DNA of 64,000 nt from assembly GCF_003544935.1 (NCBI RefSeq), contig NZ_CP032098.1, positions 1,488,001-1,552,000 on the forward strand, read 5' to 3'. Shown here one piece after another: positions 1 to 64,000 of the stretch. The translations under genes and the position numbers were made by a program. Below the pieces are notes generated by a model, which was not told the DNA's origin, ran no database searches, and saw only the letters and a list, made by a program, of their open reading frames with translations. Source of the DNA: Malaciobacter molluscorum LMG 25693. Lineage in GTDB: Bacteria > Campylobacterota > Campylobacteria > Campylobacterales > Arcobacteraceae. Positions within the stretch are counted from its first letter, which is position 1. The number at the start of each line of letters is the position of its first letter.

Positions 1-1
1 T

Positions 2-967
2 ATAGTAGATTCAATCTCTTTTAGATTTGTAGGAATATATGATACTGTAACTCATTATGGAGTTATTCAATCAAATGATTCTGATGATTTAAATATTAAT
101 TTCTTTGAAAATGATAATAATAAAAAAGTAGGACATGTAGTTCATCTAATGGCAGATGATGAATTTAGATATAACTTTGAAGCATACTCTATTTTTCTAG
201 ATATAAATAAACATTATTATAAAGATAGTACAGAGAAAAGAAAAGATGGTGGCCCAAGATTTGAAGAGTTTTATGTTCCTGGAGCTCATGCAGATGTAGG
301 AGGGGGATATAATGAAGAAAATGAATTAGTTTATCTTGGTGATTTTATAATAGAAAATAAAAAAATACCAGAATATTTAGAGAAAAATATAGAAAAATGG
401 AATAATAAATATAACTGGCTAAAAAATAATGAATTAATACAAAAAGATTCAAAAAAAGATATTGATAAATTAAAAGAAAAACCAGAAAAAGAAGGTTTTT
501 ATTATTATATAAAAAATGTATATAACTTAAATCAAAGAGAAGATATTTGGGGTAATTCTTCAAATTGGCAATATCATTTACACTTGTATATGTATAGACC
601 CAAAGTATCAAATAAATATGAACATGTAACAATGAAACTAATGTATGATAAAGCTATATATAAAGATTCAAAAACTCAAAGTAATAAAAAAGATGAATTT
701 GAGGTTGTTCCTCTTGGAAGCTTTAATAAATATACATTTGCAGAAGATGAGATTTTAACAAAAACATATAAAGCACTTAAAAAACATGAAGTTTTAAAAA
801 CTCAAGATAATGAAACATACAAAAAGTTAAAAGACAATTATTTGCATCACTCTTCACAATTTGGTAATTTTGTGAATAAACCTTCTAATGAAAAGAAAAC
901 TAGTTTTGAACTATATGGCAAAAGAGTTATTTACTCTACTGACGGTAAAGAATTTACTAGAAGTTAA
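2..967 (+). CDS. DUF2235 / Tle1-like phospholipase, 5'-truncated by the window edge
   Basis: The frame is open from base 2 and gives 321 visible residues; the true start lies outside the window. Two hallmarks of the DUF2235 alpha/beta-hydrolase domain are visible: FVGIYDTVTHYG near residues 9-20 and GAHADVGGGY near 94-103. In this family these carry the Asp and His of the catalytic triad; the GxSxG nucleophile elbow should lie upstream. Family members include type VI secretion phospholipase effectors (Tle1), which attack membrane lipids of rival cells. The C-terminal half is Lys/Glu-rich and not recognisable. A membrane protein and a lipoprotein follow on the same strand. No VgrG, Hcp or PAAR gene is in the window, so the T6SS link is inferred from family only. 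Confidence 0.8.
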   Translation: MVDSISFRFVGIYDTVTHYGVIQSNDSDDLNINFFENDNNKKVGHVVHLMADDEFRYNFEAYSIFLDINKHYYKDSTEKRKDGGPRFEEFYVPGAHADVGGGYNEENELVYLGDFIIENKKIPEYLEKNIEKWNNKYNWLKNNELIQKDSKKDIDKLKEKPEKEGFYYYIKNVYNLNQREDIWGNSSNWQYHLHLYMYRPKVSNKYEHVTMKLMYDKAIYKDSKTQSNKKDEFEVVPLGSFNKYTFAEDEILTKTYKALKKHEVLKTQDNETYKKLKDNYLHHSSQFGNFVNKPSNEKKTSFELYGKRVIYSTDGKEFTRS

Positions 968-995
968 TTTTATATATAACTAATAATATTATTTT

Positions 996-1045
996 AACCT
1001 AATTTTTAATATTATTTAGTAATAATGTTAAAAATTATTAAGGTT
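996..1045 (+). other. Long imperfect hairpin between lipase gene and next gene
   Basis: AACCT (996-1000) and AATTTTTAA (1001-1009) pair with TTAAAAATT (1028-1036) and AGGTT (1041-1045), with a small bulge and an AT-rich inner stem. It ends just before the ATG of the next gene and overlaps its AAGG ribosome-binding region. It could be a weak terminator or could limit translation of the next gene. Confidence 0.4.
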
Positions 1046-1050
1046 GATAA

Positions 1051-2013
1051 ATGGATTTTAATATTTATACGAATATTTATGAAGAGCTTATAAATACAAA
1101 AAACAATCTAAATTCAAGATATTTTATAAACAAATATTCTTTATCTGAGATTGAATTAAAAACTATACTAATTAAGATAAAAGAAAATGAATATATAAGT
1201 AAAGATAATAAAATATTAAAAGATATTCTTTCTGAACTAGAAGATTATGAAATTGATTTCTCAATTTTCACAAAAATCAATAATAATAAAAAAAATGATT
1301 TAAATATTCAATCAAATAAACCAATAAATAAAATAAAAATCAAAGATAAAATGGTTGATTTTATTTCAAATTTTATAAAAGAACTTAGATCAAGATTAGA
1401 AAATATAAACCTTGAAAAAAAACAATATATACAATTAGGAATAGGGTTCATAAGTATTATATTAATATTTTCAATTACTACTTATATAATAAATTCAAAA
1501 GAAAATACAAATACTTCTTCAAATATAGAAAAAGAAAATATTACAACAAATAATATTACTAATGAAAAAAAACTACTAGTAGTATCTAATAATATTGATA
1601 CTATTAAGATAAATAATACAAATACAGAAAAAAAAGAAGAAGATATTATTTCTTCAAAAGAAAACTCTATGACAGTTAACGTAGAAGATAAGCTAGATAG
1701 CATAAAAGTTATAAAAAATGAAAAAGAAAATAGCGTAAGAGCTATTATTACATATGATGATAAAAAAGAACAAAAAAATACAATACAAAAGCAAAGCAAT
1801 ACTAAAAACTCAAATACAAAACTTGTTATTAGAACAGAATTTAATAGTATAAAAGATGATTTAAAATATGAAAATCATATGATTAAATATAAAAATAAAT
1901 ATTATAAAGAAAATGATATATTAGAAGGGTATAAAATCTTCAAGATTACTCCTGCTTATGTTAAGTTTGAAGATACAAAAACAAATATAAGAAAAAGAGT
2001 TCTTTTAAATTAA
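1051..2013 (+). CDS. Single-pass membrane protein of unknown function
   Basis: This 320-residue protein is not assigned to a family. It has an N-terminal, mostly helical, presumably cytoplasmic region (1-125), one clear transmembrane helix near 127-148 (IGFISIILIFSITTYII), and a long low-complexity Asn/Lys/Thr/Glu region. The last 45 residues form a compact segment, KYKNKYYKENDILEGYKIFK, followed by a short beta-like tail. That tail resembles the small C-terminal domain of secretion and pilus accessory proteins (GspB/PilP-like), but this is impressionistic. It lies between the lipase gene and a lipoprotein gene, so a role with the lipase, as accessory or immunity factor, is possible but unproven. 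Confidence 0.6.
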   Translation: MDFNIYTNIYEELINTKNNLNSRYFINKYSLSEIELKTILIKIKENEYISKDNKILKDILSELEDYEIDFSIFTKINNNKKNDLNIQSNKPINKIKIKDKMVDFISNFIKELRSRLENINLEKKQYIQLGIGFISIILIFSITTYIINSKENTNTSSNIEKENITTNNITNEKKLLVVSNNIDTIKINNTNTEKKEEDIISSKENSMTVNVEDKLDSIKVIKNEKENSVRAIITYDDKKEQKNTIQKQSNTKNSNTKLVIRTEFNSIKDDLKYENHMIKYKNKYYKENDILEGYKIFKITPAYVKFEDTKTNIRKRVLLN

Positions 2014-2034
2014 AAATAAAGGAGTGCACTAAAT

Positions 2035-2412
2035 ATGAAAAAAAGATCACTATTTTCTTCATTGTTAATTGCAAGTATATTACTTAGTGGTTGTAGTATG
2101 AAAGAACAAAAAGTTGAACCTAAAAAGGTAGAAAAACAACAAAGTCTAAATGAACAATATAGTATAAATGAAAAACAAGGTTATACTTTTTTTAAGATGC
2201 AAACTAATCCAATTGAAGTTTTTGTATATGATGGTGACTATAAAACAAATGAAGTTTTAGATGACACAAAAATTAAAAGTTCATTTTATTTAAAAGGAAG
2301 ACTTTTAAGAATAGAAAAAGTATATAAAACAAAGTATGATGACCATTATGGTAAAATATCACAAAAAGGTTTATTTGTATCAATGGATGACTTAATAAAA
2401 TATGAAAAATAA
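2035..2412 (+). CDS. Small lipoprotein, possible immunity protein
   Basis: The gene has a very good ribosome-binding site (AAAGGAG). The 125-residue product starts with a lipoprotein signal peptide, MKKRSLFSSLLIASILLSGC, with lipobox LLSGC and Cys20 as the lipidated residue. The mature part (about 105 residues) is Lys-rich and then beta-like, with alternating hydrophobics around IEVFVYDGDY and RLLRIEKVYK. It follows the preceding gene by 21 nt, so the two are probably co-transcribed. Known immunity proteins for T6SS phospholipases are often periplasmic lipoproteins, so it is a candidate cognate immunity protein for the lipase; that is inference from position and localisation only. Confidence 0.7.
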   Translation: MKKRSLFSSLLIASILLSGCSMKEQKVEPKKVEKQQSLNEQYSINEKQGYTFFKMQTNPIEVFVYDGDYKTNEVLDDTKIKSSFYLKGRLLRIEKVYKTKYDDHYGKISQKGLFVSMDDLIKYEK

Positions 2413-2435
2413 TAGTCTTTTATGGGCTATTATTT
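2407..2435 (+). terminator. Probable terminator after the lipoprotein gene
   Basis: AAATAATAGTC pairs with GGCTATTATTT (11 bp including one G-U pair) around a 7-nt loop. The stem begins at the end of the lipoprotein gene, but the T-tract after it is weak. Confidence 0.5.
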
Positions 2436-2467
2436 AAATTTAGAGTATTTTAAAGATATATATATTA

Positions 2468-2495
2468 TAATTTGGAAATTATAGTTTCCAAAAGT
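2468..2495. other. difH: Candidate chromosomal dif (difH-like) recombination site
   Basis: A near-palindrome of dif architecture: TTTGGAAA (2471-2478), a 6-nt centre TTATAG (2479-2484), and TTTCCAAA (2485-2492), within an 11-6-11 frame. It sits 25 bp upstream of the preferred xerH start and outside any supported gene. Gene orientation switches from plus on the left to almost uniformly minus on the right, as expected at a terminus. Identification is by structure and context, not by comparison with a reference site. Confidence 0.65.
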
Positions 2496-2519
2496 AATTT
2501 TAAATATAAGGTCTTTATT

Positions 2520-3572
2520 ATGAAATATCCATTAGATTGTGAAAACAACTTTGAAAAAACATTTTTATTTTGGTTATGTCGTTTTCTTAGAAATAAAATA
2601 ACTTCTTTATCAAATAGACAAGTAAAAGATAAAGATAGATTAGCTCAAATACTTCATGAATTGATTTTAGGTTTTGAATCCATTAGTGAATTAAAAATAG
2701 TAATTAAAGAAGTAAGAAATATAGGAATAAATAGTATTCACGTATATTTTATACCTCTTCAAAAGTTATACACATTTTTAGCTAATTTTGGGGCTAAGTC
2801 ATTAAAAGAGATTGATGAAGAATTATTAAGTGATTTTCTGGCTTCCCAAACTGCTAATTTATCAGATGCAACAAAAAAAAACTATAGAATTGCCCTAATT
2901 TCATTTTTTGGGTATATTGATAAACAAAATGAAGAAAAAAATGGTTTTGTCCATAGATTTGGAATTGAGCTTAAAAATTGGGGAGGTTTATCTGGAAAAT
3001 CTGGTACAAAACTACCCTCTTTTATGAAAAAAGATGAAGTTCATAGATTTATTGAAGGAATTGAATCTTATCCTTTTAGTACAAAAATTGCAGCAAGAAA
3101 TCGTTTAATTATAAAAACTATACTATACACAGGGATTAGAGTCAGCGAAGCTATAAATATTGATATAAAAGATTTTAATAAAGATGAAGATGCTTATATT
3201 ATTCAAGTACGAGGTAAAGGTAATAAACCAAGAGTTGTTATGATAAAAGAATCAATAATTAAAAAAGACTTAAATGAATGGTTTGAACATAGAGTTTGTG
3301 ATAATAATTTACTTTTTTATAATCAAAAAGGTAAACCTTTAAGTCAAGCTTATATTAGTAGTATAGTAGAAAAAATTCTTTTAAGTATAGGAATAAGAAA
3401 AGAAAAAAATGGTGCACATATGTTAAGACATACATTTGCAACAATGCTTTACCAAAAAAGTAAAGATTTAATTCTTGTACAAGAATCATTAGGGCATGCA
3501 GATATTAATACTTCTAGAATTTATACACATTTTGATAAAGATAAATTAAGAAAAACAACAGATATATTTTAA
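2520..3572 (+). CDS. xerH: Tyrosine recombinase XerH (chromosome dimer resolution)
   Basis: XerH is the single Xer recombinase of Campylobacterota and resolves chromosome dimers at difH. The 350-residue product has the N-terminal core-binding domain (FLRNKITSLSNRQVKD, then ATKKNYRIALISFFGYIDKQ) and a C-terminal catalytic domain. Catalytic motifs are visible: TGIRVSEA (Arg), RGKGNKPR (Lys), HMLRHTFAT (His-x-x-Arg), LGHADINTS (His) and the nucleophile Tyr in RIYTHFDK. A longer frame opens at a TTG at 2472, but the ATG at 2520 has an AAGG Shine-Dalgarno and matches where XerH proteins begin (MKYPL). The longer version would also run through the dif-like palindrome. It is a resident Xer protein rather than a phage integrase. 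Confidence 0.9.
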   Translation: MKYPLDCENNFEKTFLFWLCRFLRNKITSLSNRQVKDKDRLAQILHELILGFESISELKIVIKEVRNIGINSIHVYFIPLQKLYTFLANFGAKSLKEIDEELLSDFLASQTANLSDATKKNYRIALISFFGYIDKQNEEKNGFVHRFGIELKNWGGLSGKSGTKLPSFMKKDEVHRFIEGIESYPFSTKIAARNRLIIKTILYTGIRVSEAINIDIKDFNKDEDAYIIQVRGKGNKPRVVMIKESIIKKDLNEWFEHRVCDNNLLFYNQKGKPLSQAYISSIVEKILLSIGIRKEKNGAHMLRHTFATMLYQKSKDLILVQESLGHADINTSRIYTHFDKDKLRKTTDIF

Positions 3573-3593
3573 ATAGGGTAAACTACCCTATTT
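3571..3593. terminator. Bidirectional terminator between xerH and cheB
   Basis: A perfect 10-bp stem, AAATAGGGTA / TACCCTATTT, closes a 3-nt loop between the convergent xerH and cheB genes. It is flanked by T-rich sequence on the plus strand and A/T-rich xerH coding sequence on the other side. Confidence 0.75.
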
Positions 3594-4667
3594 TCTTTTA
3601 TTTTTAGAAAAATCAACTATATAATCAGCAATTTCTTCCAAAGGAACAATATCTTTTACTGCGTTTGCTTCAATTGCTTTTGCTGGCATTCCAAAAACTA
3701 CACAAGTCTCTTTATTTTGTGCAACAGTATATGCACCATTATCATGTAGCTCTTTCATTGCAATTGTTCCATCATCTCCCATTCCTGTCATCATTACAGC
3801 CATTGCTCCACCACCTGCACTATTATTTACAGATCTAAATAAAACATCAACACTTGGTTTATGATGACTAACTTTTTTAGTATCTAAAAGTCTTGTAGTG
3901 TATTTCCCATCTCTTCTTTTTTCAATTGTTAAGTGCATATTTCCTGGTGCTAAATAAGCATGTCCATATTCTAATATCATTGCATCTTTAGCTTCATACA
4001 CCACAACACTTGAATTAGCATTTAATCTTTGTGCAAAAGAAGAAGAGAATCCATAAGGAATATGCTGAGTAATTACAATTGGTGGTAAATTGGAAGGCAA
4101 CCTTTTAAAAACCTTCAATAAAGATTCAACTCCTCCCGTTGAAGAACCAATTGCAATAACTTTACTTCCAGGAAATGTAGCTTGATGTAACTTTATTACT
4201 TCATCTGGATGGATTTTATATTCAATTTCATGAACAGTTTTTGATTTTATTGGTTTTAAAGGTTTTGGTTTTTTTAAAGTATATCTTTTAAGTAAGAAAG
4301 TAAGATTTAGTAATGTATCTTTAATTCTTGCTTGAAAATTTATCATAGATTCACCATTTTCAGGTTTAGGTATAAAACCTACAGCACCATCATCAAAAAT
4401 ATCATTTCCTCTTACACTCTCACCTGAAACAACAACTGCAGGCATAGGATGAAGTCTCATCAAGTTCCTAAGAAATGTTACTCCATCCATTTTTGGCATA
4501 TTAATATCAATTGTTACTAAGTCTGGTTCATATTGTTTTATTTTTTCTCTTGCATCATAAGCATCCATTGCATCTGCAATAACCTCAAATTCCTCAATTG
4601 AATTTATCATATCTTTTAAAATTCTTCTCATTGAAGGTGAATCATCTATAACTAATACTGTATACAT
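3588..4667 (-). CDS. cheB: CheB, chemoreceptor glutamate methylesterase with receiver domain
   Basis: CheB removes methyl groups from chemoreceptor glutamates and so resets adaptation. The 359-residue protein has an N-terminal receiver domain (acid pocket DD at 8-9, phospho-acceptor Asp54 in IDINMP) and a C-terminal methylesterase domain. Catalytic motifs are GSSTGG (Ser), TQHIP (His) and MTGMGDDG (Asp). The receiver is notable because the main CheB of Campylobacter and its relatives is known to lack one, so this copy should be controllable by CheA phosphorylation. It is the last gene of cheY-cheA-cheR-cheD-cheB, 13 nt after cheD. Confidence 0.95.
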   Translation of the reverse strand: MYTVLVIDDSPSMRRILKDMINSIEEFEVIADAMDAYDAREKIKQYEPDLVTIDINMPKMDGVTFLRNLMRLHPMPAVVVSGESVRGNDIFDDGAVGFIPKPENGESMINFQARIKDTLLNLTFLLKRYTLKKPKPLKPIKSKTVHEIEYKIHPDEVIKLHQATFPGSKVIAIGSSTGGVESLLKVFKRLPSNLPPIVITQHIPYGFSSSFAQRLNANSSVVVYEAKDAMILEYGHAYLAPGNMHLTIEKRRDGKYTTRLLDTKKVSHHKPSVDVLFRSVNNSAGGGAMAVMMTGMGDDGTIAMKELHDNGAYTVAQNKETCVVFGMPAKAIEANAVKDIVPLEEIADYIVDFSKNKRK

Positions 4668-4680
4668 ATGTTCTCATTTC

Positions 4681-5355
4681 TTAAAATAATTCAATTTCCA
4701 TTTGTGGTTCTTCTTTATGTTGATCATCAAATAAGTCAACACCACCAACATACTCTTTAATAACTGGTTCTTTTGTAATTTCTGTTTGAAGAGCTTTTTC
4801 TTCTGTAACAATTTTTGCATCAGTATCAGATTTTTGAGTAACTTTAATAAACGTTTCAAAATCATTAGTTAATAAAATTAGCCTGCCATGTTCTCCTCTA
4901 GTATGTTCACTAACTAACTTAAATCCTTCTGCTTTACAAAAATCTTTAGCAAATTCAACATTTCTATGGCCAATACTTAACTGTAAAGCTTTTAATTGCA
5001 TAATATCAGCACCACCAGATATTTTAGCACTTATATTCTCTTTTCTACATCCTAACTTATACATTTCATTTAACATTGCTTCAACTGAATATAACCCATA
5101 TTTCATATCTTCATTTGAATTTTTTGTTGAAGGAAGTAAAAAATGATTCATTCCTTTTACTTTTGTGACTTTATCATAAAACATAATTGCAACACAAGAA
5201 CCAAGAAGTGTTTTAAAAGCTATTTCATCATCATCTTTACCAACAGCGAACTCTCCACCAATAATTGTGTGAGTATTAAATCCTTTTATCTTTTGGTTAA
5301 AACGTGAATTAGAAGCTTTTTCAATACTTCCATCTTTATGTCCAATTATTATCAA
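4681..5355 (-). CDS. cheD: CheD, chemoreceptor glutamine deamidase
   Basis: CheD deamidates specific receptor glutamines to glutamates, making them substrates for CheR and CheB. The 224-residue protein carries the family signatures LGSCVAIMFYD (catalytic Cys) and GMNHFLLP (catalytic His), then KISGGADI and IGHRN. A C-terminal tail of about 60 residues beyond the core is acidic and contains DLFDDQHKEEP, which loosely resembles the FFDDDL repeats in the CheA of the same operon. The start overlaps the cheR stop as ATGA, indicating translational coupling. Confidence 0.93.
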   Translation of the reverse strand: MIIIGHKDGSIEKASNSRFNQKIKGFNTHTIIGGEFAVGKDDDEIAFKTLLGSCVAIMFYDKVTKVKGMNHFLLPSTKNSNEDMKYGLYSVEAMLNEMYKLGCRKENISAKISGGADIMQLKALQLSIGHRNVEFAKDFCKAEGFKLVSEHTRGEHGRLILLTNDFETFIKVTQKSDTDAKIVTEEKALQTEITKEPVIKEYVGGVDLFDDQHKEEPQMEIELF

Positions 5356-6197
5356 AATAAATCCTTAGTTTTAATAAAAATATTTTGTCCTATCCTTTGC
5401 ACATAATTGATCAATTCATGTGGATTTTCTGAATGTCCTAAATACAATGTGCCACCAATCTTTAAATGAGAGAATAGTTTTTTTAATATTTTATTTTGAT
5501 CTTCAACAGAAAAATAAATTAATACATTTCTACAAAATATAACATCAAACTCTTCTTTTTGAAAAGGATATGAAGGATCATTTAAATTCATAACTTTAAA
5601 TGTAATCATTCTTTTCAATTCATCTTTAACTTTAATTAATATCTCTTCACTTGCTAAGTTCTTTTCAACTCGTCTTTTAAAATATTTAGATGGTTGAATC
5701 CAATTTGGAAACTCCTTTGATGATTTAGAATATCTATAAACACCATTTGCAGCATATTGAAGAACATTTGTATCAATATCAGTTGCGACAATAGTTGCAC
5801 TTATATTCTTTTTTAGACTCTCTTTTGCTTCCATTACGGTCATTGCCATAGAATAAGGTTCTTCACCAGTAGAGGATGCAGAACAATACATTTTAATAGG
5901 TTTTGCACTATTTGCAAATATAGGTAAAACCCTATCTCTTAAGTCTTCAAAATGAAAACATTCTCTAAAAAAATGAGTCTTATTTGTGGTAAATGTATTT
6001 ATAAATTCTGTAATATAATCTCCATTCTCAATTGAATCAAGAAGTTCTTCTATATCACCACCTGTAAACTTAGTATTTCTTTTTAACTTGTGTAATCTAT
6101 TTGCAATCATTATATCTTTATTCTCAGCAAGTGTAATACCTGTCAAAGAATAAAGAATTTTTTTTACTCTATTATGAAGATTTAATGTACTACTCAT
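5352..6197 (-). CDS. cheR: CheR, chemoreceptor glutamate methyltransferase
   Basis: CheR transfers methyl groups from S-adenosylmethionine to receptor glutamates. The 281-residue length is typical. An N-terminal helical domain is followed by the methyltransferase fold: FFRECFHFEDLRD, the SAM-binding segment MYCSASSTGEEPYSMA, ATDIDTNVL, and FDVIFCRNVLIYF, then YLGHSE near the end. It lies 15 nt downstream of cheA and overlaps cheD by 4 nt. Confidence 0.95.
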   Translation of the reverse strand: MSSTLNLHNRVKKILYSLTGITLAENKDIMIANRLHKLKRNTKFTGGDIEELLDSIENGDYITEFINTFTTNKTHFFRECFHFEDLRDRVLPIFANSAKPIKMYCSASSTGEEPYSMAMTVMEAKESLKKNISATIVATDIDTNVLQYAANGVYRYSKSSKEFPNWIQPSKYFKRRVEKNLASEEILIKVKDELKRMITFKVMNLNDPSYPFQKEEFDVIFCRNVLIYFSVEDQNKILKKLFSHLKIGGTLYLGHSENPHELINYVQRIGQNIFIKTKDLF

Positions 6198-6212
6198 ATT
6201 TATTATCTATAT

Positions 6213-8339
6213 TTAAGATGCTTTTCTCTTTTTTACTGCACTCAAATCTTTTTCTATTTTTATTTGTGCATTAATAATACCAAGTACATCTAAAATAAGA
6301 CCTATACTTCCATCACCTCGTACAGTTGCTGCACCTATTCCATCAACACTTCTAAAGTTTTTATCTAATGGTTTAACAACAACTTGATGTTGATTTAAGA
6401 ACTCATCAATTGAAATAGCAACTTTTTGATTTCCTGATTTAACTACAATTAACATCCCATCTTCAAGTTTAGTAAATGTTGGTTTTATACCAAAAAGATT
6501 ATGAAGTCTTACAACAGGGATAAACTCTTCTCTTAACATTAATAAATCTTGAGTTCCATCCCCAATTTTTTTGATCATATCAGATGTTGGTTGTAAAGAT
6601 TCAACAATAGAACTAAGTGGCAATATATACTTTTGATCTCCAACAGCAATATCAAGACCATCTAAAATTGCAAGAGTCAATGGTAACATAATTGTTATTG
6701 TAGTACCATACCCTTTTTCAGTATCTAATTTAATTGCTCCACCAAGTTTTTGAATATTTGTTTTTACAACATCCATTCCTACACCACGTCCAGAAATATC
6801 AGTAATTTCTTTTGCTGTACTAACACCTGCTCCAAAAACTAACATCGCTTTATCATTATCAGTCATAGTTGCAAATTGATTATCGTCAATTTGGCCATTT
6901 TCTAATGCTTTTAATGCAACTTTTTCAGCATCAATTCCTCTACCATCATCTTTAATTGTAATAATCATTTGACCATTTGCTTGTTCAGCAGAAATTGATA
7001 TCATACCAGTCTCTTTTTTACCACATTTAAGTCTCTCATCTGGTGTTTCTAAACCATGATCTAAAGAGTTTCTAATAATATGCATTAAAGGATCAGTTAA
7101 TCCTTCAATCATAGCTTTATCAATTTCAACTCCATCTCCATAATGTAAGAAATCAACTTTTTTACCAAGTTTTTTAGAAATATCTCTAACAACTTTTGGA
7201 AATTTAGAGTAAATAGATTCCATTGGTACCATTCTAATACTCATAATAGAATCTTGCATATCTCTTATGTGTCTTTCAAGTAATTCAAGTCTTTCTAATA
7301 CTGCATTTCTAGTTTTTGCCTCTTCAATTGAACTAGAAAATTGAGTTAACATAGCATTTGTAATAACTAAATCACCAACATTATTCATTAATAAATCAAT
7401 TTTATCAAGATTAACTCTAATATTATTAGTTGATGCAGTTTTTTTAACTCTCTCTGGTCGATCTTCTCTATCAGATTTATTTGTTTTTCTTATTTCTGGT
7501 TGAGAGGTAGTAGTCTTCGTTTCTATTTTATCTTTTTTTATTTCATTTGTATTATTTTGAACAATAGGTTTTGTTTCTATTTTATCTTCTTTTATTTCGT
7601 TTGTTAGCATTTGTGCATCTGGAGTAATTTCTGACATTTCATCAAAAAAACCAAAATTATCTTCATCTTCATATATACTTTGAGAAGATTTATCTTCCAT
7701 ACTTATTTTTGCAGTTTCATTTAAATCATCATCAAAAAAACCATAGGGAATATCATTTTCTTCTAAGTCATCATCATGAAAAACACCATAAGTTTTATGA
7801 TCTTTTTGTTCATTTAGATCATCATCAAAAAAACCAATGCTATCATCATTTGTTGTAGGCTCAGCTACTGTTTTATTTTCTACTACTTCTTGTTCGATAT
7901 TAGGAGTATCAGTTATTTCAGATTTAACTGGACTTTCTCCACTAATATACATTCTAATATCAGATAATAAAGAAGATGTCATTTCTTCAAAAGTTTCTCT
8001 AGTTAATTCTTCAGCAACTTCTAAATCAAGTAGTTCTCTCATTACATCTAATGCATCAATAAGAGTTCCTGCCATTTCAGGTTGAAATTCTATATTATGA
8101 TTTCTAAGTTTATCCATCATATTTTCTACATCATGCGTAAATTCTGCAAATAAACTTAATTCTACTGATGCACCACTACCTTTTAATGTGTGAACATCTC
8201 TAAATAATTGTCCCATTTGATCATCAGTTAATGAACCATTAGTTTCAGCTTCCAATAGAACATTATCTGCTGATTCAAAAAGCTCCTCTGCTTCTTCTAC
8301 AAACATTTCTCTATATTTAGATATATCAAAACCAGCCAT
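6213..8339 (-). CDS. cheA: CheA, chemotaxis histidine kinase with repetitive acidic linker
   Basis: CheA autophosphorylates and passes phosphate to CheY and CheB. Order in the 708-residue protein: HPt domain with phospho-His50 (RDVHTLKGS); an unusual linker; dimerisation domain from about 305; ATPase with HIIRNSLDHG (N box), DDGRGID (G1) and SGRGVGMDV (G2); and a CheW-like regulatory domain. No receiver domain is fused, unlike the CheA-Y fusion of Campylobacter. The usual P2 domain is not recognisable. In its place are FFDDDL-type repeats (168-237) and a duplicated NEIK-DKIETK segment (247-275). cheY is 13 nt upstream; no cheW is in the operon. Confidence 0.95.
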   Translation of the reverse strand: MAGFDISKYREMFVEEAEELFESADNVLLEAETNGSLTDDQMGQLFRDVHTLKGSGASVELSLFAEFTHDVENMMDKLRNHNIEFQPEMAGTLIDALDVMRELLDLEVAEELTRETFEEMTSSLLSDIRMYISGESPVKSEITDTPNIEQEVVENKTVAEPTTNDDSIGFFDDDLNEQKDHKTYGVFHDDDLEENDIPYGFFDDDLNETAKISMEDKSSQSIYEDEDNFGFFDEMSEITPDAQMLTNEIKEDKIETKPIVQNNTNEIKKDKIETKTTTSQPEIRKTNKSDREDRPERVKKTASTNNIRVNLDKIDLLMNNVGDLVITNAMLTQFSSSIEEAKTRNAVLERLELLERHIRDMQDSIMSIRMVPMESIYSKFPKVVRDISKKLGKKVDFLHYGDGVEIDKAMIEGLTDPLMHIIRNSLDHGLETPDERLKCGKKETGMISISAEQANGQMIITIKDDGRGIDAEKVALKALENGQIDDNQFATMTDNDKAMLVFGAGVSTAKEITDISGRGVGMDVVKTNIQKLGGAIKLDTEKGYGTTITIMLPLTLAILDGLDIAVGDQKYILPLSSIVESLQPTSDMIKKIGDGTQDLLMLREEFIPVVRLHNLFGIKPTFTKLEDGMLIVVKSGNQKVAISIDEFLNQHQVVVKPLDKNFRSVDGIGAATVRGDGSIGLILDVLGIINAQIKIEKDLSAVKKRKAS
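7629..7838 (-). repeat. Short-linear-motif repeats in the CheA linker
   Basis: Four copies of a motif occur in CheA residues 168-237: GFFDDDLNE, GVFHDDDLEE, GFFDDDLNE and GFFDEMSE, each preceded by Ile, Tyr or Phe. They are spaced 15-30 residues apart in an Asp/Glu-rich, probably unstructured linker. Confidence 0.85.
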
Positions 8340-8352
8340 GAGTTATCCTTTA

Positions 8353-8721
8353 TTATCTACTTAATACTATATTAACTGCTTTAAGCAATTGATCTGGAAC
8401 AAAAGGTTTAACAATCCATCCTGTTGCACCTGCTGCTTTACCTTTAGCTTTCATCTCATCACTTCTTTCAGTAGTCAATACCAAAATAGGTTTACTAGCA
8501 TATTGAGACAACTTTCTTAATTCAGTAATTAATGTAAGTCCATCCATATTTGGCATATTTACATCAGTTATAATTAAGTCATAAGTTGAAGCTTTAGCTT
8601 TTTCTAACCCATCAACGCCATCGATTGCTTCAGTAACATCATTATACCCACCCTCATTAAGTGCATAGTTTAACATATCTCTTAACATTGTTGAGTCATC
8701 TACTATTAAAAGCTTAGCCAT
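8353..8721 (-). CDS. cheY: CheY-type single-domain response regulator
   Basis: This 122-residue stand-alone receiver has the acid pocket Asp8-Asp9, phospho-acceptor Asp53 (IITDVNMPNMDG), the conserved Thr in LTTERS and Lys in VKPF. It is first in the chemotaxis operon, with a strong AAGGGG ribosome-binding site, and is the likely direct output partner of the CheA downstream. Whether it binds the flagellar switch or another target cannot be read from the sequence. Confidence 0.93.
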   Translation of the reverse strand: MAKLLIVDDSTMLRDMLNYALNEGGYNDVTEAIDGVDGLEKAKASTYDLIITDVNMPNMDGLTLITELRKLSQYASKPILVLTTERSDEMKAKGKAAGATGWIVKPFVPDQLLKAVNIVLSR

Positions 8722-8801
8722 AAAAACCCCTTGTTTTTTAATAATTAAATATTATTTTTTTATATCTTAACTAAAGAAGTATTAATTTAGTATTAAAATT
8801 T

Positions 8802-10982
8802 TTACAATAGTGTTGAAGCTAATTCAATTCTATCTTTCTTAACATTTAATACTTTAATTTCAACTTCTTGACCTACAGATAATACATCAGAAACATTTTT
8901 TACTCTCTCTTTTGATATCTTAGATATATGAAGTAAGCCTTCACCACCCTTTGGTAAAGATATAAATGCACCAAAATCTGTTATTCTTTCTACTTTTCCT
9001 TTTAAAACCTCTTCAAGCTGGTAAAGTTTACAAAAATCAATATTTTTGCCACTATCTTTTCTTGATGATGCATTGTTAGAAATTGTTTTTATATGCTCAC
9101 AAGCATCAATTACATTTTGTTTATTTTCACCACTTACTTTTACCTTTCCACTGTCTTTATCTAGGTCAATTGAAACTGAGAATTTTTCAATTATCTCTTT
9201 TATAGTTGAACCAGCTTTACCTATAATAACCATGATTTTACTAGGGTCAATTGCAAACTGTTCCACTAAAGGTAATGCATCACTTGGAACTATTTCAACA
9301 GCAGCTTCTTCCATAATATTTAAAATATGAGTTCTTCCCTCTTTTGCTTGTAATAAAGCTTCTTTTAATACAGAAAGTTCTATTCCTCCAAGTTTAATAT
9401 CCATTTGTAACGCAGTAATTCCCTCTTTTGTACCTGCAACTTTAAAATCCATATCTCCATCATGATCTTCAAGCCCCATAATATCAGTTAAAATAGAATA
9501 TTTATCACCTTGAACAACCATACCCATTGCTACACCAGCAACAAGATTAGAAATTGGAATTCCCGCTGCTTTTAATGCTAAAGAACCACCACAAACTGTT
9601 GCCATAGATGAAGAACCATTTGATTCTAAGATTTCAGATACTAATCTTATAGTATCATCAAAGTCTTTATCAATTGTTGCCTCAAGAGCTTTTTTTGCTA
9701 AATTACCATGACCTAACTCTCTTCTCCCTACTCCAAACATAGGTTTTGCTTCTCCAACTGAAAAACCTGGAAAGTTATAATGAACCATAAAATTTTCCAT
9801 AGAAGTAGATTTATCAGTTAAAACTTCATACATCTGTCCATCTTTTGGTCCAGCTATTGTTCCAATTACTAATGCTTGAGTTTGACCTCTAGTAAATAAA
9901 CAAGAAGAATGTGTTGAAGGTAAAATATTTGTTTCAATTGTTATAGGTCTTACTTCTTTTAAACCTCTTCCATCAGCTCTAACTTTTTCATCAACAATCA
10001 TATTTCTTACAATTTCTCTTTTTACAATTGAAACTGCTTCATAAATTTCACTATATGTTATCTCTTCAATATCTTTATATTCTTTTTCTAGAATAAGCTT
10101 TGCAACTTCTTTTAATTCAACAGCTCTTTCACTTTTTGCAAGTTTTTTAATTGCTGCTTTTATTTCATTTATATATTTATTTCTAACATTTTCAATAATA
10201 GATTCATCTATAGTAAACTCAACTAAGTCAACATCATTTATCTCTTTACAAACAGTTTCAAATCCAGTTTCATAAGTACTATTAACTTCATTTAGTACAT
10301 TTTGAGCTAAACCTATTGCTTCAACTAATTCATCTTCTTCCATCTCATTAGTTTTATGAACTTTTGTAAAAGCTTCAATATCTACTTCAACCATATCTTC
10401 ACTAGAAATTGATTTCATTTCTATCATCAAAAGTTCTTCTTTTGAACCAGCTACATATAAATCTAATGTTGATTGTTCTAATTGTATTTCTGTAGGATTA
10501 ATTATATATTCACCTTCAACTCTACCTATTCTAACACCAGCAACTGATTTTTTAATTGGTAAATTAGATGTATATAAAGCAGCACTTGCTGCATTTAAAC
10601 TAAGTACTTGTAAGTCAACATCTCTATCTGCACTTAAAACCATAACAGTTATTGTTGTTGGATATACATATCCTTTTGGAAAAAGTGGTCTAAGACTCCT
10701 ATCTATTACCCTTGAAGTTAAAGTCTCAAATTCACTTGGTTTTGCTTCTCTTTTAATAAATCCACCTGGCAACTTTGCAGCTGCATAAGTTTTTTCAACA
10801 TATTGAACAGTTAATGGAGTAAAATCTTCTTCTACGGGATTATCAAATTCACTTACTACAGTTGCTAAAACAACTGCATTCCCTACTTGTGCTAAAACAG
10901 ATCCATTAGACTGTTTTGCAACTTTATCAAATTCAAAAATTTCATTTTTTCCATTAAGCTCAAATTCACAAACTGTTGACAT
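8802..10982 (-). CDS. pnp: Polyribonucleotide nucleotidyltransferase (PNPase)
   Basis: PNPase degrades RNA 3' to 5' by phosphorolysis and takes part in mRNA turnover. The 726-residue protein has the first RNase PH domain (PGGFIKREAKPSE, SRVIDRSLRPLFP), a helical linker, the second RNase PH domain (VRADGRGLKEVRPI, RRELGHGNLA, SNGSSSMATVCGGSLAL, DHDGDMDFKVAG), a KH domain (VIIGKAGSTIKEI) and a C-terminal S1 domain (KGKVERITDFGAFISLPKG). It follows the phosphoribosyltransferase gene by 14 nt, so both probably belong to the lptD transcription unit. Confidence 0.96.
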   Translation of the reverse strand: MSTVCEFELNGKNEIFEFDKVAKQSNGSVLAQVGNAVVLATVVSEFDNPVEEDFTPLTVQYVEKTYAAAKLPGGFIKREAKPSEFETLTSRVIDRSLRPLFPKGYVYPTTITVMVLSADRDVDLQVLSLNAASAALYTSNLPIKKSVAGVRIGRVEGEYIINPTEIQLEQSTLDLYVAGSKEELLMIEMKSISSEDMVEVDIEAFTKVHKTNEMEEDELVEAIGLAQNVLNEVNSTYETGFETVCKEINDVDLVEFTIDESIIENVRNKYINEIKAAIKKLAKSERAVELKEVAKLILEKEYKDIEEITYSEIYEAVSIVKREIVRNMIVDEKVRADGRGLKEVRPITIETNILPSTHSSCLFTRGQTQALVIGTIAGPKDGQMYEVLTDKSTSMENFMVHYNFPGFSVGEAKPMFGVGRRELGHGNLAKKALEATIDKDFDDTIRLVSEILESNGSSSMATVCGGSLALKAAGIPISNLVAGVAMGMVVQGDKYSILTDIMGLEDHDGDMDFKVAGTKEGITALQMDIKLGGIELSVLKEALLQAKEGRTHILNIMEEAAVEIVPSDALPLVEQFAIDPSKIMVIIGKAGSTIKEIIEKFSVSIDLDKDSGKVKVSGENKQNVIDACEHIKTISNNASSRKDSGKNIDFCKLYQLEEVLKGKVERITDFGAFISLPKGGEGLLHISKISKERVKNVSDVLSVGQEVEIKVLNVKKDRIELASTLL

Positions 10983-10996
10983 ACATTTTCCTTTAG

Positions 10997-11638
10997 TTAA
11001 AATTTCTTAATATCTTCAAAATCTATATTTTCTAATTTATCATAATAAAAATCAATAAATACAAAATGATCTAATTTTTTCACAAAATATAAATCATCTG
11101 CAATAGATTCAATTGTAGGTACTGTTGCACTAGGCAATATTGGTGTTGCAACTGAAACAGATTTTGCACCAAGATTAATTGCAGTTTTAATACAGGCCAT
11201 CATTGTAAGGCCAGTGTTTAAACCTTCATCTACCAATAAAACATTTTTATTTTCTAAATTACTAATTTTTTTATTTTTTCTATATAGTTTGATTGTTCTT
11301 AAAAGTTGTTTTTCATAAACTTCTTTAGACTTTTCAAAAATAAAGTCTAAACTTATTTCAAAAGATTTTGCAAGTTCTTCATGAATAACAACTTCTTCTG
11401 TCTCAGTAACAATTGCAATTTCACAATCTTCATTATTTTCAGCCATAATTTTACTAGAAAGCATTAAGTCAAAATTGCCTCCAAGTTTCTGTGAAATAAT
11501 TTTTGCAATTGGTACACCTCCATATGAAGTTGCAAGAACTGTCCATTCTTCTAATTTCATACTATCTATTGGCAATATATCTAATAATCTAAAAGCGGCA
11601 ACTTCTCTATTTTTAAAATATATTTGTTCATGCTGCAT
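10997..11638 (-). CDS. Phosphoribosyltransferase family protein
   Basis: The PRPP-binding signature is clear: VLLVDEGLNTGLTMMACIK, a long hydrophobic strand, two acidic residues and a small-residue loop. The N-terminal part has the strand-loop VLATSYGGVPIAKII typical of the fold. The substrate base is not evident; such proteins next to pnp and lptD are usually left as generic phosphoribosyltransferases. The frame is open from a TTG at 11662 inside lptD, but the ATG at 11638 is preferred because a GAAGAG ribosome-binding site precedes it and it begins just past the lptD stop (213 residues). Confidence 0.8.
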   Translation of the reverse strand: MQHEQIYFKNREVAAFRLLDILPIDSMKLEEWTVLATSYGGVPIAKIISQKLGGNFDLMLSSKIMAENNEDCEIAIVTETEEVVIHEELAKSFEISLDFIFEKSKEVYEKQLLRTIKLYRKNKKISNLENKNVLLVDEGLNTGLTMMACIKTAINLGAKSVSVATPILPSATVPTIESIADDLYFVKKLDHFVFIDFYYDKLENIDFEDIKKF

Positions 11639-11642
11639 TATA

Positions 11643-13760
11643 TTACTCTTCTGTTTTCTCAAGTGTGTATTGTTGTTTTATTCCACCTATTGGTTTTAAC
11701 AAAATTTGTACATATAAAACATCTTGTTCTTCTCTATCGTAGATTTTACTTGATATTGCTTCAACCTCTTTTTCATATTTTAAGTCAATTTGCCAACAAT
11801 CATCCATAATTGAGAATAAAACACCTTGTCTACTTCTCATATCCTCTTTTAGATTATAATTTGTATAATACCCAACTGAATAATCTCTTGAAATTCTGTA
11901 ATTAGCATTTATTCTATAAGATTCTAAATCCTCTTTTCCTGAATTTGGAGTATCTTTTGACATATAATATCCAAGACCTAAATTAAAATCACCATAATTA
12001 AAAGTTAAAGATGTAGAGTTTTCAGTAAAAGTATTATCTTGATGATTATATATAACTTTATTAGAAATAGTTCCATAAAAATAGTTATAAATAATCTCAT
12101 TTTCCATATTTTGTAATTCAGGATTATCTAAATCATCAAAAACAATTGATTGCTTTAATTTATGATTAATTATTTGTTTTAAAGTATCTCTATCATAAAA
12201 AGATTGATTTAATGCTAACTCAATTGATCTACTTGTTTTAGATATAGGGAAAAAACTTAACTCATTAGTATCATTATTAATTCCATATAAATCACCATCA
12301 TCCTTAATTGTTGCAGAATCTACATAATTTGCACTTAAATTAACTGTGTGAATAATATCTTCATAAGCTTTAAGTAAATCTGTACTTAGCCCAACAGTAG
12401 TAATATTTTCAATAAATGTACCATCTTCTAATTTTGAATCAGTATCATCATATTTATAATGTGTAAATACAGTTTCATTTTTTAAATTTAATTGTAAATA
12501 ATCATCAAATAAAGAAATAGAATAAGACAAAGGTACACTAATATCATATTTATTTGCAGTTACACCATCTTGTCTATAATAATTTGTATATCTTGTATCA
12601 ATTGAATATAACAAATCATCAAGTAAAATAGGTTTAGCATACTTATGAAAATGTCCTTGAGGTAATTCTTGCATAGTTTTTTCATTTGAATTAAGGGTTT
12701 TATCTAAATAATATCTAAAATAAACTCCTCCATAATATTCAGGTGTATTATAAAAATAATTTATTTTAGATTCTATTTTCTTTTCATCTTCATCATTATG
12801 AGAATTACTAACTCCACCCTTTCTCTCTAATTTTCTATATTCAAAATCATTAAGCCATCTAATATCCGCATATAATCCATCTTGTGAGTTTTCATCTGAT
12901 AAGATTTTTTCATTTGTATAATAAATTTCCCAACCATAATGATTTTGATGTTCTAATGCTTTTTCTTTATAATAATCATCTTTTTCATTAAAAAAACCTG
13001 CACCTAATCTTAAATATGATTCTTCAGTTGGTTTATATCTAAAATAAGAGTAAAGTCCTTTACCTCTATCTGTTCTAATTTGAGGAATAAATTCAAAATC
13101 ATAATCATCTGCTGGTGCGAAATATATAGGTTGTGCATAAATAAAACCTTCTTCACTACCATATCCAATAGTTGGAATTAAAAGACCTGTTCTTCTTGTA
13201 TTATCAGCAGAAAAACCAAAATAAGGAAAATAAAAAACTGGAATATTTTTAATATAAAGTCTTGGATTAAAAATATTTACCCATTTTGTTTCAGTATTAT
13301 ACTCTGTACTTGATGATTTTATACTCCAGGCAGGATCTTCACAATCACAACTTGATAAAATACTATTATTTAAAGTTACAATATCATTTTGTTTTTTTGA
13401 ATCTTTCGAATTCATCCATAAATTAGATTTATTATTAAAAATTAAAGTTGGTTTTTGAAATAATGCATCATTTTTATTATCTAAAAAAGCATACTCACTT
13501 TGAGCTTGTATCGAATTATCTTTTACAATTAATACATCATTAAAAAATTCGAATGTCTCTTTCTTTTTATTGTAAACAACTTTTTGTGCACTACCATAAT
13601 ATGAAGGAGAAAAAATAACAACATCACCAATTGCTGTTACAATATCACCTTTTGTATCTAACTTATTAGCAATAATTTGAAACTTTTCACTACTTAACTC
13701 TTTTGCATTTGATGAAGTGCATAATGCAACTAAACAAATAAAAACTAATTTTTTAAACAT
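11643..13760 (-). CDS. lptD: LPS-assembly outer-membrane protein LptD
   Basis: LptD is the outer-membrane barrel that inserts lipopolysaccharide into the outer leaflet. The 705-residue protein has a signal peptide (MFKKLVFICLVALCTSSNAK), an OstA/LptA-like beta-jellyroll (FQIIANKLDTKGDIVTAIGD), and a long barrel of aromatic-alternating strands. A Cys-x-Cys (SSCDCEDPAW) near residue 135 and a Cys in MDDCWQIDL near the C-terminus fit the disulfide pattern known for LptD. Its start overlaps the RDD gene by 8 nt. The lptD-phosphoribosyltransferase-pnp order suggests one operon. Confidence 0.93.
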   Translation of the reverse strand: MFKKLVFICLVALCTSSNAKELSSEKFQIIANKLDTKGDIVTAIGDVVIFSPSYYGSAQKVVYNKKKETFEFFNDVLIVKDNSIQAQSEYAFLDNKNDALFQKPTLIFNNKSNLWMNSKDSKKQNDIVTLNNSILSSCDCEDPAWSIKSSSTEYNTETKWVNIFNPRLYIKNIPVFYFPYFGFSADNTRRTGLLIPTIGYGSEEGFIYAQPIYFAPADDYDFEFIPQIRTDRGKGLYSYFRYKPTEESYLRLGAGFFNEKDDYYKEKALEHQNHYGWEIYYTNEKILSDENSQDGLYADIRWLNDFEYRKLERKGGVSNSHNDEDEKKIESKINYFYNTPEYYGGVYFRYYLDKTLNSNEKTMQELPQGHFHKYAKPILLDDLLYSIDTRYTNYYRQDGVTANKYDISVPLSYSISLFDDYLQLNLKNETVFTHYKYDDTDSKLEDGTFIENITTVGLSTDLLKAYEDIIHTVNLSANYVDSATIKDDGDLYGINNDTNELSFFPISKTSRSIELALNQSFYDRDTLKQIINHKLKQSIVFDDLDNPELQNMENEIIYNYFYGTISNKVIYNHQDNTFTENSTSLTFNYGDFNLGLGYYMSKDTPNSGKEDLESYRINANYRISRDYSVGYYTNYNLKEDMRSRQGVLFSIMDDCWQIDLKYEKEVEAISSKIYDREEQDVLYVQILLKPIGGIKQQYTLEKTEE

Positions 13761-14187
13761 TAACTACCAACGTCCTACCAATTTTATCATGGAATGTTTG
13801 TCTTGCTTGATCAAAAAATCCTAATATAAATCCAATATAAAAGAACATTTCACTAAAAATTCTTCCTATAGATCTAAAAATAGCACCTTCCAAAGAGACT
13901 CTTCCAAAATTATTATAATCAATTACTCTAATTTTTAACATAATTTTACCTACAGTTGCACCATAATACCATATAAAAAAAGCTTGATATGTAAATTTTA
14001 TAATCAAAAGTGGTACAACAAATTGAGTTGAAATTATATTAATTGCAAGAGTAATATCATCACCAGCAGCTTTAATCGTATCTCCAAAAATAATAAATAC
14101 AAGAATTGTAATTAACAAATCATCAACTATAAAAGCTAATGCTCTTGATCTAATAGATGCTAATTGTAAATCTGTATTATTATTCAT
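13753..14187 (-). CDS. RDD-family membrane protein
   Basis: This 144-residue protein opens with the family motif RSRALAFIVDDLLI, where an Arg and paired Asp residues precede the first helix. Three to four hydrophobic helices follow, around ILVFIIFG, FVVPLLIIKFTYQAFFIWYY and MFFYIGFILGFF. GATVGKIMLKIRVID and RQTFHDKIGRTLVV are also standard for the family. RDD proteins are widespread membrane proteins, some linked to ion transport, but the role of this one is unknown. It lies between purD and lptD. Confidence 0.88.
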   Translation of the reverse strand: MNNNTDLQLASIRSRALAFIVDDLLITILVFIIFGDTIKAAGDDITLAINIISTQFVVPLLIIKFTYQAFFIWYYGATVGKIMLKIRVIDYNNFGRVSLEGAIFRSIGRIFSEMFFYIGFILGFFDQARQTFHDKIGRTLVVNV

Positions 14188-14191
14188 AATA

Positions 14192-15457
14192 TTACTTTAA
14201 AGCTTGATAAGCAATATCTGTTCTACATTTTTTACCTGCAAAATGAACTTGCCCGCATAAAGCATAAGCTCTATCTCTTGCTTGTTTTATAGAATCTCCA
14301 GAACCGACACAAACCAAAACTCTTCCTCCTGTTGCCATAAGTTTATCATTTTCTCTTGATACTCCCGCAAAAGAGATATGTGTATTTTTTTGAATATCTT
14401 CATCTACAATATTATCAATAATGATTTCTGCTGGTTCACTACTAGAATAAGGATAATTTTCACTAGCCATAACAACACCAACACTATATTGATTTTTAAT
14501 TTTTATATCTAAATTATTTAAATCTTTTGTAGCACCTTTATAAAAAAGTTCAGAAACAGGTGTTTCTAATAAAGGCATTAAAATCTCACATTCTGGATCA
14601 CCAAATCTTACATTATATTCAAGAATTATAGGTTCACCTTTTACTACCATAACTCCAATAAATAATACACCTTCAAAAGGTGCACCTTCATTTTTCATTC
14701 CTTCTAAAGTTGGTTTAATTACTCTATCTTCAACTTTTTTATAAATATCTTCATTTACTAAAGGAGTTGGAGCATAAGCACCCATACCACCTGTATTTGG
14801 TCCAGTATCATTATTCCCTACTCTTTTGTGATCTTGTGCTGCTGGTAAGACTTTATAATTTTCTCCATCACAAATTGCAAAAATAGATAATTCATATCCA
14901 TCTAAAAACTCTTCAATTACAACATTTGTTCCTGCTTCACCAAAAGAACTACCACTTAACATTTCACTTGCTGCTTTTTTTGCTTCATCTTTAGATTGTG
15001 CAATAATAACACCTTTACCTGCACATAAACCATCTGCTTTTACAACTATTGGTTCGCTCATTGTATCAATAAAATCATGAGCTTCTTTTTCATTATTAGT
15101 TTCTAAAAATGCAGCTGTTGGAATATTATATTTTTTTAATATATTTTTCATATAAACTTTTGAACCTTCCAATTTAGCTGCTGCACTACTTGGTCCAAAA
15201 ATTGTTAAATTTTCTTCTTTAAAAATATCAACTACACCATCAACTAGCGGAGCTTCAGGACCTACAATCGTTAAATCAATATTATTTTCTTTTGCCCATA
15301 AAGCCAACTTTTTATAATCTTTTATATTAATATTTTGTCCTAAGTCTTGTGTTGCACCATTTCCTGGCATAAAAAATAAATTATGTTTTTTTTCTTTATA
15401 AATACTAAGACCTATAGAGTACTCTCTTCCACCACTTCCAAGAATTAATATATTCAC
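14192..15457 (-). CDS. purD: Phosphoribosylamine-glycine ligase (GAR synthetase)
   Basis: PurD joins glycine to phosphoribosylamine with ATP, the second step of purine synthesis. The 421-residue protein begins [16 protein letters not shown], continues with [10 protein letters not shown] and the ATP-grasp domain ([29 protein letters not shown]), and ends with [13 protein letters not shown]. The start codon is GTG with an AAGGAAA ribosome-binding site 8 nt upstream. A structured RNA resembling 6S RNA lies directly upstream on the same strand. Confidence 0.96.
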
Positions 15458-15484
15458 CTAGATTTCCTTAAAAAATTTGTAGTT

Positions 15485-15653
15485 TATCCAAGTAGCCGTT
15501 AACCATTAAATGGCCCACAAAAGCCAAGATTAGGGGTATGAATACTATTTTAGGAACGCGAACGAAAGAAGCGTTGCACACCGTAGAATTACAAATACCC
15601 ACAAATTTTTATTATCGGACCCTCAACAATGGAAATCCCGAACTACTTAGATA
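15485..15653 (-). ncRNA. ssrS: Probable 6S RNA (purD-linked structured RNA)
   Basis: This stretch is clearly richer in GC than other intergenic DNA here and holds no gene. An 11-bp closing stem forms from TATCTAAGTAG and CTACTTGGATA (one G-U pair) at its two ends. Inside, GGGTAT pairs with ATACCC, AACGC with GCGTT at the tip of the long arm, and TCGG with CCGA, plus a side hairpin in the large bulge. A long rod with a central bubble closed by one terminal stem is the 6S RNA shape. 6S RNA binds the sigma-70 RNA polymerase holoenzyme in stationary phase. A location upstream of purD is, as I recall, known for Campylobacterota. An AT-rich -10-like element precedes it. Confidence 0.7.
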
Positions 15654-15687
15654 TATAAATTTTATCCAATTATCGTTGAAGTAAAGA

Positions 15688-16326
15688 TTAAAACAAATAT
15701 CTCTTTGCAAGATTTACACATTCATCAACTGATGTATAATTACTAATTTCAAAATCTACATTTTCAGGTAAATATTTAGCAGTAGTTTTACCAATTACTA
15801 TGGCTTTTAAAGAGTTATTCCATGAATATTTTTTAAAAAAACAATCAACACTAGAAGGAGACGTAAAAATTACAATTGAACCCTTTTCAATTGTAATACT
15901 TTCTAATTTATCATTGCAAACAGTTTCATAAACAATTTCTTCATTAATATCTATTTTATTTTCCTTTAAAATATCAACTAAAGAAGAAACAACTCTTTTA
16001 GCTTTTAGAAATAAAACTTTTTTATTTTTTAAAAGAGGCACCAATTCTTTTGCAAATTCATTTCCATGTCCACTATTTCCAATGAAAGAGACTTTTCCTC
16101 CAAGATTAATAGCAACATCAGAAGTTTTTTTAGCAATTACATAAGAATTAATATTCTTCCATTCATTACCAAAAGAATCAATTGAATAAATGGCATTTTT
16201 TGATGTAAAAATTAAGGCATCATAATTACCAAAATCAATATTTTTTTCAATATATTTAATCTTAAAAATTTCAAGATTTATAACATCTTCATATTTTTGA
16301 TTATTTAATAAATATATTTTTGGCAT
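15688..16326 (-). CDS. hemD: Uroporphyrinogen-III synthase
   Basis: HemD closes hydroxymethylbilane to uroporphyrinogen III, the branch-point precursor of haem, sirohaem and cobalamin. The 212-residue protein is divergent, as the family is, but shows its conserved spots: DALIFTSKNAI near 35, FLKAKRVVSSLVDIL near 105, IVIFTSPSSVDCFF near 150 and IVIGKTTAKYL near 173. It begins 2 nt after the der stop codon, so the two are likely co-transcribed. Confidence 0.85.
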   Translation of the reverse strand: MPKIYLLNNQKYEDVINLEIFKIKYIEKNIDFGNYDALIFTSKNAIYSIDSFGNEWKNINSYVIAKKTSDVAINLGGKVSFIGNSGHGNEFAKELVPLLKNKKVLFLKAKRVVSSLVDILKENKIDINEEIVYETVCNDKLESITIEKGSIVIFTSPSSVDCFFKKYSWNNSLKAIVIGKTTAKYLPENVDFEISNYTSVDECVNLAKRYLF

Positions 16327-16328
16327 TA

Positions 16329-17756
16329 TTATCCTTGAAAAGTATCTTCTAACTCTTCATCATAAATTCTTTCACCTTTTTTTCGAGTAAGCACATGAAT
16401 TGGTGTACCTTCAAAATTAATATTATCTCTCAAAAAGTTAATTAAGTATCTTTTATAAGAAAAATGTAATAAATTAGGTTTATTCATAATTAATGCAATA
16501 CGAGGTGGATTAGATTGAAATTGTGTTGCGTAATATATTCGTAGATATGCACCATTGGGACTAGGAAGAGCATGTCTAATAACCGCTTCTTCAACAATTT
16601 TATTTAATGAAGAAGTAGGTATTCTTTGAGAATAATTATCATAAATTTCAACAATTTTATCTTTTAATCTATCAATACTTCTACCTGTTTTTGCAGAAAC
16701 TGCAATAATTGGAGCATAAAATAAAAATTTAAATTTTCTTCTAACTTTTTTCTCTAACTCTTTAAAAGTTTCACTGTTTTCATCCCATTTATTTAAAACA
16801 ATAATTGTTCCTAAGCCATATTCATCAACTAAACCTGCTATTTTCTCATCCAAATCAACTAATTCTTCTGATGCATCTAAAATAACTAGTGCAAGATTCG
16901 CCTTCTTTAGCATCTCTTTAGTTCTCATTAAAGCATATTTTTCAATACCTTCAATTTTACCTCTTCTTCTTAAACCAGCTGTATCAACAAATGTAATTTT
17001 CTTTTCTTTATATTCAAATGATTCATCAACAGGGTCTATTGTAGTTCCTGAAATAGATGAGACAACTGATCGCTCCTCTCCAATTAATGCATTTAAAATT
17101 GAACTTTTACCAACATTAGTTCTTCCAATAATTGCAACATTAATTTCATTATTATCTTCTTCAATTATTGTGTCTTCTTTAGGTATTAAAAAATCTTCAA
17201 GTCCTTCATCAACTTCTTCTTCATTAATAACTTCTTCAACTTTCTCTTCTTCTGGCAAAAGATTTGCTACCCATTCAAATAAAGATTTTGTACCTCTATT
17301 ATGAGAAACAGAAATACCAAAAAGATTTTCATCATTAATTCCAAATTCATAAAAAGACCAAAGTCTCTCTTTTTCTTTATCATTATCAATTTTATTTACA
17401 ACTAATGCTAGTTTTTTACCAAGATTTTGAAGCTCATAAAATAGTTCTTTATCTTTATCATCAGGTAATTTTTTTCCATCTACCATAAAAAGTATTATAT
17501 CAGCTTCTTTAGCACAATCAATTGCTTTTCTTTTTACATTAGAGAATATTTCATCATTTGTTTCATCGATACCACCTGTGTCAAGCATTAATGCCTTTCT
17601 ACCTAAAACTTCTACTTCATGCTTTCTTATATCTCTAGTTGTTCCTGCTAAGTCTGAAACAATTGCAATTCTTTGTTGTGCAATTCTATTAAAAAGTGAA
17701 CTTTTACCAACATTTGGTTGTCCAATTAAAGCAATCTTTACTAACGGTTCATTCAT
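16329..17756 (-). CDS. der: Ribosome-assembly GTPase Der (EngA)
   Basis: Der is an essential GTPase for 50S subunit maturation. The 475-residue protein carries the diagnostic two tandem G domains: GQPNVGKSSLFNR with DTGG and NKID, then GRTNVGKSSILNAL with DTAGL and NKWD. A C-terminal KH-like domain follows (SSLNKIVEEAVIRHALPSP, then HVLTRKKGERI). An acidic insert, EEEKVEEVINEEEVDEGLED, links the two G domains. Confidence 0.96.
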   Translation of the reverse strand: MNEPLVKIALIGQPNVGKSSLFNRIAQQRIAIVSDLAGTTRDIRKHEVEVLGRKALMLDTGGIDETNDEIFSNVKRKAIDCAKEADIILFMVDGKKLPDDKDKELFYELQNLGKKLALVVNKIDNDKEKERLWSFYEFGINDENLFGISVSHNRGTKSLFEWVANLLPEEEKVEEVINEEEVDEGLEDFLIPKEDTIIEEDNNEINVAIIGRTNVGKSSILNALIGEERSVVSSISGTTIDPVDESFEYKEKKITFVDTAGLRRRGKIEGIEKYALMRTKEMLKKANLALVILDASEELVDLDEKIAGLVDEYGLGTIIVLNKWDENSETFKELEKKVRRKFKFLFYAPIIAVSAKTGRSIDRLKDKIVEIYDNYSQRIPTSSLNKIVEEAVIRHALPSPNGAYLRIYYATQFQSNPPRIALIMNKPNLLHFSYKRYLINFLRDNINFEGTPIHVLTRKKGERIYDEELEDTFQG

Positions 17757-17789
17757 TTAGATTAAATCCTATTTATATTAAATTAAAAA

Positions 17790-17814
17790 AGGTATTAGCA
17801 ATTTGCTAATACCT
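17790..17814 (-). terminator. Rho-independent terminator of hpf
   Basis: A perfect 11-bp stem, AGGTATTAGCA / TGCTAATACCT, closes a 3-nt loop. On the minus strand it runs into a T6 tract at 17785-17790, a textbook terminator about 30 bp after the hpf stop codon. Confidence 0.85.
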
Positions 17815-17842
17815 CTTAAGTATATCTAAAATTTAGTTATTT

Positions 17843-18385
17843 TTAGTATAAACCAAATTTTCCTTCTTCTTTTGTTTTATATAATACTCTAAGATTATCA
17901 TCTTTATCATAAAATACTTTAAATAAATCATCAGAATTTTTTAAGCTATCAAGAGCCTCTTCTATATCAATTGGTTTATAAGAAGCCATTTTTACAGGAA
18001 TAATCTCATTTTCAAATTTTTCAAGTTGTGCTGCAACTTCATCTTCAACAACATTTGCATCAACTTCTGATAATTTAGTTGCTTTATGTCCTGTAATTTT
18101 GTCATGATGTCTTCTTAATACTTTAGATACTCTATCAACTGCAATATCAACTGCAGAATAAAGATCTTTATCTTTTTGTTTTACAACAATTGTATCAAGA
18201 TGTGCAATATTTATAGTAAATTCAAAAGTAAAAGCTTTTTTTCCATTTTTTTCATCTTGTGAAATAATTGAATTAACTGATATTATATCTAAGTTATATT
18301 TTTTAAAAATTTCTACTGAACTATTAATATAATCTTTAATTGGCTCTGTTAATTCTATGTGTCTTCCTACAATACTTGTATTCAT
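17843..18385 (-). CDS. hpf: Ribosome hibernation promoting factor, long form
   Basis: HPF binds the 30S subunit and drives 70S dimerisation into inactive 100S particles during starvation. The 180-residue protein has the N-terminal beta-alpha-beta fold (MNTSIVGRHIELTEPIKDYI, IDVAVDRV-like helix, LRRHHDKITGHK) and a C-terminal extension with SYKPIDIEEALDSL and FKVFYDKDDNLRVLYKTKEE. That extension is the dimerisation domain that defines the long form. It is flanked by its own terminator and an AT-rich upstream region, so it is probably monocistronic. Confidence 0.9.
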   Translation of the reverse strand: MNTSIVGRHIELTEPIKDYINSSVEIFKKYNLDIISVNSIISQDEKNGKKAFTFEFTINIAHLDTIVVKQKDKDLYSAVDIAVDRVSKVLRRHHDKITGHKATKLSEVDANVVEDEVAAQLEKFENEIIPVKMASYKPIDIEEALDSLKNSDDLFKVFYDKDDNLRVLYKTKEEGKFGLY

Positions 18386-18539
18386 AACATACTCCTTATA
18401 TATATTTTAAATATTCTAACATAATCAACATAAAAATACATTGTAAATAACACAATAATTACTTAAAAAAATAATTTTAGGATATAACATAAAATAAAAA
18501 ATGATTTAAAAGAATATTTAAAGTGTCAATTATTTAAGA

Positions 18540-18569
18540 AAAAGAGAATTGAATTTCTAATTCTCTTTT
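18540..18569 (-). terminator. Rho-independent terminator of ftsK
   Basis: An 11-bp stem, AAAAGAGAATT / AATTCTCTTTT, closes an 8-nt loop immediately after the ftsK stop; read on the minus strand it ends in CTCTTTTTC. Confidence 0.8.
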
Positions 18570-18572
18570 ATT

Positions 18573-20807
18573 TTATAGAAGAATTTCTCTATTACCTTTA
18601 GCATTTGCTTCAGATAAAACTCCTGTTTTTTCAAGTTGTTCAACTATAGTTGCAGCTCTATTATAACCTATTCTCAATTTTCTTTGAATATAAGAAATAG
18701 ATGTTTTGTTATCAGTTATAACTACTTGTTTTGCATCTTCATATAACTCATCTAATTCACCTAATTCAACACCTGAAGAATCAGAAATATTTGAGTTATT
18801 TCTATCTTTAACAAAGTTCATATCATATTCAACTTCTCTTTGATCTTTTAAGAAATCAACTACTTGTTCTATTTCATTTTCCATAGACCAAGGTGCATGT
18901 ATTCTAACTAAACCTGACACTCCTGGAGGAGTAAATAACATATCCCCTCTTCCCAATAATGACTCTGCACCTAATGAATCTAAAATTATTTTTGAATCAA
19001 CTTTTTGACCCACTTTATAAGATAATCTACTTGGTAAATTAGCTTTAATAAGTCCTGTAACAACATCAACAGAAGGTCTTTGTGTTGCAACAATTAAATG
19101 AATTCCACTTGCTCTTGCCATTTGCGCTAATCTTGCAATTGAATGTTCAACATCTTTCCCACTTGTCATCATTAAATCAGCTAATTCATCAATAACAACT
19201 ACGATATAAGGAAAAGGATCATAACTCTCTTTTTTTGCTTTTTCATTATAATTTTCGATATTTTTAGTTCTAGTTTGAGACATTAATGTATATCTTCTTT
19301 CCATCTCGGCAACCATATTAGACAGAGCGTTTATAGCATCTGTTGCTTTTGTGATAACAGGAGTTAATAAATGAGGAATATCATTATACATTGAAAATTC
19401 AAGCATCTTTGGATCTATCATAACTAGCTTTAAATTATCTGGAGAATTCTTATATAAAAGTGATAATATCATTGCATTAATACCAACTGATTTACCAGAA
19501 CCTGTAGTTCCTGCAATTAATAAATGAGGTAACTTTTTTAAATCAGTAACAAAAGGTTTTCCAACAATATCTTTTCCTAAAATCATAGTTAGTGGAGATT
19601 TTGCATTTTGAAAAATTTCACTTTCAAGCAACTCTCTTATATATATTGTTTGCATATCATCATTTGGAACTTCAATTCCTACAACATCTTTTCCTGGAAT
19701 TGGAGCTTGAATTCTAATTGTTTGAGCTTTTAAAGCCATAGCTAAGTCATCTTGTAGATTAAGAATTTTTGATACTTTCACATTAGGTGCAGGTTTAAAT
19801 TCAAAAGTAGTTACAACTGGACCAGTATAAGTTCTTACTACATCCCCTTCAATTTTAAACATTGATAGCTTATCAAGCAAATCTCCAATTTTTCTATCAA
19901 TTACAGCTTCTGAAATTTTTGATTTTTTTTCTTTAGGAGATGCTTGAAAGAATTTAGGTGAAGGAAGTTCAAAATCTTTTGGTTTTTCAGTTTTACCTAG
20001 TTCAATTTCATCAAGGAGTTTTTTATTTTCTTCTAGTTCATCTACTATTATTCCATGTTGAGTAGCTAACTCTTCAATACTATTTGCCTCTTCAACATTT
20101 CCTTTTTCTTTTTGTTCTTCAATTACTTCTTTAATAGAAAGTTCATCAATTTTTTCTTCTTTTACTAAATCTTTAAACTCTTCAATATTTTCTATATTAT
20201 CTAATGTCGGTTCTATTAAAATTTCTGCTGTATCACCTTGTTCTTTAATTGTTACTTTCTCTTGTTGTTTTTCTTTTTTTATTCTTCTATTTGAATCGTT
20301 TTTTTTAACTTTTACTCTTTTGTTTACATTTGATATATTTTTTTTAGAAAATTTTATATTAGGTATTTTTACTTTAAAATCAAAATTATTATCTTCAAAT
20401 AAAACAGTTGCAGTTATTACAAAACCTACAATAACAAATATCCATAATCCTGCATTTCCTATAAATGGAGTTAAATCTTCAACAATAATTGAACCAATAA
20501 TTCCACTATATAACTTAGAGTTTACAATAAGTGCTTGCAAAGTTAAAGAACTAAATAAAAGAAGTATTACTACCATTGATTTTAAAGAAAAATCTGCATA
20601 ATCAAAATTTTGTTTAAAATTAATAATATAAAGTGGATACAAAAATAAAAATAGATAAACATATGAAAGATACCCAAAATATTGATGTGAAATTTGAGCA
20701 AAAACATATCCTATCTTTCCAACACTTTGTTGACTAGATGCAAATATAGAAAATTCTAAATAAAATATAATAAAAAGTATAATTAATGATAATATTTTTT
20801 TAACTAT
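18573..20807 (-). CDS. ftsK: DNA translocase FtsK, probable AUA start
   Basis: FtsK pumps DNA at the septum and activates Xer recombination at dif. The C-terminal motor is clear: Walker A GTTGSGKSVG, Walker B VVVIDELADLMM, and the gamma DNA-reading winged helix near the end (YIQRKLRIGYNRAATIV). The first TTG in frame (20642) would delete the first membrane segment. The same frame stays open upstream and encodes ILSLIILFIIFYLEFSIF and SVGKIGYVFAQISHQYFGYL, typical FtsK N-terminal membrane sequence. No ATG, GTG or TTG exists there. The best initiation codon is ATA at 20807, 6 nt after AAAGGG at the lpxD stop. This gives 744 residues. A Lys/Glu-rich linker joins membrane and motor parts. Confidence 0.9.
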   Translation of the reverse strand: MVKKILSLIILFIIFYLEFSIFASSQQSVGKIGYVFAQISHQYFGYLSYVYLFLFLYPLYIINFKQNFDYADFSLKSMVVILLLFSSLTLQALIVNSKLYSGIIGSIIVEDLTPFIGNAGLWIFVIVGFVITATVLFEDNNFDFKVKIPNIKFSKKNISNVNKRVKVKKNDSNRRIKKEKQQEKVTIKEQGDTAEILIEPTLDNIENIEEFKDLVKEEKIDELSIKEVIEEQKEKGNVEEANSIEELATQHGIIVDELEENKKLLDEIELGKTEKPKDFELPSPKFFQASPKEKKSKISEAVIDRKIGDLLDKLSMFKIEGDVVRTYTGPVVTTFEFKPAPNVKVSKILNLQDDLAMALKAQTIRIQAPIPGKDVVGIEVPNDDMQTIYIRELLESEIFQNAKSPLTMILGKDIVGKPFVTDLKKLPHLLIAGTTGSGKSVGINAMILSLLYKNSPDNLKLVMIDPKMLEFSMYNDIPHLLTPVITKATDAINALSNMVAEMERRYTLMSQTRTKNIENYNEKAKKESYDPFPYIVVVIDELADLMMTSGKDVEHSIARLAQMARASGIHLIVATQRPSVDVVTGLIKANLPSRLSYKVGQKVDSKIILDSLGAESLLGRGDMLFTPPGVSGLVRIHAPWSMENEIEQVVDFLKDQREVEYDMNFVKDRNNSNISDSSGVELGELDELYEDAKQVVITDNKTSISYIQRKLRIGYNRAATIVEQLEKTGVLSEANAKGNREILL

Positions 20808-20819
20808 TTTAAACCCTTT
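20808..20819 (-). promoter_or_regulatory. Ribosome-binding site supporting an AUA start of ftsK
   Basis: On the minus strand AAAGGG directly follows the T of the lpxD stop codon and is separated by TTTAAA from the codon ATA. Spacing and strength equal those of normal ATG starts in this window, arguing for AUA initiation coupled to lpxD translation. Confidence 0.6.
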
Positions 20820-21765
20820 ATTTCTTTAATAACATAGCTATTTTACCTTGTAATTTTAGCCATGTTCTATGTTCCATTAAAGGAAAACCTGCCCAGAATT
20901 TTTTAGGAGTGATAATAGATTTTGTTACTCCACCACGTGCAGCTATTGTAGTAAATGGAGCAATTTCTAAATGTCCGGCAGTTGCACTTTGACCACCCAT
21001 TATAACATATTGATTTAAAGTTGTAGATCCTGAAAGTCCAACTTGTCCTGTAAGAATAGAACCTTTCCCTAACTTACAATTATGAGCGATATGCACCAAG
21101 TTATCAATTCTAACGCCATCTTCAATTATTGTTGATTTAAAAGCAGCTCTATCAATCGAAGTATTTGAACCAATTTCTACATCATTTCCAATAATTACAT
21201 TTCCATTTTGATAAATTTTTACATATTTTCCATTATCGTTTGCAAAACCAAATCCATCACTTCCAATTACTGTTCCAGAATGAATGATACAATCACTTCC
21301 AATTTTACAATCTCTATAAATGGAAACATTGGGATAAATAACTGTATTATCACCTATTTGAACATCATCTCCAATAAAAGCACCTGCCATAATTGTACAA
21401 CTTTTACCAATTTTTGTATTTTTACCAAGATACACATTAGGTAAAATTGTTGTATTTTCACCAATAACTGGTTCTATCCCTTCTTTTTCTACTAAATTTG
21501 GAGCAAAAAACTTACTAGCTTTTGCTAAAGCTATATAAGGTTCTTCACAAATTAAAGCAATTGTACCTTTTGGTACTTGATTAGAAAAATTTTCTTTTAC
21601 AAAAACCGCAGCTGCTTTTGTTGTTGATAAATCATGTACATATTTCTTATTTTCTAGAAATGAAAGTTCATGTTCATTTGAATCTTTCAAAGTATTTAAA
21701 GCTGTAATCTCAACATCATTATCACATTCTATACCTAATGCTTGAGCTATTTGTTTTAATTTCAT
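20818..21765 (-). CDS. lpxD: UDP-3-O-acylglucosamine N-acyltransferase LpxD
   Basis: LpxD adds the second acyl chain in lipid A synthesis, in the cytoplasm. The 315-residue protein has an N-terminal uridine-binding domain (ELSFLENKKYVHDL) followed by hexapeptide repeats of a left-handed beta-helix, visible as repeated I-G-x-x motifs. It contains the signature GSDGFGFANDNG and the catalytic-His region IDNLVHIAHNCKLG. It shares a junction with ftsK, whose ribosome-binding site overlaps the lpxD stop. Confidence 0.95.
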   Translation of the reverse strand: MKLKQIAQALGIECDNDVEITALNTLKDSNEHELSFLENKKYVHDLSTTKAAAVFVKENFSNQVPKGTIALICEEPYIALAKASKFFAPNLVEKEGIEPVIGENTTILPNVYLGKNTKIGKSCTIMAGAFIGDDVQIGDNTVIYPNVSIYRDCKIGSDCIIHSGTVIGSDGFGFANDNGKYVKIYQNGNVIIGNDVEIGSNTSIDRAAFKSTIIEDGVRIDNLVHIAHNCKLGKGSILTGQVGLSGSTTLNQYVIMGGQSATAGHLEIAPFTTIAARGGVTKSIITPKKFWAGFPLMEHRTWLKLQGKIAMLLKK

Positions 21766-21788
21766 TTTCTTTTCCTTTCAAGCAAAAA

Positions 21789-21812
21789 AGATAGAAGAAA
21801 GTTCTTCTATCT
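21789..21812 (-). terminator. Rho-independent terminator of ilvBN
   Basis: An 11-bp stem, AGATAGAAGAA / TTCTTCTATCT, with a 2-nt loop overlaps the ilvN stop codon and is followed on the minus strand by TTTTTT. Confidence 0.8.
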
Positions 21813-22307
21813 CTCCATTGCAACAACACCACTTTTTACTATTTCAAGAGGGTTGAATCTATTATTCATTATATTTGTAAAATTTGCAATTCTATGTGGT
21901 TCATCTGTTGCTGAAATAACAATTGCATCATCAGTAACATTTTGAATATGTCCATTGTATGCTCTTGCAATTACTTCAACATCACTTATTGGTTGATTAA
22001 TTGGTATTTTTATTAAAACTGTCTCTTTTTCAATAACATTCTTATGCTCATTTACTTTTAAAACAGGAATTAATTTATTTAATTGTTTTACAATTTGATC
22101 AATAACTCTTTTATCTCCTGTTGTAACTATAGTCATTCTAGAATATTCACTACCTGTAATAGGAGCTACTGTTAATGAATCTATATTATATCCTCTTGCA
22201 GAAAAAAGACCTACTATTCTTGAAAGTGCATTATGTTCATTTATGACAATAACAGAAATAACTTGTCTTATAGTTTCACTATCATAATAATGATTAAAAT
22301 TATTCAT
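21807..22307 (-). CDS. ilvN: Acetolactate synthase regulatory (small) subunit
   Basis: This subunit activates acetolactate synthase and gives it feedback inhibition by valine. The 166-residue protein has the N-terminal ACT domain (VISVIVINEHNALSRIVGLFSARGYNIDSLTVAPI) and a C-terminal second domain (VLIKIPINQPISDVEVIARA, VISATDEPHRI). It overlaps the end of ilvB by 8 nt, so translation is coupled and a matched stoichiometry is likely. Confidence 0.95.
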   Translation of the reverse strand: MNNFNHYYDSETIRQVISVIVINEHNALSRIVGLFSARGYNIDSLTVAPITGSEYSRMTIVTTGDKRVIDQIVKQLNKLIPVLKVNEHKNVIEKETVLIKIPINQPISDVEVIARAYNGHIQNVTDDAIVISATDEPHRIANFTNIMNNRFNPLEIVKSGVVAMER

Positions 22308-23994
22308 CGATATCTCCTATTAATGTCATTTCATTTAAAGCATGGCCATTTGGTACCATTGGTAATACTTCTTCATTTCTTTCCACAATAACTTCAATCA
22401 TTGCAGGTCTTTTTTTCTCAACAGCATCTTTAAGTGCTGCATCAAACTCCTCTTTTGTTGTAACTCTATATCCAAGTCCTCCAAAAGACTCCACAAGCAT
22501 TTTAAAATCTGGCTGAATAGAAAGATCTGTTTCAGATAATCTATTTTCATAAAACATTGTTTGCCACTGTCTAACCATTCCTAAATAATTATTATTTAAA
22601 ATAATATTTATAACAGGTAAATTTGATTGTACACAAGTCATTAGTTCTTGAATATTCATAAGAATTGAACCATCACCAGAAAAGTTAATTGAAACTTTAT
22701 CCGGATTACCTTTTGCTACTCCAATTGCAGCAGGAAGACCAAATCCCATTGTTCCTAAACCACCACTTGTTATAAATTGTCTAGGAAAAGAAAATGGATA
22801 AAATTGAGCTGTCCACATTTGATGTTGCCCAACATCTGTTGAAATAATTGCTTTATTTCCTAAAATTTCACCAACTCTTTCAATTGGCCATTGAGGCTTA
22901 ATAACAGTATTTGAATCTATATATCTTAATGGTTCTTTTTCTCTATATTCTTTAAGTAATGCTACCCAATTTGAAAAATCATTAAATTCAATATCTTTTA
23001 AAGACTCTAACATACCTTCAACTGTAACTTTTAAATCTCCAACTATTGGATAATTTGCTTTTACTAATTTTTCAATAGAAGCTGGATCAACATCAACATG
23101 AATAACTTTTGCTTTAGATGCAAATTCATCTAATCTTCCTGTTACTCTATCATCAAATCTAGCTCCAAGAGATATTAATAAATCAGTTTCATAAGCTGCC
23201 ATATTTGCAGCAAATTCACCATGCATACCAAGCATACCCATTAATAATGGATTATCATGTCCCATAATACCTCTTGCCATTAATGTCTCAACAACAGGTA
23301 TATTAGTCTTCTTAGCAAACTCTCTAATCTCATGTCCACAATTAGCTAATATTGCCCCACCACCTACATATAATAATGGTTTTTTAGATTTTGAAATAGC
23401 AATCATGGCTTTTTTCAATTGTCTTTTATTATAATTAACTGTAGGTTTATATGTTGGAAGATTTACCTCTTTTGGATATTCAAAATTACCTACTTGAGCT
23501 GTAATATCTTTTGGTATATCAATATGTACAGGACCTGGTCTTCCAGTTCTAGCAATATGAAATGCTTCTTTCATTATTCTTGGTAAATCTTCAATTTTAT
23601 TTACTAAATAATTATGTTTTGTACAAGGTCTTGAAATTCCAACAGCATCAATTTCTTGAAAACCATCAGTTCCAATAATTGTTGTTGGTACTTGACCTGA
23701 AATAACGACGAGGGGAATAGAATCCATATAAGCAGTTGCTAAACCAGTTACCGCATTAGTAAAACCTGGTCCACTTGTAACTATTGCAACACCAACTTTA
23801 CCTGTTGATCTTGCGTAACCTTCTGCTGCGTGTATAGATGCTTGTTCATGTCTATTTAAAATATGCTCAAAATGATTTTGTTTATATATTTCATCATAAA
23901 CATTCATTATAGCGCCTCCAGGATATCCAAATACTGTGTCTACCCTTTCTTCATTCAATGATTCAATAACCATCTTTGCGCCAGTCATTTTCAT
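22300..23994 (-). CDS. ilvB: Acetolactate synthase catalytic (large) subunit
   Basis: This thiamine-diphosphate enzyme makes acetolactate or acetohydroxybutyrate, committing carbon to valine, leucine and isoleucine. In its 564 residues are FGYPGGAIM and the catalytic Glu in NRHEQASIHAAEGYAR, then GRPGPVHIDIPKD and the FAD-proximal middle domain. The C-terminal cofactor-binding motif GDGSILMNIQEL pairs with NNNYLGMVRQWQ. It heads a two-gene ilvBN operon with its own terminator. No leader-peptide attenuator was recognised upstream. Confidence 0.95.
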   Translation of the reverse strand: MKMTGAKMVIESLNEERVDTVFGYPGGAIMNVYDEIYKQNHFEHILNRHEQASIHAAEGYARSTGKVGVAIVTSGPGFTNAVTGLATAYMDSIPLVVISGQVPTTIIGTDGFQEIDAVGISRPCTKHNYLVNKIEDLPRIMKEAFHIARTGRPGPVHIDIPKDITAQVGNFEYPKEVNLPTYKPTVNYNKRQLKKAMIAISKSKKPLLYVGGGAILANCGHEIREFAKKTNIPVVETLMARGIMGHDNPLLMGMLGMHGEFAANMAAYETDLLISLGARFDDRVTGRLDEFASKAKVIHVDVDPASIEKLVKANYPIVGDLKVTVEGMLESLKDIEFNDFSNWVALLKEYREKEPLRYIDSNTVIKPQWPIERVGEILGNKAIISTDVGQHQMWTAQFYPFSFPRQFITSGGLGTMGFGLPAAIGVAKGNPDKVSINFSGDGSILMNIQELMTCVQSNLPVINIILNNNYLGMVRQWQTMFYENRLSETDLSIQPDFKMLVESFGGLGYRVTTKEEFDAALKDAVEKKRPAMIEVIVERNEEVLPMVPNGHALNEMTLIGDIDE

Positions 23995-24146
23995 AATTCT
24001 AATTCCCCCTATATAATTTAAAGATTGTATTTTACATAAAAGTTAATTAAATAGGCTTTAACAACTATTCAAAAATAGCTTTTTTAGGTATTTTTTAAGT
24101 ATATTTAGGTAATATAGTCACCATATTAAAATAGGAGTTTATTATA

Positions 24147-24947
24147 ATGGATGTAAGTAGTATAAATAGTAATATATCAAATTTAAATTCATTACAACAT
24201 CAAGAATTAAGTAGAAGCTCAAATACATCTAAAATTGCTCCTATATCTGATGAAGCTTTATCTTTAAATATAAGTGTATCTTATAACCTAAAAAGGGATG
24301 AACTATCAAATTCTCTTCAAAGTTTTAATGAAGGAATTGCTATAAGTGAGCTTGCTAAAAATGGTATTAACAAACAAGTTAATATTCTTTCTAATATTCA
24401 AGATAAATTACAAAATAAAAGAATTGAAGATAAAAATGAATTAAAAGATGAAATTTCTAATGATTTAAAAGAGTTCACTTCAGTTGCATTAAATACAAAA
24501 TTTAAAAAAGAGACTATTCTTTCAATAGAAGAAAATTACTATAAAGAAAATAATGAATCTTTTCAAATTGAAACTAAAGAAGCAAATATTCAAATAAACA
24601 AAATAAATACTGCTCTTATTTCAAATGATTTAGCTAATAACTTACAAAAAAGTGATTTAAATAATGAAACACAATTTAACAACTTTGTTGAAAGTGTAAA
24701 TAATAATAAAAAATATTTACAAAATTTATCTGATAATTTTAAACAAACTTCGATACAAATACAAGAAAATGCAAAAGATGTTATAGTTAAACAACATGAA
24801 CTTTCAGCAAATAATCAAACAAATAATATAAATTTTGGAAAAGAAGCAAATGATTTTTCAAAAAATAATGTTATTTCAAACATGGGATATCTTGCAGCTT
24901 CACAAGCAAATATTGTTCAAGAACAAAGTATAAGACTATTATCTTAG
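24147..24947 (+). CDS. Flagellin-like protein of unknown function
   Basis: The 266-residue protein is not a standard flagellin but its ends look like one. Residues about 37-95 (SVSYNLKRDELSNSLQSFNE, then ISELAKNGINKQVNILSNIQ) resemble the N-terminal D0/D1 coiled coil. The last residues (NMGYLAASQANIVQEQSIRL) resemble the C-terminal D0 helix. The middle is Asn/Lys/Glu-rich and helical, without the usual surface domain. It has a TAGGAG ribosome-binding site and stands alone. It could be a minor flagellin, a secreted flagellin-like factor, or a hook-associated protein. Confidence 0.6.
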   Translation: MDVSSINSNISNLNSLQHQELSRSSNTSKIAPISDEALSLNISVSYNLKRDELSNSLQSFNEGIAISELAKNGINKQVNILSNIQDKLQNKRIEDKNELKDEISNDLKEFTSVALNTKFKKETILSIEENYYKENNESFQIETKEANIQINKINTALISNDLANNLQKSDLNNETQFNNFVESVNNNKKYLQNLSDNFKQTSIQIQENAKDVIVKQHELSANNQTNNINFGKEANDFSKNNVISNMGYLAASQANIVQEQSIRLLS

Positions 24948-25858
24948 TTTATTAAACATTGATTAATAGCTACACCTTCTCTTAAACCATCATCTAAAAC
25001 TATTGACTCTTTTTTATTTAAAACTTCAAAAATTGCTCTATAAATATATATACCAACTTCAATAAATTCAACTCTTCCCTTTCCTACAAGTTGTAAGAGT
25101 TCATGTTCGTTAGAGTTTTTAAATATATCTAAGCAATCTTGTAAATCAGATAATTTAACTTTTGTTCCATTTACTTGTTCTTTATCATAATGAAAAAAAT
25201 CTTGTCCAAGTTTTATGGCTGCAATTGTTGTTGGTGTTCCAGCCGTTGCCACAAAATTAAATTTTTCAAAATTTTCTTCAATATCTAATTCACTTAAAAA
25301 ATTTTTTATATCAATTTTTTTTGTTTCTAAATCATTTATCAAATCTGTATATGTTGAATATTTCTGAGTTAAAGTAACTATTCCAAAATTAAAACTTTTT
25401 GAAAAATATCTATCTTTTATATTAATTATAATTTCTGTAGATCCACCACCAATATCCAATAAAATAAAATTATCTGAATCTAGCTTTTCTCTTTTTAATG
25501 CATATTTAACAGCAAGTAAAGTCAATCTAGCCTCTTCTTTACCATTAATTATATTAAACTTTGCACCTGTATTTTTTAAAAGACAAGATAAAACTTCGTT
25601 TGAATTTTTTGCCATTCTCATAGCTGCAGTTGTAACACAAATAGCATCTTTTGGATCATATCCTAACTTTTTACTTGAATCATTAATAGCTGTTATAACT
25701 CTATTTATTGCATCTTGCGAAATTTCACCTGTTTGTATTAATTTATCAGCCATTCCAACCACTTGGTTATATTCAGAAATAGGTTTAAAATTTAAGCAAT
25801 CATAGACTAAAACTCTAAAAGAGTTTGAGCCTAAATCTATTGTTACAATATTTCTCAT
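24944..25858 (-). CDS. ppx: Ppx/GppA-family phosphatase
   Basis: Members hydrolyse polyphosphate or the pentaphosphate alarmone pppGpp. The 304-residue protein is the short single-module form. It shows the actin-like ATPase phosphate-1 motif (VTIDLGSNSFRVLVYD), the second phosphate loop (FILLDIGGGSTEIII), the family stretch VTTAAMRMAKNS and TAGTPTTIAAIKLG. Substrate choice between polyphosphate and pppGpp cannot be told from the sequence. It is convergent with the flagellin-like gene, the stop regions overlapping by 4 nt. Confidence 0.88.
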   Translation of the reverse strand: MRNIVTIDLGSNSFRVLVYDCLNFKPISEYNQVVGMADKLIQTGEISQDAINRVITAINDSSKKLGYDPKDAICVTTAAMRMAKNSNEVLSCLLKNTGAKFNIINGKEEARLTLLAVKYALKREKLDSDNFILLDIGGGSTEIIINIKDRYFSKSFNFGIVTLTQKYSTYTDLINDLETKKIDIKNFLSELDIEENFEKFNFVATAGTPTTIAAIKLGQDFFHYDKEQVNGTKVKLSDLQDCLDIFKNSNEHELLQLVGKGRVEFIEVGIYIYRAIFEVLNKKESIVLDDGLREGVAINQCLIN

Positions 25859-25862
25859 TATA

Positions 25863-26420
25863 TTATAAGTGAGGAATTTTTATTTTAGAATTTAGCAAAT
25901 AACCTATAACAATCATTGCAATTAATACTGCTTCTTCAGATATAAAGCCAGTTAACCAAAAAAGATACATTGACCAAAGTAATATTGCACCAAGAGGAGT
26001 AGGAACACCTGTAAAAAACTTTTGAACTTCTCCTACATCAGCATTTAAATTAAATTGAATCAATCTTCTTAATCCTGAAATAATGTAATAAATAAATGCA
26101 AAAGCAACTAATGGTGTATATAATACTAACTCTTTACCATCAATTACAGCAAAATAAATAAACATTGTAGGAACAATTACAAATGATAAAAAATCTGCAT
26201 AAGAGTCTAATTGAACTCCAAAATCTGTTGAAAGGTTGTATTTTCTTGCTATCTTACCATCTAAAATATCAAATCCTCCTGCAAGCCATGCAAAAAGTGC
26301 TGCACCAAAAAATTGGTCATGTGTTAAAAAATAAATTGCCATAACTCCAGAAATAATATTAAAAAAAGTTACTGTATTGGCTAAATTAAAATGATTGTTT
26401 TTATTAAATAAAAAACTCAA
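25863..26420 (-). CDS. pssA: CDP-diacylglycerol-serine O-phosphatidyltransferase
   Basis: The CDP-alcohol phosphatidyltransferase signature is complete: DILDGKIARKYN followed by GVQLDSYAD, giving D-G-x2-A-R-x8-G-x3-D-x3-D. At 185 residues with about five membrane helices it is shorter than the usual roughly 240-residue PssA of related bacteria. The serine specificity is inferred from overall similarity (FNIISGVMAIYFL); another alcohol acceptor is possible. It lies 4 nt upstream of ppx and 12 nt downstream of the diguanylate cyclase gene. Confidence 0.78.
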   Translation of the reverse strand: MSFLFNKNNHFNLANTVTFFNIISGVMAIYFLTHDQFFGAALFAWLAGGFDILDGKIARKYNLSTDFGVQLDSYADFLSFVIVPTMFIYFAVIDGKELVLYTPLVAFAFIYYIISGLRRLIQFNLNADVGEVQKFFTGVPTPLGAILLWSMYLFWLTGFISEEAVLIAMIVIGYLLNSKIKIPHL

Positions 26421-26432
26421 ACTATTATCCTT

Positions 26433-27530
26433 TTATAAAGAAAATTGATTTCTTCCGTTTTGTTTTGATTTATATAAATTTTCATCAGCTATTTTATATA
26501 ACTTATTAGCTGAGATATAACTATGTGGCTGATAAATTACAGCACCAATCGAAATAGAAACAACATCAAGAATTTTACTTCCTTTATGTTCTATTTTTAA
26601 ATCTACAATTCTTTTATTTATATCTTCAAGGCATTCGATTAAAATATCCTCATTTGTATCAAATAAAACAACACCAAACTCTTCTCCCCCAAGTCTAAAA
26701 ACATATTCAAACTCTTTATTAAAGTAAGTTTTTAACTCATTTGCAACAGATTTTAAAGTTTCATCTCCCAAATCATGTCCATAAGTATCATTATATTGTT
26801 TAAAAAAGTCAATATCAACCATTATGAATGCACTTTTCCAATTATTTGCATTTGAAATAAATGGTAAATTATCAAAAATAGTGTCAAAATATTTTCTATT
26901 ATAAAGTTTTGTCATAGAATCCGTAATTGATTCTATTTTATATTTTTTATTTAAAATAGTTAATTGATTATCTTTTTTTATTATTTGATATATAATAAAA
27001 GCAATTATACCAAAAGAAAATATAATTATTATTATTAGATTATAAAGAAGATAATCTTTCATATTAGAATAATCTATTAAAAATTCCCTTCTTTGTTTAT
27101 ATGCAATATCAACTTCATGTTCTTTCAAAAAACTTATTTGTTTTAATATTACTTCATAAGCTAAAATTTTATCTATTTTAAAAGATGTTAGTATAGACTT
27201 ATTTACATCATTTACAATTTTTCTTTCATTTATAGTTTTATAAGATTTATAATAATTCTGCCAATTTTTTAATATCACAATTTTTTCAGCAGTTATATCA
27301 CATTTATTGTGAGTCATTTTTTTACATTTTATTATTGTTTGATAATTTTTTAAAACTATATCCAATGTAATTAGAGGAACAAAATTACCAAAATATATAT
27401 TATCTATTTGTTTTTTTAATTTATCTATTTGAGAATTAAATAAAAAACTAGCACTAATTAAAGCTAATATAACTATTATTACCAATATTGCAAGTTTAAA
27501 AGGCACAGATTTAAAAACTTTACTTTTCAT
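26433..27530 (-). CDS. Membrane diguanylate cyclase (GGDEF)
   Basis: The 365-residue protein has a transmembrane helix at about 11-30, a periplasmic helical sensor region with a cysteine pair (IKCKKMTHNKC), a second helix near 157-180 and a C-terminal GGDEF domain. The active-site loop is GGEEF and the metal-binding MVDIDFFKQYNDTYGHDLGD is intact, so it should make cyclic di-GMP. The residues five before GGEEF are not RxxD, so the product-inhibition I-site is absent. The sensed ligand is unknown; the small sensor looks like a four-helix-bundle type. Confidence 0.92.
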   Translation of the reverse strand: MKSKVFKSVPFKLAILVIIVILALISASFLFNSQIDKLKKQIDNIYFGNFVPLITLDIVLKNYQTIIKCKKMTHNKCDITAEKIVILKNWQNYYKSYKTINERKIVNDVNKSILTSFKIDKILAYEVILKQISFLKEHEVDIAYKQRREFLIDYSNMKDYLLYNLIIIIIFSFGIIAFIIYQIIKKDNQLTILNKKYKIESITDSMTKLYNRKYFDTIFDNLPFISNANNWKSAFIMVDIDFFKQYNDTYGHDLGDETLKSVANELKTYFNKEFEYVFRLGGEEFGVVLFDTNEDILIECLEDINKRIVDLKIEHKGSKILDVVSISIGAVIYQPHSYISANKLYKIADENLYKSKQNGRNQFSL

Positions 27531-27656
27531 TTAAAGATTATAGCAAAATAAATTTAATAATTATTTACAATTTTATAAATTTTTAACACTATCTTTTTAA
27601 ACTTTACAAAATAAATTTTATATGATAGAATTGAAAAAAATAATAAAGAGTTCATC

Positions 27657-28151
27657 ATGTTAATAAATGATAATTTAACAGTATCTAGTATTTATCAACA
27701 AATTGCTCAAAAAAAAGCACAACTTGCTAATATAGATAAAGAAGAATTACTTAAATCTTCTTTTGAAAAAGAAGATAGTGTTAATTTAACTAATACAAAA
27801 TATGATGAAAATGATTATAAAAGAGTATTAAGTAAATTTCAAAACTTAGATGCTCAAACTAGAGCTCATGAACAAACACATGCTTCATTAAGTACAACAA
27901 GAGGTGCAATTAACTATACCTATCAAATGGGACCAGATGGTAAATTGTATGCAACAGGAGGACATGTAAGACTAGATACTTCAATTCCAAAAGATCCAGT
28001 TGCTGCATTAGCAAAATTAGATGAATTAAAAAAAGCTTCAAGTGGTCCTTCAGAATTAAGTAGTGCTGATGCAAGTATTGCAAGAGCAGCAAACTTAAAT
28101 AAAATGCTTATTTTAAGTAAGCAGCAACAAGGAGAAACAAATGAGAGTTGA
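27657..28151 (+). CDS. SprA-related putative metalloprotease
   Basis: The 164-residue protein matches the SprA-related family: FQNLDAQTRAHEQTHASLST followed by the glycine-rich GPDGKLYATGGHVRLDTS and KDPVAALAKLDEL. HEQTHA is a zinc-metallopeptidase-type HExxH motif, so peptidase function is predicted, though to my knowledge the family is not biochemically established. No signal peptide is present. It is first of three tightly spaced plus-strand genes and overlaps the next by 11 nt. Confidence 0.75.
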   Translation: MLINDNLTVSSIYQQIAQKKAQLANIDKEELLKSSFEKEDSVNLTNTKYDENDYKRVLSKFQNLDAQTRAHEQTHASLSTTRGAINYTYQMGPDGKLYATGGHVRLDTSIPKDPVAALAKLDELKKASSGPSELSSADASIARAANLNKMLILSKQQQGETNES

Positions 28152-28389
28152 TCAATTATCAAATAATCTAAATGCAATGGTTGCAACACAAATGCAAGTT
28201 AATGAAAATGCTCAAACAATTGCAAATATTGCAAATACAATGGGTGATCCACAAGCTCAAGAGGTAAGTCAAGATTTAATTGATGCAATTGTTTCACAAA
28301 TACCCAATACTATTGCATATAGTGCAAATGCAAATGCAATTGAAACACAACAAGAGACATCAAGTATGTTATTAAACATTAAGGCTTAA
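28141..28389 (+). CDS. Small protein resembling a flagellar rod/hook terminal domain
   Basis: This 82-residue protein overlaps the end of the SprA-related gene, so translation is probably coupled. It has no recognised family. The C-terminal half (LIDAIVSQIPNTIAYSANAN, then ETQQETSSMLLNIK) resembles the C-terminal D0 helix of flagellar rod and hook proteins. The N-terminal half is also a predicted helix (NNLNAMVATQMQVNENAQTI). It thus looks like a miniature axial protein or a chaperone/regulator mimicking one. Confidence 0.6.
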   Translation: MRVDQLSNNLNAMVATQMQVNENAQTIANIANTMGDPQAQEVSQDLIDAIVSQIPNTIAYSANANAIETQQETSSMLLNIKA

Positions 28390-28393
28390 ACTA

Positions 28394-28825
28394 ATGGATA
28401 AACTAAATGTCGTATGTCCATTTTGTAATAAAATAAATAAAATTCCTAAAAAAGAGTCTTATAATGTAGCAAACTGTGGTAATTGTAAAGAATCATTACT
28501 TGATACTACACCTATTGAACTATCATATGAAAACTTTGATCATGTGCTAGTAAATTCAGATATTCCTGTAATTGTTGATTTTTGGGCTTCTTGGTGTCAA
28601 CCTTGTAAAATGATGGCGCCAATTTTCAAAGATGTTTCAAAAAAATATCCATTAAAAGTTTTATTTGTTAAGGTAAATACAGAAAAAGAAGAATTAATTG
28701 CTTCGAAGTTTATGATAAAATCAATTCCTACTCTTATTATTTTTAAACAAGACAAAGAAGTAAAAAGAGTAAGTGGAGTTTTAGATCCACTTAAACTTTC
28801 AAATTTTATAAATGAAAATATATAA
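28394..28825 (+). CDS. trxC: Thioredoxin 2-like protein with zinc-ribbon N-terminus
   Basis: The 143-residue protein has an N-terminal zinc-binding segment (CPFC near 9-12, CGNC near 28-31) followed by a thioredoxin fold, the architecture of TrxC. The active site reads WASWCQPCKMMAP, with Gln where thioredoxins normally have Gly, which should shift the redox potential. The cis-proline loop is SIPTLIIF. It begins 4 nt after the mini rod-like gene, completing a three-gene unit. TrxC reduces disulfides in the cytoplasm and is often tied to oxidative stress. Confidence 0.88.
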   Translation: MDKLNVVCPFCNKINKIPKKESYNVANCGNCKESLLDTTPIELSYENFDHVLVNSDIPVIVDFWASWCQPCKMMAPIFKDVSKKYPLKVLFVKVNTEKEELIASKFMIKSIPTLIIFKQDKEVKRVSGVLDPLKLSNFINENI

Positions 28826-28827
28826 AA

Positions 28828-29310
28828 TTAAAATTTATATATAAAATTTATACCATAAATATCTAGTCCACTATTATCATCATTTATATCAGCATTTGAT
28901 ATATGATTATATCTCAATGTTGTACTAAATGAATCACTTATGTTATAACCAAATAAAATACTTTCTTTAAATTGAAAGTTTGTTCCAAATTTTTTATCTT
29001 CAAATGATTTATCACTTAAATATGCAAAACCAAAACCACCTTGCATAAAAAAATCTTTATTAAAATTATAAGTTAAGACTCCTTGAATACTTCCAATAAA
29101 TAAATCATCACTTTCATGTGCTGAATCCATATAATCAAAAGAACCTTCAAAAGAGACTGGTAATCCAAATATTTTATAATCAGTATTTTTAATTACTGTT
29201 ACATCAAAAATATTTGAATCATCTGAAGTTGTAGAATATCCTAAACTCATTTTGTCAAAAGAAAACAAAGATGAAACTACAAATAACAATACAATTAAAA
29301 TCTTTTTCAT
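28828..29310 (-). CDS. PagL-like lipid A deacylase / acyloxyacyl hydrolase
   Basis: A 160-residue outer-membrane protein with a signal peptide (MKKILIVLLFVVSSLFSF) and a beta-barrel of about eight strands ending in Phe. The C-terminal stretch LRYNHISNADIN and GLDIYGINFIYKF matches the PagL signature: His136 and Ser138 align with the catalytic His and Ser, with the Asn residues 1 and 8 positions after the Ser also kept. The third triad position, Glu in PagL, is Asp150 here. PagL removes the 3-O acyl chain from lipid A, lowering endotoxin activity. The assignment rests on motif spacing only. Confidence 0.7.
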   Translation of the reverse strand: MKKILIVLLFVVSSLFSFDKMSLGYSTTSDDSNIFDVTVIKNTDYKIFGLPVSFEGSFDYMDSAHESDDLFIGSIQGVLTYNFNKDFFMQGGFGFAYLSDKSFEDKKFGTNFQFKESILFGYNISDSFSTTLRYNHISNADINDDNSGLDIYGINFIYKF

Positions 29311-29362
29311 GTTTATCCTTTAGTTAAAAAAAAATTATAACTTTTTATTTATATGAGCAATC

Positions 29363-29830
29363 TTAATTATTATTTATTATAAAATTATTTAATTCTATTA
29401 ATTGCGTTTCATCAAAAAGTTTTATAGAATTTTCTTTTAAAAGCTTAGCTGTTACACCTAGACCATCAATTAAGGTTGAACTAAAAGTTCCATCATATAC
29501 TTTTTTTGTGCCACAACTTGGTGATTTAGATTTTAATAAAGCAACATGAATATTATTTTTTATGCAGATTTCTAATGCTATTTTTGCACCTAAATTAAAC
29601 TCATATGTAAAATCTTTATTTGATTTTGAAACCACTTTATTTGCTTTTTGTTCAGCTGCTTCTCTTGGAGTTGGAAGCCCTGAACTAACTTCAGGACAAA
29701 TAGAAAAAATTTCGTTTGAAGATAAAATTTTATCAAATAACTCCATATCATCAATAGATGACATAGAGTCACTACCACTATACCTTACTTTATCTCCCAA
29801 TAGACAAGAAGATACTAAAATTTTCATCAT
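29363..29830 (-). CDS. DUF523 family protein
   Basis: The 155-residue protein shows the DUF523 signatures: ILVSSCLLGDKVRYSG at the N-terminus, FSICPEVSSGLPTPREAAE near 60-80, and VALLKSKSPSCGTKKVYDGT near 115. Conserved cysteines in SSCLLG, ICPEV and PSCG suggest metal or sulfur chemistry. The family has no established function that I can name with certainty. It overlaps the TtcA-family gene by 4 nt (ATGATGA), which may hint at a tRNA or sulfur-related role. Confidence 0.85.
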   Translation of the reverse strand: MMKILVSSCLLGDKVRYSGSDSMSSIDDMELFDKILSSNEIFSICPEVSSGLPTPREAAEQKANKVVSKSNKDFTYEFNLGAKIALEICIKNNIHVALLKSKSPSCGTKKVYDGTFSSTLIDGLGVTAKLLKENSIKLFDETQLIELNNFIINNN

Positions 29831-30594
29831 GCTTCTTCATAATTATCTAAGAACTCTTTTTGAAAAAAAGTTGAAGTTTGAATATTATTAAATGCTGCTT
29901 TCATAGAAATAAACATTTGAGGATTCTCTTCTTCCATTTTTTCTAAAAGTTCTTTTGTTTTTGCTCTTGCATAAGGCATTTTTATATCAAATCTCATTGC
30001 AGGACATGCTTCATCTCCAATTACACTAATTTCATTTGTTTGTGCAAATGCTCTTAGTTGTCTCTCTCTACAAAAAATAAGAGGTCTAATAACTTCTAAA
30101 CCATTTTCTGCTTTATAAATTGGAGGCATAGATCTTAACGCTCCATTATATAAGAAATTCATAAAAAATGATTCCATTGCATCATCTAAATGATGTCCTA
30201 ATGCTAATTTATTGTAACCTTGCTCTTGGGCTGTTGTATATAAATACCCTCTTCTCATTCTAGAAAAAAATGAACAAAATGATGAATTTTTTCTAATTTT
30301 TTCACCTGCAAGTTCAAATATTTCAGTATCAACTATTTCATGTTCAATATCATACTTTTTACAATGTTCAGCTAAAAATTGAACTTGTTCTCCCATACCA
30401 TAAGTAACAGTTACTGCTTTAAATTCAAAGTTAAAAGGAGCAACTCGTTGAAGATGTTTTAATGAATGAAGTAATGTTGTAGAGTCTTTTCCTCCACTAA
30501 AACCAACTAATACTTTATCTCCTTCTTTAATTAAACCATATTCAGCATTAGTCTTTCCTACAAGTTTAGATATTTTTTTACTTAATTCTATCAA
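29827..30594 (-). CDS. ttcA: TtcA-family PP-loop ATPase (tRNA 2-thiolation type)
   Basis: TtcA thiolates cytidine-32 of tRNAs. The PP-loop VGFSGGKDSTTLL (near 35-47) and the downstream blocks RMRRGYLY, LALGHHLDDAMESFFMN and RPLIFCRERQL fit the family. In E. coli TtcA a CxxC plus a third Cys hold a 4Fe-4S cluster; here the pair reads CSFF (codons TGT TCA TTT TTT), so the second Cys is missing, and the third region is EACPAMR. A TTG at 30594 with AGGA 8 nt upstream gives 255 residues and is preferred to the TTG at 30627. The specific substrate is less certain because of the altered cluster site. Confidence 0.8.
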   Translation of the reverse strand: MIELSKKISKLVGKTNAEYGLIKEGDKVLVGFSGGKDSTTLLHSLKHLQRVAPFNFEFKAVTVTYGMGEQVQFLAEHCKKYDIEHEIVDTEIFELAGEKIRKNSSFCSFFSRMRRGYLYTTAQEQGYNKLALGHHLDDAMESFFMNFLYNGALRSMPPIYKAENGLEVIRPLIFCRERQLRAFAQTNEISVIGDEACPAMRFDIKMPYARAKTKELLEKMEEENPQMFISMKAAFNNIQTSTFFQKEFLDNYEEA

Positions 30595-30740
30595 TTTAAA
30601 TTTCCTATTTTCTATAATTTTTCGCAATTATATCTAAAAGTTTAAAAAATGAAATAAAACGACTTTAAAATATAAATATTTTTTAGTAAGATTAAAACTA
30701 CATACAAACTACACAGATAATAGTGTATGATTCAATTAAT

Positions 30741-30818
30741 AAAAAAGTAAAGGAATTTTACTTCCTTGTTTAATTCACTTCTCCTTCTAAAATGTGTAAT
30801 TAAGTCACCTTTACTTTT
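30741..30818 (-). ncRNA. Candidate small structured RNA with terminator-like end
   Basis: On the minus strand, AAAAGTAAAGG (30808-30818) pairs perfectly with CCTTTACTTTT (30743-30753), which ends in a T6 run. Inside, TTAATT-A-CAC pairs with GTG-AATTAA (9 bp, one bulged A) around a purine-rich loop containing AGAAGGAG, and GGAA pairs with TTCC around GTAAAA. The element lies between the antiporter gene and the TtcA-family gene, both minus. It could be a small RNA, or a 5' leader element of ttcA that includes a terminator. No known RNA family was recognised. Confidence 0.5.
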
Positions 30819-30847
30819 ATTATGATAAATATGAATTTTCTATAATA

Positions 30848-30868
30848 CTACCACCAAAAAGGTGGTAG
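30848..30868 (-). terminator. Hairpin after the antiporter gene
   Basis: A perfect GC-containing 8-bp stem, CTACCACC / GGTGGTAG, with a 5-nt loop sits 5 bp after the antiporter stop. On the minus strand it is followed by TATTATAG rather than a T-tract, so it may be an mRNA-stabilising 3' hairpin as much as a terminator. Confidence 0.65.
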
Positions 30869-30872
30869 ATTC

Positions 30873-32198
30873 TTACAAATATAAAGCAGCAAACCAACCA
30901 AATAAAATTAATGGTATATTATAATGAATAAAAGTAGGTACTACACTATCCCATATATGGTCGTGTTGTCCATCAACACCAAGTCCAGACGTTGGTCCTA
31001 AGGTTGAATCAGAAGCTGGACTTCCAGCATCCCCTAAAGCAGCAGCCGTACCAACTAATACTGCAACACCTAATGGTGAAAAACCAAATTGCATTGCTAA
31101 AGGTACATAAATAACTGCTATAATTGGAATAGTTGAAAAAGAAGAACCAATTCCCATAGTAACTAATAATCCTACAACTAACATAAATAAAGCAGCTAAT
31201 GATTTATTGTGTCCAATAATATGAGTTATAGAACTAACAAGACTCTCTATTCCATGGCTTGCTTTCATAACTTCTGCAAAACCAGAAGCTGCAATCATAA
31301 TAAATCCAATCATTGCCATCATATGTACTCCTTTAGTGAATACATCTTGTGTCTCATCAATTTTAATAACTCCACCAATCATAAATATAATAAACCCTGC
31401 TAAAGATCCTATAATAATTGAATCAGTATCTAATTGTAAATATAAAGCTGCAACTATTGCTATAATTGCTGTAAATATATATGAAGTTTTTATTTCTTGA
31501 TTTTCTGGTTCAATTTCTTTAATTTTTTCTAAACAATATTTTCTTGGTTTTCTATATGAAAAGAAAATTGCAACTAATAATCCTAAAAACATTCCAGAAA
31601 CAGGAATAGCCATAACATATGGCAATTGATTAGCAGTTACAGTAGCACCATTTTCAACTAGATTTTTTAATAAAATATTATTTAAAAAGATTCCACCAAA
31701 ACCTACAGGAAGTAACATATAAGTGGCAGTTAATCCAAAAGTTAAAATACAAGCTATTAATCTTCTATCAATTTCATACTCAGCAAAAACATGTAATAAA
31801 GGTGGTATTAAAATTGGTATAAAAGCAATATGTACTGGTATTAAATTTTGTGAAGATACCGATGCTAATAAAATAAGTGTTAATAAAACAGTTTTAAACC
31901 AAAAAATCTCTTTTTTTGTTGCATCATTTTTCATTTTTGAAATTATTTTTTTTGCTAATAAATCAGTTATTCCTGATTTTGAAATAGCAACAGCAAATGC
32001 ACCTAACATTGCATAATTTAATGCAATTGTTGCCCCTCCCCCTAAACCATTACTAAAAGAATTTATTGTTTCAATTAAAGACATTCCTGAAACTAATCCT
32101 CCTATAATAGCACTAAAAACCAATGCAATAACTACGTTTATTCTAAATAGACTTAAAATAATCATTAGTAATACTGCAACTACAACGGGATTAAACAT
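30873..32198 (-). CDS. Na+/H+ antiporter-family transporter
   Basis: A 441-residue integral membrane protein with about eleven to twelve hydrophobic helices from residue 3 to the C-terminus. It belongs to the ion-transporter group annotated as Na+/H+ antiporter family: [19 protein letters not shown] at the start, then the glycine-rich [20 protein letters not shown], and near the end [20 protein letters not shown]. Related proteins in other bacteria may carry amino acids such as histidine instead, so the substrate is open. It is preceded by about 170 bp of AT-rich DNA and is probably monocistronic. Confidence 0.8.
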
Positions 32199-32332
32199 AG
32201 TGTTCCTTGTGAAAAATTCTATACTAAAATAGCATATTAAATGTAAATTAATTACTATTTATTATAATGTTTTTTTATTTAATAATAAGTCAAACAATTA
32301 TCACTTTTTACTAAATTTTTAGTTTAATTAAA

Positions 32333-32338
32333 TATAAT
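32333..32338 (+). promoter_or_regulatory. Putative -10 element for the 64-aa gene and downstream cluster
   Basis: A perfect TATAAT lies 33 bp upstream of the first ATG in an AT-rich region with no convincing -35, as is usual for sigma-70 promoters in this group. Confidence 0.5.
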
Positions 32339-32370
32339 TTTAGTTCCAAATCAAAAAAGAGAGTTATTTA

Positions 32371-32565
32371 ATGACGATAGAAGAACAACAAGAATTTATA
32401 GATAAGATAAAAGAAACAATTATGCCCTACGCTCAAAACATGACTAAAGAACAGATAGAAAACTTAATTAAAACAGTAGAAAAACAAAACCCAAACTTAC
32501 CTTTTGGCTTTGCAGATATGCTTTTAGAACAAATCCATTTTATAAAATATGGTGAAAAAAAATAA
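32371..32565 (+). CDS. Small conserved-looking protein of unknown function
   Basis: This 64-residue protein is soluble and helical (EEQQEFIDKIKETIMPYAQN, then MTKEQIENLIKTVEKQNPN), ending FGFADMLLEQIHFIKYGEKK. It has a GAGAG ribosome-binding site and a TATAAT promoter candidate. It stands 48 nt before the zinc-protease-like lipoprotein gene, so it may be the first gene of that cluster. No family was recognised. Confidence 0.6.
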   Translation: MTIEEQQEFIDKIKETIMPYAQNMTKEQIENLIKTVEKQNPNLPFGFADMLLEQIHFIKYGEKK

Positions 32566-32613
32566 ATAATATTTAAATTAAAACTTAAAACTTTAATTAT
32601 ATAAAGGAAAAAA

Positions 32614-33333
32614 ATGAAGAAATTTTTATTTAATGTCATATGCTATAGTAGTTTAATTTTTTTTATTCAAGGATGTACTGCTACAAATAATCAAATAAAA
32701 ACTCCACAAGAAAATAAAAAAACAAAAATAGAAAAAAAAGAAGAAAAAGCGCAAAACCCACAAAATCTACAAAAAGATTCACAAAAAGAAGAAAAACAAA
32801 TAACAAGCAAAAAAGAAACTGAAAAAAGTGAAAAAATAAAAAAAACAAAAGAAGAAAAACCTAAAGAAAAAGTTAAAATAATTATTAAAAAAGTTGAAAT
32901 ACCTGTAAAAAGTAATAAAATAATTATAGGACAGAAAGAACTTGTATATATTCCTTCAGAAGATATAACACTAAAAGCGAGAATAGATACAGGAGCAACA
33001 ACTACATCAATAAATGCTTTAAATATAAAAGAAGTAGAAAGAGATGGAAAAAAATGGGTTAAATTTGATTTAAAAGATGAAAAAGAAAAATTAATTACTA
33101 AATCTTTACCTATTTCAAGAATTGTTAAAATTAAAAGACATGGAACAGATGTTCAAGAAAGATATGTTGTAAAGATGAAACTAACTATAGGTAATTTAAC
33201 ACAATTTATTGACGTTTCTCTTACAGATAGGACTAAATTCAAATATCCTGTATTAATTGGAAGAAACTTCTTAAATGGACTTGTTTTAGTTGATGTTTCA
33301 AAAGAATATACAATAAACCCTAAAAAGAATTAA
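32614..33333 (+). CDS. Lipoprotein with putative ATP-dependent zinc protease (retropepsin-like) domain
   Basis: The N-terminus (MKKFLFNVICYSSLIFFIQG-C) is a lipoprotein signal, followed by about 75 residues of Lys/Glu/Gln-rich spacer. The C-terminal 140 residues match the putative ATP-dependent zinc protease family (Pfam Zn_protease, COG4067): VYIPSEDITLKARIDTGATT, then FKYPVLIGRNFLNGLVLVDV. The DTGA motif and LIGRNF resemble a single-lobed aspartic (retropepsin) protease. It is followed within 2 nt by the 7TM-transglutaminase gene and then an ATP-grasp ligase gene, a gene set that recurs in Proteobacteria. Confidence 0.85.
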   Translation: MKKFLFNVICYSSLIFFIQGCTATNNQIKTPQENKKTKIEKKEEKAQNPQNLQKDSQKEEKQITSKKETEKSEKIKKTKEEKPKEKVKIIIKKVEIPVKSNKIIIGQKELVYIPSEDITLKARIDTGATTTSINALNIKEVERDGKKWVKFDLKDEKEKLITKSLPISRIVKIKRHGTDVQERYVVKMKLTIGNLTQFIDVSLTDRTKFKYPVLIGRNFLNGLVLVDVSKEYTINPKKN

Positions 33334-33334
33334 T

Positions 33335-34870
33335 ATGAAATCAAAAAATCAAATTTTACTATTTTCAATAGTATTAATACTAATCACATTAGTATTAATG
33401 TTTTACAAAGTCAAGTATTTAAATTTTCCTTTATTTGCAGATGATACAACTAATATATGGAATATTCAAGCAAAGATTACATTTGAACCAAAAGAGAATG
33501 AAAGTGCAATTATATCTTTAGCATTACCTTCTAAACAAAGTAAACTTTTAATTTTAAATGAAGAATCAACTTCTGCTGATTATGGATATAGTACAAATAA
33601 ACTTCATGGAGTAAAAAAAGCTATTTGGTCAAAAAGAGAAGTAAAAGATAAAAAAGAACAAGTTTTATATTATTCAATCGATGTAATAAAAGACAACTAT
33701 TATAAAACTAAAATTCCTAAAATTAAACAAGAAAATGAAAATGTAGAAGTCTCAAAACCAATTATTCAGGCTGCAAACTCGTTATTAAATAATATTTATC
33801 CAAAAAGTGCAGATAGTATTACATTTACTTCTTTATTAATTAAAGAGTTTAATAAAAAAGAGCCTTCACAAGCTGCAAATATGATTCAAAATAATTTTAT
33901 GAAAACTCAAAAAGAAAAAAGAGATACTCTTATTAAACTTATTAAAAGGATGAAATATAAAGCAAGAACTGTTGGAGTTTTATATTTAAAAGATAAACAA
34001 AGAAATGTTAATTTAACTCCTATGTTAGAGGTATATAAAGATGGTAAATGGTATTTATATGATATTGATAAAGGATTAGTAGGTAATAGTTCAAATATTT
34101 TTATTTGGCAAAGAGGTACTCAATTTTTATTAGATGCGGAAGGAGTTAATAACTCTAGTGTTAAATTCTCAGTAATAAAAAATATAGTTCCTGCAAGAAG
34201 TGCAGCATTAATGAAAGATACAAAAAATCAAAGTGCATTACTTGACTTTTCACTATTTACTTTACCAAATGCCTCTCAAAATACTTTTAAACTTTTATTA
34301 TTAGTTCCATTAGGTGCATTAGTAGTTGTATTTATGAGAGTAATTGTTGGTTTAAAAACATCAGGAACTTTTATGCCTATTCTTTTATCCATGGCATTTA
34401 TTGAAACACATTTAGTTCCTGGTATCTTAATGTTTATTCTTGTTGTAACAATGGGGCTTTTTGTTAGATCTTATTTATCCCACTTAAATCTTCTTTTAGT
34501 TGCAAGAATATCTTCTGTGTTAATTGTAGTAGTTGCAATTATGGCATTTGTTGCTATTTTATCACAAAAACTTGGATTATCGTATGCAACAAGTATTACA
34601 TTCTTCCCTATTATTATTCTATCTTGGACAATAGAAAGAATGTCAATTTTATGGGAAGAAGAAGGAGCTAAAGAAGTTTTCATACAAGGAAGTGGTTCTT
34701 TAACCGTATCAATACTTGCTTATTTTGCAATGACGAATAGTTTCCTTAGTTTTATCACATTTAACTTTCCTGAAGTATTATTAGCTGTACTTGGAGTTAT
34801 AATATTACTTGGAAGATATAGTGGTTATAGATTAAGTGAATTATATAGATTTAAATCAATGGTAGATTAA
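33335..34870 (+). CDS. Inactive transglutaminase fused to 7-TM domain
   Basis: The 511-residue protein has one N-terminal membrane helix, a periplasmic region (about 40-310), and a C-terminal bundle of about seven helices (LLLLVPLGALVVVFMRVIVG to VLLAVLGVIILLGRYSGY). This is the inactive-transglutaminase plus 7TM architecture. The transglutaminase-like part (SADSITFTSLLIKEFNKKEP, MKYKARTVGVLYL) lacks a clear catalytic Cys, in keeping with the family being called inactive. It presumably binds a peptide-like ligand in the periplasm and works with the neighbouring protease-like lipoprotein and ATP-grasp protein. Confidence 0.87.
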   Translation: MKSKNQILLFSIVLILITLVLMFYKVKYLNFPLFADDTTNIWNIQAKITFEPKENESAIISLALPSKQSKLLILNEESTSADYGYSTNKLHGVKKAIWSKREVKDKKEQVLYYSIDVIKDNYYKTKIPKIKQENENVEVSKPIIQAANSLLNNIYPKSADSITFTSLLIKEFNKKEPSQAANMIQNNFMKTQKEKRDTLIKLIKRMKYKARTVGVLYLKDKQRNVNLTPMLEVYKDGKWYLYDIDKGLVGNSSNIFIWQRGTQFLLDAEGVNNSSVKFSVIKNIVPARSAALMKDTKNQSALLDFSLFTLPNASQNTFKLLLLVPLGALVVVFMRVIVGLKTSGTFMPILLSMAFIETHLVPGILMFILVVTMGLFVRSYLSHLNLLLVARISSVLIVVVAIMAFVAILSQKLGLSYATSITFFPIIILSWTIERMSILWEEEGAKEVFIQGSGSLTVSILAYFAMTNSFLSFITFNFPEVLLAVLGVIILLGRYSGYRLSELYRFKSMVD

Positions 34871-34871
34871 T

Positions 34872-35807
34872 ATGTTTGCAAATCCATTTAAACTTAAAGA
34901 ACGTGGTATATTAGGAATGAATAATAGAAATATCAACTTTATAGGAAAATATAACAATAGAAAAAATTTCCCTTTAGTTGATAATAAATTAAAAACAAAA
35001 CAAATCGCACAAAAACATAATATTGCAGTACCAGAACTTTTAGGTTTTATTGAATATCAAGTACAAATCAACAATTTTAAACATTATATAAAAAATGAAA
35101 ATGGTTTTGTAATAAAACCTGCCCAAGGAAGTGGGGGTAAAGGTATTCTTGTAATAACTAAAACAGTAGGAAATAAATTTATTAAACCAAATGGAGTTGA
35201 ACTTGGATATTCTGATATAAAAAGACATATATCAAATATATTAAGTGGCCTTTACTCTCTTGGAGGTAAAAATGATATTGCAGTTTTTGAAAAACTTGTA
35301 GATTTTGATGATGCTTTTAATGGGTTTAGTTATGAAGGTGTTCCTGATGTTAGAGTTATTGTTTATAGAGGCTACCCTGCATTAGCAATGATGAGGTTAT
35401 CTACTTCAAATAGTGATGGAAAAGCCAATTTGCATCAAGGTGCAGTTGGTGTGGGAATTGATATATCAACTGGAAAAGCTTTAAATGCTGTACAATTTGG
35501 AGATCCAATAAAAATACACCCAGATACAAAAAAAGATCTAAAAGAGTTAAAAATACCATATTGGAAGGATATATTATATCTTGCAGCAAAATGCTATGAA
35601 ATGACAGATATGGGCTATTTAGGTGCAGATATTGTTATAGATAAACATCTAGGACCATTAGTATTAGAACTAAATGCAAGACCTGGACTTGCTATACAAA
35701 TTGCAAACGATTTAGGTGCATTGAATAGATTTAATGAAATTGATAAAGTTGCAGGAAAACATTTAACTGTTGAAGAAAAAGTAAATTATTCTTCTTCAAA
35801 TTTTTAA
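34872..35807 (+). CDS. Alpha-L-glutamate ligase-like ATP-grasp protein (RimK-like)
   Basis: The 311-residue protein begins 1 nt after the previous stop codon. It carries ATP-grasp features: NENGFVIKPAQGSGGKGILV (glycine loop), VPDVRVIVYRGYPALAMMRL, and the metal-binding end LGADIVIDKHLGPLVLELNA followed by RPGL. This is the alpha-L-glutamate ligase-like family found with the 7TM-transglutaminase gene. RimK relatives add glutamate to protein C-termini or make peptide bonds, but the acceptor for this subfamily is not known. Confidence 0.88.
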   Translation: MFANPFKLKERGILGMNNRNINFIGKYNNRKNFPLVDNKLKTKQIAQKHNIAVPELLGFIEYQVQINNFKHYIKNENGFVIKPAQGSGGKGILVITKTVGNKFIKPNGVELGYSDIKRHISNILSGLYSLGGKNDIAVFEKLVDFDDAFNGFSYEGVPDVRVIVYRGYPALAMMRLSTSNSDGKANLHQGAVGVGIDISTGKALNAVQFGDPIKIHPDTKKDLKELKIPYWKDILYLAAKCYEMTDMGYLGADIVIDKHLGPLVLELNARPGLAIQIANDLGALNRFNEIDKVAGKHLTVEEKVNYSSSNF

Positions 35808-35834
35808 AAGTAAGAAGAATCTCTTCTTACTTTT
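35806..35834. terminator. Strong bidirectional terminator
   Basis: A perfect 13-bp stem, AAAAGTAAGAAGA / TCTTCTTACTTTT, closes a 3-nt loop between the convergent ATP-grasp gene and putA, overlapping the last codons of both. T-rich on one side and A-rich on the other, it can serve both strands. Confidence 0.85.
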
Positions 35835-38800
35835 TATTTATCTCTCTAGCTCCTATATTACCATATCTATGGTATGAGTGAGAAATACTTTGTTCTTTAA
35901 AGTAATTTAATAACTCTATTCTTCCTTCCATCATTGGTTTCATTCTAACTACAAATGTACCTAAATGTTTAGAAGTTGCATCAAAAATAACTTCTGGAAC
36001 TTTTTTAATATCAGAATAAATAACTCTTTCATAATTATCTATTATTTCTGCAAGTTCTTCATCTGAATGCTTAACAATTCTATCTTTTGAAGTAAATAAT
36101 TCTTTCGCTTCTTTTAAGAAATTTTCAACTTTTTCATTTTCTAAAATAGAAACAGTAAAATTAACTTTTGCTACTCTTGCAGCTAAAATCCTACTTACTA
36201 CCTCAAAAATTGTATCATCATTACTAACTCTTATAATAATTCTATGTAAAGGTAAATATCTAAAATGATTATCTTCACCTCTTACTTCAAAATAATCTTT
36301 TTCTTTTGAAAATTCTGTTTCAAAGTTATATAAATAAGATTGTAATGCAATATCAAGTTTTCTAAAATCTTCATTGTCACTATTCTTTTCAACACAATTA
36401 TTTATAAATCTTGTAAGATCATTATTATATCTTTTTTCTATATTTGGATATGTTTTTTCTGTAAAATCAACAAACTGAGTAATATAGTTATGAATACCAA
36501 CTTTTCTACCTGCACCAACTGCTGATTTTCCCATTCCACCAAATGGTTGTCTTAAAACAATTGCACCTGTAGTTCCTCTATTTATATATAAATTACCAGC
36601 TTTTATATTTTCTCTCCAATAATTAACTTCTCTTTCATCTAATGTTTCAATACCAGAAGTTAATCCATATCCAGTGGCATTTACAATATTAACTGCATGT
36701 TCTAAATCTCTTGCTTTTATTACTGCAAGAACAGGTCCAAATAGTTCATTCATATGAATAAAACTATCCTCTTTTACTCCCCATTTAATTGAAGGTTTTA
36801 ACATATAATCATTTCCATCAACATATTCAGGAGCTAAAGCCCATTCTTCATTATCATCAAGATTTTCTAATGCGTGTTTTAAATTTCCAGATACTTTATT
36901 TGCTAATGTTCCTATTCTATTTTTAAAATCCCAAACTGAACCAACATCCATTGATTTAGCAGCATCTACCAATGCTTTTCTAAAGTTTTTATCATTATAT
37001 ACTTCTTCTTCTAAAACTAATAACGAAGTAGCACTACATTTTTGGCCAGAGTTTGCAAATGCACTATGACAAACATTTTTTATAGCTTGTTCTTTATCTG
37101 CCATATTAGTAACAATTGTAGCATCTTTACCACCAGTTTCCGCAGTCAAGAATAGATCAGGTCTAGTTTTTAACATAGCAGCCGCTGTATCTTCACCACC
37201 AGTTAAAATAACAAAATCAACATCTTTATTTCCAATTAAATGTTCACCAGCTAAAGCACCTGGGCAAGGAGCAAATTGTAATGCATTTTTTGATACTCCA
37301 GCATCCCAAAAACATTTGCACATTTCATAAGCAGTTAACGCAGCAACAGTCGCTGGCTTAATAATTACCGTATTACCAGCTGCAAGTGTAGCAGCAACTC
37401 CTCCTAAAGGAATAGCTACAGGGAAATTCCAAGGTGGAACAACAACCCCAACACCTTTCCCTTTAAAATCTAAATTCTCATATTTTTCAAAATATCTTGA
37501 TGCATAAGAATAAAACTCAATAAAATCAATTGCTTCACTAACTTCAACATCTGTTTCACCAAAAACTTTACCAACTTCAGCAGCAGCTACACCAATTAAA
37601 TCATCTCTTCTTTCTCTAACTTTAATTGCAGCTTGTTTTAATATCTTATGTCTTTGTTCATAAGTTTTACTTCTCCATCCATCAACATCATCTTTTGCAA
37701 CTTTCACTGCTTTTTTCAAATCTTCAGCAGTAGCCATAGCAATTTTACCTGCTATTACTCCATCTTTTAATTGAGACTTATCTAATGCTGTATATACATC
37801 TCTATCATCTACTAAATCTTCTCCACCAATAACAACTGGTTTTATATCATGTTTAGTATCTTTTGAAAATTTCCATTTTTTTGAAATAGTTTCTGCCCAT
37901 TTTTTATTTTGAGGTAAAACAAAATCAGTATCAGCTTCAGAATGATATGTATTTGTATCATATGATGAATTATTAAAATCATCCCATTTTTCTTCAAGTC
38001 TATTTTGTTTTCTAAAACTTCCAACATATGAAGTATCAATATGAGAAAAAGATTTTAAAAATAGATCTTTTTGTTTATTCCAATCAGATGAACCAACTTT
38101 TAAACCAAATGAATATCTAATAAAATTGTTTTCACCAGTATTCTCATCTAATCTTCTTACTAAATATGCAATAGCATTTGTAAACTGCTCTTTTGCAGCT
38201 GTTGGAGCATATAAAATTACACTTTTTGATATCTCTTTTATTGCAAGTCTTGCTGCTTCGCTCATACCTTCTAGCATTTCTAAAGTATGATATTCACTTG
38301 TACCATAATGTTGTGCAAGTGTAGTAGCATATGCTTGCTCAAACAAGTTATGAGAAGCAGTTCCTATGTGCATATATGGTGCATTCTCTTTTCTTAATGC
38401 AAATTCTGCCATTCTTTTATAGTTTGAATCCGTATCTAATTTATCAGTATAAGTTACCATTTCCCAATGTTTTTGACTAGCTTCAGTCTCTTCCATCTCC
38501 ATATTAGCACCTTTTACTAATCTAAACTTGATAGGACTTCCACCATTTTCAACTCTATTTTTTGCCCATTCAAGTAAATCTTTTTGCCATAAATGAGAAT
38601 CTGGGATATATGCTTGTAACACAATACCTGCATAAAAATCTTTGAATTCTGGTAATTCTAAAGTTCTTTTAAATACTTCTACAGTAATTGCTAAATCTCT
38701 ATACTCTTCCATATCTAAATTAATAAATTTATTTGTTTTTGTTCCATCAGGAGCAATATATGGATATTTTTTTGCTTGAGCATATATTAAAGATAATTTT

Positions 38801-39405
38801 TCAACTAGTGTTTTTACAGTACCTTCAAAATCTAATGAATTAATTTGAGAAAAAATAGTTGAAATCTTTATTGATATATAATCAATATTTGGATTTTCTA
38901 ATGCTTTCAAATATTTTTCAATTCTCTCTTCAGCTTCTTCTTCACCTAAAACAACTTCACCAATAAGATTAATATTTACTCTTGTATTCTCTTTTTTTCT
39001 CATTTTTAGATGATTATTAAAAGGCTCTTCTTCTCCTTTTAATACAACTGTTTTAGTATCTTCTCTAATCTCTTTTACAAATAAAGGAACAGATAAATCT
39101 GGTAAAAATTTACCAAAGTTTTTAAATAACCATAATAATGTTTTATCTTTTGTTGTAAAGAAATGTGCCATACCATGTTTTTCTAATAAGAAAATAATTT
39201 GATCTGCAACTCTATCATTTAGATTTGTTCTAAAGCATTGATCCATTAGCTCTATTAATAAAGCTTTATCTTCTGGATGCTCTAACATTTTGTTCATTTT
39301 TATATAAAACTGTTTATCATAATCACTAACAAGTTCTGTTGCTCTATTTTGCCATTTTTCTGCAAGAGAAATAGCTGAATTTATTAGTTCTTGTTGATTT
39401 TCCAT
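35827..39405 (-). CDS. putA: Bifunctional proline dehydrogenase / P5C dehydrogenase PutA
   Basis: PutA oxidises proline to glutamate in two steps. In 1192 residues the FAD-binding proline dehydrogenase comes first (INLDMEEYRDLAITVEVFKR, FRLVKGANMEMEE, HIGTASHNLFEQAYA). The NAD-dependent aldehyde dehydrogenase follows (GVVVPPWNFPVAIPLGGVAA, LTAETGGKDATIV, catalytic Cys in SGQKCSATSL, LFGPVLAV). A further domain of about 180 residues follows at the C-terminus. There is no N-terminal ribbon-helix-helix repressor domain, so it should not repress its own gene as the E. coli protein does. The liv uptake operon lies immediately upstream. Confidence 0.94.
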   Translation of the reverse strand: MENQQELINSAISLAEKWQNRATELVSDYDKQFYIKMNKMLEHPEDKALLIELMDQCFRTNLNDRVADQIIFLLEKHGMAHFFTTKDKTLLWLFKNFGKFLPDLSVPLFVKEIREDTKTVVLKGEEEPFNNHLKMRKKENTRVNINLIGEVVLGEEEAEERIEKYLKALENPNIDYISIKISTIFSQINSLDFEGTVKTLVEKLSLIYAQAKKYPYIAPDGTKTNKFINLDMEEYRDLAITVEVFKRTLELPEFKDFYAGIVLQAYIPDSHLWQKDLLEWAKNRVENGGSPIKFRLVKGANMEMEETEASQKHWEMVTYTDKLDTDSNYKRMAEFALRKENAPYMHIGTASHNLFEQAYATTLAQHYGTSEYHTLEMLEGMSEAARLAIKEISKSVILYAPTAAKEQFTNAIAYLVRRLDENTGENNFIRYSFGLKVGSSDWNKQKDLFLKSFSHIDTSYVGSFRKQNRLEEKWDDFNNSSYDTNTYHSEADTDFVLPQNKKWAETISKKWKFSKDTKHDIKPVVIGGEDLVDDRDVYTALDKSQLKDGVIAGKIAMATAEDLKKAVKVAKDDVDGWRSKTYEQRHKILKQAAIKVRERRDDLIGVAAAEVGKVFGETDVEVSEAIDFIEFYSYASRYFEKYENLDFKGKGVGVVVPPWNFPVAIPLGGVAATLAAGNTVIIKPATVAALTAYEMCKCFWDAGVSKNALQFAPCPGALAGEHLIGNKDVDFVILTGGEDTAAAMLKTRPDLFLTAETGGKDATIVTNMADKEQAIKNVCHSAFANSGQKCSATSLLVLEEEVYNDKNFRKALVDAAKSMDVGSVWDFKNRIGTLANKVSGNLKHALENLDDNEEWALAPEYVDGNDYMLKPSIKWGVKEDSFIHMNELFGPVLAVIKARDLEHAVNIVNATGYGLTSGIETLDEREVNYWRENIKAGNLYINRGTTGAIVLRQPFGGMGKSAVGAGRKVGIHNYITQFVDFTEKTYPNIEKRYNNDLTRFINNCVEKNSDNEDFRKLDIALQSYLYNFETEFSKEKDYFEVRGEDNHFRYLPLHRIIIRVSNDDTIFEVVSRILAARVAKVNFTVSILENEKVENFLKEAKELFTSKDRIVKHSDEELAEIIDNYERVIYSDIKKVPEVIFDATSKHLGTFVVRMKPMMEGRIELLNYFKEQSISHSYHRYGNIGAREINKK

Positions 39406-39455
39406 TGATACTTCCTTAAATTAATTATTATTTAAATTAAAATTTAGTAGCCTTG

Positions 39456-39512
39456 TTTGTATTTTTCTAAATATACAAATAAGAGGGCTTCTCCGGCAAG
39501 TTAATCCCTCTT
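39456..39512 (-). promoter_or_regulatory. Two tandem hairpins between livF and putA
   Basis: On the minus strand the first hairpin is AAGAGGG-ATTAA-CTT, loop GCCGGAG, AAG-CCCTCTT (39481-39512). The second is TTTGTAT / ATACAAA (39456-39479). The first is notably GC-rich for this chromosome. It may terminate the liv operon, though its U-tail is poor, or form a structured putA leader, since the pair lies within 110 bp upstream of the putA start. Confidence 0.5.
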
Positions 39513-39535
39513 TCTACTTAATATTTTTTTCTTAT

Positions 39536-40258
39536 TTAATGTTTTTTACCTAAATATGCTTCTTGGATTGCTTCAGAATTTAATAACTCTTCAGATGTTC
39601 CTTCATGTGTTATTTTTCCTACTTCAAGCACATACCCTCTATTAGCAAGTTTTAATGCTGCTTTTGCATTTTGTTCAACAATTAAAACTGTCATCCCCGT
39701 TTGAGCAATTTCTTTAATTGCTTTAAAAATTGATTTTACCAAAATTGGTGCTAAACCTAAACTTGGTTCATCTAAAATAAGTAGTTTTGGCTTACTCATG
39801 ATTGCTCTACCAATTGCTAACATTTGCTGTTCTCCACCACTTAAAGTACCAGAAAGCTGTTTTTTTCTCTCTTTTAATCTTGGTAAAATATCATAAATCC
39901 ATTCTAAAGTCTCCTTATCATGAGATTTTAATGTATATGCTCCCATCATTAAGTTTTCTTCAACTGTTAAAGTTCCAAAAACTCTTCTTCCTTCAGGAGA
40001 ATGAGACATCCCTAAACTTACTATATCATGTGCAGGAGTATTTGTAATATCATTTTTATCAAAAATTATATTACCTTGTTTTGGTTTCAATAATCCAGAA
40101 ATGGTTTTTAAAGTTGTTGTTTTACCAGCACCATTTGCCCCTAGAATCGTTACAACTTCACCTTTTTTTACTTTAAGTGAGATTCCTTTAATTGCAGCAA
40201 TTGCTCCGTAACTTACATGTAAATCTCTTACATCTAATAATATTTCATCATTTTGCAT
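39536..40258 (-). CDS. livF: Branched-chain amino-acid ABC transporter ATPase LivF
   Basis: One of two ATPases of a high-affinity amino-acid importer. The 240-residue protein has Walker A GANGAGKTTT, the LSGGEQQML signature, Walker B LLILDEPSLGLAPI and the switch His region VLIVEQNA; the SLGLAP stretch is typical of LivF. It overlaps livG by 1 nt at the end of livK-livH-livM-livG-livF. Confidence 0.95.
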   Translation of the reverse strand: MQNDEILLDVRDLHVSYGAIAAIKGISLKVKKGEVVTILGANGAGKTTTLKTISGLLKPKQGNIIFDKNDITNTPAHDIVSLGMSHSPEGRRVFGTLTVEENLMMGAYTLKSHDKETLEWIYDILPRLKERKKQLSGTLSGGEQQMLAIGRAIMSKPKLLILDEPSLGLAPILVKSIFKAIKEIAQTGMTVLIVEQNAKAALKLANRGYVLEVGKITHEGTSEELLNSEAIQEAYLGKKH

Positions 40259-41037
40259 TAATCTTCATCCTCGTCATCATCACTTCCAATATAAGCTTCA
40301 ATAACTCTAGGGTCATCTTGAACAAAACTAGGAAGACCTTGAGAAATTTCTTTTCCAAAGTTAATAACAGTAATATAATCTGTAAGTTTCATTACCATCT
40401 CCATATCATGTTCAATCATCATAATACCAAGTCCCATCTCTTTTATCTTCAAGATAATATCAGTAAGCTCTATTGTTTCATTTTCATTAAGACCAGCTGC
40501 AGGTTCATCTAAAATAAGAAGTTCTGGTTCTGCTGCCAAAGCCCGTGCCATTTCAACTTTTCTTTGATTACCATATGATAAATCAGTAGTTGGTGTCATT
40601 GCATATTTTGTAAGATTAAAAAACTCCATAAGTTCTTCAACTTTTTTCCAATATTTTTGTTCATCTTTTCTAAATCCAGGAGTATGAACAATTGAATGGT
40701 ACCATTTTTGTTTTGATTTCGTATGACATCCAGCCATAATATTTTCTGCAACACTCATATCTTTAAATAATCGAATATTTTGAAATGTTCTTAAAACACC
40801 TTTTTGCGCAATTTTATGAGGAGACATTCCAGTAATATCTTCACCTTTATATCTTATACTTCCTTTTTCAGGTCTATAAATTCCAGTTACACAGTTAAAT
40901 AATGTAGTTTTACCTGCACCATTTGGACCAATAATTCCATATATTTGTCCTGGTTTTACTTTTATTGTCAAATCATCAATTGCAACTAAGCCAAAGAAAA
41001 ATTTTGAAACATTCTCTATTTCTAATACATATTTCAT
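40258..41037 (-). CDS. livG: Branched-chain amino-acid ABC transporter ATPase LivG
   Basis: The second ATPase of the importer: Walker A GPNGAGKTTLFN, a long insertion with LRTFQNIRLF that is typical of LivG, signature LSYGNQRKVEMARAL, Walker B LLILDEPAAGLNENE and MMIEHDMEMVM. The 259-residue length is standard, with an acidic tail SDDDEDED. Start and stop overlap the flanking genes by 1 nt. Confidence 0.95.
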   Translation of the reverse strand: MKYVLEIENVSKFFFGLVAIDDLTIKVKPGQIYGIIGPNGAGKTTLFNCVTGIYRPEKGSIRYKGEDITGMSPHKIAQKGVLRTFQNIRLFKDMSVAENIMAGCHTKSKQKWYHSIVHTPGFRKDEQKYWKKVEELMEFFNLTKYAMTPTTDLSYGNQRKVEMARALAAEPELLILDEPAAGLNENETIELTDIILKIKEMGLGIMMIEHDMEMVMKLTDYITVINFGKEISQGLPSFVQDDPRVIEAYIGSDDDEDED

Positions 41038-42002
41038 TATTTCTCTCCTTTTAATGAAGCTGCTTTTTTCTTCAAGTAATTAGGAATATTTCCAAAAGTT
41101 GCTGGCCATACACCATTTGGTCTTAAAATCATTGTTAATACCATAGCTGCACCAAAAATCAAATATCTAGATTCTTTAAATTCAGTAAATAATTCAGGTA
41201 ATACGAACATTACAAATGTTCCAATAATAACTCCAGGAAGAGAAGCTGAACCACCTACAAGAACAATTGCAAAGAACATAACTGATTGCATAAAGTTAAA
41301 TGATTCTGGACTAACTGCTGAATATTGGATTGTAAATACAACACCTGCTGCTCCAGCAATAGCTGCACCTAATGCAAATGCAAATAATTTATAATAAGAT
41401 ACATTTATTCCCATAGATTTTGCAGCAATTTCATCTTTATGAATATAATAAAGTGCTCTACCATATCTTGAATTATCTAAGTTTCTAATAATAAATAAAG
41501 TAGTAATTAATAAAAAGAATGCAATATAATATATTGCTTTATCTGAAGATAGTTCATATCCAAAAATTCTTGCAACATCAATTCCAAAAATTCCATTTGG
41601 ACCACCAGTTAAATCAAATATATTATTTTTTAATACTTGTTCAAAAATAATATTAAAACCAATAGTTGCAACTAATAAATAATCACCCCTTAAATGAATA
41701 ATTGGTCCTGCTAACAAAACTGCTATTATTACAGGGAAAATTATTGCAAAAGGAATTGTTTCAACTATTTCAAATCCAAAATGAACATTTAATATTGCAG
41801 TTGTATAAGCACCAATACCGAAAAATATTGCATGCCCCATATTAAATATACCTGCTCGTCCTAAAATAATATCTTGAGAAAAAGCTACCACTGAAAATAC
41901 TAAAAATGTAATTCCAATACTTAACCATGCAGAATCAACTAAAAATGGGAAAAACCCCATAAATAATATAAATATTGTTGCTATTATTGTTGTTTTATTC
42001 AT
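41037..42002 (-). CDS. livM: Branched-chain amino-acid ABC transporter permease LivM
   Basis: An inner-membrane permease of 321 residues with about nine to ten helices. The LivM signatures are DIILGRAGIFNMGHAIFFGI near 45-65, the TGGPNGIFGI loop, and SMGINVSYYKLFAFALGAAI in the EAA-like coupling region. It pairs with LivH and rests on the LivG/LivF ATPases. It overlaps both neighbours by 1 nt. Confidence 0.95.
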   Translation of the reverse strand: MNKTTIIATIFILFMGFFPFLVDSAWLSIGITFLVFSVVAFSQDIILGRAGIFNMGHAIFFGIGAYTTAILNVHFGFEIVETIPFAIIFPVIIAVLLAGPIIHLRGDYLLVATIGFNIIFEQVLKNNIFDLTGGPNGIFGIDVARIFGYELSSDKAIYYIAFFLLITTLFIIRNLDNSRYGRALYYIHKDEIAAKSMGINVSYYKLFAFALGAAIAGAAGVVFTIQYSAVSPESFNFMQSVMFFAIVLVGGSASLPGVIIGTFVMFVLPELFTEFKESRYLIFGAAMVLTMILRPNGVWPATFGNIPNYLKKKAASLKGEK

Positions 42003-42904
42003 TACACTTTCTCCGCTATTTTTTCACCAAGAATACCAGTTGGTCTAACTATTAATATTATGATCAATAATATAAAAGTAAAAGTATCTGCCCATTCAGT
42101 TGAAATATAACCAGAAATCATTGCATTAAATAACCCTAATAATAATCCACCAAGCATAGCACCAGGAATACTACCAATACCACCAATAATTGCTGCAATA
42201 AATGCATTTAAACCATAAAGCCATCCCATATCAAATGTTAAACCTCTATAATAAATACCTATAAAAAGTCCACCAACTGCACCTAGTGCTGAACCAACAA
42301 TAAATATAATCATAATAATTCTATTAACATTAATTCCCATTAATTTTGCTGCATCTTGATCTATTGCAGTAGCTCTAATTGCTGTTCCAATTTTAGTTTT
42401 ATTAATAAAAAAATAAAGAGCAACCATTAAAACTGCCGATAATGCTAATATAATAACTTGAGTAAATGTAAGAATAACTCCACCTATTTGCCATGTTGTA
42501 TTTGGTATTAAATTTGAAGGGAATATCTTCATATTTGGTCCCCAAATTAACATAATTGAATTCTGAATAACTAAAGAAGCTCCTAAAGCAGATACAACTG
42601 CACTTAATCTTGGCGCAGTTCTCAAAGGTTTATAAGCTAGTCTTTCTAAAACTACTCCAACAAAAGCAACAATTAAAGCAGTAAATAAAAATATTGTTAT
42701 AACTGTAAATATTGAATTTGCATTTGCACCAAAGAATTGTGAAAAAATTGTTAGTCCCACATAAGCAGAAAAAGCAACTAAGTCACCGTGTGCGAAGTTG
42801 ATTAACTTCATCACACCGTAAACCATAGTATAACCTAATGCTACTAATGCATAAAGACTTCCAATAGTTAAACCATTAATTAACTGTTGAAAAAAAATAT
42901 CCAT
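42002..42904 (-). CDS. livH: Branched-chain amino-acid ABC transporter permease LivH
   Basis: The partner permease, 300 residues: QQLINGLTIGSLYALVALGY at the N-terminus, KLINFAHGDLVAFSAYVGL, AIDQDAAKLMGINVNRII as coupling helix, and GLNAFIAAIIGGIGSIPGAM near the end, all standard for LivH. It starts 8 nt after the binding-protein stop. Confidence 0.96.
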   Translation of the reverse strand: MDIFFQQLINGLTIGSLYALVALGYTMVYGVMKLINFAHGDLVAFSAYVGLTIFSQFFGANANSIFTVITIFLFTALIVAFVGVVLERLAYKPLRTAPRLSAVVSALGASLVIQNSIMLIWGPNMKIFPSNLIPNTTWQIGGVILTFTQVIILALSAVLMVALYFFINKTKIGTAIRATAIDQDAAKLMGINVNRIIMIIFIVGSALGAVGGLFIGIYYRGLTFDMGWLYGLNAFIAAIIGGIGSIPGAMLGGLLLGLFNAMISGYISTEWADTFTFILLIIILIVRPTGILGEKIAEKV

Positions 42905-42912
42905 TTTTTGCC

Positions 42913-44034
42913 TTATTCTATAACTTTATAAGAACCATCTTTTTGGATTTCATACACTATAAATTTAGCACCAATTCTTTCACCATCTTCTCTAAAAGTA
43001 ACAGGTCCTGTAATACCTGGGAAATCTTTTAAAGTATGTAAATAATCTGATATTTTTTTAGTATCGAAAGATTTTGTTTTTTCTACACCATGAATAATTG
43101 CTCTTAATCCATCTGCATTAACAACTGCCCAAATTGAAGGTGGCTTCATATTATATGTATCTTCATAAGCTTTTAAATATTTTTTAGCCTCTTTATAAGG
43201 TAAAATATCTGGTGTAGGGAAGTTAATTAAAACTGTACCTTCTGCTGCACTTCCAGCAAGTTTTAAGAAATCAGGATTATCATTCGAGTCTCCACCAACA
43301 AAATCAGCATCAATTCCTAATTGTTTTTGTTGAGCTCTTAAAAGACCTCCATCAGTATAATATCCTGAATAATAAATTACATCTGGATTCATTGATTTAA
43401 TTTTTGTTAACATTGCAGTAAAGTTTTGAGTACCTGATTTAATCTTTCCTCTAAAAATTACATTTCCACCGATTTTTTTAATTGATTCTTCAGTTGCATC
43501 ACCTAAACCTTCAGAATAAGAAGAGTAATCAGATAAAACAACTATTTTTTTGTATTTTTTGATATTTACAAAATAATCTGCTGTAAAATCACTTTGTGCA
43601 GAATTTGGAAATGAATTTCTAAAAAATGTCCAAAATTTTCTTTTAATTAAAGAATCACTTGTACCATCACTAGTTTGAAGAACTTTATTTCTATAATAAG
43701 TTGTTTGAGCTGCTTCAGTTGCACCTGAAGTATAAGAACCTATTACTGCAAAAACACCTGCATTTACTAATTTCTTAGCACAAACTGCAGCTTTTTGAGC
43801 TTTTGCTTCATCATCACAAGTAATTACTTCAATTTTTTTACCAAGCAATCCACCTTGTTTATTCTTTTCATTTACAATTAATTTAACAAACTGATCAATT
43901 CCTTGACCTTCATTTGCGTACTTTCCAGTAATTGGTGCTTGAACACCGATCTTTACTGTATCTGCTAATAAACTTGAGCTTGCAACAATTGCACTTAATG
44001 CAACAGCACTTGCTAGTTTAGATAACTTAATCAT
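42913..44034 (-). CDS. livK: Branched-chain amino-acid ABC transporter substrate-binding protein
   Basis: The periplasmic binding protein of the importer: signal peptide (LSKLASAVALSAIVASSSLL), then TVKIGVQAPITGKYANEGQG and the bilobed Leu/Ile/Val-binding fold (VITCDDEAKAQKAA, AVIGSYTSGATEAA, IVVLSDYSSYSEGLG, DVIYYSGYYTDGGLL). At 373 residues it is of normal length. The ligand cannot be assigned; the putA neighbour makes proline or a mixed amino-acid range as plausible as leucine. Confidence 0.92.
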   Translation of the reverse strand: MIKLSKLASAVALSAIVASSSLLADTVKIGVQAPITGKYANEGQGIDQFVKLIVNEKNKQGGLLGKKIEVITCDDEAKAQKAAVCAKKLVNAGVFAVIGSYTSGATEAAQTTYYRNKVLQTSDGTSDSLIKRKFWTFFRNSFPNSAQSDFTADYFVNIKKYKKIVVLSDYSSYSEGLGDATEESIKKIGGNVIFRGKIKSGTQNFTAMLTKIKSMNPDVIYYSGYYTDGGLLRAQQKQLGIDADFVGGDSNDNPDFLKLAGSAAEGTVLINFPTPDILPYKEAKKYLKAYEDTYNMKPPSIWAVVNADGLRAIIHGVEKTKSFDTKKISDYLHTLKDFPGITGPVTFREDGERIGAKFIVYEIQKDGSYKVIE

Positions 44035-44049
44035 TTTTTCTCCTTTTTT

Positions 44050-44712
44050 TTATTTAAAATTTGGTTCTATGATATAACAACCAATAGAATATTCACCGAT
44101 GTTTGGAATAACTTTTACATTACCTCCTTCAAATCTTGATTTTAAATTAGAATAAGAACTTACTATCTTATCAAAATTATCAATAATTTCTTCAATTCTT
44201 TGTTCGCTTTTTTTACGAGCACTATTTGAAATATCTAAATAAAATGCAAACAATCCATAATCTAAAGTAGAATCAGAAAGTTTTTCTCTATCAATCATTT
44301 TACACATTTTTTCAATTTCATTTTTATACTCTTCTTTTACATTTCTAACACCATTTTTAATACTCATAATAACTCTTGAAATAGAATCATTGTCACTTTT
44401 ATGTTCAAATCTTTCATCTAGTGTTAAACACATTATATCTTGTGCTAAATATTTAGTTTTCATAAAATCTCTAAAATCTCTTCTTGAAGGTAAAGAACAT
44501 CTTAATATATCTGCAACTGGTGCATCAATAAAAATTTCTGGAGCATTTTCAAGTTTTGCAATTTCTTGTGAAATATGTATTGTTAAAAATTTAGCAGGAG
44601 CATAAGATAAAAATAGTTCATCAGCAGTCCAATAAGTAAAATTATTCTTAGCTGTTTCAATTCCTTTAATTACTGAATTAATGATTTCTTTTTGAGAAGG
44701 GAATTTATGCAT
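44050..44712 (-). CDS. Protein of unknown function heading the liv operon
   Basis: A soluble 220-residue protein that I do not recognise. It opens MHKFPSQKEIINSVIKGIET, has EIFIDAPVADILRCSLPSRR and the acidic helical stretch RVIMSIKNGVRNVKEEYKNE. The end, VKVIPNIGEYSIGCYIIEPN, looks like beta strands. It lies 15 nt before livK and overlaps the 79-residue ribbon-helix-helix-like gene by 8 nt, so all seven genes are probably one transcript. The pairing of a small DNA-binding-type protein with a larger unknown one recalls a toxin-antitoxin or regulator-cofactor arrangement. Confidence 0.6.
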   Translation of the reverse strand: MHKFPSQKEIINSVIKGIETAKNNFTYWTADELFLSYAPAKFLTIHISQEIAKLENAPEIFIDAPVADILRCSLPSRRDFRDFMKTKYLAQDIMCLTLDERFEHKSDNDSISRVIMSIKNGVRNVKEEYKNEIEKMCKMIDREKLSDSTLDYGLFAFYLDISNSARKKSEQRIEEIIDNFDKIVSSYSNLKSRFEGGNVKVIPNIGEYSIGCYIIEPNFK

Positions 44713-44944
44713 TATTTTCTCCTACATAATTTTCATCAACTTCTTCTATTATTCCACTTTCATATAAAATATCTTCAATTAATTTATTTTTTGAGATATT
44801 TATTTGATTAGATAAAACAACTAAGGCATTATCTAGTCTTTTATCTATTTTAATAGTAAGTTGAGAGATTTCTCTCTTATTAGTATTCAGATGTTTTTCA
44901 ATTACACTTTGAATAATTTTTCTTTTATTTTTTTGTTTTGCCAT
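44705..44944 (-). CDS. Small ribbon-helix-helix-like protein
   Basis: The 79-residue protein has a basic N-terminus (MAKQKNKRKIIQSVIEKHLN), a predicted beta strand SQLTIKIDKRLDNALVVLSN, and two helices ending SKNKLIEDILYESGI. That order is the CopG/Arc ribbon-helix-helix fold used by small repressors and antitoxins. It is the first gene of the liv transcript and overlaps the next by 8 nt, so it could autoregulate the operon. Confidence 0.6.
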   Translation of the reverse strand: MAKQKNKRKIIQSVIEKHLNTNKREISQLTIKIDKRLDNALVVLSNQINISKNKLIEDILYESGIIEEVDENYVGENNA

Positions 44945-45113
44945 AACTCTTACACTGTATTAAATTTTAGTATTACTAAAGGTAGTACCAATAATTATGT
45001 AATCATTATTTCATATGAAAACTTAACTGAAACTTAAATTTAGTGTAATTATTGTGTAATTTTTATCCAATTTTAACAATTACTCAAATTTTTTAACAAA
45101 TGCTATTTTTTTG

Positions 45114-45998
45114 CTATTTTTTCACTTTTTTTTGTTGAATATATAATCCAAATATAATCATTAGTAATCCAAAAAGAGTTGATATATATATTTTTTCACC
45201 TAATATAAAATATATAAATATCAAAGATAAAAAAGGTGAAATAAATATTAAATTTGCAATTTTTGAAGTATTATTTGTATATTGCATTGCAAAAAGCCAA
45301 AATAAAAATGTAATTCCCATTTCAAAAAGTCCAACATAAATTGCAGCAAAGACACCTTTATACTCAGGAATAAAGAATTCATTATTAAAATACATATAAA
45401 TTATAATAATTGGAACCGCAATTAAAAAGTTACTAAATAAAGAAACTACAGGGTCTTGTTTTTGTTTTGTATTAAATATCCAATATAAGGCCCATATAAT
45501 TGTACTTAATAATGCTAACGACACCCCTCTTAAATCAGAAAAATTCATAGAAAAAGGTTCACCTCTAGTGGAAATTATTAAAACACCAAAGTAACAAATA
45601 ATTCCTGCAACTATATCTACAAGTCTTAATTTTTGTTTTAAAAAAGGAACAGCCAAAAATGATAACATAAGAGCCCAGGTATAATTTATAGATTGAGCTT
45701 CTTGTGCCGGTAATAAAGTATAAGCTTCAAATAAAATCAAATAATATAAAAAAGGATTTAATATTCCTAAAATAAGAATTAAACTACTATTTTTTGAAAA
45801 ATGTTTTATAATTAAATAAAACTTTTTCTGAAAAACAATAACAACTAATAAAATAAATAAAGAAGTGATTGATGCTAAAAGTAAAAGCATCACAGGAGAT
45901 AAATAAGATAATGCAATTTTAAATGCAGTTGCAACAGTTGACCAAAGAAAAATTGCACTTAATGCAAATTTATATGCTAGATTTTCTGAATTTTTTAT
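45114..45998 (-). CDS. EamA/DMT-family transporter, probable AUA start
   Basis: A drug/metabolite-superfamily transporter with ten helices. The first common start (GTG at 45893) gives 259 residues and lacks the first helix. The frame continues upstream and encodes NLAYKFALSAIFLWSTVATA and FKIALSYLSPV, the canonical first EamA helix and loop. There is no ATG, GTG or TTG in that stretch; ATA at 45998 lies 6 nt after AAAGGA and gives 294 residues, the usual EamA length. Paired EamA repeats are visible (AQEAQSINYTWALMLSFLAV; TSKIANLIFISPFLSLIFIY). The substrate is unknown. Confidence 0.85.
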   Translation of the reverse strand: MKNSENLAYKFALSAIFLWSTVATAFKIALSYLSPVMLLLLASITSLFILLVVIVFQKKFYLIIKHFSKNSSLILILGILNPFLYYLILFEAYTLLPAQEAQSINYTWALMLSFLAVPFLKQKLRLVDIVAGIICYFGVLIISTRGEPFSMNFSDLRGVSLALLSTIIWALYWIFNTKQKQDPVVSLFSNFLIAVPIIIIYMYFNNEFFIPEYKGVFAAIYVGLFEMGITFLFWLFAMQYTNNTSKIANLIFISPFLSLIFIYFILGEKIYISTLFGLLMIIFGLYIQQKKVKK

Positions 45999-46010
45999 GA
46001 CTTTTCCTTT
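45999..46010 (-). promoter_or_regulatory. Ribosome-binding site supporting an AUA start of the EamA gene
   Basis: AAAGGA on the minus strand is followed by AAAGTC and then ATA. The spacing of 6 nt is the same as at the ftsK AUA start. Confidence 0.6.
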
Positions 46011-46119
46011 AAAATTTTATAAATAAATGATAACTTTGGATTATTTTCCATTTTATTAAGATTAGTTTAACTCTAATTAGTTAATAATTTTATAAAGTAA
46101 AAGTATTAGGAAAAAAATA

Positions 46120-46866
46120 ATGAATAAATATAAGCAATTACAAAAAGAATCTAGTGCTTTAAATATCTTATTTATTGAAGATGATGAAGATTTAAGGGTT
46201 CAAACACAAAAGATATTAAAAACACTATTTAAAAATGTTGTAACTGCAACAAATGGTAAAGAAGGTTTAGAGGCATACAAAGAGTTCTATAGTACGAATA
46301 GTTATTATTTTGATATAGTAATTACGGACATAAAAATGCCTTTAAAAAATGGTATTGAGTTAACAAAAGATATTCTAAAAATAAATAAAGAGCAAGACGT
46401 AATAGTAATATCTGCATATGAAGATTCAAAATATTTAATTGAATTAATAAATATAGGTGTAAATAATTTTGTTCAAAAACCACTACTTATAGATCAATTA
46501 GTTGATCCTTTATTAACTATCTGTAAAAAAATAAATAGTACAAAAGTCGAATCAGAAAAAGTATTTTTGATAGAAAACTTTGTTTGGGACAAAGAAAATA
46601 AAACATTAACTAAACAAGGTAAAGTTGTAAAATTATCTTCAAGTGAAGTTATATTATTAAACTTATTGATAAATAATCCATTCATTACTTTTTCAAATGA
46701 AGATATTTATAATACAATTTATAGTGATAAATTTGATAAAGAATTAAGTATAGATTCAATTAAATCTTTAATAAAAAGAATTAGAAAAAAGATTCCAACT
46801 GATTTTATAAAAAATATTTATGGTGAAGGTTATAGAATAAATAAAGATGTTTTTGTAAAATTTTAA
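46120..46866 (+). CDS. OmpR-type response regulator (orphan)
   Basis: The 248-residue protein has an N-terminal receiver (acid pocket EDDED near 20, phospho-acceptor Asp in IVITDIKMPLKNG, Lys in FVQKPLL) and a C-terminal winged-helix domain (VVKLSSSEVILLNLLINNPF, SLIKRIRKKIP, NIYGEGYRI). It is predicted to bind DNA when phosphorylated. No histidine kinase is adjacent; the nearest, about 7 kb away on the other strand, is not obviously its partner. Two strong inverted repeats follow its stop codon. Confidence 0.9.
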   Translation: MNKYKQLQKESSALNILFIEDDEDLRVQTQKILKTLFKNVVTATNGKEGLEAYKEFYSTNSYYFDIVITDIKMPLKNGIELTKDILKINKEQDVIVISAYEDSKYLIELINIGVNNFVQKPLLIDQLVDPLLTICKKINSTKVESEKVFLIENFVWDKENKTLTKQGKVVKLSSSEVILLNLLINNPFITFSNEDIYNTIYSDKFDKELSIDSIKSLIKRIRKKIPTDFIKNIYGEGYRINKDVFVKF

Positions 46867-46873
46867 ATACTAG

Positions 46874-46908
46874 TAAGTATTATACGCTATCCATATGTAT
46901 AATACTTA
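46874..46908 (+). terminator. Inverted repeat after the response regulator
   Basis: A 12-bp perfect stem, TAAGTATTATAC / GTATAATACTTA, closes an 11-nt loop just after the stop codon. It works as a terminator-like stem, or as an operator, since TAAGTATTATAC is also a plausible palindromic half-site. Confidence 0.6.
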
Positions 46909-46933
46909 ATACTTATTTTAATTATCATTTTAT

Positions 46934-46956
46934 ATTTCATTTCGTTTAAATGAAAT
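46934..46956 (+). other. Second perfect inverted repeat upstream of the small HTH-like gene
   Basis: ATTTCATTT and AAATGAAAT form a 9-bp stem around CGTTT. It lies about 45 bp upstream of an extended -10 promoter, so it could be an operator for the following gene or a second terminator hairpin. Confidence 0.45.
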
Positions 46957-46997
46957 CCACATAAAGACTACAGTTTTATCAAATATTAAAAAAGTGT

Positions 46998-47006
46998 TGT
47001 TATAAT
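46998..47006 (+). promoter_or_regulatory. Extended -10 promoter
   Basis: TGTTATAAT matches the extended -10 consensus TGnTATAAT and lies 32 bp upstream of the GTG start of the next gene. Confidence 0.6.
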
Positions 47007-47038
47007 TTCGTCCCTAAAAAAAATTGAAAGGTTTAAAA

Positions 47039-47356
47039 GTGAGAATAACCCTATCTCACAAAGAGTTACATGAATTACAAAAACTTTGTTTAGAAAATGG
47101 AAAACAAGAGTTATTTAATAAACTAACAAATGAAGAACATAAATCTATAAAAAGTAGAACACCAAAAAAAACAAAAGCAACACAAAAAGCTACAAAAGTA
47201 AGACAAGATACTGCACGGAAAAAAATAGAAAGTACAGTAAATATGATGAGACTTTTTAATCAAAAAATAACAGTATATAGTGTAGCTAAAGAAGCTCAGG
47301 TAAGTTATAATACTGCAACTAAATATAAAGAGTATATCTTAAAAAATGCTCACTAA
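47039..47356 (+). CDS. Small basic protein with helix-turn-helix-like C-terminus
   Basis: The 105-residue protein begins VRITLSHKELHELQKLCLEN. A Lys/Thr/Ala-rich basic segment follows (KSRTPKKTKATQKATKVRQD), then a C-terminal segment that reads like a helix-turn-helix: KITVYSVAKEAQVSYNTATK. A DNA-binding role is likely but no family was recognised. GTG at 47039 is preferred to the TTG at 47024 because GAAAGG lies 7 nt upstream of it. It has its own promoter and terminator. Confidence 0.65.
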   Translation: MRITLSHKELHELQKLCLENGKQELFNKLTNEEHKSIKSRTPKKTKATQKATKVRQDTARKKIESTVNMMRLFNQKITVYSVAKEAQVSYNTATKYKEYILKNAH

Positions 47357-47357
47357 A

Positions 47358-47378
47358 TAAAAAAGTTTTACACTTTTT
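47358..47378 (+). terminator. Rho-independent terminator
   Basis: AAAAAAGT / ACTTTTTT forms an 8-bp stem with a 5-nt loop immediately after the HTH-like gene, followed by ATTTT. Confidence 0.7.
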
Positions 47379-47485
47379 TATTTTCTGTTAAAAAAATCTT
47401 TAATTTTTATAAAACTTTTCATATTAAAGTGTATATTTTTTAACTTTTAGATATTATTTATTATATTTTATGGAGAGTATTATTT

Positions 47486-48709
47486 ATGAGAAATTTTATT
47501 AGTTACGAAAAATCATTAGAAATATTAGAAAATATTAAAACTAAAACACCAACAATAAAAAAAATGTTTTTAACAGATGCTTTAGGACATGTAATTGCAC
47601 AAGATATAATTGCAGATCATAATAGTCCTGAATTTCCAACTTCTGCTATGGATGGATATGCCATAAAAGCAGAAGATTTAAATAGTGAAAAGTTAATTAC
47701 AATTATTGATAAAAATCCAGCAGGAAGTGTTGTTGAATCTGAAGTATCACAAGGTGTTTGTATTAAAACTTTTACAGGTTCATTAATGCCTAAAGGAAGT
47801 GATACTTTAATACCTATTGAAAATGTGGAAGTAATTGAAGATAAAATAAAAATTATTAAAAAAGTTCCAAAAGGTTTTTCAATTAGAGAAGTAGGAGAAA
47901 ACTATAAAAAAGATGATATTCTTATAAAAAAAGGAACTATTATAAGCTTTGCAGAAGTTGGAGTTTTAGCTTCTTTAAATATTGCACAAATTGGAGTATT
48001 TGTTAGTCCTACAGTTGCTATTGCAAGTACAGGAAGTGAAATTTTAGATCTTGGTGAAATAAAAACAAATGATTCTCAAATAAGAAGTTCTAATCATCTT
48101 ACAATTGAAGCTTTATGTAAAAAAGCTGGAGCTGATGTAATTCAAATGGGTATTGTAAAAGATGATATTAATTCAATTACACAACTTTTACAAACAGGTC
48201 TTCAAAAAGCAGATATAGTTATTACTACAGGTGGTGTAAGTGTTGGAGATTATGATTTTGTACAAGATGTTATTAAAGATAAACTAAATGCTGAAATTTT
48301 GTTTCATGGTGTAACTGTAAAACCAGGAATGCATCTTCTAGCGGCTTTAAAAGATGATAAATTAATAATAGCTTTACCAGGTTTTGCTTATTCTTCGACA
48401 GTTTGTGCAATTTTATATGTATTACCATTTATATATAAATTAAAACAATCAAAACAAAAACTTCCTATTGTAAAAGCTAAAATAAATCAAGATTTCCCAA
48501 GAAGAATACCAAAAACAATATTTACAGCATGTAATGTTGAATATATTAATGGAAATTATGAAATTAATTTTGATGGAAAAAGAAAAGGAACAAGTGCAAT
48601 ATTAACAAATATGCTTGAAACTCCAGCACTTCTTATTCAAAAAGATGATAGTGAAGATATAAAAGCTGGTGAGATGGTTGATATTTTGTTATTAGACCAG
48701 TTAAAATGA
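47486..48709 (+). CDS. moeA: Molybdopterin molybdenumtransferase MoeA
   Basis: MoeA inserts molybdenum into adenylated molybdopterin. The 407-residue protein carries SAMDGYAIKAEDL, FTGSLMPKGSDTLIPIENVE, the MPT-binding TGSEILDLG and ITTGGVSVGDYDFVQDV, FHGVTVKPGMHLL and IALPGFAYSSTVCA. The conserved proline-glycine motif normally reads LPGNP, so the FA replacement is a small oddity. It overlaps the following transporter gene by 4 nt. No other molybdenum-cofactor gene is in the window. Confidence 0.93.
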   Translation: MRNFISYEKSLEILENIKTKTPTIKKMFLTDALGHVIAQDIIADHNSPEFPTSAMDGYAIKAEDLNSEKLITIIDKNPAGSVVESEVSQGVCIKTFTGSLMPKGSDTLIPIENVEVIEDKIKIIKKVPKGFSIREVGENYKKDDILIKKGTIISFAEVGVLASLNIAQIGVFVSPTVAIASTGSEILDLGEIKTNDSQIRSSNHLTIEALCKKAGADVIQMGIVKDDINSITQLLQTGLQKADIVITTGGVSVGDYDFVQDVIKDKLNAEILFHGVTVKPGMHLLAALKDDKLIIALPGFAYSSTVCAILYVLPFIYKLKQSKQKLPIVKAKINQDFPRRIPKTIFTACNVEYINGNYEINFDGKRKGTSAILTNMLETPALLIQKDDSEDIKAGEMVDILLLDQLK

Positions 48710-49614
48710 TTGAAAAAATTAAAATATATAAAGTATATTTCTTTTTAGTTCTTTGTGTACTTTTTTGGTCAGGAAACTTTATTTTAGGTAGATTTATAAA
48801 AGATGAAATTAGTCCTATTGAATTAGCATTTTTTAGATGGATTTTTGCACTAATATTCATCTTTCCGTTTTCATTAAAGTATATGAATTTAAAAAAATGT
48901 ATAAAAATCACAAAAGATCATTTTTTTATATTATCTATATTAGCAATATTAGGTATCACATTATTTAATACAATAGTTTATATTGCATTACAAACAACGC
49001 AAGCCACAAATGCTTTATTAATAAACTCAACAACTCCTCTAATTGTTCTATTTTTAAGTTTTCTAATATTAGGAAATAAAATAAAGAAAATACAAATATT
49101 AGGTTTTTTATTATCTACTTTTGGCGTTGTTTTTATAATTTTAGAAGCAGACTTTACACAACTTAGCAATTATACTTTTAAACATGGAGATATTTGGATA
49201 ATAGTTAGTGCAACAGTTTGGGCTTTATACTCTATTTTTTTAAGGTTTAAACCAAAAGAATTAAATCATGTTGAACTTTTTACAACAATTGTAATTCTAG
49301 GTATTATTTATTTAATCCCTATTTATTTATACCAAGGATATTCTATAAAAGAAGAATTTAAAGTATTTTACAATAACTGGCAAATCATATTCTACGTATC
49401 ATTTTTTGCTTCAGTTTTATCTTTTTATTTTTGGAATTATGGAGTTTCTCAAATAGGTCCAGAAAAATGTAGTCAATTTGCTCATCTAATGCCTCTTTTT
49501 GGTGCTATATTAGCTTATTTCTTTTTAAATGAGACAATAGAACTATATCATTTAATTGGAGCTTGTTTCATTGGTGTTGGTATATATTTATCTCTATTTT
49601 TGGCAAAGCACTAA
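48706..49614 (+). CDS. EamA/DMT-family transporter
   Basis: A 302-residue ten-helix transporter with the two EamA repeats: FFLVLCVLFWSGNFILGRFI at the N-terminus, PIELAFFRWIFALIFIFPFS, then ATNALLINSTTPLIVLFLSF closing repeat one, and GDIWIIVSATVWALYSIFLR with GPEKCSQFAHLMPLFGAILA in repeat two. The start overlaps the moeA stop (ATGA). Its substrate is unknown; the moeA coupling may or may not be functional. Confidence 0.88.
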   Translation: MIEKIKIYKVYFFLVLCVLFWSGNFILGRFIKDEISPIELAFFRWIFALIFIFPFSLKYMNLKKCIKITKDHFFILSILAILGITLFNTIVYIALQTTQATNALLINSTTPLIVLFLSFLILGNKIKKIQILGFLLSTFGVVFIILEADFTQLSNYTFKHGDIWIIVSATVWALYSIFLRFKPKELNHVELFTTIVILGIIYLIPIYLYQGYSIKEEFKVFYNNWQIIFYVSFFASVLSFYFWNYGVSQIGPEKCSQFAHLMPLFGAILAYFFLNETIELYHLIGACFIGVGIYLSLFLAKH

Positions 49615-50885
49615 CTAATATCATCTTTTAGTAGTGCTTTTTCATTTATTTTTTTATTTGGTTTTACACCTAAATCTAAAAATTCTTGACTTCTATTAAG
49701 TAAGTTTCCTTTACCTTTTGCTAATTTATTTAAAGCACTTTCATAAGACTTTGAAGTTCTGTTTATATGTACACCAATATCTTCTATATCTTTTACAAAA
49801 AGTGCAAATTTATCATATAAACTAGCTGCTTTTTTTGATATAAGTTCTGCATTTTGATTTTGGTATTCCATTTTCCAAATATTTTCTATTGTTCTTAAAC
49901 TAACATATAAAGTAGATGGAGATACAAGCATTATATTATTTTCAAAAGCTAATTTAAATAAAGAATTATCATTTGATACTGCAAGTAAAAAAGCAGGTTC
50001 AATTGGAATAAACATCAAAACAAAATCTAATGTTCTAACTTCTTTAATATCTTCATATCTTTTATTACTAAGACCTTTAATATGAGTTCTTAAAGAAGAA
50101 ATTAACTCCTTTATTGCTTTTTGTTTTTCTTGTTCTTCATTTGCTTGAGAATAGTTACTATAAGAGTTTAATGATACTTTAGAATCAATAATAATATCTT
50201 TTTCTTGAGGTAAATGTACAACAACATCTGGACGTAGTCTTTTCCCTTCTTGAGAAAAAGAACTTTGAGTTGTATATTCTATCCCTTCTCTTAATCCACT
50301 TTGCTGCAATACTTTTTCTAATATTAGTTCACCCCAATCACCTTGGGTCTTATTTTCACCTTTTAAAGCTTTTGTCAAATTAATTGCATCATTTGAAATT
50401 TGAACATTTAATTCTTTCAAATTTTTTATCTCATTTAAAAGATATGTTCTTTGTTTAGTTTCATCAGAGTATATGTCATTTACTCTTTTACCAAAATTAT
50501 TAAGTTGTTCTTTTAGTGGAGTCAATATTTGATTTATATTTTCATTTGACTTTTTGCTATTTTGTTCAAAAACTCTATTTGCAAGATTTTCAAACTCTTC
50601 TTTCATTTTTTGTTTAGAATCTTCTAAAAGTTGAATTTTTTCTTTGAAATTTTGTTTGTTTAAATCATATTCTCTTTTTTGAGATTGCAGTTTTTGTTCA
50701 TATAATTCTTTTTGTGAATTTATTTTTTCACTAATTGATTGAATTTTAATATTTGCTTCATTTGCAAGAGATTGAATTTTGGCTTCATATTTTACTTTAA
50801 AAAAAAAGTAAAATATAAAACTCAATATAATAAATGTAGCTAAAATAGATAGAGCTATATAAATAATAATATCATTATTCATCAT
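49611..50885 (-). CDS. rmuC: RmuC-family DNA recombination protein
   Basis: RmuC limits inversions at short repeats and is presumed to be a nuclease. The 424-residue protein has an N-terminal membrane anchor (IIIYIALSILATFIILSFIF), a long coiled coil (about 35-130), and the RmuC nuclease-like domain: GDWGELILEKVLQQSGLREG, RLRPDVVVHLPQEKDIIIDS-K, MFIPIEPAFLLAV and LVSPSTLYVSLRTIENIWK. It overlaps the M48 peptidase gene by 11 nt and is convergent with the EamA gene. Confidence 0.92.
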   Translation of the reverse strand: MMNNDIIIYIALSILATFIILSFIFYFFFKVKYEAKIQSLANEANIKIQSISEKINSQKELYEQKLQSQKREYDLNKQNFKEKIQLLEDSKQKMKEEFENLANRVFEQNSKKSNENINQILTPLKEQLNNFGKRVNDIYSDETKQRTYLLNEIKNLKELNVQISNDAINLTKALKGENKTQGDWGELILEKVLQQSGLREGIEYTTQSSFSQEGKRLRPDVVVHLPQEKDIIIDSKVSLNSYSNYSQANEEQEKQKAIKELISSLRTHIKGLSNKRYEDIKEVRTLDFVLMFIPIEPAFLLAVSNDNSLFKLAFENNIMLVSPSTLYVSLRTIENIWKMEYQNQNAELISKKAASLYDKFALFVKDIEDIGVHINRTSKSYESALNKLAKGKGNLLNRSQEFLDLGVKPNKKINEKALLKDDIS

Positions 50886-52131
50886 CGATATTAAATTCTT
50901 CTTTTAATGCATCACTTGGATCACTTATTTTATATACATCATAACCTAACTCTTTAAATCTTTCCACCAATGGAGGATGAGAATAATAGAAAAATATATA
51001 TAAAGGATGAGATAGAGGAAAAGATTTATTCTCATTTGCTAATTTTAAAAGTGCATTTACCAAATCATTTTTTGATTGTAAATTAGAACCAAATTCATCT
51101 GCAGCATATTCATTGTGTCTTGAAATCAAAGAAATTAAAGGCATCAAGAAAAATGACAGAATAGGAGAAAATAGTAAAAATACAGTGATAATTGCATATG
51201 GTTCATTATTTATAGATAATTTTAAAAATAATTCATCATTTAAATTACCAAATATTGCAAAAAAGACAAACATTACAATACCCATAATTCCTATATTTTT
51301 TAAAATATCTCCATTTTTAAAGTGCCCTAATTCATGCCCTAAAACGGCAAGAAGTTCATTGTGAGTTAGTTTCTCAACTAAAGTATCAAATAAAACTACT
51401 CTTTTTGTACTTCCTAATCCACCAAAATAGGCATTTAATCTATTATCTCTTTTACTAGCATCAACTGAAAATACTCCACTACTTTTAAACCCTACTTCAT
51501 CAAGTAATTTTTCAATTTTAGATTCTAATTCTTTATCTTTTAAAGGTTCAAATTTATCAAACATTTTATCTCTAATAATAGGATATATCATATTTATTAA
51601 AATAATAACAGCAAAAATAAAAGCAAATCCCCAAATCCACCATAATGGTAAGTTTTCAATAATAAGTGAAATTCCAGCAATTACTAAACTTCCAAATAAT
51701 AAAAATAAAATTCCTGTTTTTACCGTGTCTTTTATGAATAATAGTGGTGTCATATTTGAAAAACCATATTTTTTATCTAATTTAAAAGTAGTATAAAGTT
51801 CAAAAGGTAAAGACAGTGCCCAATTTATTATAATAAATAAATCTACAAAAATAATTGCTTTTAACCAACCTTGATCTACATTAATAAGAGAATCTAAAGA
51901 CTTTAACCCAAATCCAATCCATAATATAAATAATACAAAATCATAAAATGAAGATAATATTGATACTTTCTCTTTTTCTATACTATAACTTCCTGCTTCT
52001 TCATACTTCATGGTATTTAATATAATTGCAGGCATACTTCTTGCTTTGCTTACAAAGCCAATTTGCATAAATGATGTATATACATTTAAGAAAAAATATA
52101 TACAATATGCAATAACAAATATCTCTAACAC
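50875..52131 (-). CDS. M48-family (Ste24-type) membrane zinc protease
   Basis: The 418-residue membrane protein has several N-terminal helices and the zinc motif LAVLGHELGHFKNGD (HELGH) near residue 260, followed by further helices and the third zinc ligand in HNEYAADEFG. SKRDNRLNAYFGGLGSTKRV is typical of CAAX prenyl protease 1-like members. In bacteria these act in membrane-protein quality control; prenylated substrates are not expected. Confidence 0.92.
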   Translation of the reverse strand: MLEIFVIAYCIYFFLNVYTSFMQIGFVSKARSMPAIILNTMKYEEAGSYSIEKEKVSILSSFYDFVLFILWIGFGLKSLDSLINVDQGWLKAIIFVDLFIIINWALSLPFELYTTFKLDKKYGFSNMTPLLFIKDTVKTGILFLLFGSLVIAGISLIIENLPLWWIWGFAFIFAVIILINMIYPIIRDKMFDKFEPLKDKELESKIEKLLDEVGFKSSGVFSVDASKRDNRLNAYFGGLGSTKRVVLFDTLVEKLTHNELLAVLGHELGHFKNGDILKNIGIMGIVMFVFFAIFGNLNDELFLKLSINNEPYAIITVFLLFSPILSFFLMPLISLISRHNEYAADEFGSNLQSKNDLVNALLKLANENKSFPLSHPLYIFFYYSHPPLVERFKELGYDVYKISDPSDALKEEFNIDDE

Positions 52132-52204
52132 ATCAATCCTTTTTAATTATAAACTTTTCGAATAATACTATCTTTGTACTTGAAAATTAGTAAAGAAAAA
52201 ATAT

Positions 52205-52687
52205 TTATTTATTTTCTAATAATAACTTCTTAAATACGTCGTTTAAATCTTTTACAATTTTCTTTTTATCACTTATGTATAATATTTCATAATCTTTATT
52301 AAAAGACTTTTTCTTCCAATTTATACTTCCAAAAGCTACTGTTTCCTTATCAAATATTGCCATTTTTATATGTAACTTTTTGTTTGTTAATATTACTTTT
52401 ATTCCACTATCTTTTAAATAGTTATATAAAGTATCTTTTTCTTCAGATACTTTGTTTTTATCCATAATTACAGTTACTTCTTTACCCTCTTTTACACTTT
52501 GTTTTAGTAACTTTGCAAGTTTTTTGTATGTGAAGTTATACATTGCAATATCAATACTATTTTTTGAATTTGTTATAAGTTTTGAAATAGCATTAATACT
52601 TTTATCTGAATCATTTGGTAAATAATATAAATCTTGTCTAGCAAATGCGAAATTTATTATAAATAATAAAATCAGAAAAAATCTCAT
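52205..52687 (-). CDS. Secreted phospholipase D-like (Nuc-type) nuclease
   Basis: The 160-residue protein has a signal peptide (MRFFLILLFIINFAFA) and a single HKD motif, KLHIKMAIFDKETVAFGSIN-W, as in the small endonuclease Nuc, which dimerises to build one active site. ITNSKNSIDIAMYNFTYKKL is typical of the PLD fold. Periplasmic DNA cleavage, or a role in phospholipid or DNA-uptake processing, is possible. It overlaps ybgC by 4 nt. Confidence 0.88.
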   Translation of the reverse strand: MRFFLILLFIINFAFARQDLYYLPNDSDKSINAISKLITNSKNSIDIAMYNFTYKKLAKLLKQSVKEGKEVTVIMDKNKVSEEKDTLYNYLKDSGIKVILTNKKLHIKMAIFDKETVAFGSINWKKKSFNKDYEILYISDKKKIVKDLNDVFKKLLLENK

Positions 52688-53049
52688 TGAAATACCTCAA
52701 ATAACTTTTGTGGTATCTTTGTAGGTTTAAAATCTTTTAAATAAGCTAATTTAAAAGTACCTGTAAATAAAACTTCATCATCTCTTTTTACTTCTTGATA
52801 CATTACAATTGAAGCACTTTTTTTTGATACAAGTGTTGCAGTTACATCTAAAATATCTGCAAATTTTGCTGATTTTATATATTTTGCTTGAACTTCTTTT
52901 ACTACAAAAAATTCCGTTTCACTAATATGAGGAGAAAGACCTTTATCAAAAAAAAGTTGAGACCTTGCTCTTTCACAAAACTTTAAATAATTAGCATAAT
53001 ATACAACACCTCCAACATCTGTATCTTCATAATAGACTCTTATTTTCAT
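52684..53049 (-). CDS. ybgC: YbgC/4HBT acyl-CoA thioesterase
   Basis: The 121-residue hotdog-fold protein begins MKIRVYYEDTDVGGVVYYAN, containing the catalytic Asp of the YbgC group, followed by YLKFCERARSQLFFD and ending with KLAYLKDFKPTKIP. YbgC hydrolyses acyl-CoA or acyl-ACP thioesters. It is usually beside tol-pal genes, none of which are here. Its start lies 166 bp from the divergent 131-residue gene. Confidence 0.93.
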   Translation of the reverse strand: MKIRVYYEDTDVGGVVYYANYLKFCERARSQLFFDKGLSPHISETEFFVVKEVQAKYIKSAKFADILDVTATLVSKKSASIVMYQEVKRDDEVLFTGTFKLAYLKDFKPTKIPQKLFEVFQ

Positions 53050-53214
53050 TAATTAATCCCTATTTTATTATTCTTCTGATATTTTTTATTATATTTTGAC
53101 ATATTTTACAGTTAGTATTTTGAAGGTGCGATTAATATCATTAAATGATTTTTCATATTTAAAATAAAAATATGTTAAAATCAATTTTAAAATAAATATT
53201 GAACAAGGAGATTT

Positions 53215-53610
53215 GTGTCTATTTTTGCATTACAATCTTTAGCTGGTGGATTTCTAGATGAAGATTTACAACATTTTAATAAAAACTTTGATGATTGGTG
53301 TATTCAATTTGATAGTTATGAAGATGCTATGGATATAGTTCAAACATTAGAAAATCAAGAATCTATAGATATAGTTGAAATAACGCCATTGAGTTATCCA
53401 AAATATTTTTTTAATTCATTACAAGGTACTATTTATGCTACAAGACAAATAGAAGATGAGATTATCTGTGTTGTAGAACCAACAATCGGTGCAAGTTTTA
53501 GAATTGCAATTTGCAATTTAAAAACTAAAAATGTAAGATTAACAAAAACTCGATATAAAAATATTCCAAGTATTGAAAATGCTTTTGCTACATACAAGGA
53601 TCGAGATTAA
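53215..53610 (+). CDS. Hypothetical protein, 131 residues
   Basis: It starts at GTG with an AAGGAG ribosome-binding site 5 nt upstream and a TGTTAAAAT promoter-like element further up, so expression is credible. The protein is soluble, mixed alpha/beta and acidic: MSIFALQSLAGGFLDEDLQH, then NFDDWCIQFDSYEDAMDIVQ, and SFRIAICNLKTKNVRLTKTR. The predicted alternating strands and helices suggest one compact domain. No family was recognised. Confidence 0.65.
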   Translation: MSIFALQSLAGGFLDEDLQHFNKNFDDWCIQFDSYEDAMDIVQTLENQESIDIVEITPLSYPKYFFNSLQGTIYATRQIEDEIICVVEPTIGASFRIAICNLKTKNVRLTKTRYKNIPSIENAFATYKDRD

Positions 53611-53613
53611 ATA

Positions 53614-53814
53614 TTATTGAGATAATCCATACTTTTCAATAAGTTTAGGCATCATCTGCCCTATTTGTTTATAATCATATTCAAAGCTTTGTTTTACAGT
53701 TTCATATAACTTATGATTTTTATACTTATCATGCCATCTATTTTGTTTCATTTCATATAAATTATAATACTCAAATCTTAATTTATACGCTTCTTTTAAT
53801 ATTTTATCTTCCAT
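53614..53814 (-). CDS. Small hypothetical protein, 66 residues
   Basis: The 66-residue protein is Tyr- and Lys-rich and helical: LKEAYKLRFEYYNLYEMKQN, then KQSFEYDYKQIGQMMPKLIE. No convincing ribosome-binding site precedes the ATG. It is convergent with the preceding gene (3 nt apart) and lies just downstream of the sensor kinase gene. It could be real, but support is weak. Confidence 0.45.
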   Translation of the reverse strand: MEDKILKEAYKLRFEYYNLYEMKQNRWHDKYKNHKLYETVKQSFEYDYKQIGQMMPKLIEKYGLSQ

Positions 53815-53845
53815 ATAATATTATATAAAATAATCGTTTAGATAT

Positions 53846-55750
53846 TTATTGAAAAGGTATTTTTACTGTAAATCTAACACCAATTGTTTTTGTATTTCTA
53901 ATAATATTTTTTACTTCGATATTTGCATTAAAATGTTTTGTTATTATTTGTTGGGACATATAAAGACCAATACCAGTACCATTATACTGATGCTTTGTAG
54001 TAAAATATGGTTCAAATATTTTATTTAAATATTCTTGTTTTATTCCACCTGCATTATCACTATAATCAAAATAAGCAAAATTTGCACTCTTGTAAATTTT
54101 AAGATTTATTTGTCTATTTTCTACATTATTTATTTTAAATGCATCTAAACTATTATTAAAAAAGTTCATTAATACTTGAATTAATTCATTTTCATAACCA
54201 TTTATAACAACTTCTTCTATATGTGTTGATAATTTTACATTATTTGATTCAAGTTTTGAGCTTATAATCTTTAATGTCTTTTTATACACATTTTGCAAAT
54301 CAAACTCTTTTTTCTCTTTTTTATTATTTAAAAAATCTCTAAAATCATCAATTGTTTGAGATAAGTGATTTGCATTTGACAAAATAATTTCAATAGATTT
54401 ATCCTGTGATTCATCAGTTAAAAGACCTAATTGTTTATTTAACTGCATTCCACTTGCACATGTAGTGATTATAGATAAAGGTTGGCGCCATTGATGAGCA
54501 ATATTTTCCATCATTTCACCCATTGCTACCATTTTTGATTGATGAGCAAGTAAAATATCTTTTTTCTTATTTTTTTCTACTTCTTTATATATTTTTTTCC
54601 TATATTTTAAAAAATATTTTTCTAAATATGTAGAAACGTATAAAGAAATAGCAAAAAGTATAAATGCAATCAATAAAGAAAAAGTTAGCATTTTATAAAT
54701 ATATTTTCTATTTTTTTCATCAAGTTCTTGTTTTTTCTCTTCAATCATATAATCAATTTTTTGATTATAAAAACCAGAAGCAACTGCAATATTCCATTTG
54801 TCAAATCCTTTAACAAAAGAAGTTTTGCTTGCAGGAAGATTTGTTTCTGGCATAACAGTAGAAATATAACTTATAAAACCTTCTCCCCTTTTTGCTGTAT
54901 TTATTATCTCTTTAGTTATATAAAACCCATTTTTATCTTTTAAATCTATTCTATTTTTACCGACATACTCATCTTTTAAATGAGATAAATAAATACCATC
55001 ATAATCTACTAAAAACACAAATTTATTTAATCCATATCTTAAGTTTTGAAGTCTTTTTATAAGCTTTTTCTTTACACTTTTTTCATACTCTGAAATATAT
55101 TCTCCAGTGGAAATATAAATACCTAAAGGTTTTACTTCTTTAAAAAAAACAGTTTTTTTATAAAAAATATCATCATTTTTTGATGGTATTTTCCAATTAA
55201 ATTCAATATATCCTTCATGTTTTTCTTTTACTTCTCTAATTATTTCTCTCATAAAATAAAAACCATTATTATCTTTAATATTAAGATAATTTTTACCTTC
55301 AACACTTCTTTTAGGAGGATAAAGTATTGTATTTCCTTCTAAATCATTTATTACAAAATATCCTCTATCATTATTGAATTTAATTGCTCTTAAAGAATCT
55401 TTTATAAGTTTTAATATTTTCTTCTTTGATTCATTATGATGTTCTTTGTATATATTTAAGGATATTTTATAAGCTTCATTTACTCTATTCTTAATATCAT
55501 TTTTAATAAACTCTTTTACTTTTTTATGCTCATTTTCTAATTCATTATAAACTCTTAAAACTTCACTTTTTACAAGTTTTTTTTGATTTACGATATAGCT
55601 TTCTTTTAGATTCTTACTCTCTTTTTTAAATTCATCAATATTTGAAAAAACTATAAAAGTAGTAAAAATTAGTGATATTATAATTGTTGCAATAGGCATT
55701 ACATATTTAATAATTTTTATTAGCTTATTTTCAGTTGCTACTCTAGACAT
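53846..55750 (-). CDS. Sensor histidine kinase with tandem Cache domains
   Basis: The 634-residue kinase has an N-terminal membrane helix, a periplasmic region with two Cache-like modules (GYFVINDLEGNTILYPPK with GIYISTGEYI; KFVFLVDYDGIYLSHLKDEY with WNIAVASGFY), a second helix near 355-375, then a HisKA domain with His in NIAHQWRQPLSII. The ATPase has NFFNNSLDAF (N box), DNAGGI (G1) and GTGIGLYMS (G2). Tandem Cache modules usually bind small metabolites; the ligand is unknown. ATG at 55750 is chosen over the TTG at 55768 because AGGA lies 6 nt upstream. No response regulator is adjacent. Confidence 0.9.
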   Translation of the reverse strand: MSRVATENKLIKIIKYVMPIATIIISLIFTTFIVFSNIDEFKKESKNLKESYIVNQKKLVKSEVLRVYNELENEHKKVKEFIKNDIKNRVNEAYKISLNIYKEHHNESKKKILKLIKDSLRAIKFNNDRGYFVINDLEGNTILYPPKRSVEGKNYLNIKDNNGFYFMREIIREVKEKHEGYIEFNWKIPSKNDDIFYKKTVFFKEVKPLGIYISTGEYISEYEKSVKKKLIKRLQNLRYGLNKFVFLVDYDGIYLSHLKDEYVGKNRIDLKDKNGFYITKEIINTAKRGEGFISYISTVMPETNLPASKTSFVKGFDKWNIAVASGFYNQKIDYMIEEKKQELDEKNRKYIYKMLTFSLLIAFILFAISLYVSTYLEKYFLKYRKKIYKEVEKNKKKDILLAHQSKMVAMGEMMENIAHQWRQPLSIITTCASGMQLNKQLGLLTDESQDKSIEIILSNANHLSQTIDDFRDFLNNKKEKKEFDLQNVYKKTLKIISSKLESNNVKLSTHIEEVVINGYENELIQVLMNFFNNSLDAFKINNVENRQINLKIYKSANFAYFDYSDNAGGIKQEYLNKIFEPYFTTKHQYNGTGIGLYMSQQIITKHFNANIEVKNIIRNTKTIGVRFTVKIPFQ

Positions 55751-55863
55751 TAAAATCCTAATATACAAATTGGGGATTAATTATATTTTTAATTTTTTAA
55801 TATAAGATTAAAAAATGTATAACAAAATAATTTAATTTATTTTTCTTAATATATAAAAATTAA

Positions 55864-56883
55864 TTAATTATTTTTATACTCTTTCCATTTTATATCAAAA
55901 CTAAGATGTTTGAAATCAAAAGCAATTTGTTTCACTTTAGAATCTTCTTTTGGAACATACCCTTCTAAAATAAAACTATCATCTTTTTTTGTTAAAAAAG
56001 TCTCAATTTGAAATGCTCTATCTTTAAATAAAGTAACCTGAAATTGTTCTTTTACTAAAGACTTCAAATCAATTCCCACTTCTAAATAAATTTTTTCTTT
56101 ATTTAAAAAATAGTTCTTTTTAAAACTCTCTTCAAATATCATTCTTCTTATATTTTGATAATCTGATAAAATCTCATCTTTATCAAAAATTTTATTATAA
56201 TAATTATATTTTGCATTTTTTATTGAAAATAAAAATTGATCTAAAACACTTAAAACGTCTTCATTATATAAAATATTGGATCTTATTTTTTCACAAAGTC
56301 CAAAATATCCTTTGCTTATTTGATCTTTAAAATCAGTTTTAAAATAACTAGAATAAAATTTAAACTCTACATGTTCATTATTTTGAACAAACTTTTTAAT
56401 AAATTCATAACTCTCGCAAAGCTTTGTTTCATGTAATATTGTTTCATCTATAAATACAATAACTTCATATAAAATCTCTTTGGGTTCATGTGCTAGAAAA
56501 TTCTCATTTTTTATTCTGACAAAAAAATCATCTTTCATTTCATGAACTAAAGATTCATAAAAATGAATAGTCTTTTTTATAAACTTATTCTTTTTATCAC
56601 GTTGTCTTGCAATTGCTCTTACTATATGTTTTTGACTTTCAAATCTTAAAAGATTAATTTTAAAATATTCTGCATCAATAAAATCATAAAAATAAACTAT
56701 TTTATTTCCATTTACTAAAGGTAAATACTCAAAAGGGAAATACTCAAAAAATATTGAATATATTTTTAGTTTTTTATCAAAAACTTTTTTAAGTATTTTA
56801 TTTATGATAAATTTAGTTATCAAGCTCCAAGAAGCTATGATAACTAGTAAGATTAAAAATATCGCACTAAAAATAAATCCCAT
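55864..56883 (-). CDS. Membrane-anchored hypothetical protein
   Basis: The 339-residue protein has one N-terminal membrane helix (FSAIFLILLVIIASWSLITK) and a large Lys/Phe/Glu-rich soluble part predicted as mixed alpha/beta, with segments such as FFEYFPFEYLPLVNGNKIVY and AFDFKHLSFDIKW-like strands near the end. No family was recognised. It lies 16 nt downstream of the aldo/keto reductase gene, so the two may share a transcript. Confidence 0.65.
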   Translation of the reverse strand: MGFIFSAIFLILLVIIASWSLITKFIINKILKKVFDKKLKIYSIFFEYFPFEYLPLVNGNKIVYFYDFIDAEYFKINLLRFESQKHIVRAIARQRDKKNKFIKKTIHFYESLVHEMKDDFFVRIKNENFLAHEPKEILYEVIVFIDETILHETKLCESYEFIKKFVQNNEHVEFKFYSSYFKTDFKDQISKGYFGLCEKIRSNILYNEDVLSVLDQFLFSIKNAKYNYYNKIFDKDEILSDYQNIRRMIFEESFKKNYFLNKEKIYLEVGIDLKSLVKEQFQVTLFKDRAFQIETFLTKKDDSFILEGYVPKEDSKVKQIAFDFKHLSFDIKWKEYKNN

Positions 56884-56899
56884 CTGTTATTTAACCTTA

Positions 56900-57919
56900 T
56901 TATCCCATAGGATATAAAATATCTTTTTGTATTTCTTCTATTTTACTAAATAATTCTTTAGATATTTTAAAATTTATTGCTTTTAAAGAATCATCCAATT
57001 GTTCAAGTTTTCTTGCACCAATTATAGTGGAAGCTACAAAATCAAAATGTTTTGAATAAGCAACTGCCAAAGTTACAGGAGAAATACCATACTCCTTTGC
57101 TAGCAAAACATATTTTTTTGTTGCTTCAATAGTTTTATCATTTACAAATCTATTTGCTTGTGCTTGAACTCTTGGGTTTTTATGTTTTGCATAATTTGTA
57201 AATCTACATCCATCTGGATATAAACCACTATTATATTTTCCTGATAAAACTCCTCCACCAATTGGAGAATAAGGTAATAAAGAGATATTTTCTCTTATAC
57301 ATACATTCGCAAGTTCATCTAAAAATCTTGGGTTTAATAAAGAAAAATTATTTTGAATTGATTGAAATCTTGTAAGATTCTTATGTTTTGATATTTCATT
57401 CGCTTTTGTTAAACCATATGTACTATCATTTGAAGTACCTACATATCTTACTTTTCCCTCTTTTACAAGTTCATCAAAAGCTTTTAAACTCTCTTCTACT
57501 GGTACAATTGTATCGGGCCAATGCATTTGATAAAGATCCACATAATCTGTATCTAATCTTTTTAAACTACCTTCAATCGCTCTTTTTATATGAAAAGAAT
57601 CAATCGCTGTTAATCCATGCCTTGTAGGAGGGACAAACCAACCTGAAGCTGCTCCTGCTACTTTAGTAGCTAAGATTATAGAATCTCTTGGTTTTGTTTT
57701 TAGCCACTCTCCTACAATTTTTTCAGTTGTACCTTCATAAGATGATTTAGGAGGTACTGGATAAATCTCTGCTGTATCAAAAAAATTTATTCCATTTTCA
57801 TATGCTTTATCCATTATTTGGAAAGCTTCTTCTTTTGTAGTTGTGCTTCCAAATGTCATAGTTCCCAAACAAATTGGGCTTACTCTTAATCCACTATTTC
57901 CAATATATCTAAATTTCAT
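56900..57919 (-). CDS. Aldo/keto reductase
   Basis: An NADPH-dependent oxidoreductase with a TIM-barrel fold. The catalytic tetrad is visible: Asp and Tyr in NFFDTAEIYPVP, Lys in ILATKVAG and His in YQMHWPD. The family also shows KVRYVGTSNDSTYGL, PYSPIGGGVLSGKYN and STIIGARKLEQLDDSLKAI. ATG at 57919 (340 residues, MKFRYIGNSGLRVSPICLG) is preferred to the start at 57973 because it matches the family start. The substrate is unknown. Confidence 0.9.
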   Translation of the reverse strand: MKFRYIGNSGLRVSPICLGTMTFGSTTTKEEAFQIMDKAYENGINFFDTAEIYPVPPKSSYEGTTEKIVGEWLKTKPRDSIILATKVAGAASGWFVPPTRHGLTAIDSFHIKRAIEGSLKRLDTDYVDLYQMHWPDTIVPVEESLKAFDELVKEGKVRYVGTSNDSTYGLTKANEISKHKNLTRFQSIQNNFSLLNPRFLDELANVCIRENISLLPYSPIGGGVLSGKYNSGLYPDGCRFTNYAKHKNPRVQAQANRFVNDKTIEATKKYVLLAKEYGISPVTLAVAYSKHFDFVASTIIGARKLEQLDDSLKAINFKISKELFSKIEEIQKDILYPMG

Positions 57920-58014
57920 AATATTTTTTATCCTTTCATTTGGATTAACAAAGAGTATAACAAAAGGTTTCATAAAATAATATAAGAAATTACATCCAAA
58001 CTCCTAAATTTAGA

Positions 58015-58986
58015 CTACTCCATAATACATATTTGTTTATTTAACATATGAATAATAGTTTTATAAGCAACCACAAAAACAACTGCTGTCAAAACAATGA
58101 TAAATAAATAAGAAAAATATTGATAAATATCTTTTTTTGTCACTTCATACATCAAACTTGAAGCAAGTGCAATTGTTGCTAAAGGAAATGTAAAAGCCCA
58201 CCAAGAAATAAAAAATTTAATCTTTACAAAATTTTTATACATAAAAAATAGTAAAAAAGTAAAAAATAGTCCTAAATTAAAAAGTATCATAGAAAAAAAA
58301 TCTAAATTTGAAGTCATTTTAAAATATGCGATTAATCCAACAGAAGGAGGTGCAATTAAGATAAACAATGTTGGCATAAATTTAGGTGCAAATTGAGTAT
58401 GAAAAATTATTCTATTCAATATAATGGCAAGCATAATTATCCAAAAAAATATACCAATAGAAAAAAAGAACATTAAAAACATATTATCCAAATGAGTTGT
58501 TCCAACCACAGGAACTATTAAGTTACCAACTATAGGAATAAACCATGCAGGATTTGAATGCTGTATCTCTAAATTATTATTTATCCAAAATTTCAATGTA
58601 TTAAAAGTAAAAAATATATGTAAAAACATACCAATAAAAAACAAAATATTTGAAACAGTTATATTTTCATGATAAATTTGAGATATCAATAAAAAAGATA
58701 TAGAAATAGCTGCAAAAAAGTTTATTCTTATTGGATGAGAGAACTCTTTTTTAACTTCTTGAAAATATATTACTATTTTTATAATATATAAAACAAAAAT
58801 AGCAATAAATATAATTGTTGTAACTATTTTAAAAAATAAATAAAAATATATATGAAAAAAGAAAACTTCGCTTGCTTTTTCATAAACAATAGTCAATCCA
58901 GAAAGCCCCATAACAATAGCAAACATCATCACAGGGAAAAAAGCTAATCTATTTGATGGAATAGCTTTAATAGACTCATTACTCAT
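58015..58986 (-). CDS. TDT/SLAC1-family transporter
   Basis: A 323-residue membrane protein with ten predicted helices of the tellurite-resistance/dicarboxylate (TDT) and SLAC1 anion-channel superfamily. Hallmarks are LAFFPVMMFAIVMGLSGLTI at the N-terminus, PAWFIPIVGNLIVPVVGT in the middle and ISWWAFTFPLATIALASSLM near the end, where family channels line their pore. Substrate candidates are small anions, dicarboxylates or sulfite. Confidence 0.85.
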   Translation of the reverse strand: MSNESIKAIPSNRLAFFPVMMFAIVMGLSGLTIVYEKASEVFFFHIYFYLFFKIVTTIIFIAIFVLYIIKIVIYFQEVKKEFSHPIRINFFAAISISFLLISQIYHENITVSNILFFIGMFLHIFFTFNTLKFWINNNLEIQHSNPAWFIPIVGNLIVPVVGTTHLDNMFLMFFFSIGIFFWIIMLAIILNRIIFHTQFAPKFMPTLFILIAPPSVGLIAYFKMTSNLDFFSMILFNLGLFFTFLLFFMYKNFVKIKFFISWWAFTFPLATIALASSLMYEVTKKDIYQYFSYLFIIVLTAVVFVVAYKTIIHMLNKQICIME

Positions 58987-59014
58987 AGAAAATCCTTCTT
59001 AAGAAAAATTAATT

Positions 59015-59020
59015 TATAAT
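59015..59020 (+). promoter_or_regulatory. Putative -10 element for the 68-aa gene
   Basis: TATAAT lies 24 bp upstream of the ATG, followed by AAAGGAG at 59029-59035, so the leader would be very short. Confidence 0.5.
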
Positions 59021-59044
59021 TAGCATTTAAAGGAGTAAATTAAG

Positions 59045-59251
59045 ATGGAAAAAAAAAGAATTATTGACTTATCTAAACAAAATTTATCATATGAAGAAAA
59101 GAACCAAATAATAAAGATATTAAATCTAAATCAACAATCTATGAATTTGGAAGTTTCTATTTTTCAAAATAATGAATTTATCAAAAAAACAACTATTGCC
59201 TTTGCTCATATACCAAAAAAATTAAAAGCAAAAATCAACCCTTTATGCTAA
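59045..59251 (+). CDS. Small hypothetical protein, 68 residues
   Basis: It has a perfect AAAGGAG ribosome-binding site and a TATAAT element, so it is likely expressed. The product is basic: MEKKRIIDLSKQNLSYEEKN, then QSMNLEVSIFQNNEFIKKTT and an end at KAKINPLC with a terminal Cys. No family was recognised. It is divergent from the TDT gene across a 58-bp gap. Confidence 0.6.
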   Translation: MEKKRIIDLSKQNLSYEEKNQIIKILNLNQQSMNLEVSIFQNNEFIKKTTIAFAHIPKKLKAKINPLC

Positions 59252-59396
59252 AAGAAATATAATTATAACTTATTAAAATTAATTTTTGTTTTATAAGATA
59301 TAAGAAAAATTTATATAATTAATTTTTATACAATATTTTTTATACTAAAAGAGAAATTACTGCTGATAAAATGCGTAAAATGCTTATTGATGGTAA

Positions 59397-60248
59397 TTAT
59401 AAGATTTTATTATTTATTTCATCAAATATAAAAATAAATTCTTGATATGTTACATTTATATAATTTTTATTTATAATATTTATATATCTTTTAATAGAAA
59501 AATATAAACTAACATACAATAAATAAATTTTTAAATCACTTAGTTTAATATCATTAGAATAAGAATTTAAAAAAATATCTATAAGTTCAAAATCAAATTT
59601 ATTATGATAAAAACACCATGAAATAATAACAATAGATAAATCAATATTTTTATCACTAATACAACTATGTGCAAAATCAAATACAGCATTTAATTTATCA
59701 TTATAAAAACTAACATTATCAGGAAATATATCAGCATGAATTAAAGTATCTTCAACTAAAGTTAAATCTTTAACTAATTGAAACTTTGAAAAAAATAATT
59801 CTTTTGTTTTTATATCATTTTTAAAATCAATTGAATGAAGTAATTGTTTTAAATCAAATCTTTTAGACAAACTTATATTAAAAGGTTTAATTAAATGTAA
59901 ATTTTTCAAAAATTGTGCAATTTGAATAATATGTTGTTTTTTTATGCAATTTAAATGTTTTGCTTTTTTATAAGAGAAAAGTACAATAGGCTTAGAATAT
60001 CCAATAAAAAAAGATATTGCTTTAGAAACATCTAAATTATTAATTTGATTTAATATTTCTATTTCTTCTATTACTTCTGTAATTGAACTATTTTCATATA
60101 ATTTTAATATATATTTTTTATTTTTATTATCTTTTAATATATATACCGTATCTGAAATTCCTGTTTTTGTAGCATTTAAAGAGATAAACTCATAACTTTT
60201 AAAAAATGAGTTTATCTGTTGTAGAGTTAACTTTGTTTTTACACCCAT
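59397..60248 (-). CDS. APH/choline kinase-like phosphotransferase in the cobalamin cluster
   Basis: The 283-residue protein has a protein-kinase-like phosphotransferase fold: KKYILKLYENSS (Lys for ATP), then the catalytic loop DTLIHADIFPDNVSFYNDKL and the metal-binding AVFDFAHSC. Aminoglycoside, choline and homoserine kinases share these. It begins 6 nt after cbiL stops, so it is in the cbiM-cbiK-cbiL transcript. Phosphorylation of threonine or aminopropanol is needed for the cobalamin side chain, so a role there is plausible but only an inference from position. Confidence 0.75.
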   Translation of the reverse strand: MGVKTKLTLQQINSFFKSYEFISLNATKTGISDTVYILKDNKNKKYILKLYENSSITEVIEEIEILNQINNLDVSKAISFFIGYSKPIVLFSYKKAKHLNCIKKQHIIQIAQFLKNLHLIKPFNISLSKRFDLKQLLHSIDFKNDIKTKELFFSKFQLVKDLTLVEDTLIHADIFPDNVSFYNDKLNAVFDFAHSCISDKNIDLSIVIISWCFYHNKFDFELIDIFLNSYSNDIKLSDLKIYLLYVSLYFSIKRYINIINKNYINVTYQEFIFIFDEINNKIL

Positions 60249-60254
60249 ATTTAA

Positions 60255-60917
60255 TTATATAAAATCAATAAATAAAGTCATATATTTATCAACTTTATCT
60301 TTTTTATAATCAAGTATATTTTCACCTTTATAATTTAAATTTTCAAAAGTGAAAAAACTACTATTTTTTTGTTTAATTAAAGTAGTATCCATTCCTATTT
60401 TAGGTCTCATATAAACAGTAGTAAATGGTACTTTTCTTTTATGTAAAGGTCTAATAATAAAACTACTATCTCCAATACATAAAGGTTTTTTAACTTTTGC
60501 AGATGCATGAGAAAATGAAGTAACTCCAGGAATCACTTCACTATGTTCATATATACTACTATCTTGTTGTTTTATAATATCTAGTAAATAATATACGGTA
60601 CTATAAACAGCACTATCACCTAAAGTAACAAAAGATAACTTTTCATATATTTTAAAAGAGTCTAAAATAGTATCAACTTGTCTTTGCCAATCACCTTTTT
60701 GAAATCTCATTGGTGTGTACATTGGAATAATTGGTTTATCAAACTCAAACTCATCCATTAATTTTTTTACAATTTTATATGTCATTGATCTAGTAAAACT
60801 ATTATCAGCACTTTTTGTTGGTACGCAAATAGCATCACTATTTTTTAATGCTTTTAATGCTTTTAAAGTGATTAATTCATAATCTCCTGGTCCTAAAGAT
60901 ACCATATATAATTTCAT
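60255..60917 (-). CDS. cbiL: Precorrin-2 C20-methyltransferase (CbiL/CobI)
   Basis: CbiL methylates C20 of cobalt-factor II/precorrin-2 using S-adenosylmethionine. The 220-residue protein has the tetrapyrrole methylase N-terminus (KLYMVSLGPGDYELITLKAL), the C20-methyltransferase segment DAICVPTKSAD, the FVTLGDSAVYSTVYYL motif and HSEVIPGVTSFSHASA. It is shorter than the usual 230-240 residues at the C-terminal end but complete in core motifs. It follows cbiK by 15 nt. Confidence 0.9.
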   Translation of the reverse strand: MKLYMVSLGPGDYELITLKALKALKNSDAICVPTKSADNSFTRSMTYKIVKKLMDEFEFDKPIIPMYTPMRFQKGDWQRQVDTILDSFKIYEKLSFVTLGDSAVYSTVYYLLDIIKQQDSSIYEHSEVIPGVTSFSHASAKVKKPLCIGDSSFIIRPLHKRKVPFTTVYMRPKIGMDTTLIKQKNSSFFTFENLNYKGENILDYKKDKVDKYMTLFIDFI

Positions 60918-60932
60918 AAATATATAACCTTA

Positions 60933-61778
60933 CTAATATGTAATTTGTCGATGAGTTACACCAAGCATTTTAAATGACTCTTTTATATTTTTCAAAATAA
61001 TATCTTGTACCATTGGCAACTCGATAAGATTAAATTTGTCACTTTTTGTTTGAGAATCAACAACTGTTGCTTCAAAACCACTCTCATTTAAATCATCCTT
61101 TATTTCAAACATATCTTTTATATAATGATTACCACTTACAAGTAATAAAGGAACAACTTGTACTTTTTTAAAACCTTTTGCTTTTATTTTATTCTTTATT
61201 GCATTATTCATATGAAAATAAGGAAATGCACCTTCTAATGAACATGAAAAATTTCTATTATCTATTTGTTCTAAATAAGATGCAGTATAATTAATCGAAT
61301 CAATTCCTGCTGTATCAAGTCTTGGAGTTCCATGAATAACATATAAATTTGCAGTATCTTTTTTTGATATTTTATTATTCAAATCATTTAAAAACAACGT
61401 AGTATCTTTTGTTTTAGTCAAAATAGGATCTGTTATTTTTAAATTAGCCATTGAAAAATGCTGAAATCCTTCAACAATTGACTTTAAATATTCATGCTCA
61501 TCTGTAGGAAATATATTTATAGAAGAAATAACAACATGTTTACTTCCATACATATCTACATCTGCAAGTGTTTGTGGTAAATTTTTATATATCTCTTTTT
61601 TCTTTTTCTTTAAAAGTTTTATAACCATTCTAGAAGAAAAAGAAGTAAATACTTCACAATCAGGATAAGTCTCTTTTACTTTTGCTTCTAAATCAAGATA
61701 TTTTTGTTGTTCAATTACAGAACCAAAACAAGCAAGAACAATTGCTCTTTTTCTATTATAATGTCTAAATCTTTTCAT
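60933..61778 (-). CDS. cbiK: Sirohydrochlorin cobaltochelatase CbiK
   Basis: CbiK inserts cobalt into sirohydrochlorin, the first committed step of the anaerobic cobalamin route. The 281-residue protein begins with a class-II chelatase-like strand (RAIVLACFGSV) and has the metal-ligand histidines: His149 in YVIHGTPRLD and His218 in LVSGNHYIKDM, with acidic TDEHEYL near 92-98. It starts at the last base of the cbiM stop codon, indicating coupling with the cobalt importer. Confidence 0.9.
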   Translation of the reverse strand: MKRFRHYNRKRAIVLACFGSVIEQQKYLDLEAKVKETYPDCEVFTSFSSRMVIKLLKKKKKEIYKNLPQTLADVDMYGSKHVVISSINIFPTDEHEYLKSIVEGFQHFSMANLKITDPILTKTKDTTLFLNDLNNKISKKDTANLYVIHGTPRLDTAGIDSINYTASYLEQIDNRNFSCSLEGAFPYFHMNNAIKNKIKAKGFKKVQVVPLLLVSGNHYIKDMFEIKDDLNESGFEATVVDSQTKSDKFNLIELPMVQDIILKNIKESFKMLGVTHRQITY

Positions 61779-62464
61779 TATTTTCCAGTATTATATAATC
61801 TAGCTTCAACGTATGCGCTTGATTTTAAAGAGTTTAGTGTTTTTGCACCTGCTAAAACAGCTAAATCAATAAGTGGTTCTAAAATAATTACACTCATATA
61901 AGCGGCCCCAAAACTAAGAACAGAAGTTAAATTCTCAACTGCAAAACCTTGTCCATATAAGGCCCAAAAAGCAACCCATGTAACAATACCACCTTGATAC
62001 ATTGTCGATAATTTTAATGCATCAAAATATTTAATATCTTTATATGCAATATTTTTTGGAATAATTCTTGAAGATACATAACTCATAGCAAATAATGGCA
62101 TAAGAAGTGTTGTAACATTCATTCCATACTGAGGTAAATCAAATTGTGCAAAAAACAAACCTTGAATTAGTAATCCAAAAGCCAAACCAAAAGCAGTAGG
62201 AGCAATTCCAAAAATTAGAAATAGCGTTGAGCCTAAGATTAAGTGAACTTCAGAAACTCCTATAGCATGATGAGGAAAAACTTCAAAAAAAACAAATACT
62301 AACATTGTAGTAATTAAACTTTTCACTACAAATGGTAAAATACCACTTTTTTTAATATTATCTAATGCAAACTTTGCAGCAAATCCAAATGAAATAGCAG
62401 CCGTACCATAACTTAACACAATTTTTGCACCTTGAACAATTCCTGGTTCTATATGCATAAACAA
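61778..62464 (-). CDS. cbiM: Cobalt transport protein CbiM
   Basis: CbiM is the substrate-capture membrane component of cobalt importers. The 228-residue protein opens MFMHIEPGIVQGAKIVLSYG, keeping the metal-binding N-terminal His of the family as MFMHIEPG instead of the usual MHIPDG-type start. Six to seven helices follow, with EVHLILGSTLFLIFGIAPTA and GLLIQGLFFAQFDLPQYGMN. No CbiN/CbiQ/CbiO genes are nearby. A long structured leader precedes it. Confidence 0.85.
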   Translation of the reverse strand: MFMHIEPGIVQGAKIVLSYGTAAISFGFAAKFALDNIKKSGILPFVVKSLITTMLVFVFFEVFPHHAIGVSEVHLILGSTLFLIFGIAPTAFGLAFGLLIQGLFFAQFDLPQYGMNVTTLLMPLFAMSYVSSRIIPKNIAYKDIKYFDALKLSTMYQGGIVTWVAFWALYGQGFAVENLTSVLSFGAAYMSVIILEPLIDLAVLAGAKTLNSLKSSAYVEARLYNTGK

Positions 62465-62513
62465 TCCTTTTTGATAAATTTAAATTTTTTAATTATTTTT
62501 ATTTTTAATTTAA

Positions 62514-62700
62514 TTAATATGATAATAAAAGTAAGATTTCTAAAGTTTTTGGAGGATCTAAAGAGCTTATTTTGTTTTCATAAGCTTTCTTGTGGTATAA
62601 ATTATTGTTAGTTTCTACTTTGCATAACTTTATTATTGTCGAGTACATTGCAATTATTGACAATTTAAAGTACTGTTTTTTATACCCTCTAAGATTTTTC
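62514..62700 (-). promoter_or_regulatory. Candidate structured 5' leader of the cbiM operon
   Basis: On the minus strand GGTATAAA (62594-62601 and 62679-62686 as complementary arms) makes a long-range stem. AGCTTAT / ATAAGCT forms a hairpin (62564-62586), AGTAC / GTACT an inner stem (62642-62674), and GAGG next to the first arm could pair with a later CCTC. A TATAAT near 62710 could start the transcript. The cobalamin riboswitch signature GCCACT is not visible, so it may be a different metal- or corrin-responsive element, or only AT-rich structure. Confidence 0.4.
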
Positions 62701-62740
62701 ATAATTAAATTATAGCCAAAAAAAATTATAAAGAAATGAG

Positions 62741-64000
62741 ATGAACGCATTTATTATATCTTCAATTGCATCCAATCAAGGTAAAACTGTTTTAACAACT
62801 TCACTATTGCACTATTTTAAAAAAAGTGTTAGACCTTTTAAAGCTGGACCTGATTATATAGATCCACAATTTCACAAAATAATATGTAATACTGAATCTA
62901 TAAATCTTGATACATTCATTATGAATAAAGAACAAGTAAAATGGATTTTTAATAATTACAGTGATAAACAAACTTCAATAGTTGAAGGTGTAATGGGTTT
63001 TTATGATGGAATGGATAAAGGAAGTTCTGCTTATGATATTGGGAAACTTTTAAAAATATCTACAATTTTACTACTTGATGCAAGTGGTTCATATATAACT
63101 ATTAGTGCTGTTTTAAAAGGTTTGAAAACTTATAAAAGTGATAATACAATAAAAGCAATTGTATTAAATAATGTTTCTTCATCTATGCACTTTGAACTAA
63201 TAAAAAAACAAATTTTAAATGATTTTGATGATATAGAAGTTCTAGGTTGGATAAAAAAAGGTTTAGAAACATTAAGTAATACTCACTTAGGATTAGACTT
63301 AAAAAATGTAAAAAAAGACACTTTAGAAAATATATCAAAAGAGGTGTTAGAAAACATTGATATTGAAAAATTAAAAAATATAACTTCTTATAATAAGGAA
63401 GAAAATAATAATTATCCATTTGATAAAATCTCAAAAATAGATAAAAAAGTATCTATTGTAAAAGATGATAATTTTTCATTTTTATACTATGATAACTTAA
63501 AAGTTTTAGAAGAGTTATTTGAAAAAGTGGAAATTATTAACCCTATTAAAGATGAACAAATAAGTAAAGATTCTGATTTTGTATATATTTTAGGTGGTTA
63601 TATAGAAACAGACAAAGCATATGAAAAAATAAAAAATTCAAATAAATTTAAAAAGTCTTTATTAGAACATGTTAAACAAAAAAGGTACGTTTATGCTGAA
63701 TGTGCTGGTTTACTATTTTTATCAAATAGTGTAGATAATAAAAAAATGATGGGTATTTTAAATGCAGGTTTCACACTTACTAATAAAAGAGTAAGACTTG
63801 GATATTATTATTGTAGTAATGGAATAAAAGGTCATGCTTTTCATTATACAAAACCACTTGATACAAAAAATGCAATTGATATTTTAAGTAAAAAAAAGAA
63901 TTCAAAAGGAGAATTAGCAGCTTGGAAAAATGAGAATGTTTATGGAACATATTTACATACAATGTTTAGAAATAATTTAAAAAAATTAAAGGATTACTTT
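62741..64000 (+). CDS. cbiA: Cobyrinate a,c-diamide synthase CbiA/CobB, 3'-truncated by window edge
   Basis: This enzyme amidates the a and c side chains of cobyrinate using glutamine and ATP. It is open to the last base with 420 codons visible, so only the tail is missing. Domains: an N-terminal dethiobiotin-synthetase-like ATPase (IISSIASNQGKTVLTTSLLH, FKAGPDYIDPQFH, VEGVMGFYDGMDKG) and a C-terminal glutamine amidotransferase (YILGGYIETD, nucleophile Cys in YAECAGLLFL, His in GHAFHYT). It diverges from cbiM across a shared 276-bp region. No other start fits; AAAGAAAT upstream is a modest ribosome-binding site. Confidence 0.9.
   Translation, partial: MNAFIISSIASNQGKTVLTTSLLHYFKKSVRPFKAGPDYIDPQFHKIICNTESINLDTFIMNKEQVKWIFNNYSDKQTSIVEGVMGFYDGMDKGSSAYDIGKLLKISTILLLDASGSYITISAVLKGLKTYKSDNTIKAIVLNNVSSSMHFELIKKQILNDFDDIEVLGWIKKGLETLSNTHLGLDLKNVKKDTLENISKEVLENIDIEKLKNITSYNKEENNNYPFDKISKIDKKVSIVKDDNFSFLYYDNLKVLEELFEKVEIINPIKDEQISKDSDFVYILGGYIETDKAYEKIKNSNKFKKSLLEHVKQKRYVYAECAGLLFLSNSVDNKKMMGILNAGFTLTNKRVRLGYYYCSNGIKGHAFHYTKPLDTKNAIDILSKKKNSKGELAAWKNENVYGTYLHTMFRNNLKKLKDYF

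Follow-up and report, generated by a model that had tools for sequence, protein, structure and literature searches.

A variant difH-type site and its neighbouring XerH recombinase, apparently a second specificity class that replaced the classical pair in the Arcobacter family

The dif site and its Xer recombinase are usually viewed as a conserved, vertically kept system. In Helicobacter, Campylobacter and Aliarcobacter butzleri a single recombinase, XerH, is paired with difH, a palindromic site with the core CTATAA that lies near the terminus and often beside xerH (PMC2731167; 5JJV and 5JK0, PMC5241119). The dif/XerL system of the Legionellales and LME-1 is likewise a one-recombinase dif hijacked by an integrating element; it uses a different Xer, and no replaced pair with changed specificity is reported for it, although in Coxiella the only Xer is plasmid-borne, so that an acquired element serves chromosome dimer resolution (PMC9765430). 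IMEX elements, those of the CTXphi type, and XerT/TnPZ of H. pylori integrate at dif to leave one intact and one hybrid site. In engineered Cre/lox specificity variants (e.g. PDB 1PVP-1PVR, Tre 5U91), changes in a few recombinase residues retarget the site arms.

We analysed a stretch of 64,000 nucleotides of the Malaciobacter molluscorum LMG 25693 chromosome (NZ_CP032098.1, positions 1,488,001 to 1,552,000), referred to here as the window. Its dif and xerH resemble difH/XerH in the single recombinase, the palindrome with core CTATAA, the location, and the fold and catalytic residues of the enzyme, but the site has G:C in place of A:T in each arm and the enzyme has His74-Val75 in place of Asn-Thr. 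We refer to sites of the classical type (TTGAAAA/TTTTCAA) as GA and to those of the window type (TTGGAAA/TTTCCAA) as GG. The window XerH belongs to a separate GG clade, whose identity to the classical enzymes is about 60-67%. With high confidence, we interpret the locus as a variant dif and the sole recombinase XerH, jointly shifted in specificity, that make up an in-place replacement module. The relevant features are as follows.

2035..2412, plus strand: small lipoprotein gene, left neighbour of the site
2468..2495, minus strand in the canonical reading (core CTATAA): difH-type site of the GG class, from alignment with published difH and the site consensus
2471..2492, no strand: perfect inverted repeat TTTGGAAA/TTTCCAAA with a 6-bp core between
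2479..2484: central hexamer TTATAG (CTATAA on the minus strand), presumed strand-exchange region
2520..3572, plus strand: xerH, 350 aa, single-recombinase XerH type (PF18644 and PF00589)
2739..2744, plus strand: codons of His74-Val75, at the N-terminal end of helix 73-90 and candidates for determining specificity
3571..3593, plus strand: terminator-like hairpin in the xerH/cheB gap, from a consensus scan alone
3588..4667, minus strand: cheB of the cheA-R-D-B cluster

The initial annotation of this DNA had described a dif-like palindrome with a TTATAG centre before xerH, and the sequence is as claimed. The 28-mer at 2468-2495 (TAATTTGGAAATTATAGTTTCCAAAAGT) has G or C at 6 of its 28 bases and includes two inverted repeats about a 6-bp centre in a perfect 8-6-8 layout (TTTGGAAA at 2471-2478, TTATAG at 2479-2484 and TTTCCAAA at 2485-2492). 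On the minus strand 2468..2495 reads ACTTTTGGAAA CTATAA TTTCCAAATTA, and the minus strand across the site reads AAAATTACTTTTGGAAACTATAATTTCCAAATTATAATAT. The site is non-coding and lies between the lipoprotein gene and the xerH ATG, from which the 28-mer is separated by 24 bp and the palindrome by 27 bp. Allowing up to three mismatches, its 22-mer is present at one place in the window, with 0.06 expected in shuffles, and a scan of the whole 2,800,582-bp single-contig genome likewise gave one copy, in keeping with the proposed assignment to dif. The CTATAA core is common to published difH sites and to nearly all GG and GA sites, and the core hexamer is present in both att sites of prophages at dif.

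The contig has dnaA at base 13, which places the window dif 53.2% of the way round. Genes are on the plus strand through the end of xerH (3572) and on the minus strand from cheB (3588), as the orientation switch noted previously near the site would have it. GC skew changes at dif from about +0.12 to +0.26 to between -0.2 and -0.3, and over a contiguous 152 kb (1.400-1.552 Mb) the cumulative skew has its maximum at 1,491,578, 1.1 kb from dif. Across sampled stretches making up 45% of the 2.80 Mb genome a long steady fall in cumulative skew starts at dif, and the global maximum is nearer 1.3 Mb, about 0.2 Mb away; the expected coincidence with the skew inflection is thus seen locally and only roughly at the global scale. 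The proposal that the palindrome pins the terminus holds for dif, but not for a strict fork-meeting point, given the distance to the sampled global maximum. The location is ordinary for a dif; the published difH sites shown lie about 16-90 kb from the cumulative skew peak (PMC2731167), against about 0.2 Mb for the window dif in the sampled genome. Assignment of the palindrome as the chromosomal dif, a difH-type Xer site for the adjacent XerH, is supported by its single copy, its intergenic and mid-chromosome position, the local skew switch and the CTATAA core, by the occurrence of this site next to the orthologous xerH in many relatives, and by a sister-species prophage integrated exactly at the GG site.

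The xerH product matches PF18644 (XerH N-terminal domain) and PF00589 (tyrosine recombinase), both above cut-off, and it is the sole XerH-type recombinase of the chromosome (one match in the genome). Its catalytic positions R207, K233, H300, R303, H326 and Y335 are invariant across 33 aligned XerHs, and its closest structural matches are 5JJV, which ranks top, and 5JK0. From homology with H. pylori XerH/difH, we infer that the pair resolves chromosome dimers at division: two XerH molecules would bind the two arms of dif, FtsK would presumably activate them at the division septum, and recombination of both dif copies of a dimer within the 6-bp core would yield two monomers.

The distinguishing property of the locus lies in the arms of the site, whose departure from the consensus, like the distinct XerH clade that goes with it, had escaped the initial annotation. 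Relative to the A. butzleri site (TTAATTAGTATTGAAAACTATAATTTTCAAATAAAATATA), one of the difH sites of this order listed by Carnoy and Roten (PMC2731167), the core CTATAA is identical and the outer arms are alike, but two mirror positions differ within the palindrome. The window site fails the published difH consensus TGAAAAC---A-TTTTCAAA, with TGGAAAC and TTTCCAAA instead, and because it is off consensus at these two symmetric positions we filed it as a variant and not as classical difH; the suggested alignment with difH sites of relatives therefore agrees in the core and departs from the consensus in the arms. The class-defining base pair is the A:T that follows TTG in GA sites, which is G:C in both arms of GG sites, and both arms are invariant within each class (35 GG and 53 GA sites). 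By our own count from the published description, the changed pair is among the inner 5 bp per arm that are read specifically by H. pylori XerH; mutations in these 5 bp abolished or strongly reduced cleavage (PMC5241119).

XerH genes were gathered from genomes within and beyond the Arcobacter family. By our count, in 29 of the 104 family genomes a GG site adjoins an xerH of the GG clade, and GA sites accompany the other XerHs; enzymes about 67-92% identical to that of the window have a GG site upstream, whereas less similar ones have a GA site. The GG pair apparently constitutes a second specificity class of XerH/dif that is apparently undescribed: we found no description of it in the open-access literature, and an earlier account elsewhere is possible. 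Matches to the GG pattern with other cores (in G010, G011, G028, G062, G084 and G090:C30) have no xerH alongside and were discarded as chance occurrences. Separately, at xerH loci of Sulfurospirillum (L081, L070 and related) the enzymes have Asn at 74 and Leu at 75, with neither a GA nor a GG site in the vicinity; these possibly represent a third class of site.

When 34 GG and 54 GA enzymes are aligned, columns 74 and 75 are the only ones that share no residue between the classes, with His followed by Val or Leu in GG enzymes and Asn (rarely Ser) followed by Thr in GA enzymes. In a predicted AlphaFold model of XerH (N-terminal domain good, domain placement poor, pTM 0.50), residue 74 opens helix 73-90, which is the fourth in the N-terminal domain. 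A pairing of Asn with A and of His with G would fit general protein-DNA contact preferences. The four-helix bundle of H. pylori XerH (aa 12-88) enters the major groove, and the main text of that report names no XerH residue contacting the changed base pair (PMC5241119).

Residue 74 was also used for prediction, in that two His74 enzymes with no site nearby (L019 and L049) were chosen first and their genomes then searched for sites; each genome has a GG site with the core CTATAA elsewhere. Conversely, the XerHs of G032 and G033 lie inside the GG clade yet have lost His74 and have Ser74, which is also present in one GA enzyme (L200). Both genomes have one perfect GA site, core CTATAA, 33-35 kb from xerH, and searches of them found no GG site. 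The site class appears to follow residue 74 through one gain and one reversal, and the strength of this link is limited because there are just two independent transitions and most GG enzymes form one clade (SH-aLRT 99; 98 without columns 72-76). It seems rather improbable that the GG site is simply a drifted difH, used by an XerH that accepts either version such that the A-to-G change is functionally meaningless. The core and outer arms do remain near the classical consensus, and with a single GG origin on the XerH tree common descent by itself accounts for most of the correlation; however, the arms change together and are invariant per class, the changed pair falls within the inner 5 bp whose mutation abolished or strongly reduced H. 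pylori XerH cleavage, and the reversal in G032 and G033 and the two successful predictions also speak against mere drift. We favour a natural switch in which site and enzyme would have shifted specificity together, G:C after TTG in both arms with His74-Val75 in XerH, and residues 74-75 are the candidate determinants. Unlike the engineered Cre/lox variants, the GG change appears to be natural, and the system it affects maintains the chromosome. A change of Asn to His matched by one of A to G is a simple idea that can readily be checked, and would offer a minimal natural test of site reading by tyrosine recombinases, with residue 74 as a putative rule for predicting dif in Arcobacter-family genomes.

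Prophages integrated at dif provide information on site use. G079 belongs to the same genus and has a GG pair; there, an insert of about 9 kb parts the lipoprotein gene from xerH. The lipoprotein gene, which in most of the genus is conserved next to dif on its left, sits to the left of the prophage. One end of the insert is a hybrid, TTATAGTTTGGAAATTATAGT joined to AACCATTTTCAGC (junction TTTGGAAATTATAGT followed by AACC), and the other is an intact GG site; the window is the empty-site counterpart, in which this lipoprotein gene is followed directly by an unbroken site. The coat and packaging-ATPase genes of the insert are 51% and 72% identical to those of a prophage in G034, whose coat has a weak Pfam P2_C match below cut-off, and which has a matching arrangement at a GA site with the junction GCTGAAATTGGCAA joined to CTATAATTTTCAAAC. 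In G057 a prophage occupies a GA site with the core CCATAA, and both ends bear CCATAA. Across the three prophages the arm contributed by the phage is similar and the other arm follows the host's class; phages integrating at dif appear to carry a half-site of their host's class. Judged from their sequences, these junctions are footprints of XerH integration at dif, and the corticovirus-like prophage exactly at the GG site in G079, a sister species, is indirect evidence that the GG site recombines in nature. The one intact and one hybrid site in G079, G034 and G090 recall the IMEX and XerT patterns, although, unlike those elements, some of the inserted DNA here brings its own dif and an xerH of other specificity.

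The three prophages, each about 9 kb and exactly at dif, are at L217:470-9424, L211:6876-16171 and L215:10617-19778; coat and packaging-ATPase genes are common to two of the three, with a weak hint of a corticovirus (PM2) P2 coat. Among viral contigs there was one xerH match in all and no GG module. This match, an IMG/VR contig (L273:1125-4921), has a filamentous-phage-like gene set adjoining a classical dif and the host's xerH, and was rejected as a GG carrier as its xerH is of the host GA type beside a filamentous-phage-like prophage.

The xerH ATG follows the palindrome by 27 bp, and promoter-like sequences overlap the palindrome, as would be expected if it were mainly an operator for xerH autoregulation and not a recombination site. 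We consider this very improbable, since the corresponding site is 33-35 kb from xerH in G032 and G033, several Campylobacter sites are 36-68 kb from xerH (PMC2731167), a prophage has recombined into the orthologous site in G079, and a promoter scan of the window site scored barely above shuffles. A dual role in recombination and as an operator is possible.

GG enzymes form one clade on the XerH tree, on which the GG/GA label changes once, but there are at least eight changes on a host tree built from CheA/CheR/CheD/CheB and PepF; the latter is from a quick search, and its genes adjoin dif and may themselves have moved. Classically the order is pepF, a coiled-coil gene, Y91, xerH (GA, reversed), dif (GA) and cheB-D-R-A reversed (G080, G094, G069 and others); the boundary of the dif/xerH locus that is conserved throughout the family is cheB. 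The GG pair fills the Y91-cheB interval in one orientation in G091, G061, G076 and G096 and in the other in G055, G066 and G083. In the window genome pepF and Y91 (1,460-1,463 kb) are followed by a type VI secretion cluster, the GG pair and cheB, and there is neither a leftover classical half-site nor a second xerH. The type VI cluster fills the Y91-dif interval (genome 1,463-1,490 kb, its right end being window 1-2412) and includes TssB/C-like, ClpV-like, Hcp-like and VgrG-like genes, with a candidate Tle1-like lipase gene truncated at the left edge of the window; in G032 similar genes directly adjoin dif.

Two genomes look like intermediates. In G090 the classical xerH and a GA site are both intact; the GG pair, about 1.2 kb long, is bounded by this GA site on one side and by a GA half-site (TTAGTCTTGAAAAC) on the other. 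G002 also retains a classical xerH, but the two halves of its GA site are about 20 kb apart, with the GG pair, a gamma-mobile-trio set (GmtX/Y/Z, each above its NCBIfam cut-off) and a 6A-MBL defence pair in between. Dif-derived half-sites flank the GG module in both, and both genomes look like insertions into an old dif, the old pair presumably having been lost in other lineages. Since the host and XerH trees disagree, the neighbours are the same and there are two intermediate genomes, the GG pair apparently replaced the classical pair at the same chromosomal position on several occasions within the Arcobacter family. On this sequence evidence a GG module of about 1.2 kb would have taken the place of the classical module in the Y91-cheB interval, in some cases after inserting into the classical dif, and the junctions in G090 and G002 suggest that it moved by XerH acting on dif.

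It is unlikely, in our estimation, that the switching is merely apparent, with an ancestor that had both pairs and lineages that lost one or the other. Two living genomes, G002 and G090, do have both xerH types, but the GG enzymes of one genus (g10) are scattered on the XerH tree and not grouped together, the modules are in both orientations relative to cheB, and in G002 the GG pair is on a mobile island within a split dif. Repeated replacement in place remains our preferred reading, and dif and its recombinase would then be a swappable module in which site and enzyme changed together. More tentatively, xerH-dif modules of shifted specificity might be selfish or protective replacement cassettes, which insert at the resident dif, make the host dependent by putting their own dimer-resolution system in place of its own and may free the chromosome from phages that use the old dif.

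We also looked for carriers of the GG pair. The element in G002, a gamma-mobile-trio element from L202:4653 to L203:4870, splits dif and has the 6A-MBL anti-phage pair together with the GG xerH; such elements were rejected as a general carrier, GmtY being above cut-off in G002 alone among the 104 family genomes. Plasmids yielded only remote XerH relatives (about 30% identity) and no home for the GG pair. A contig of G093 (L205:1964-4545) has a second xerH of the GG clade (75%, core GCTAGA), which faces a third xerH that is decayed and contains a stop; with a degenerate second site also present, this is possibly the trace of an older round of replacement.
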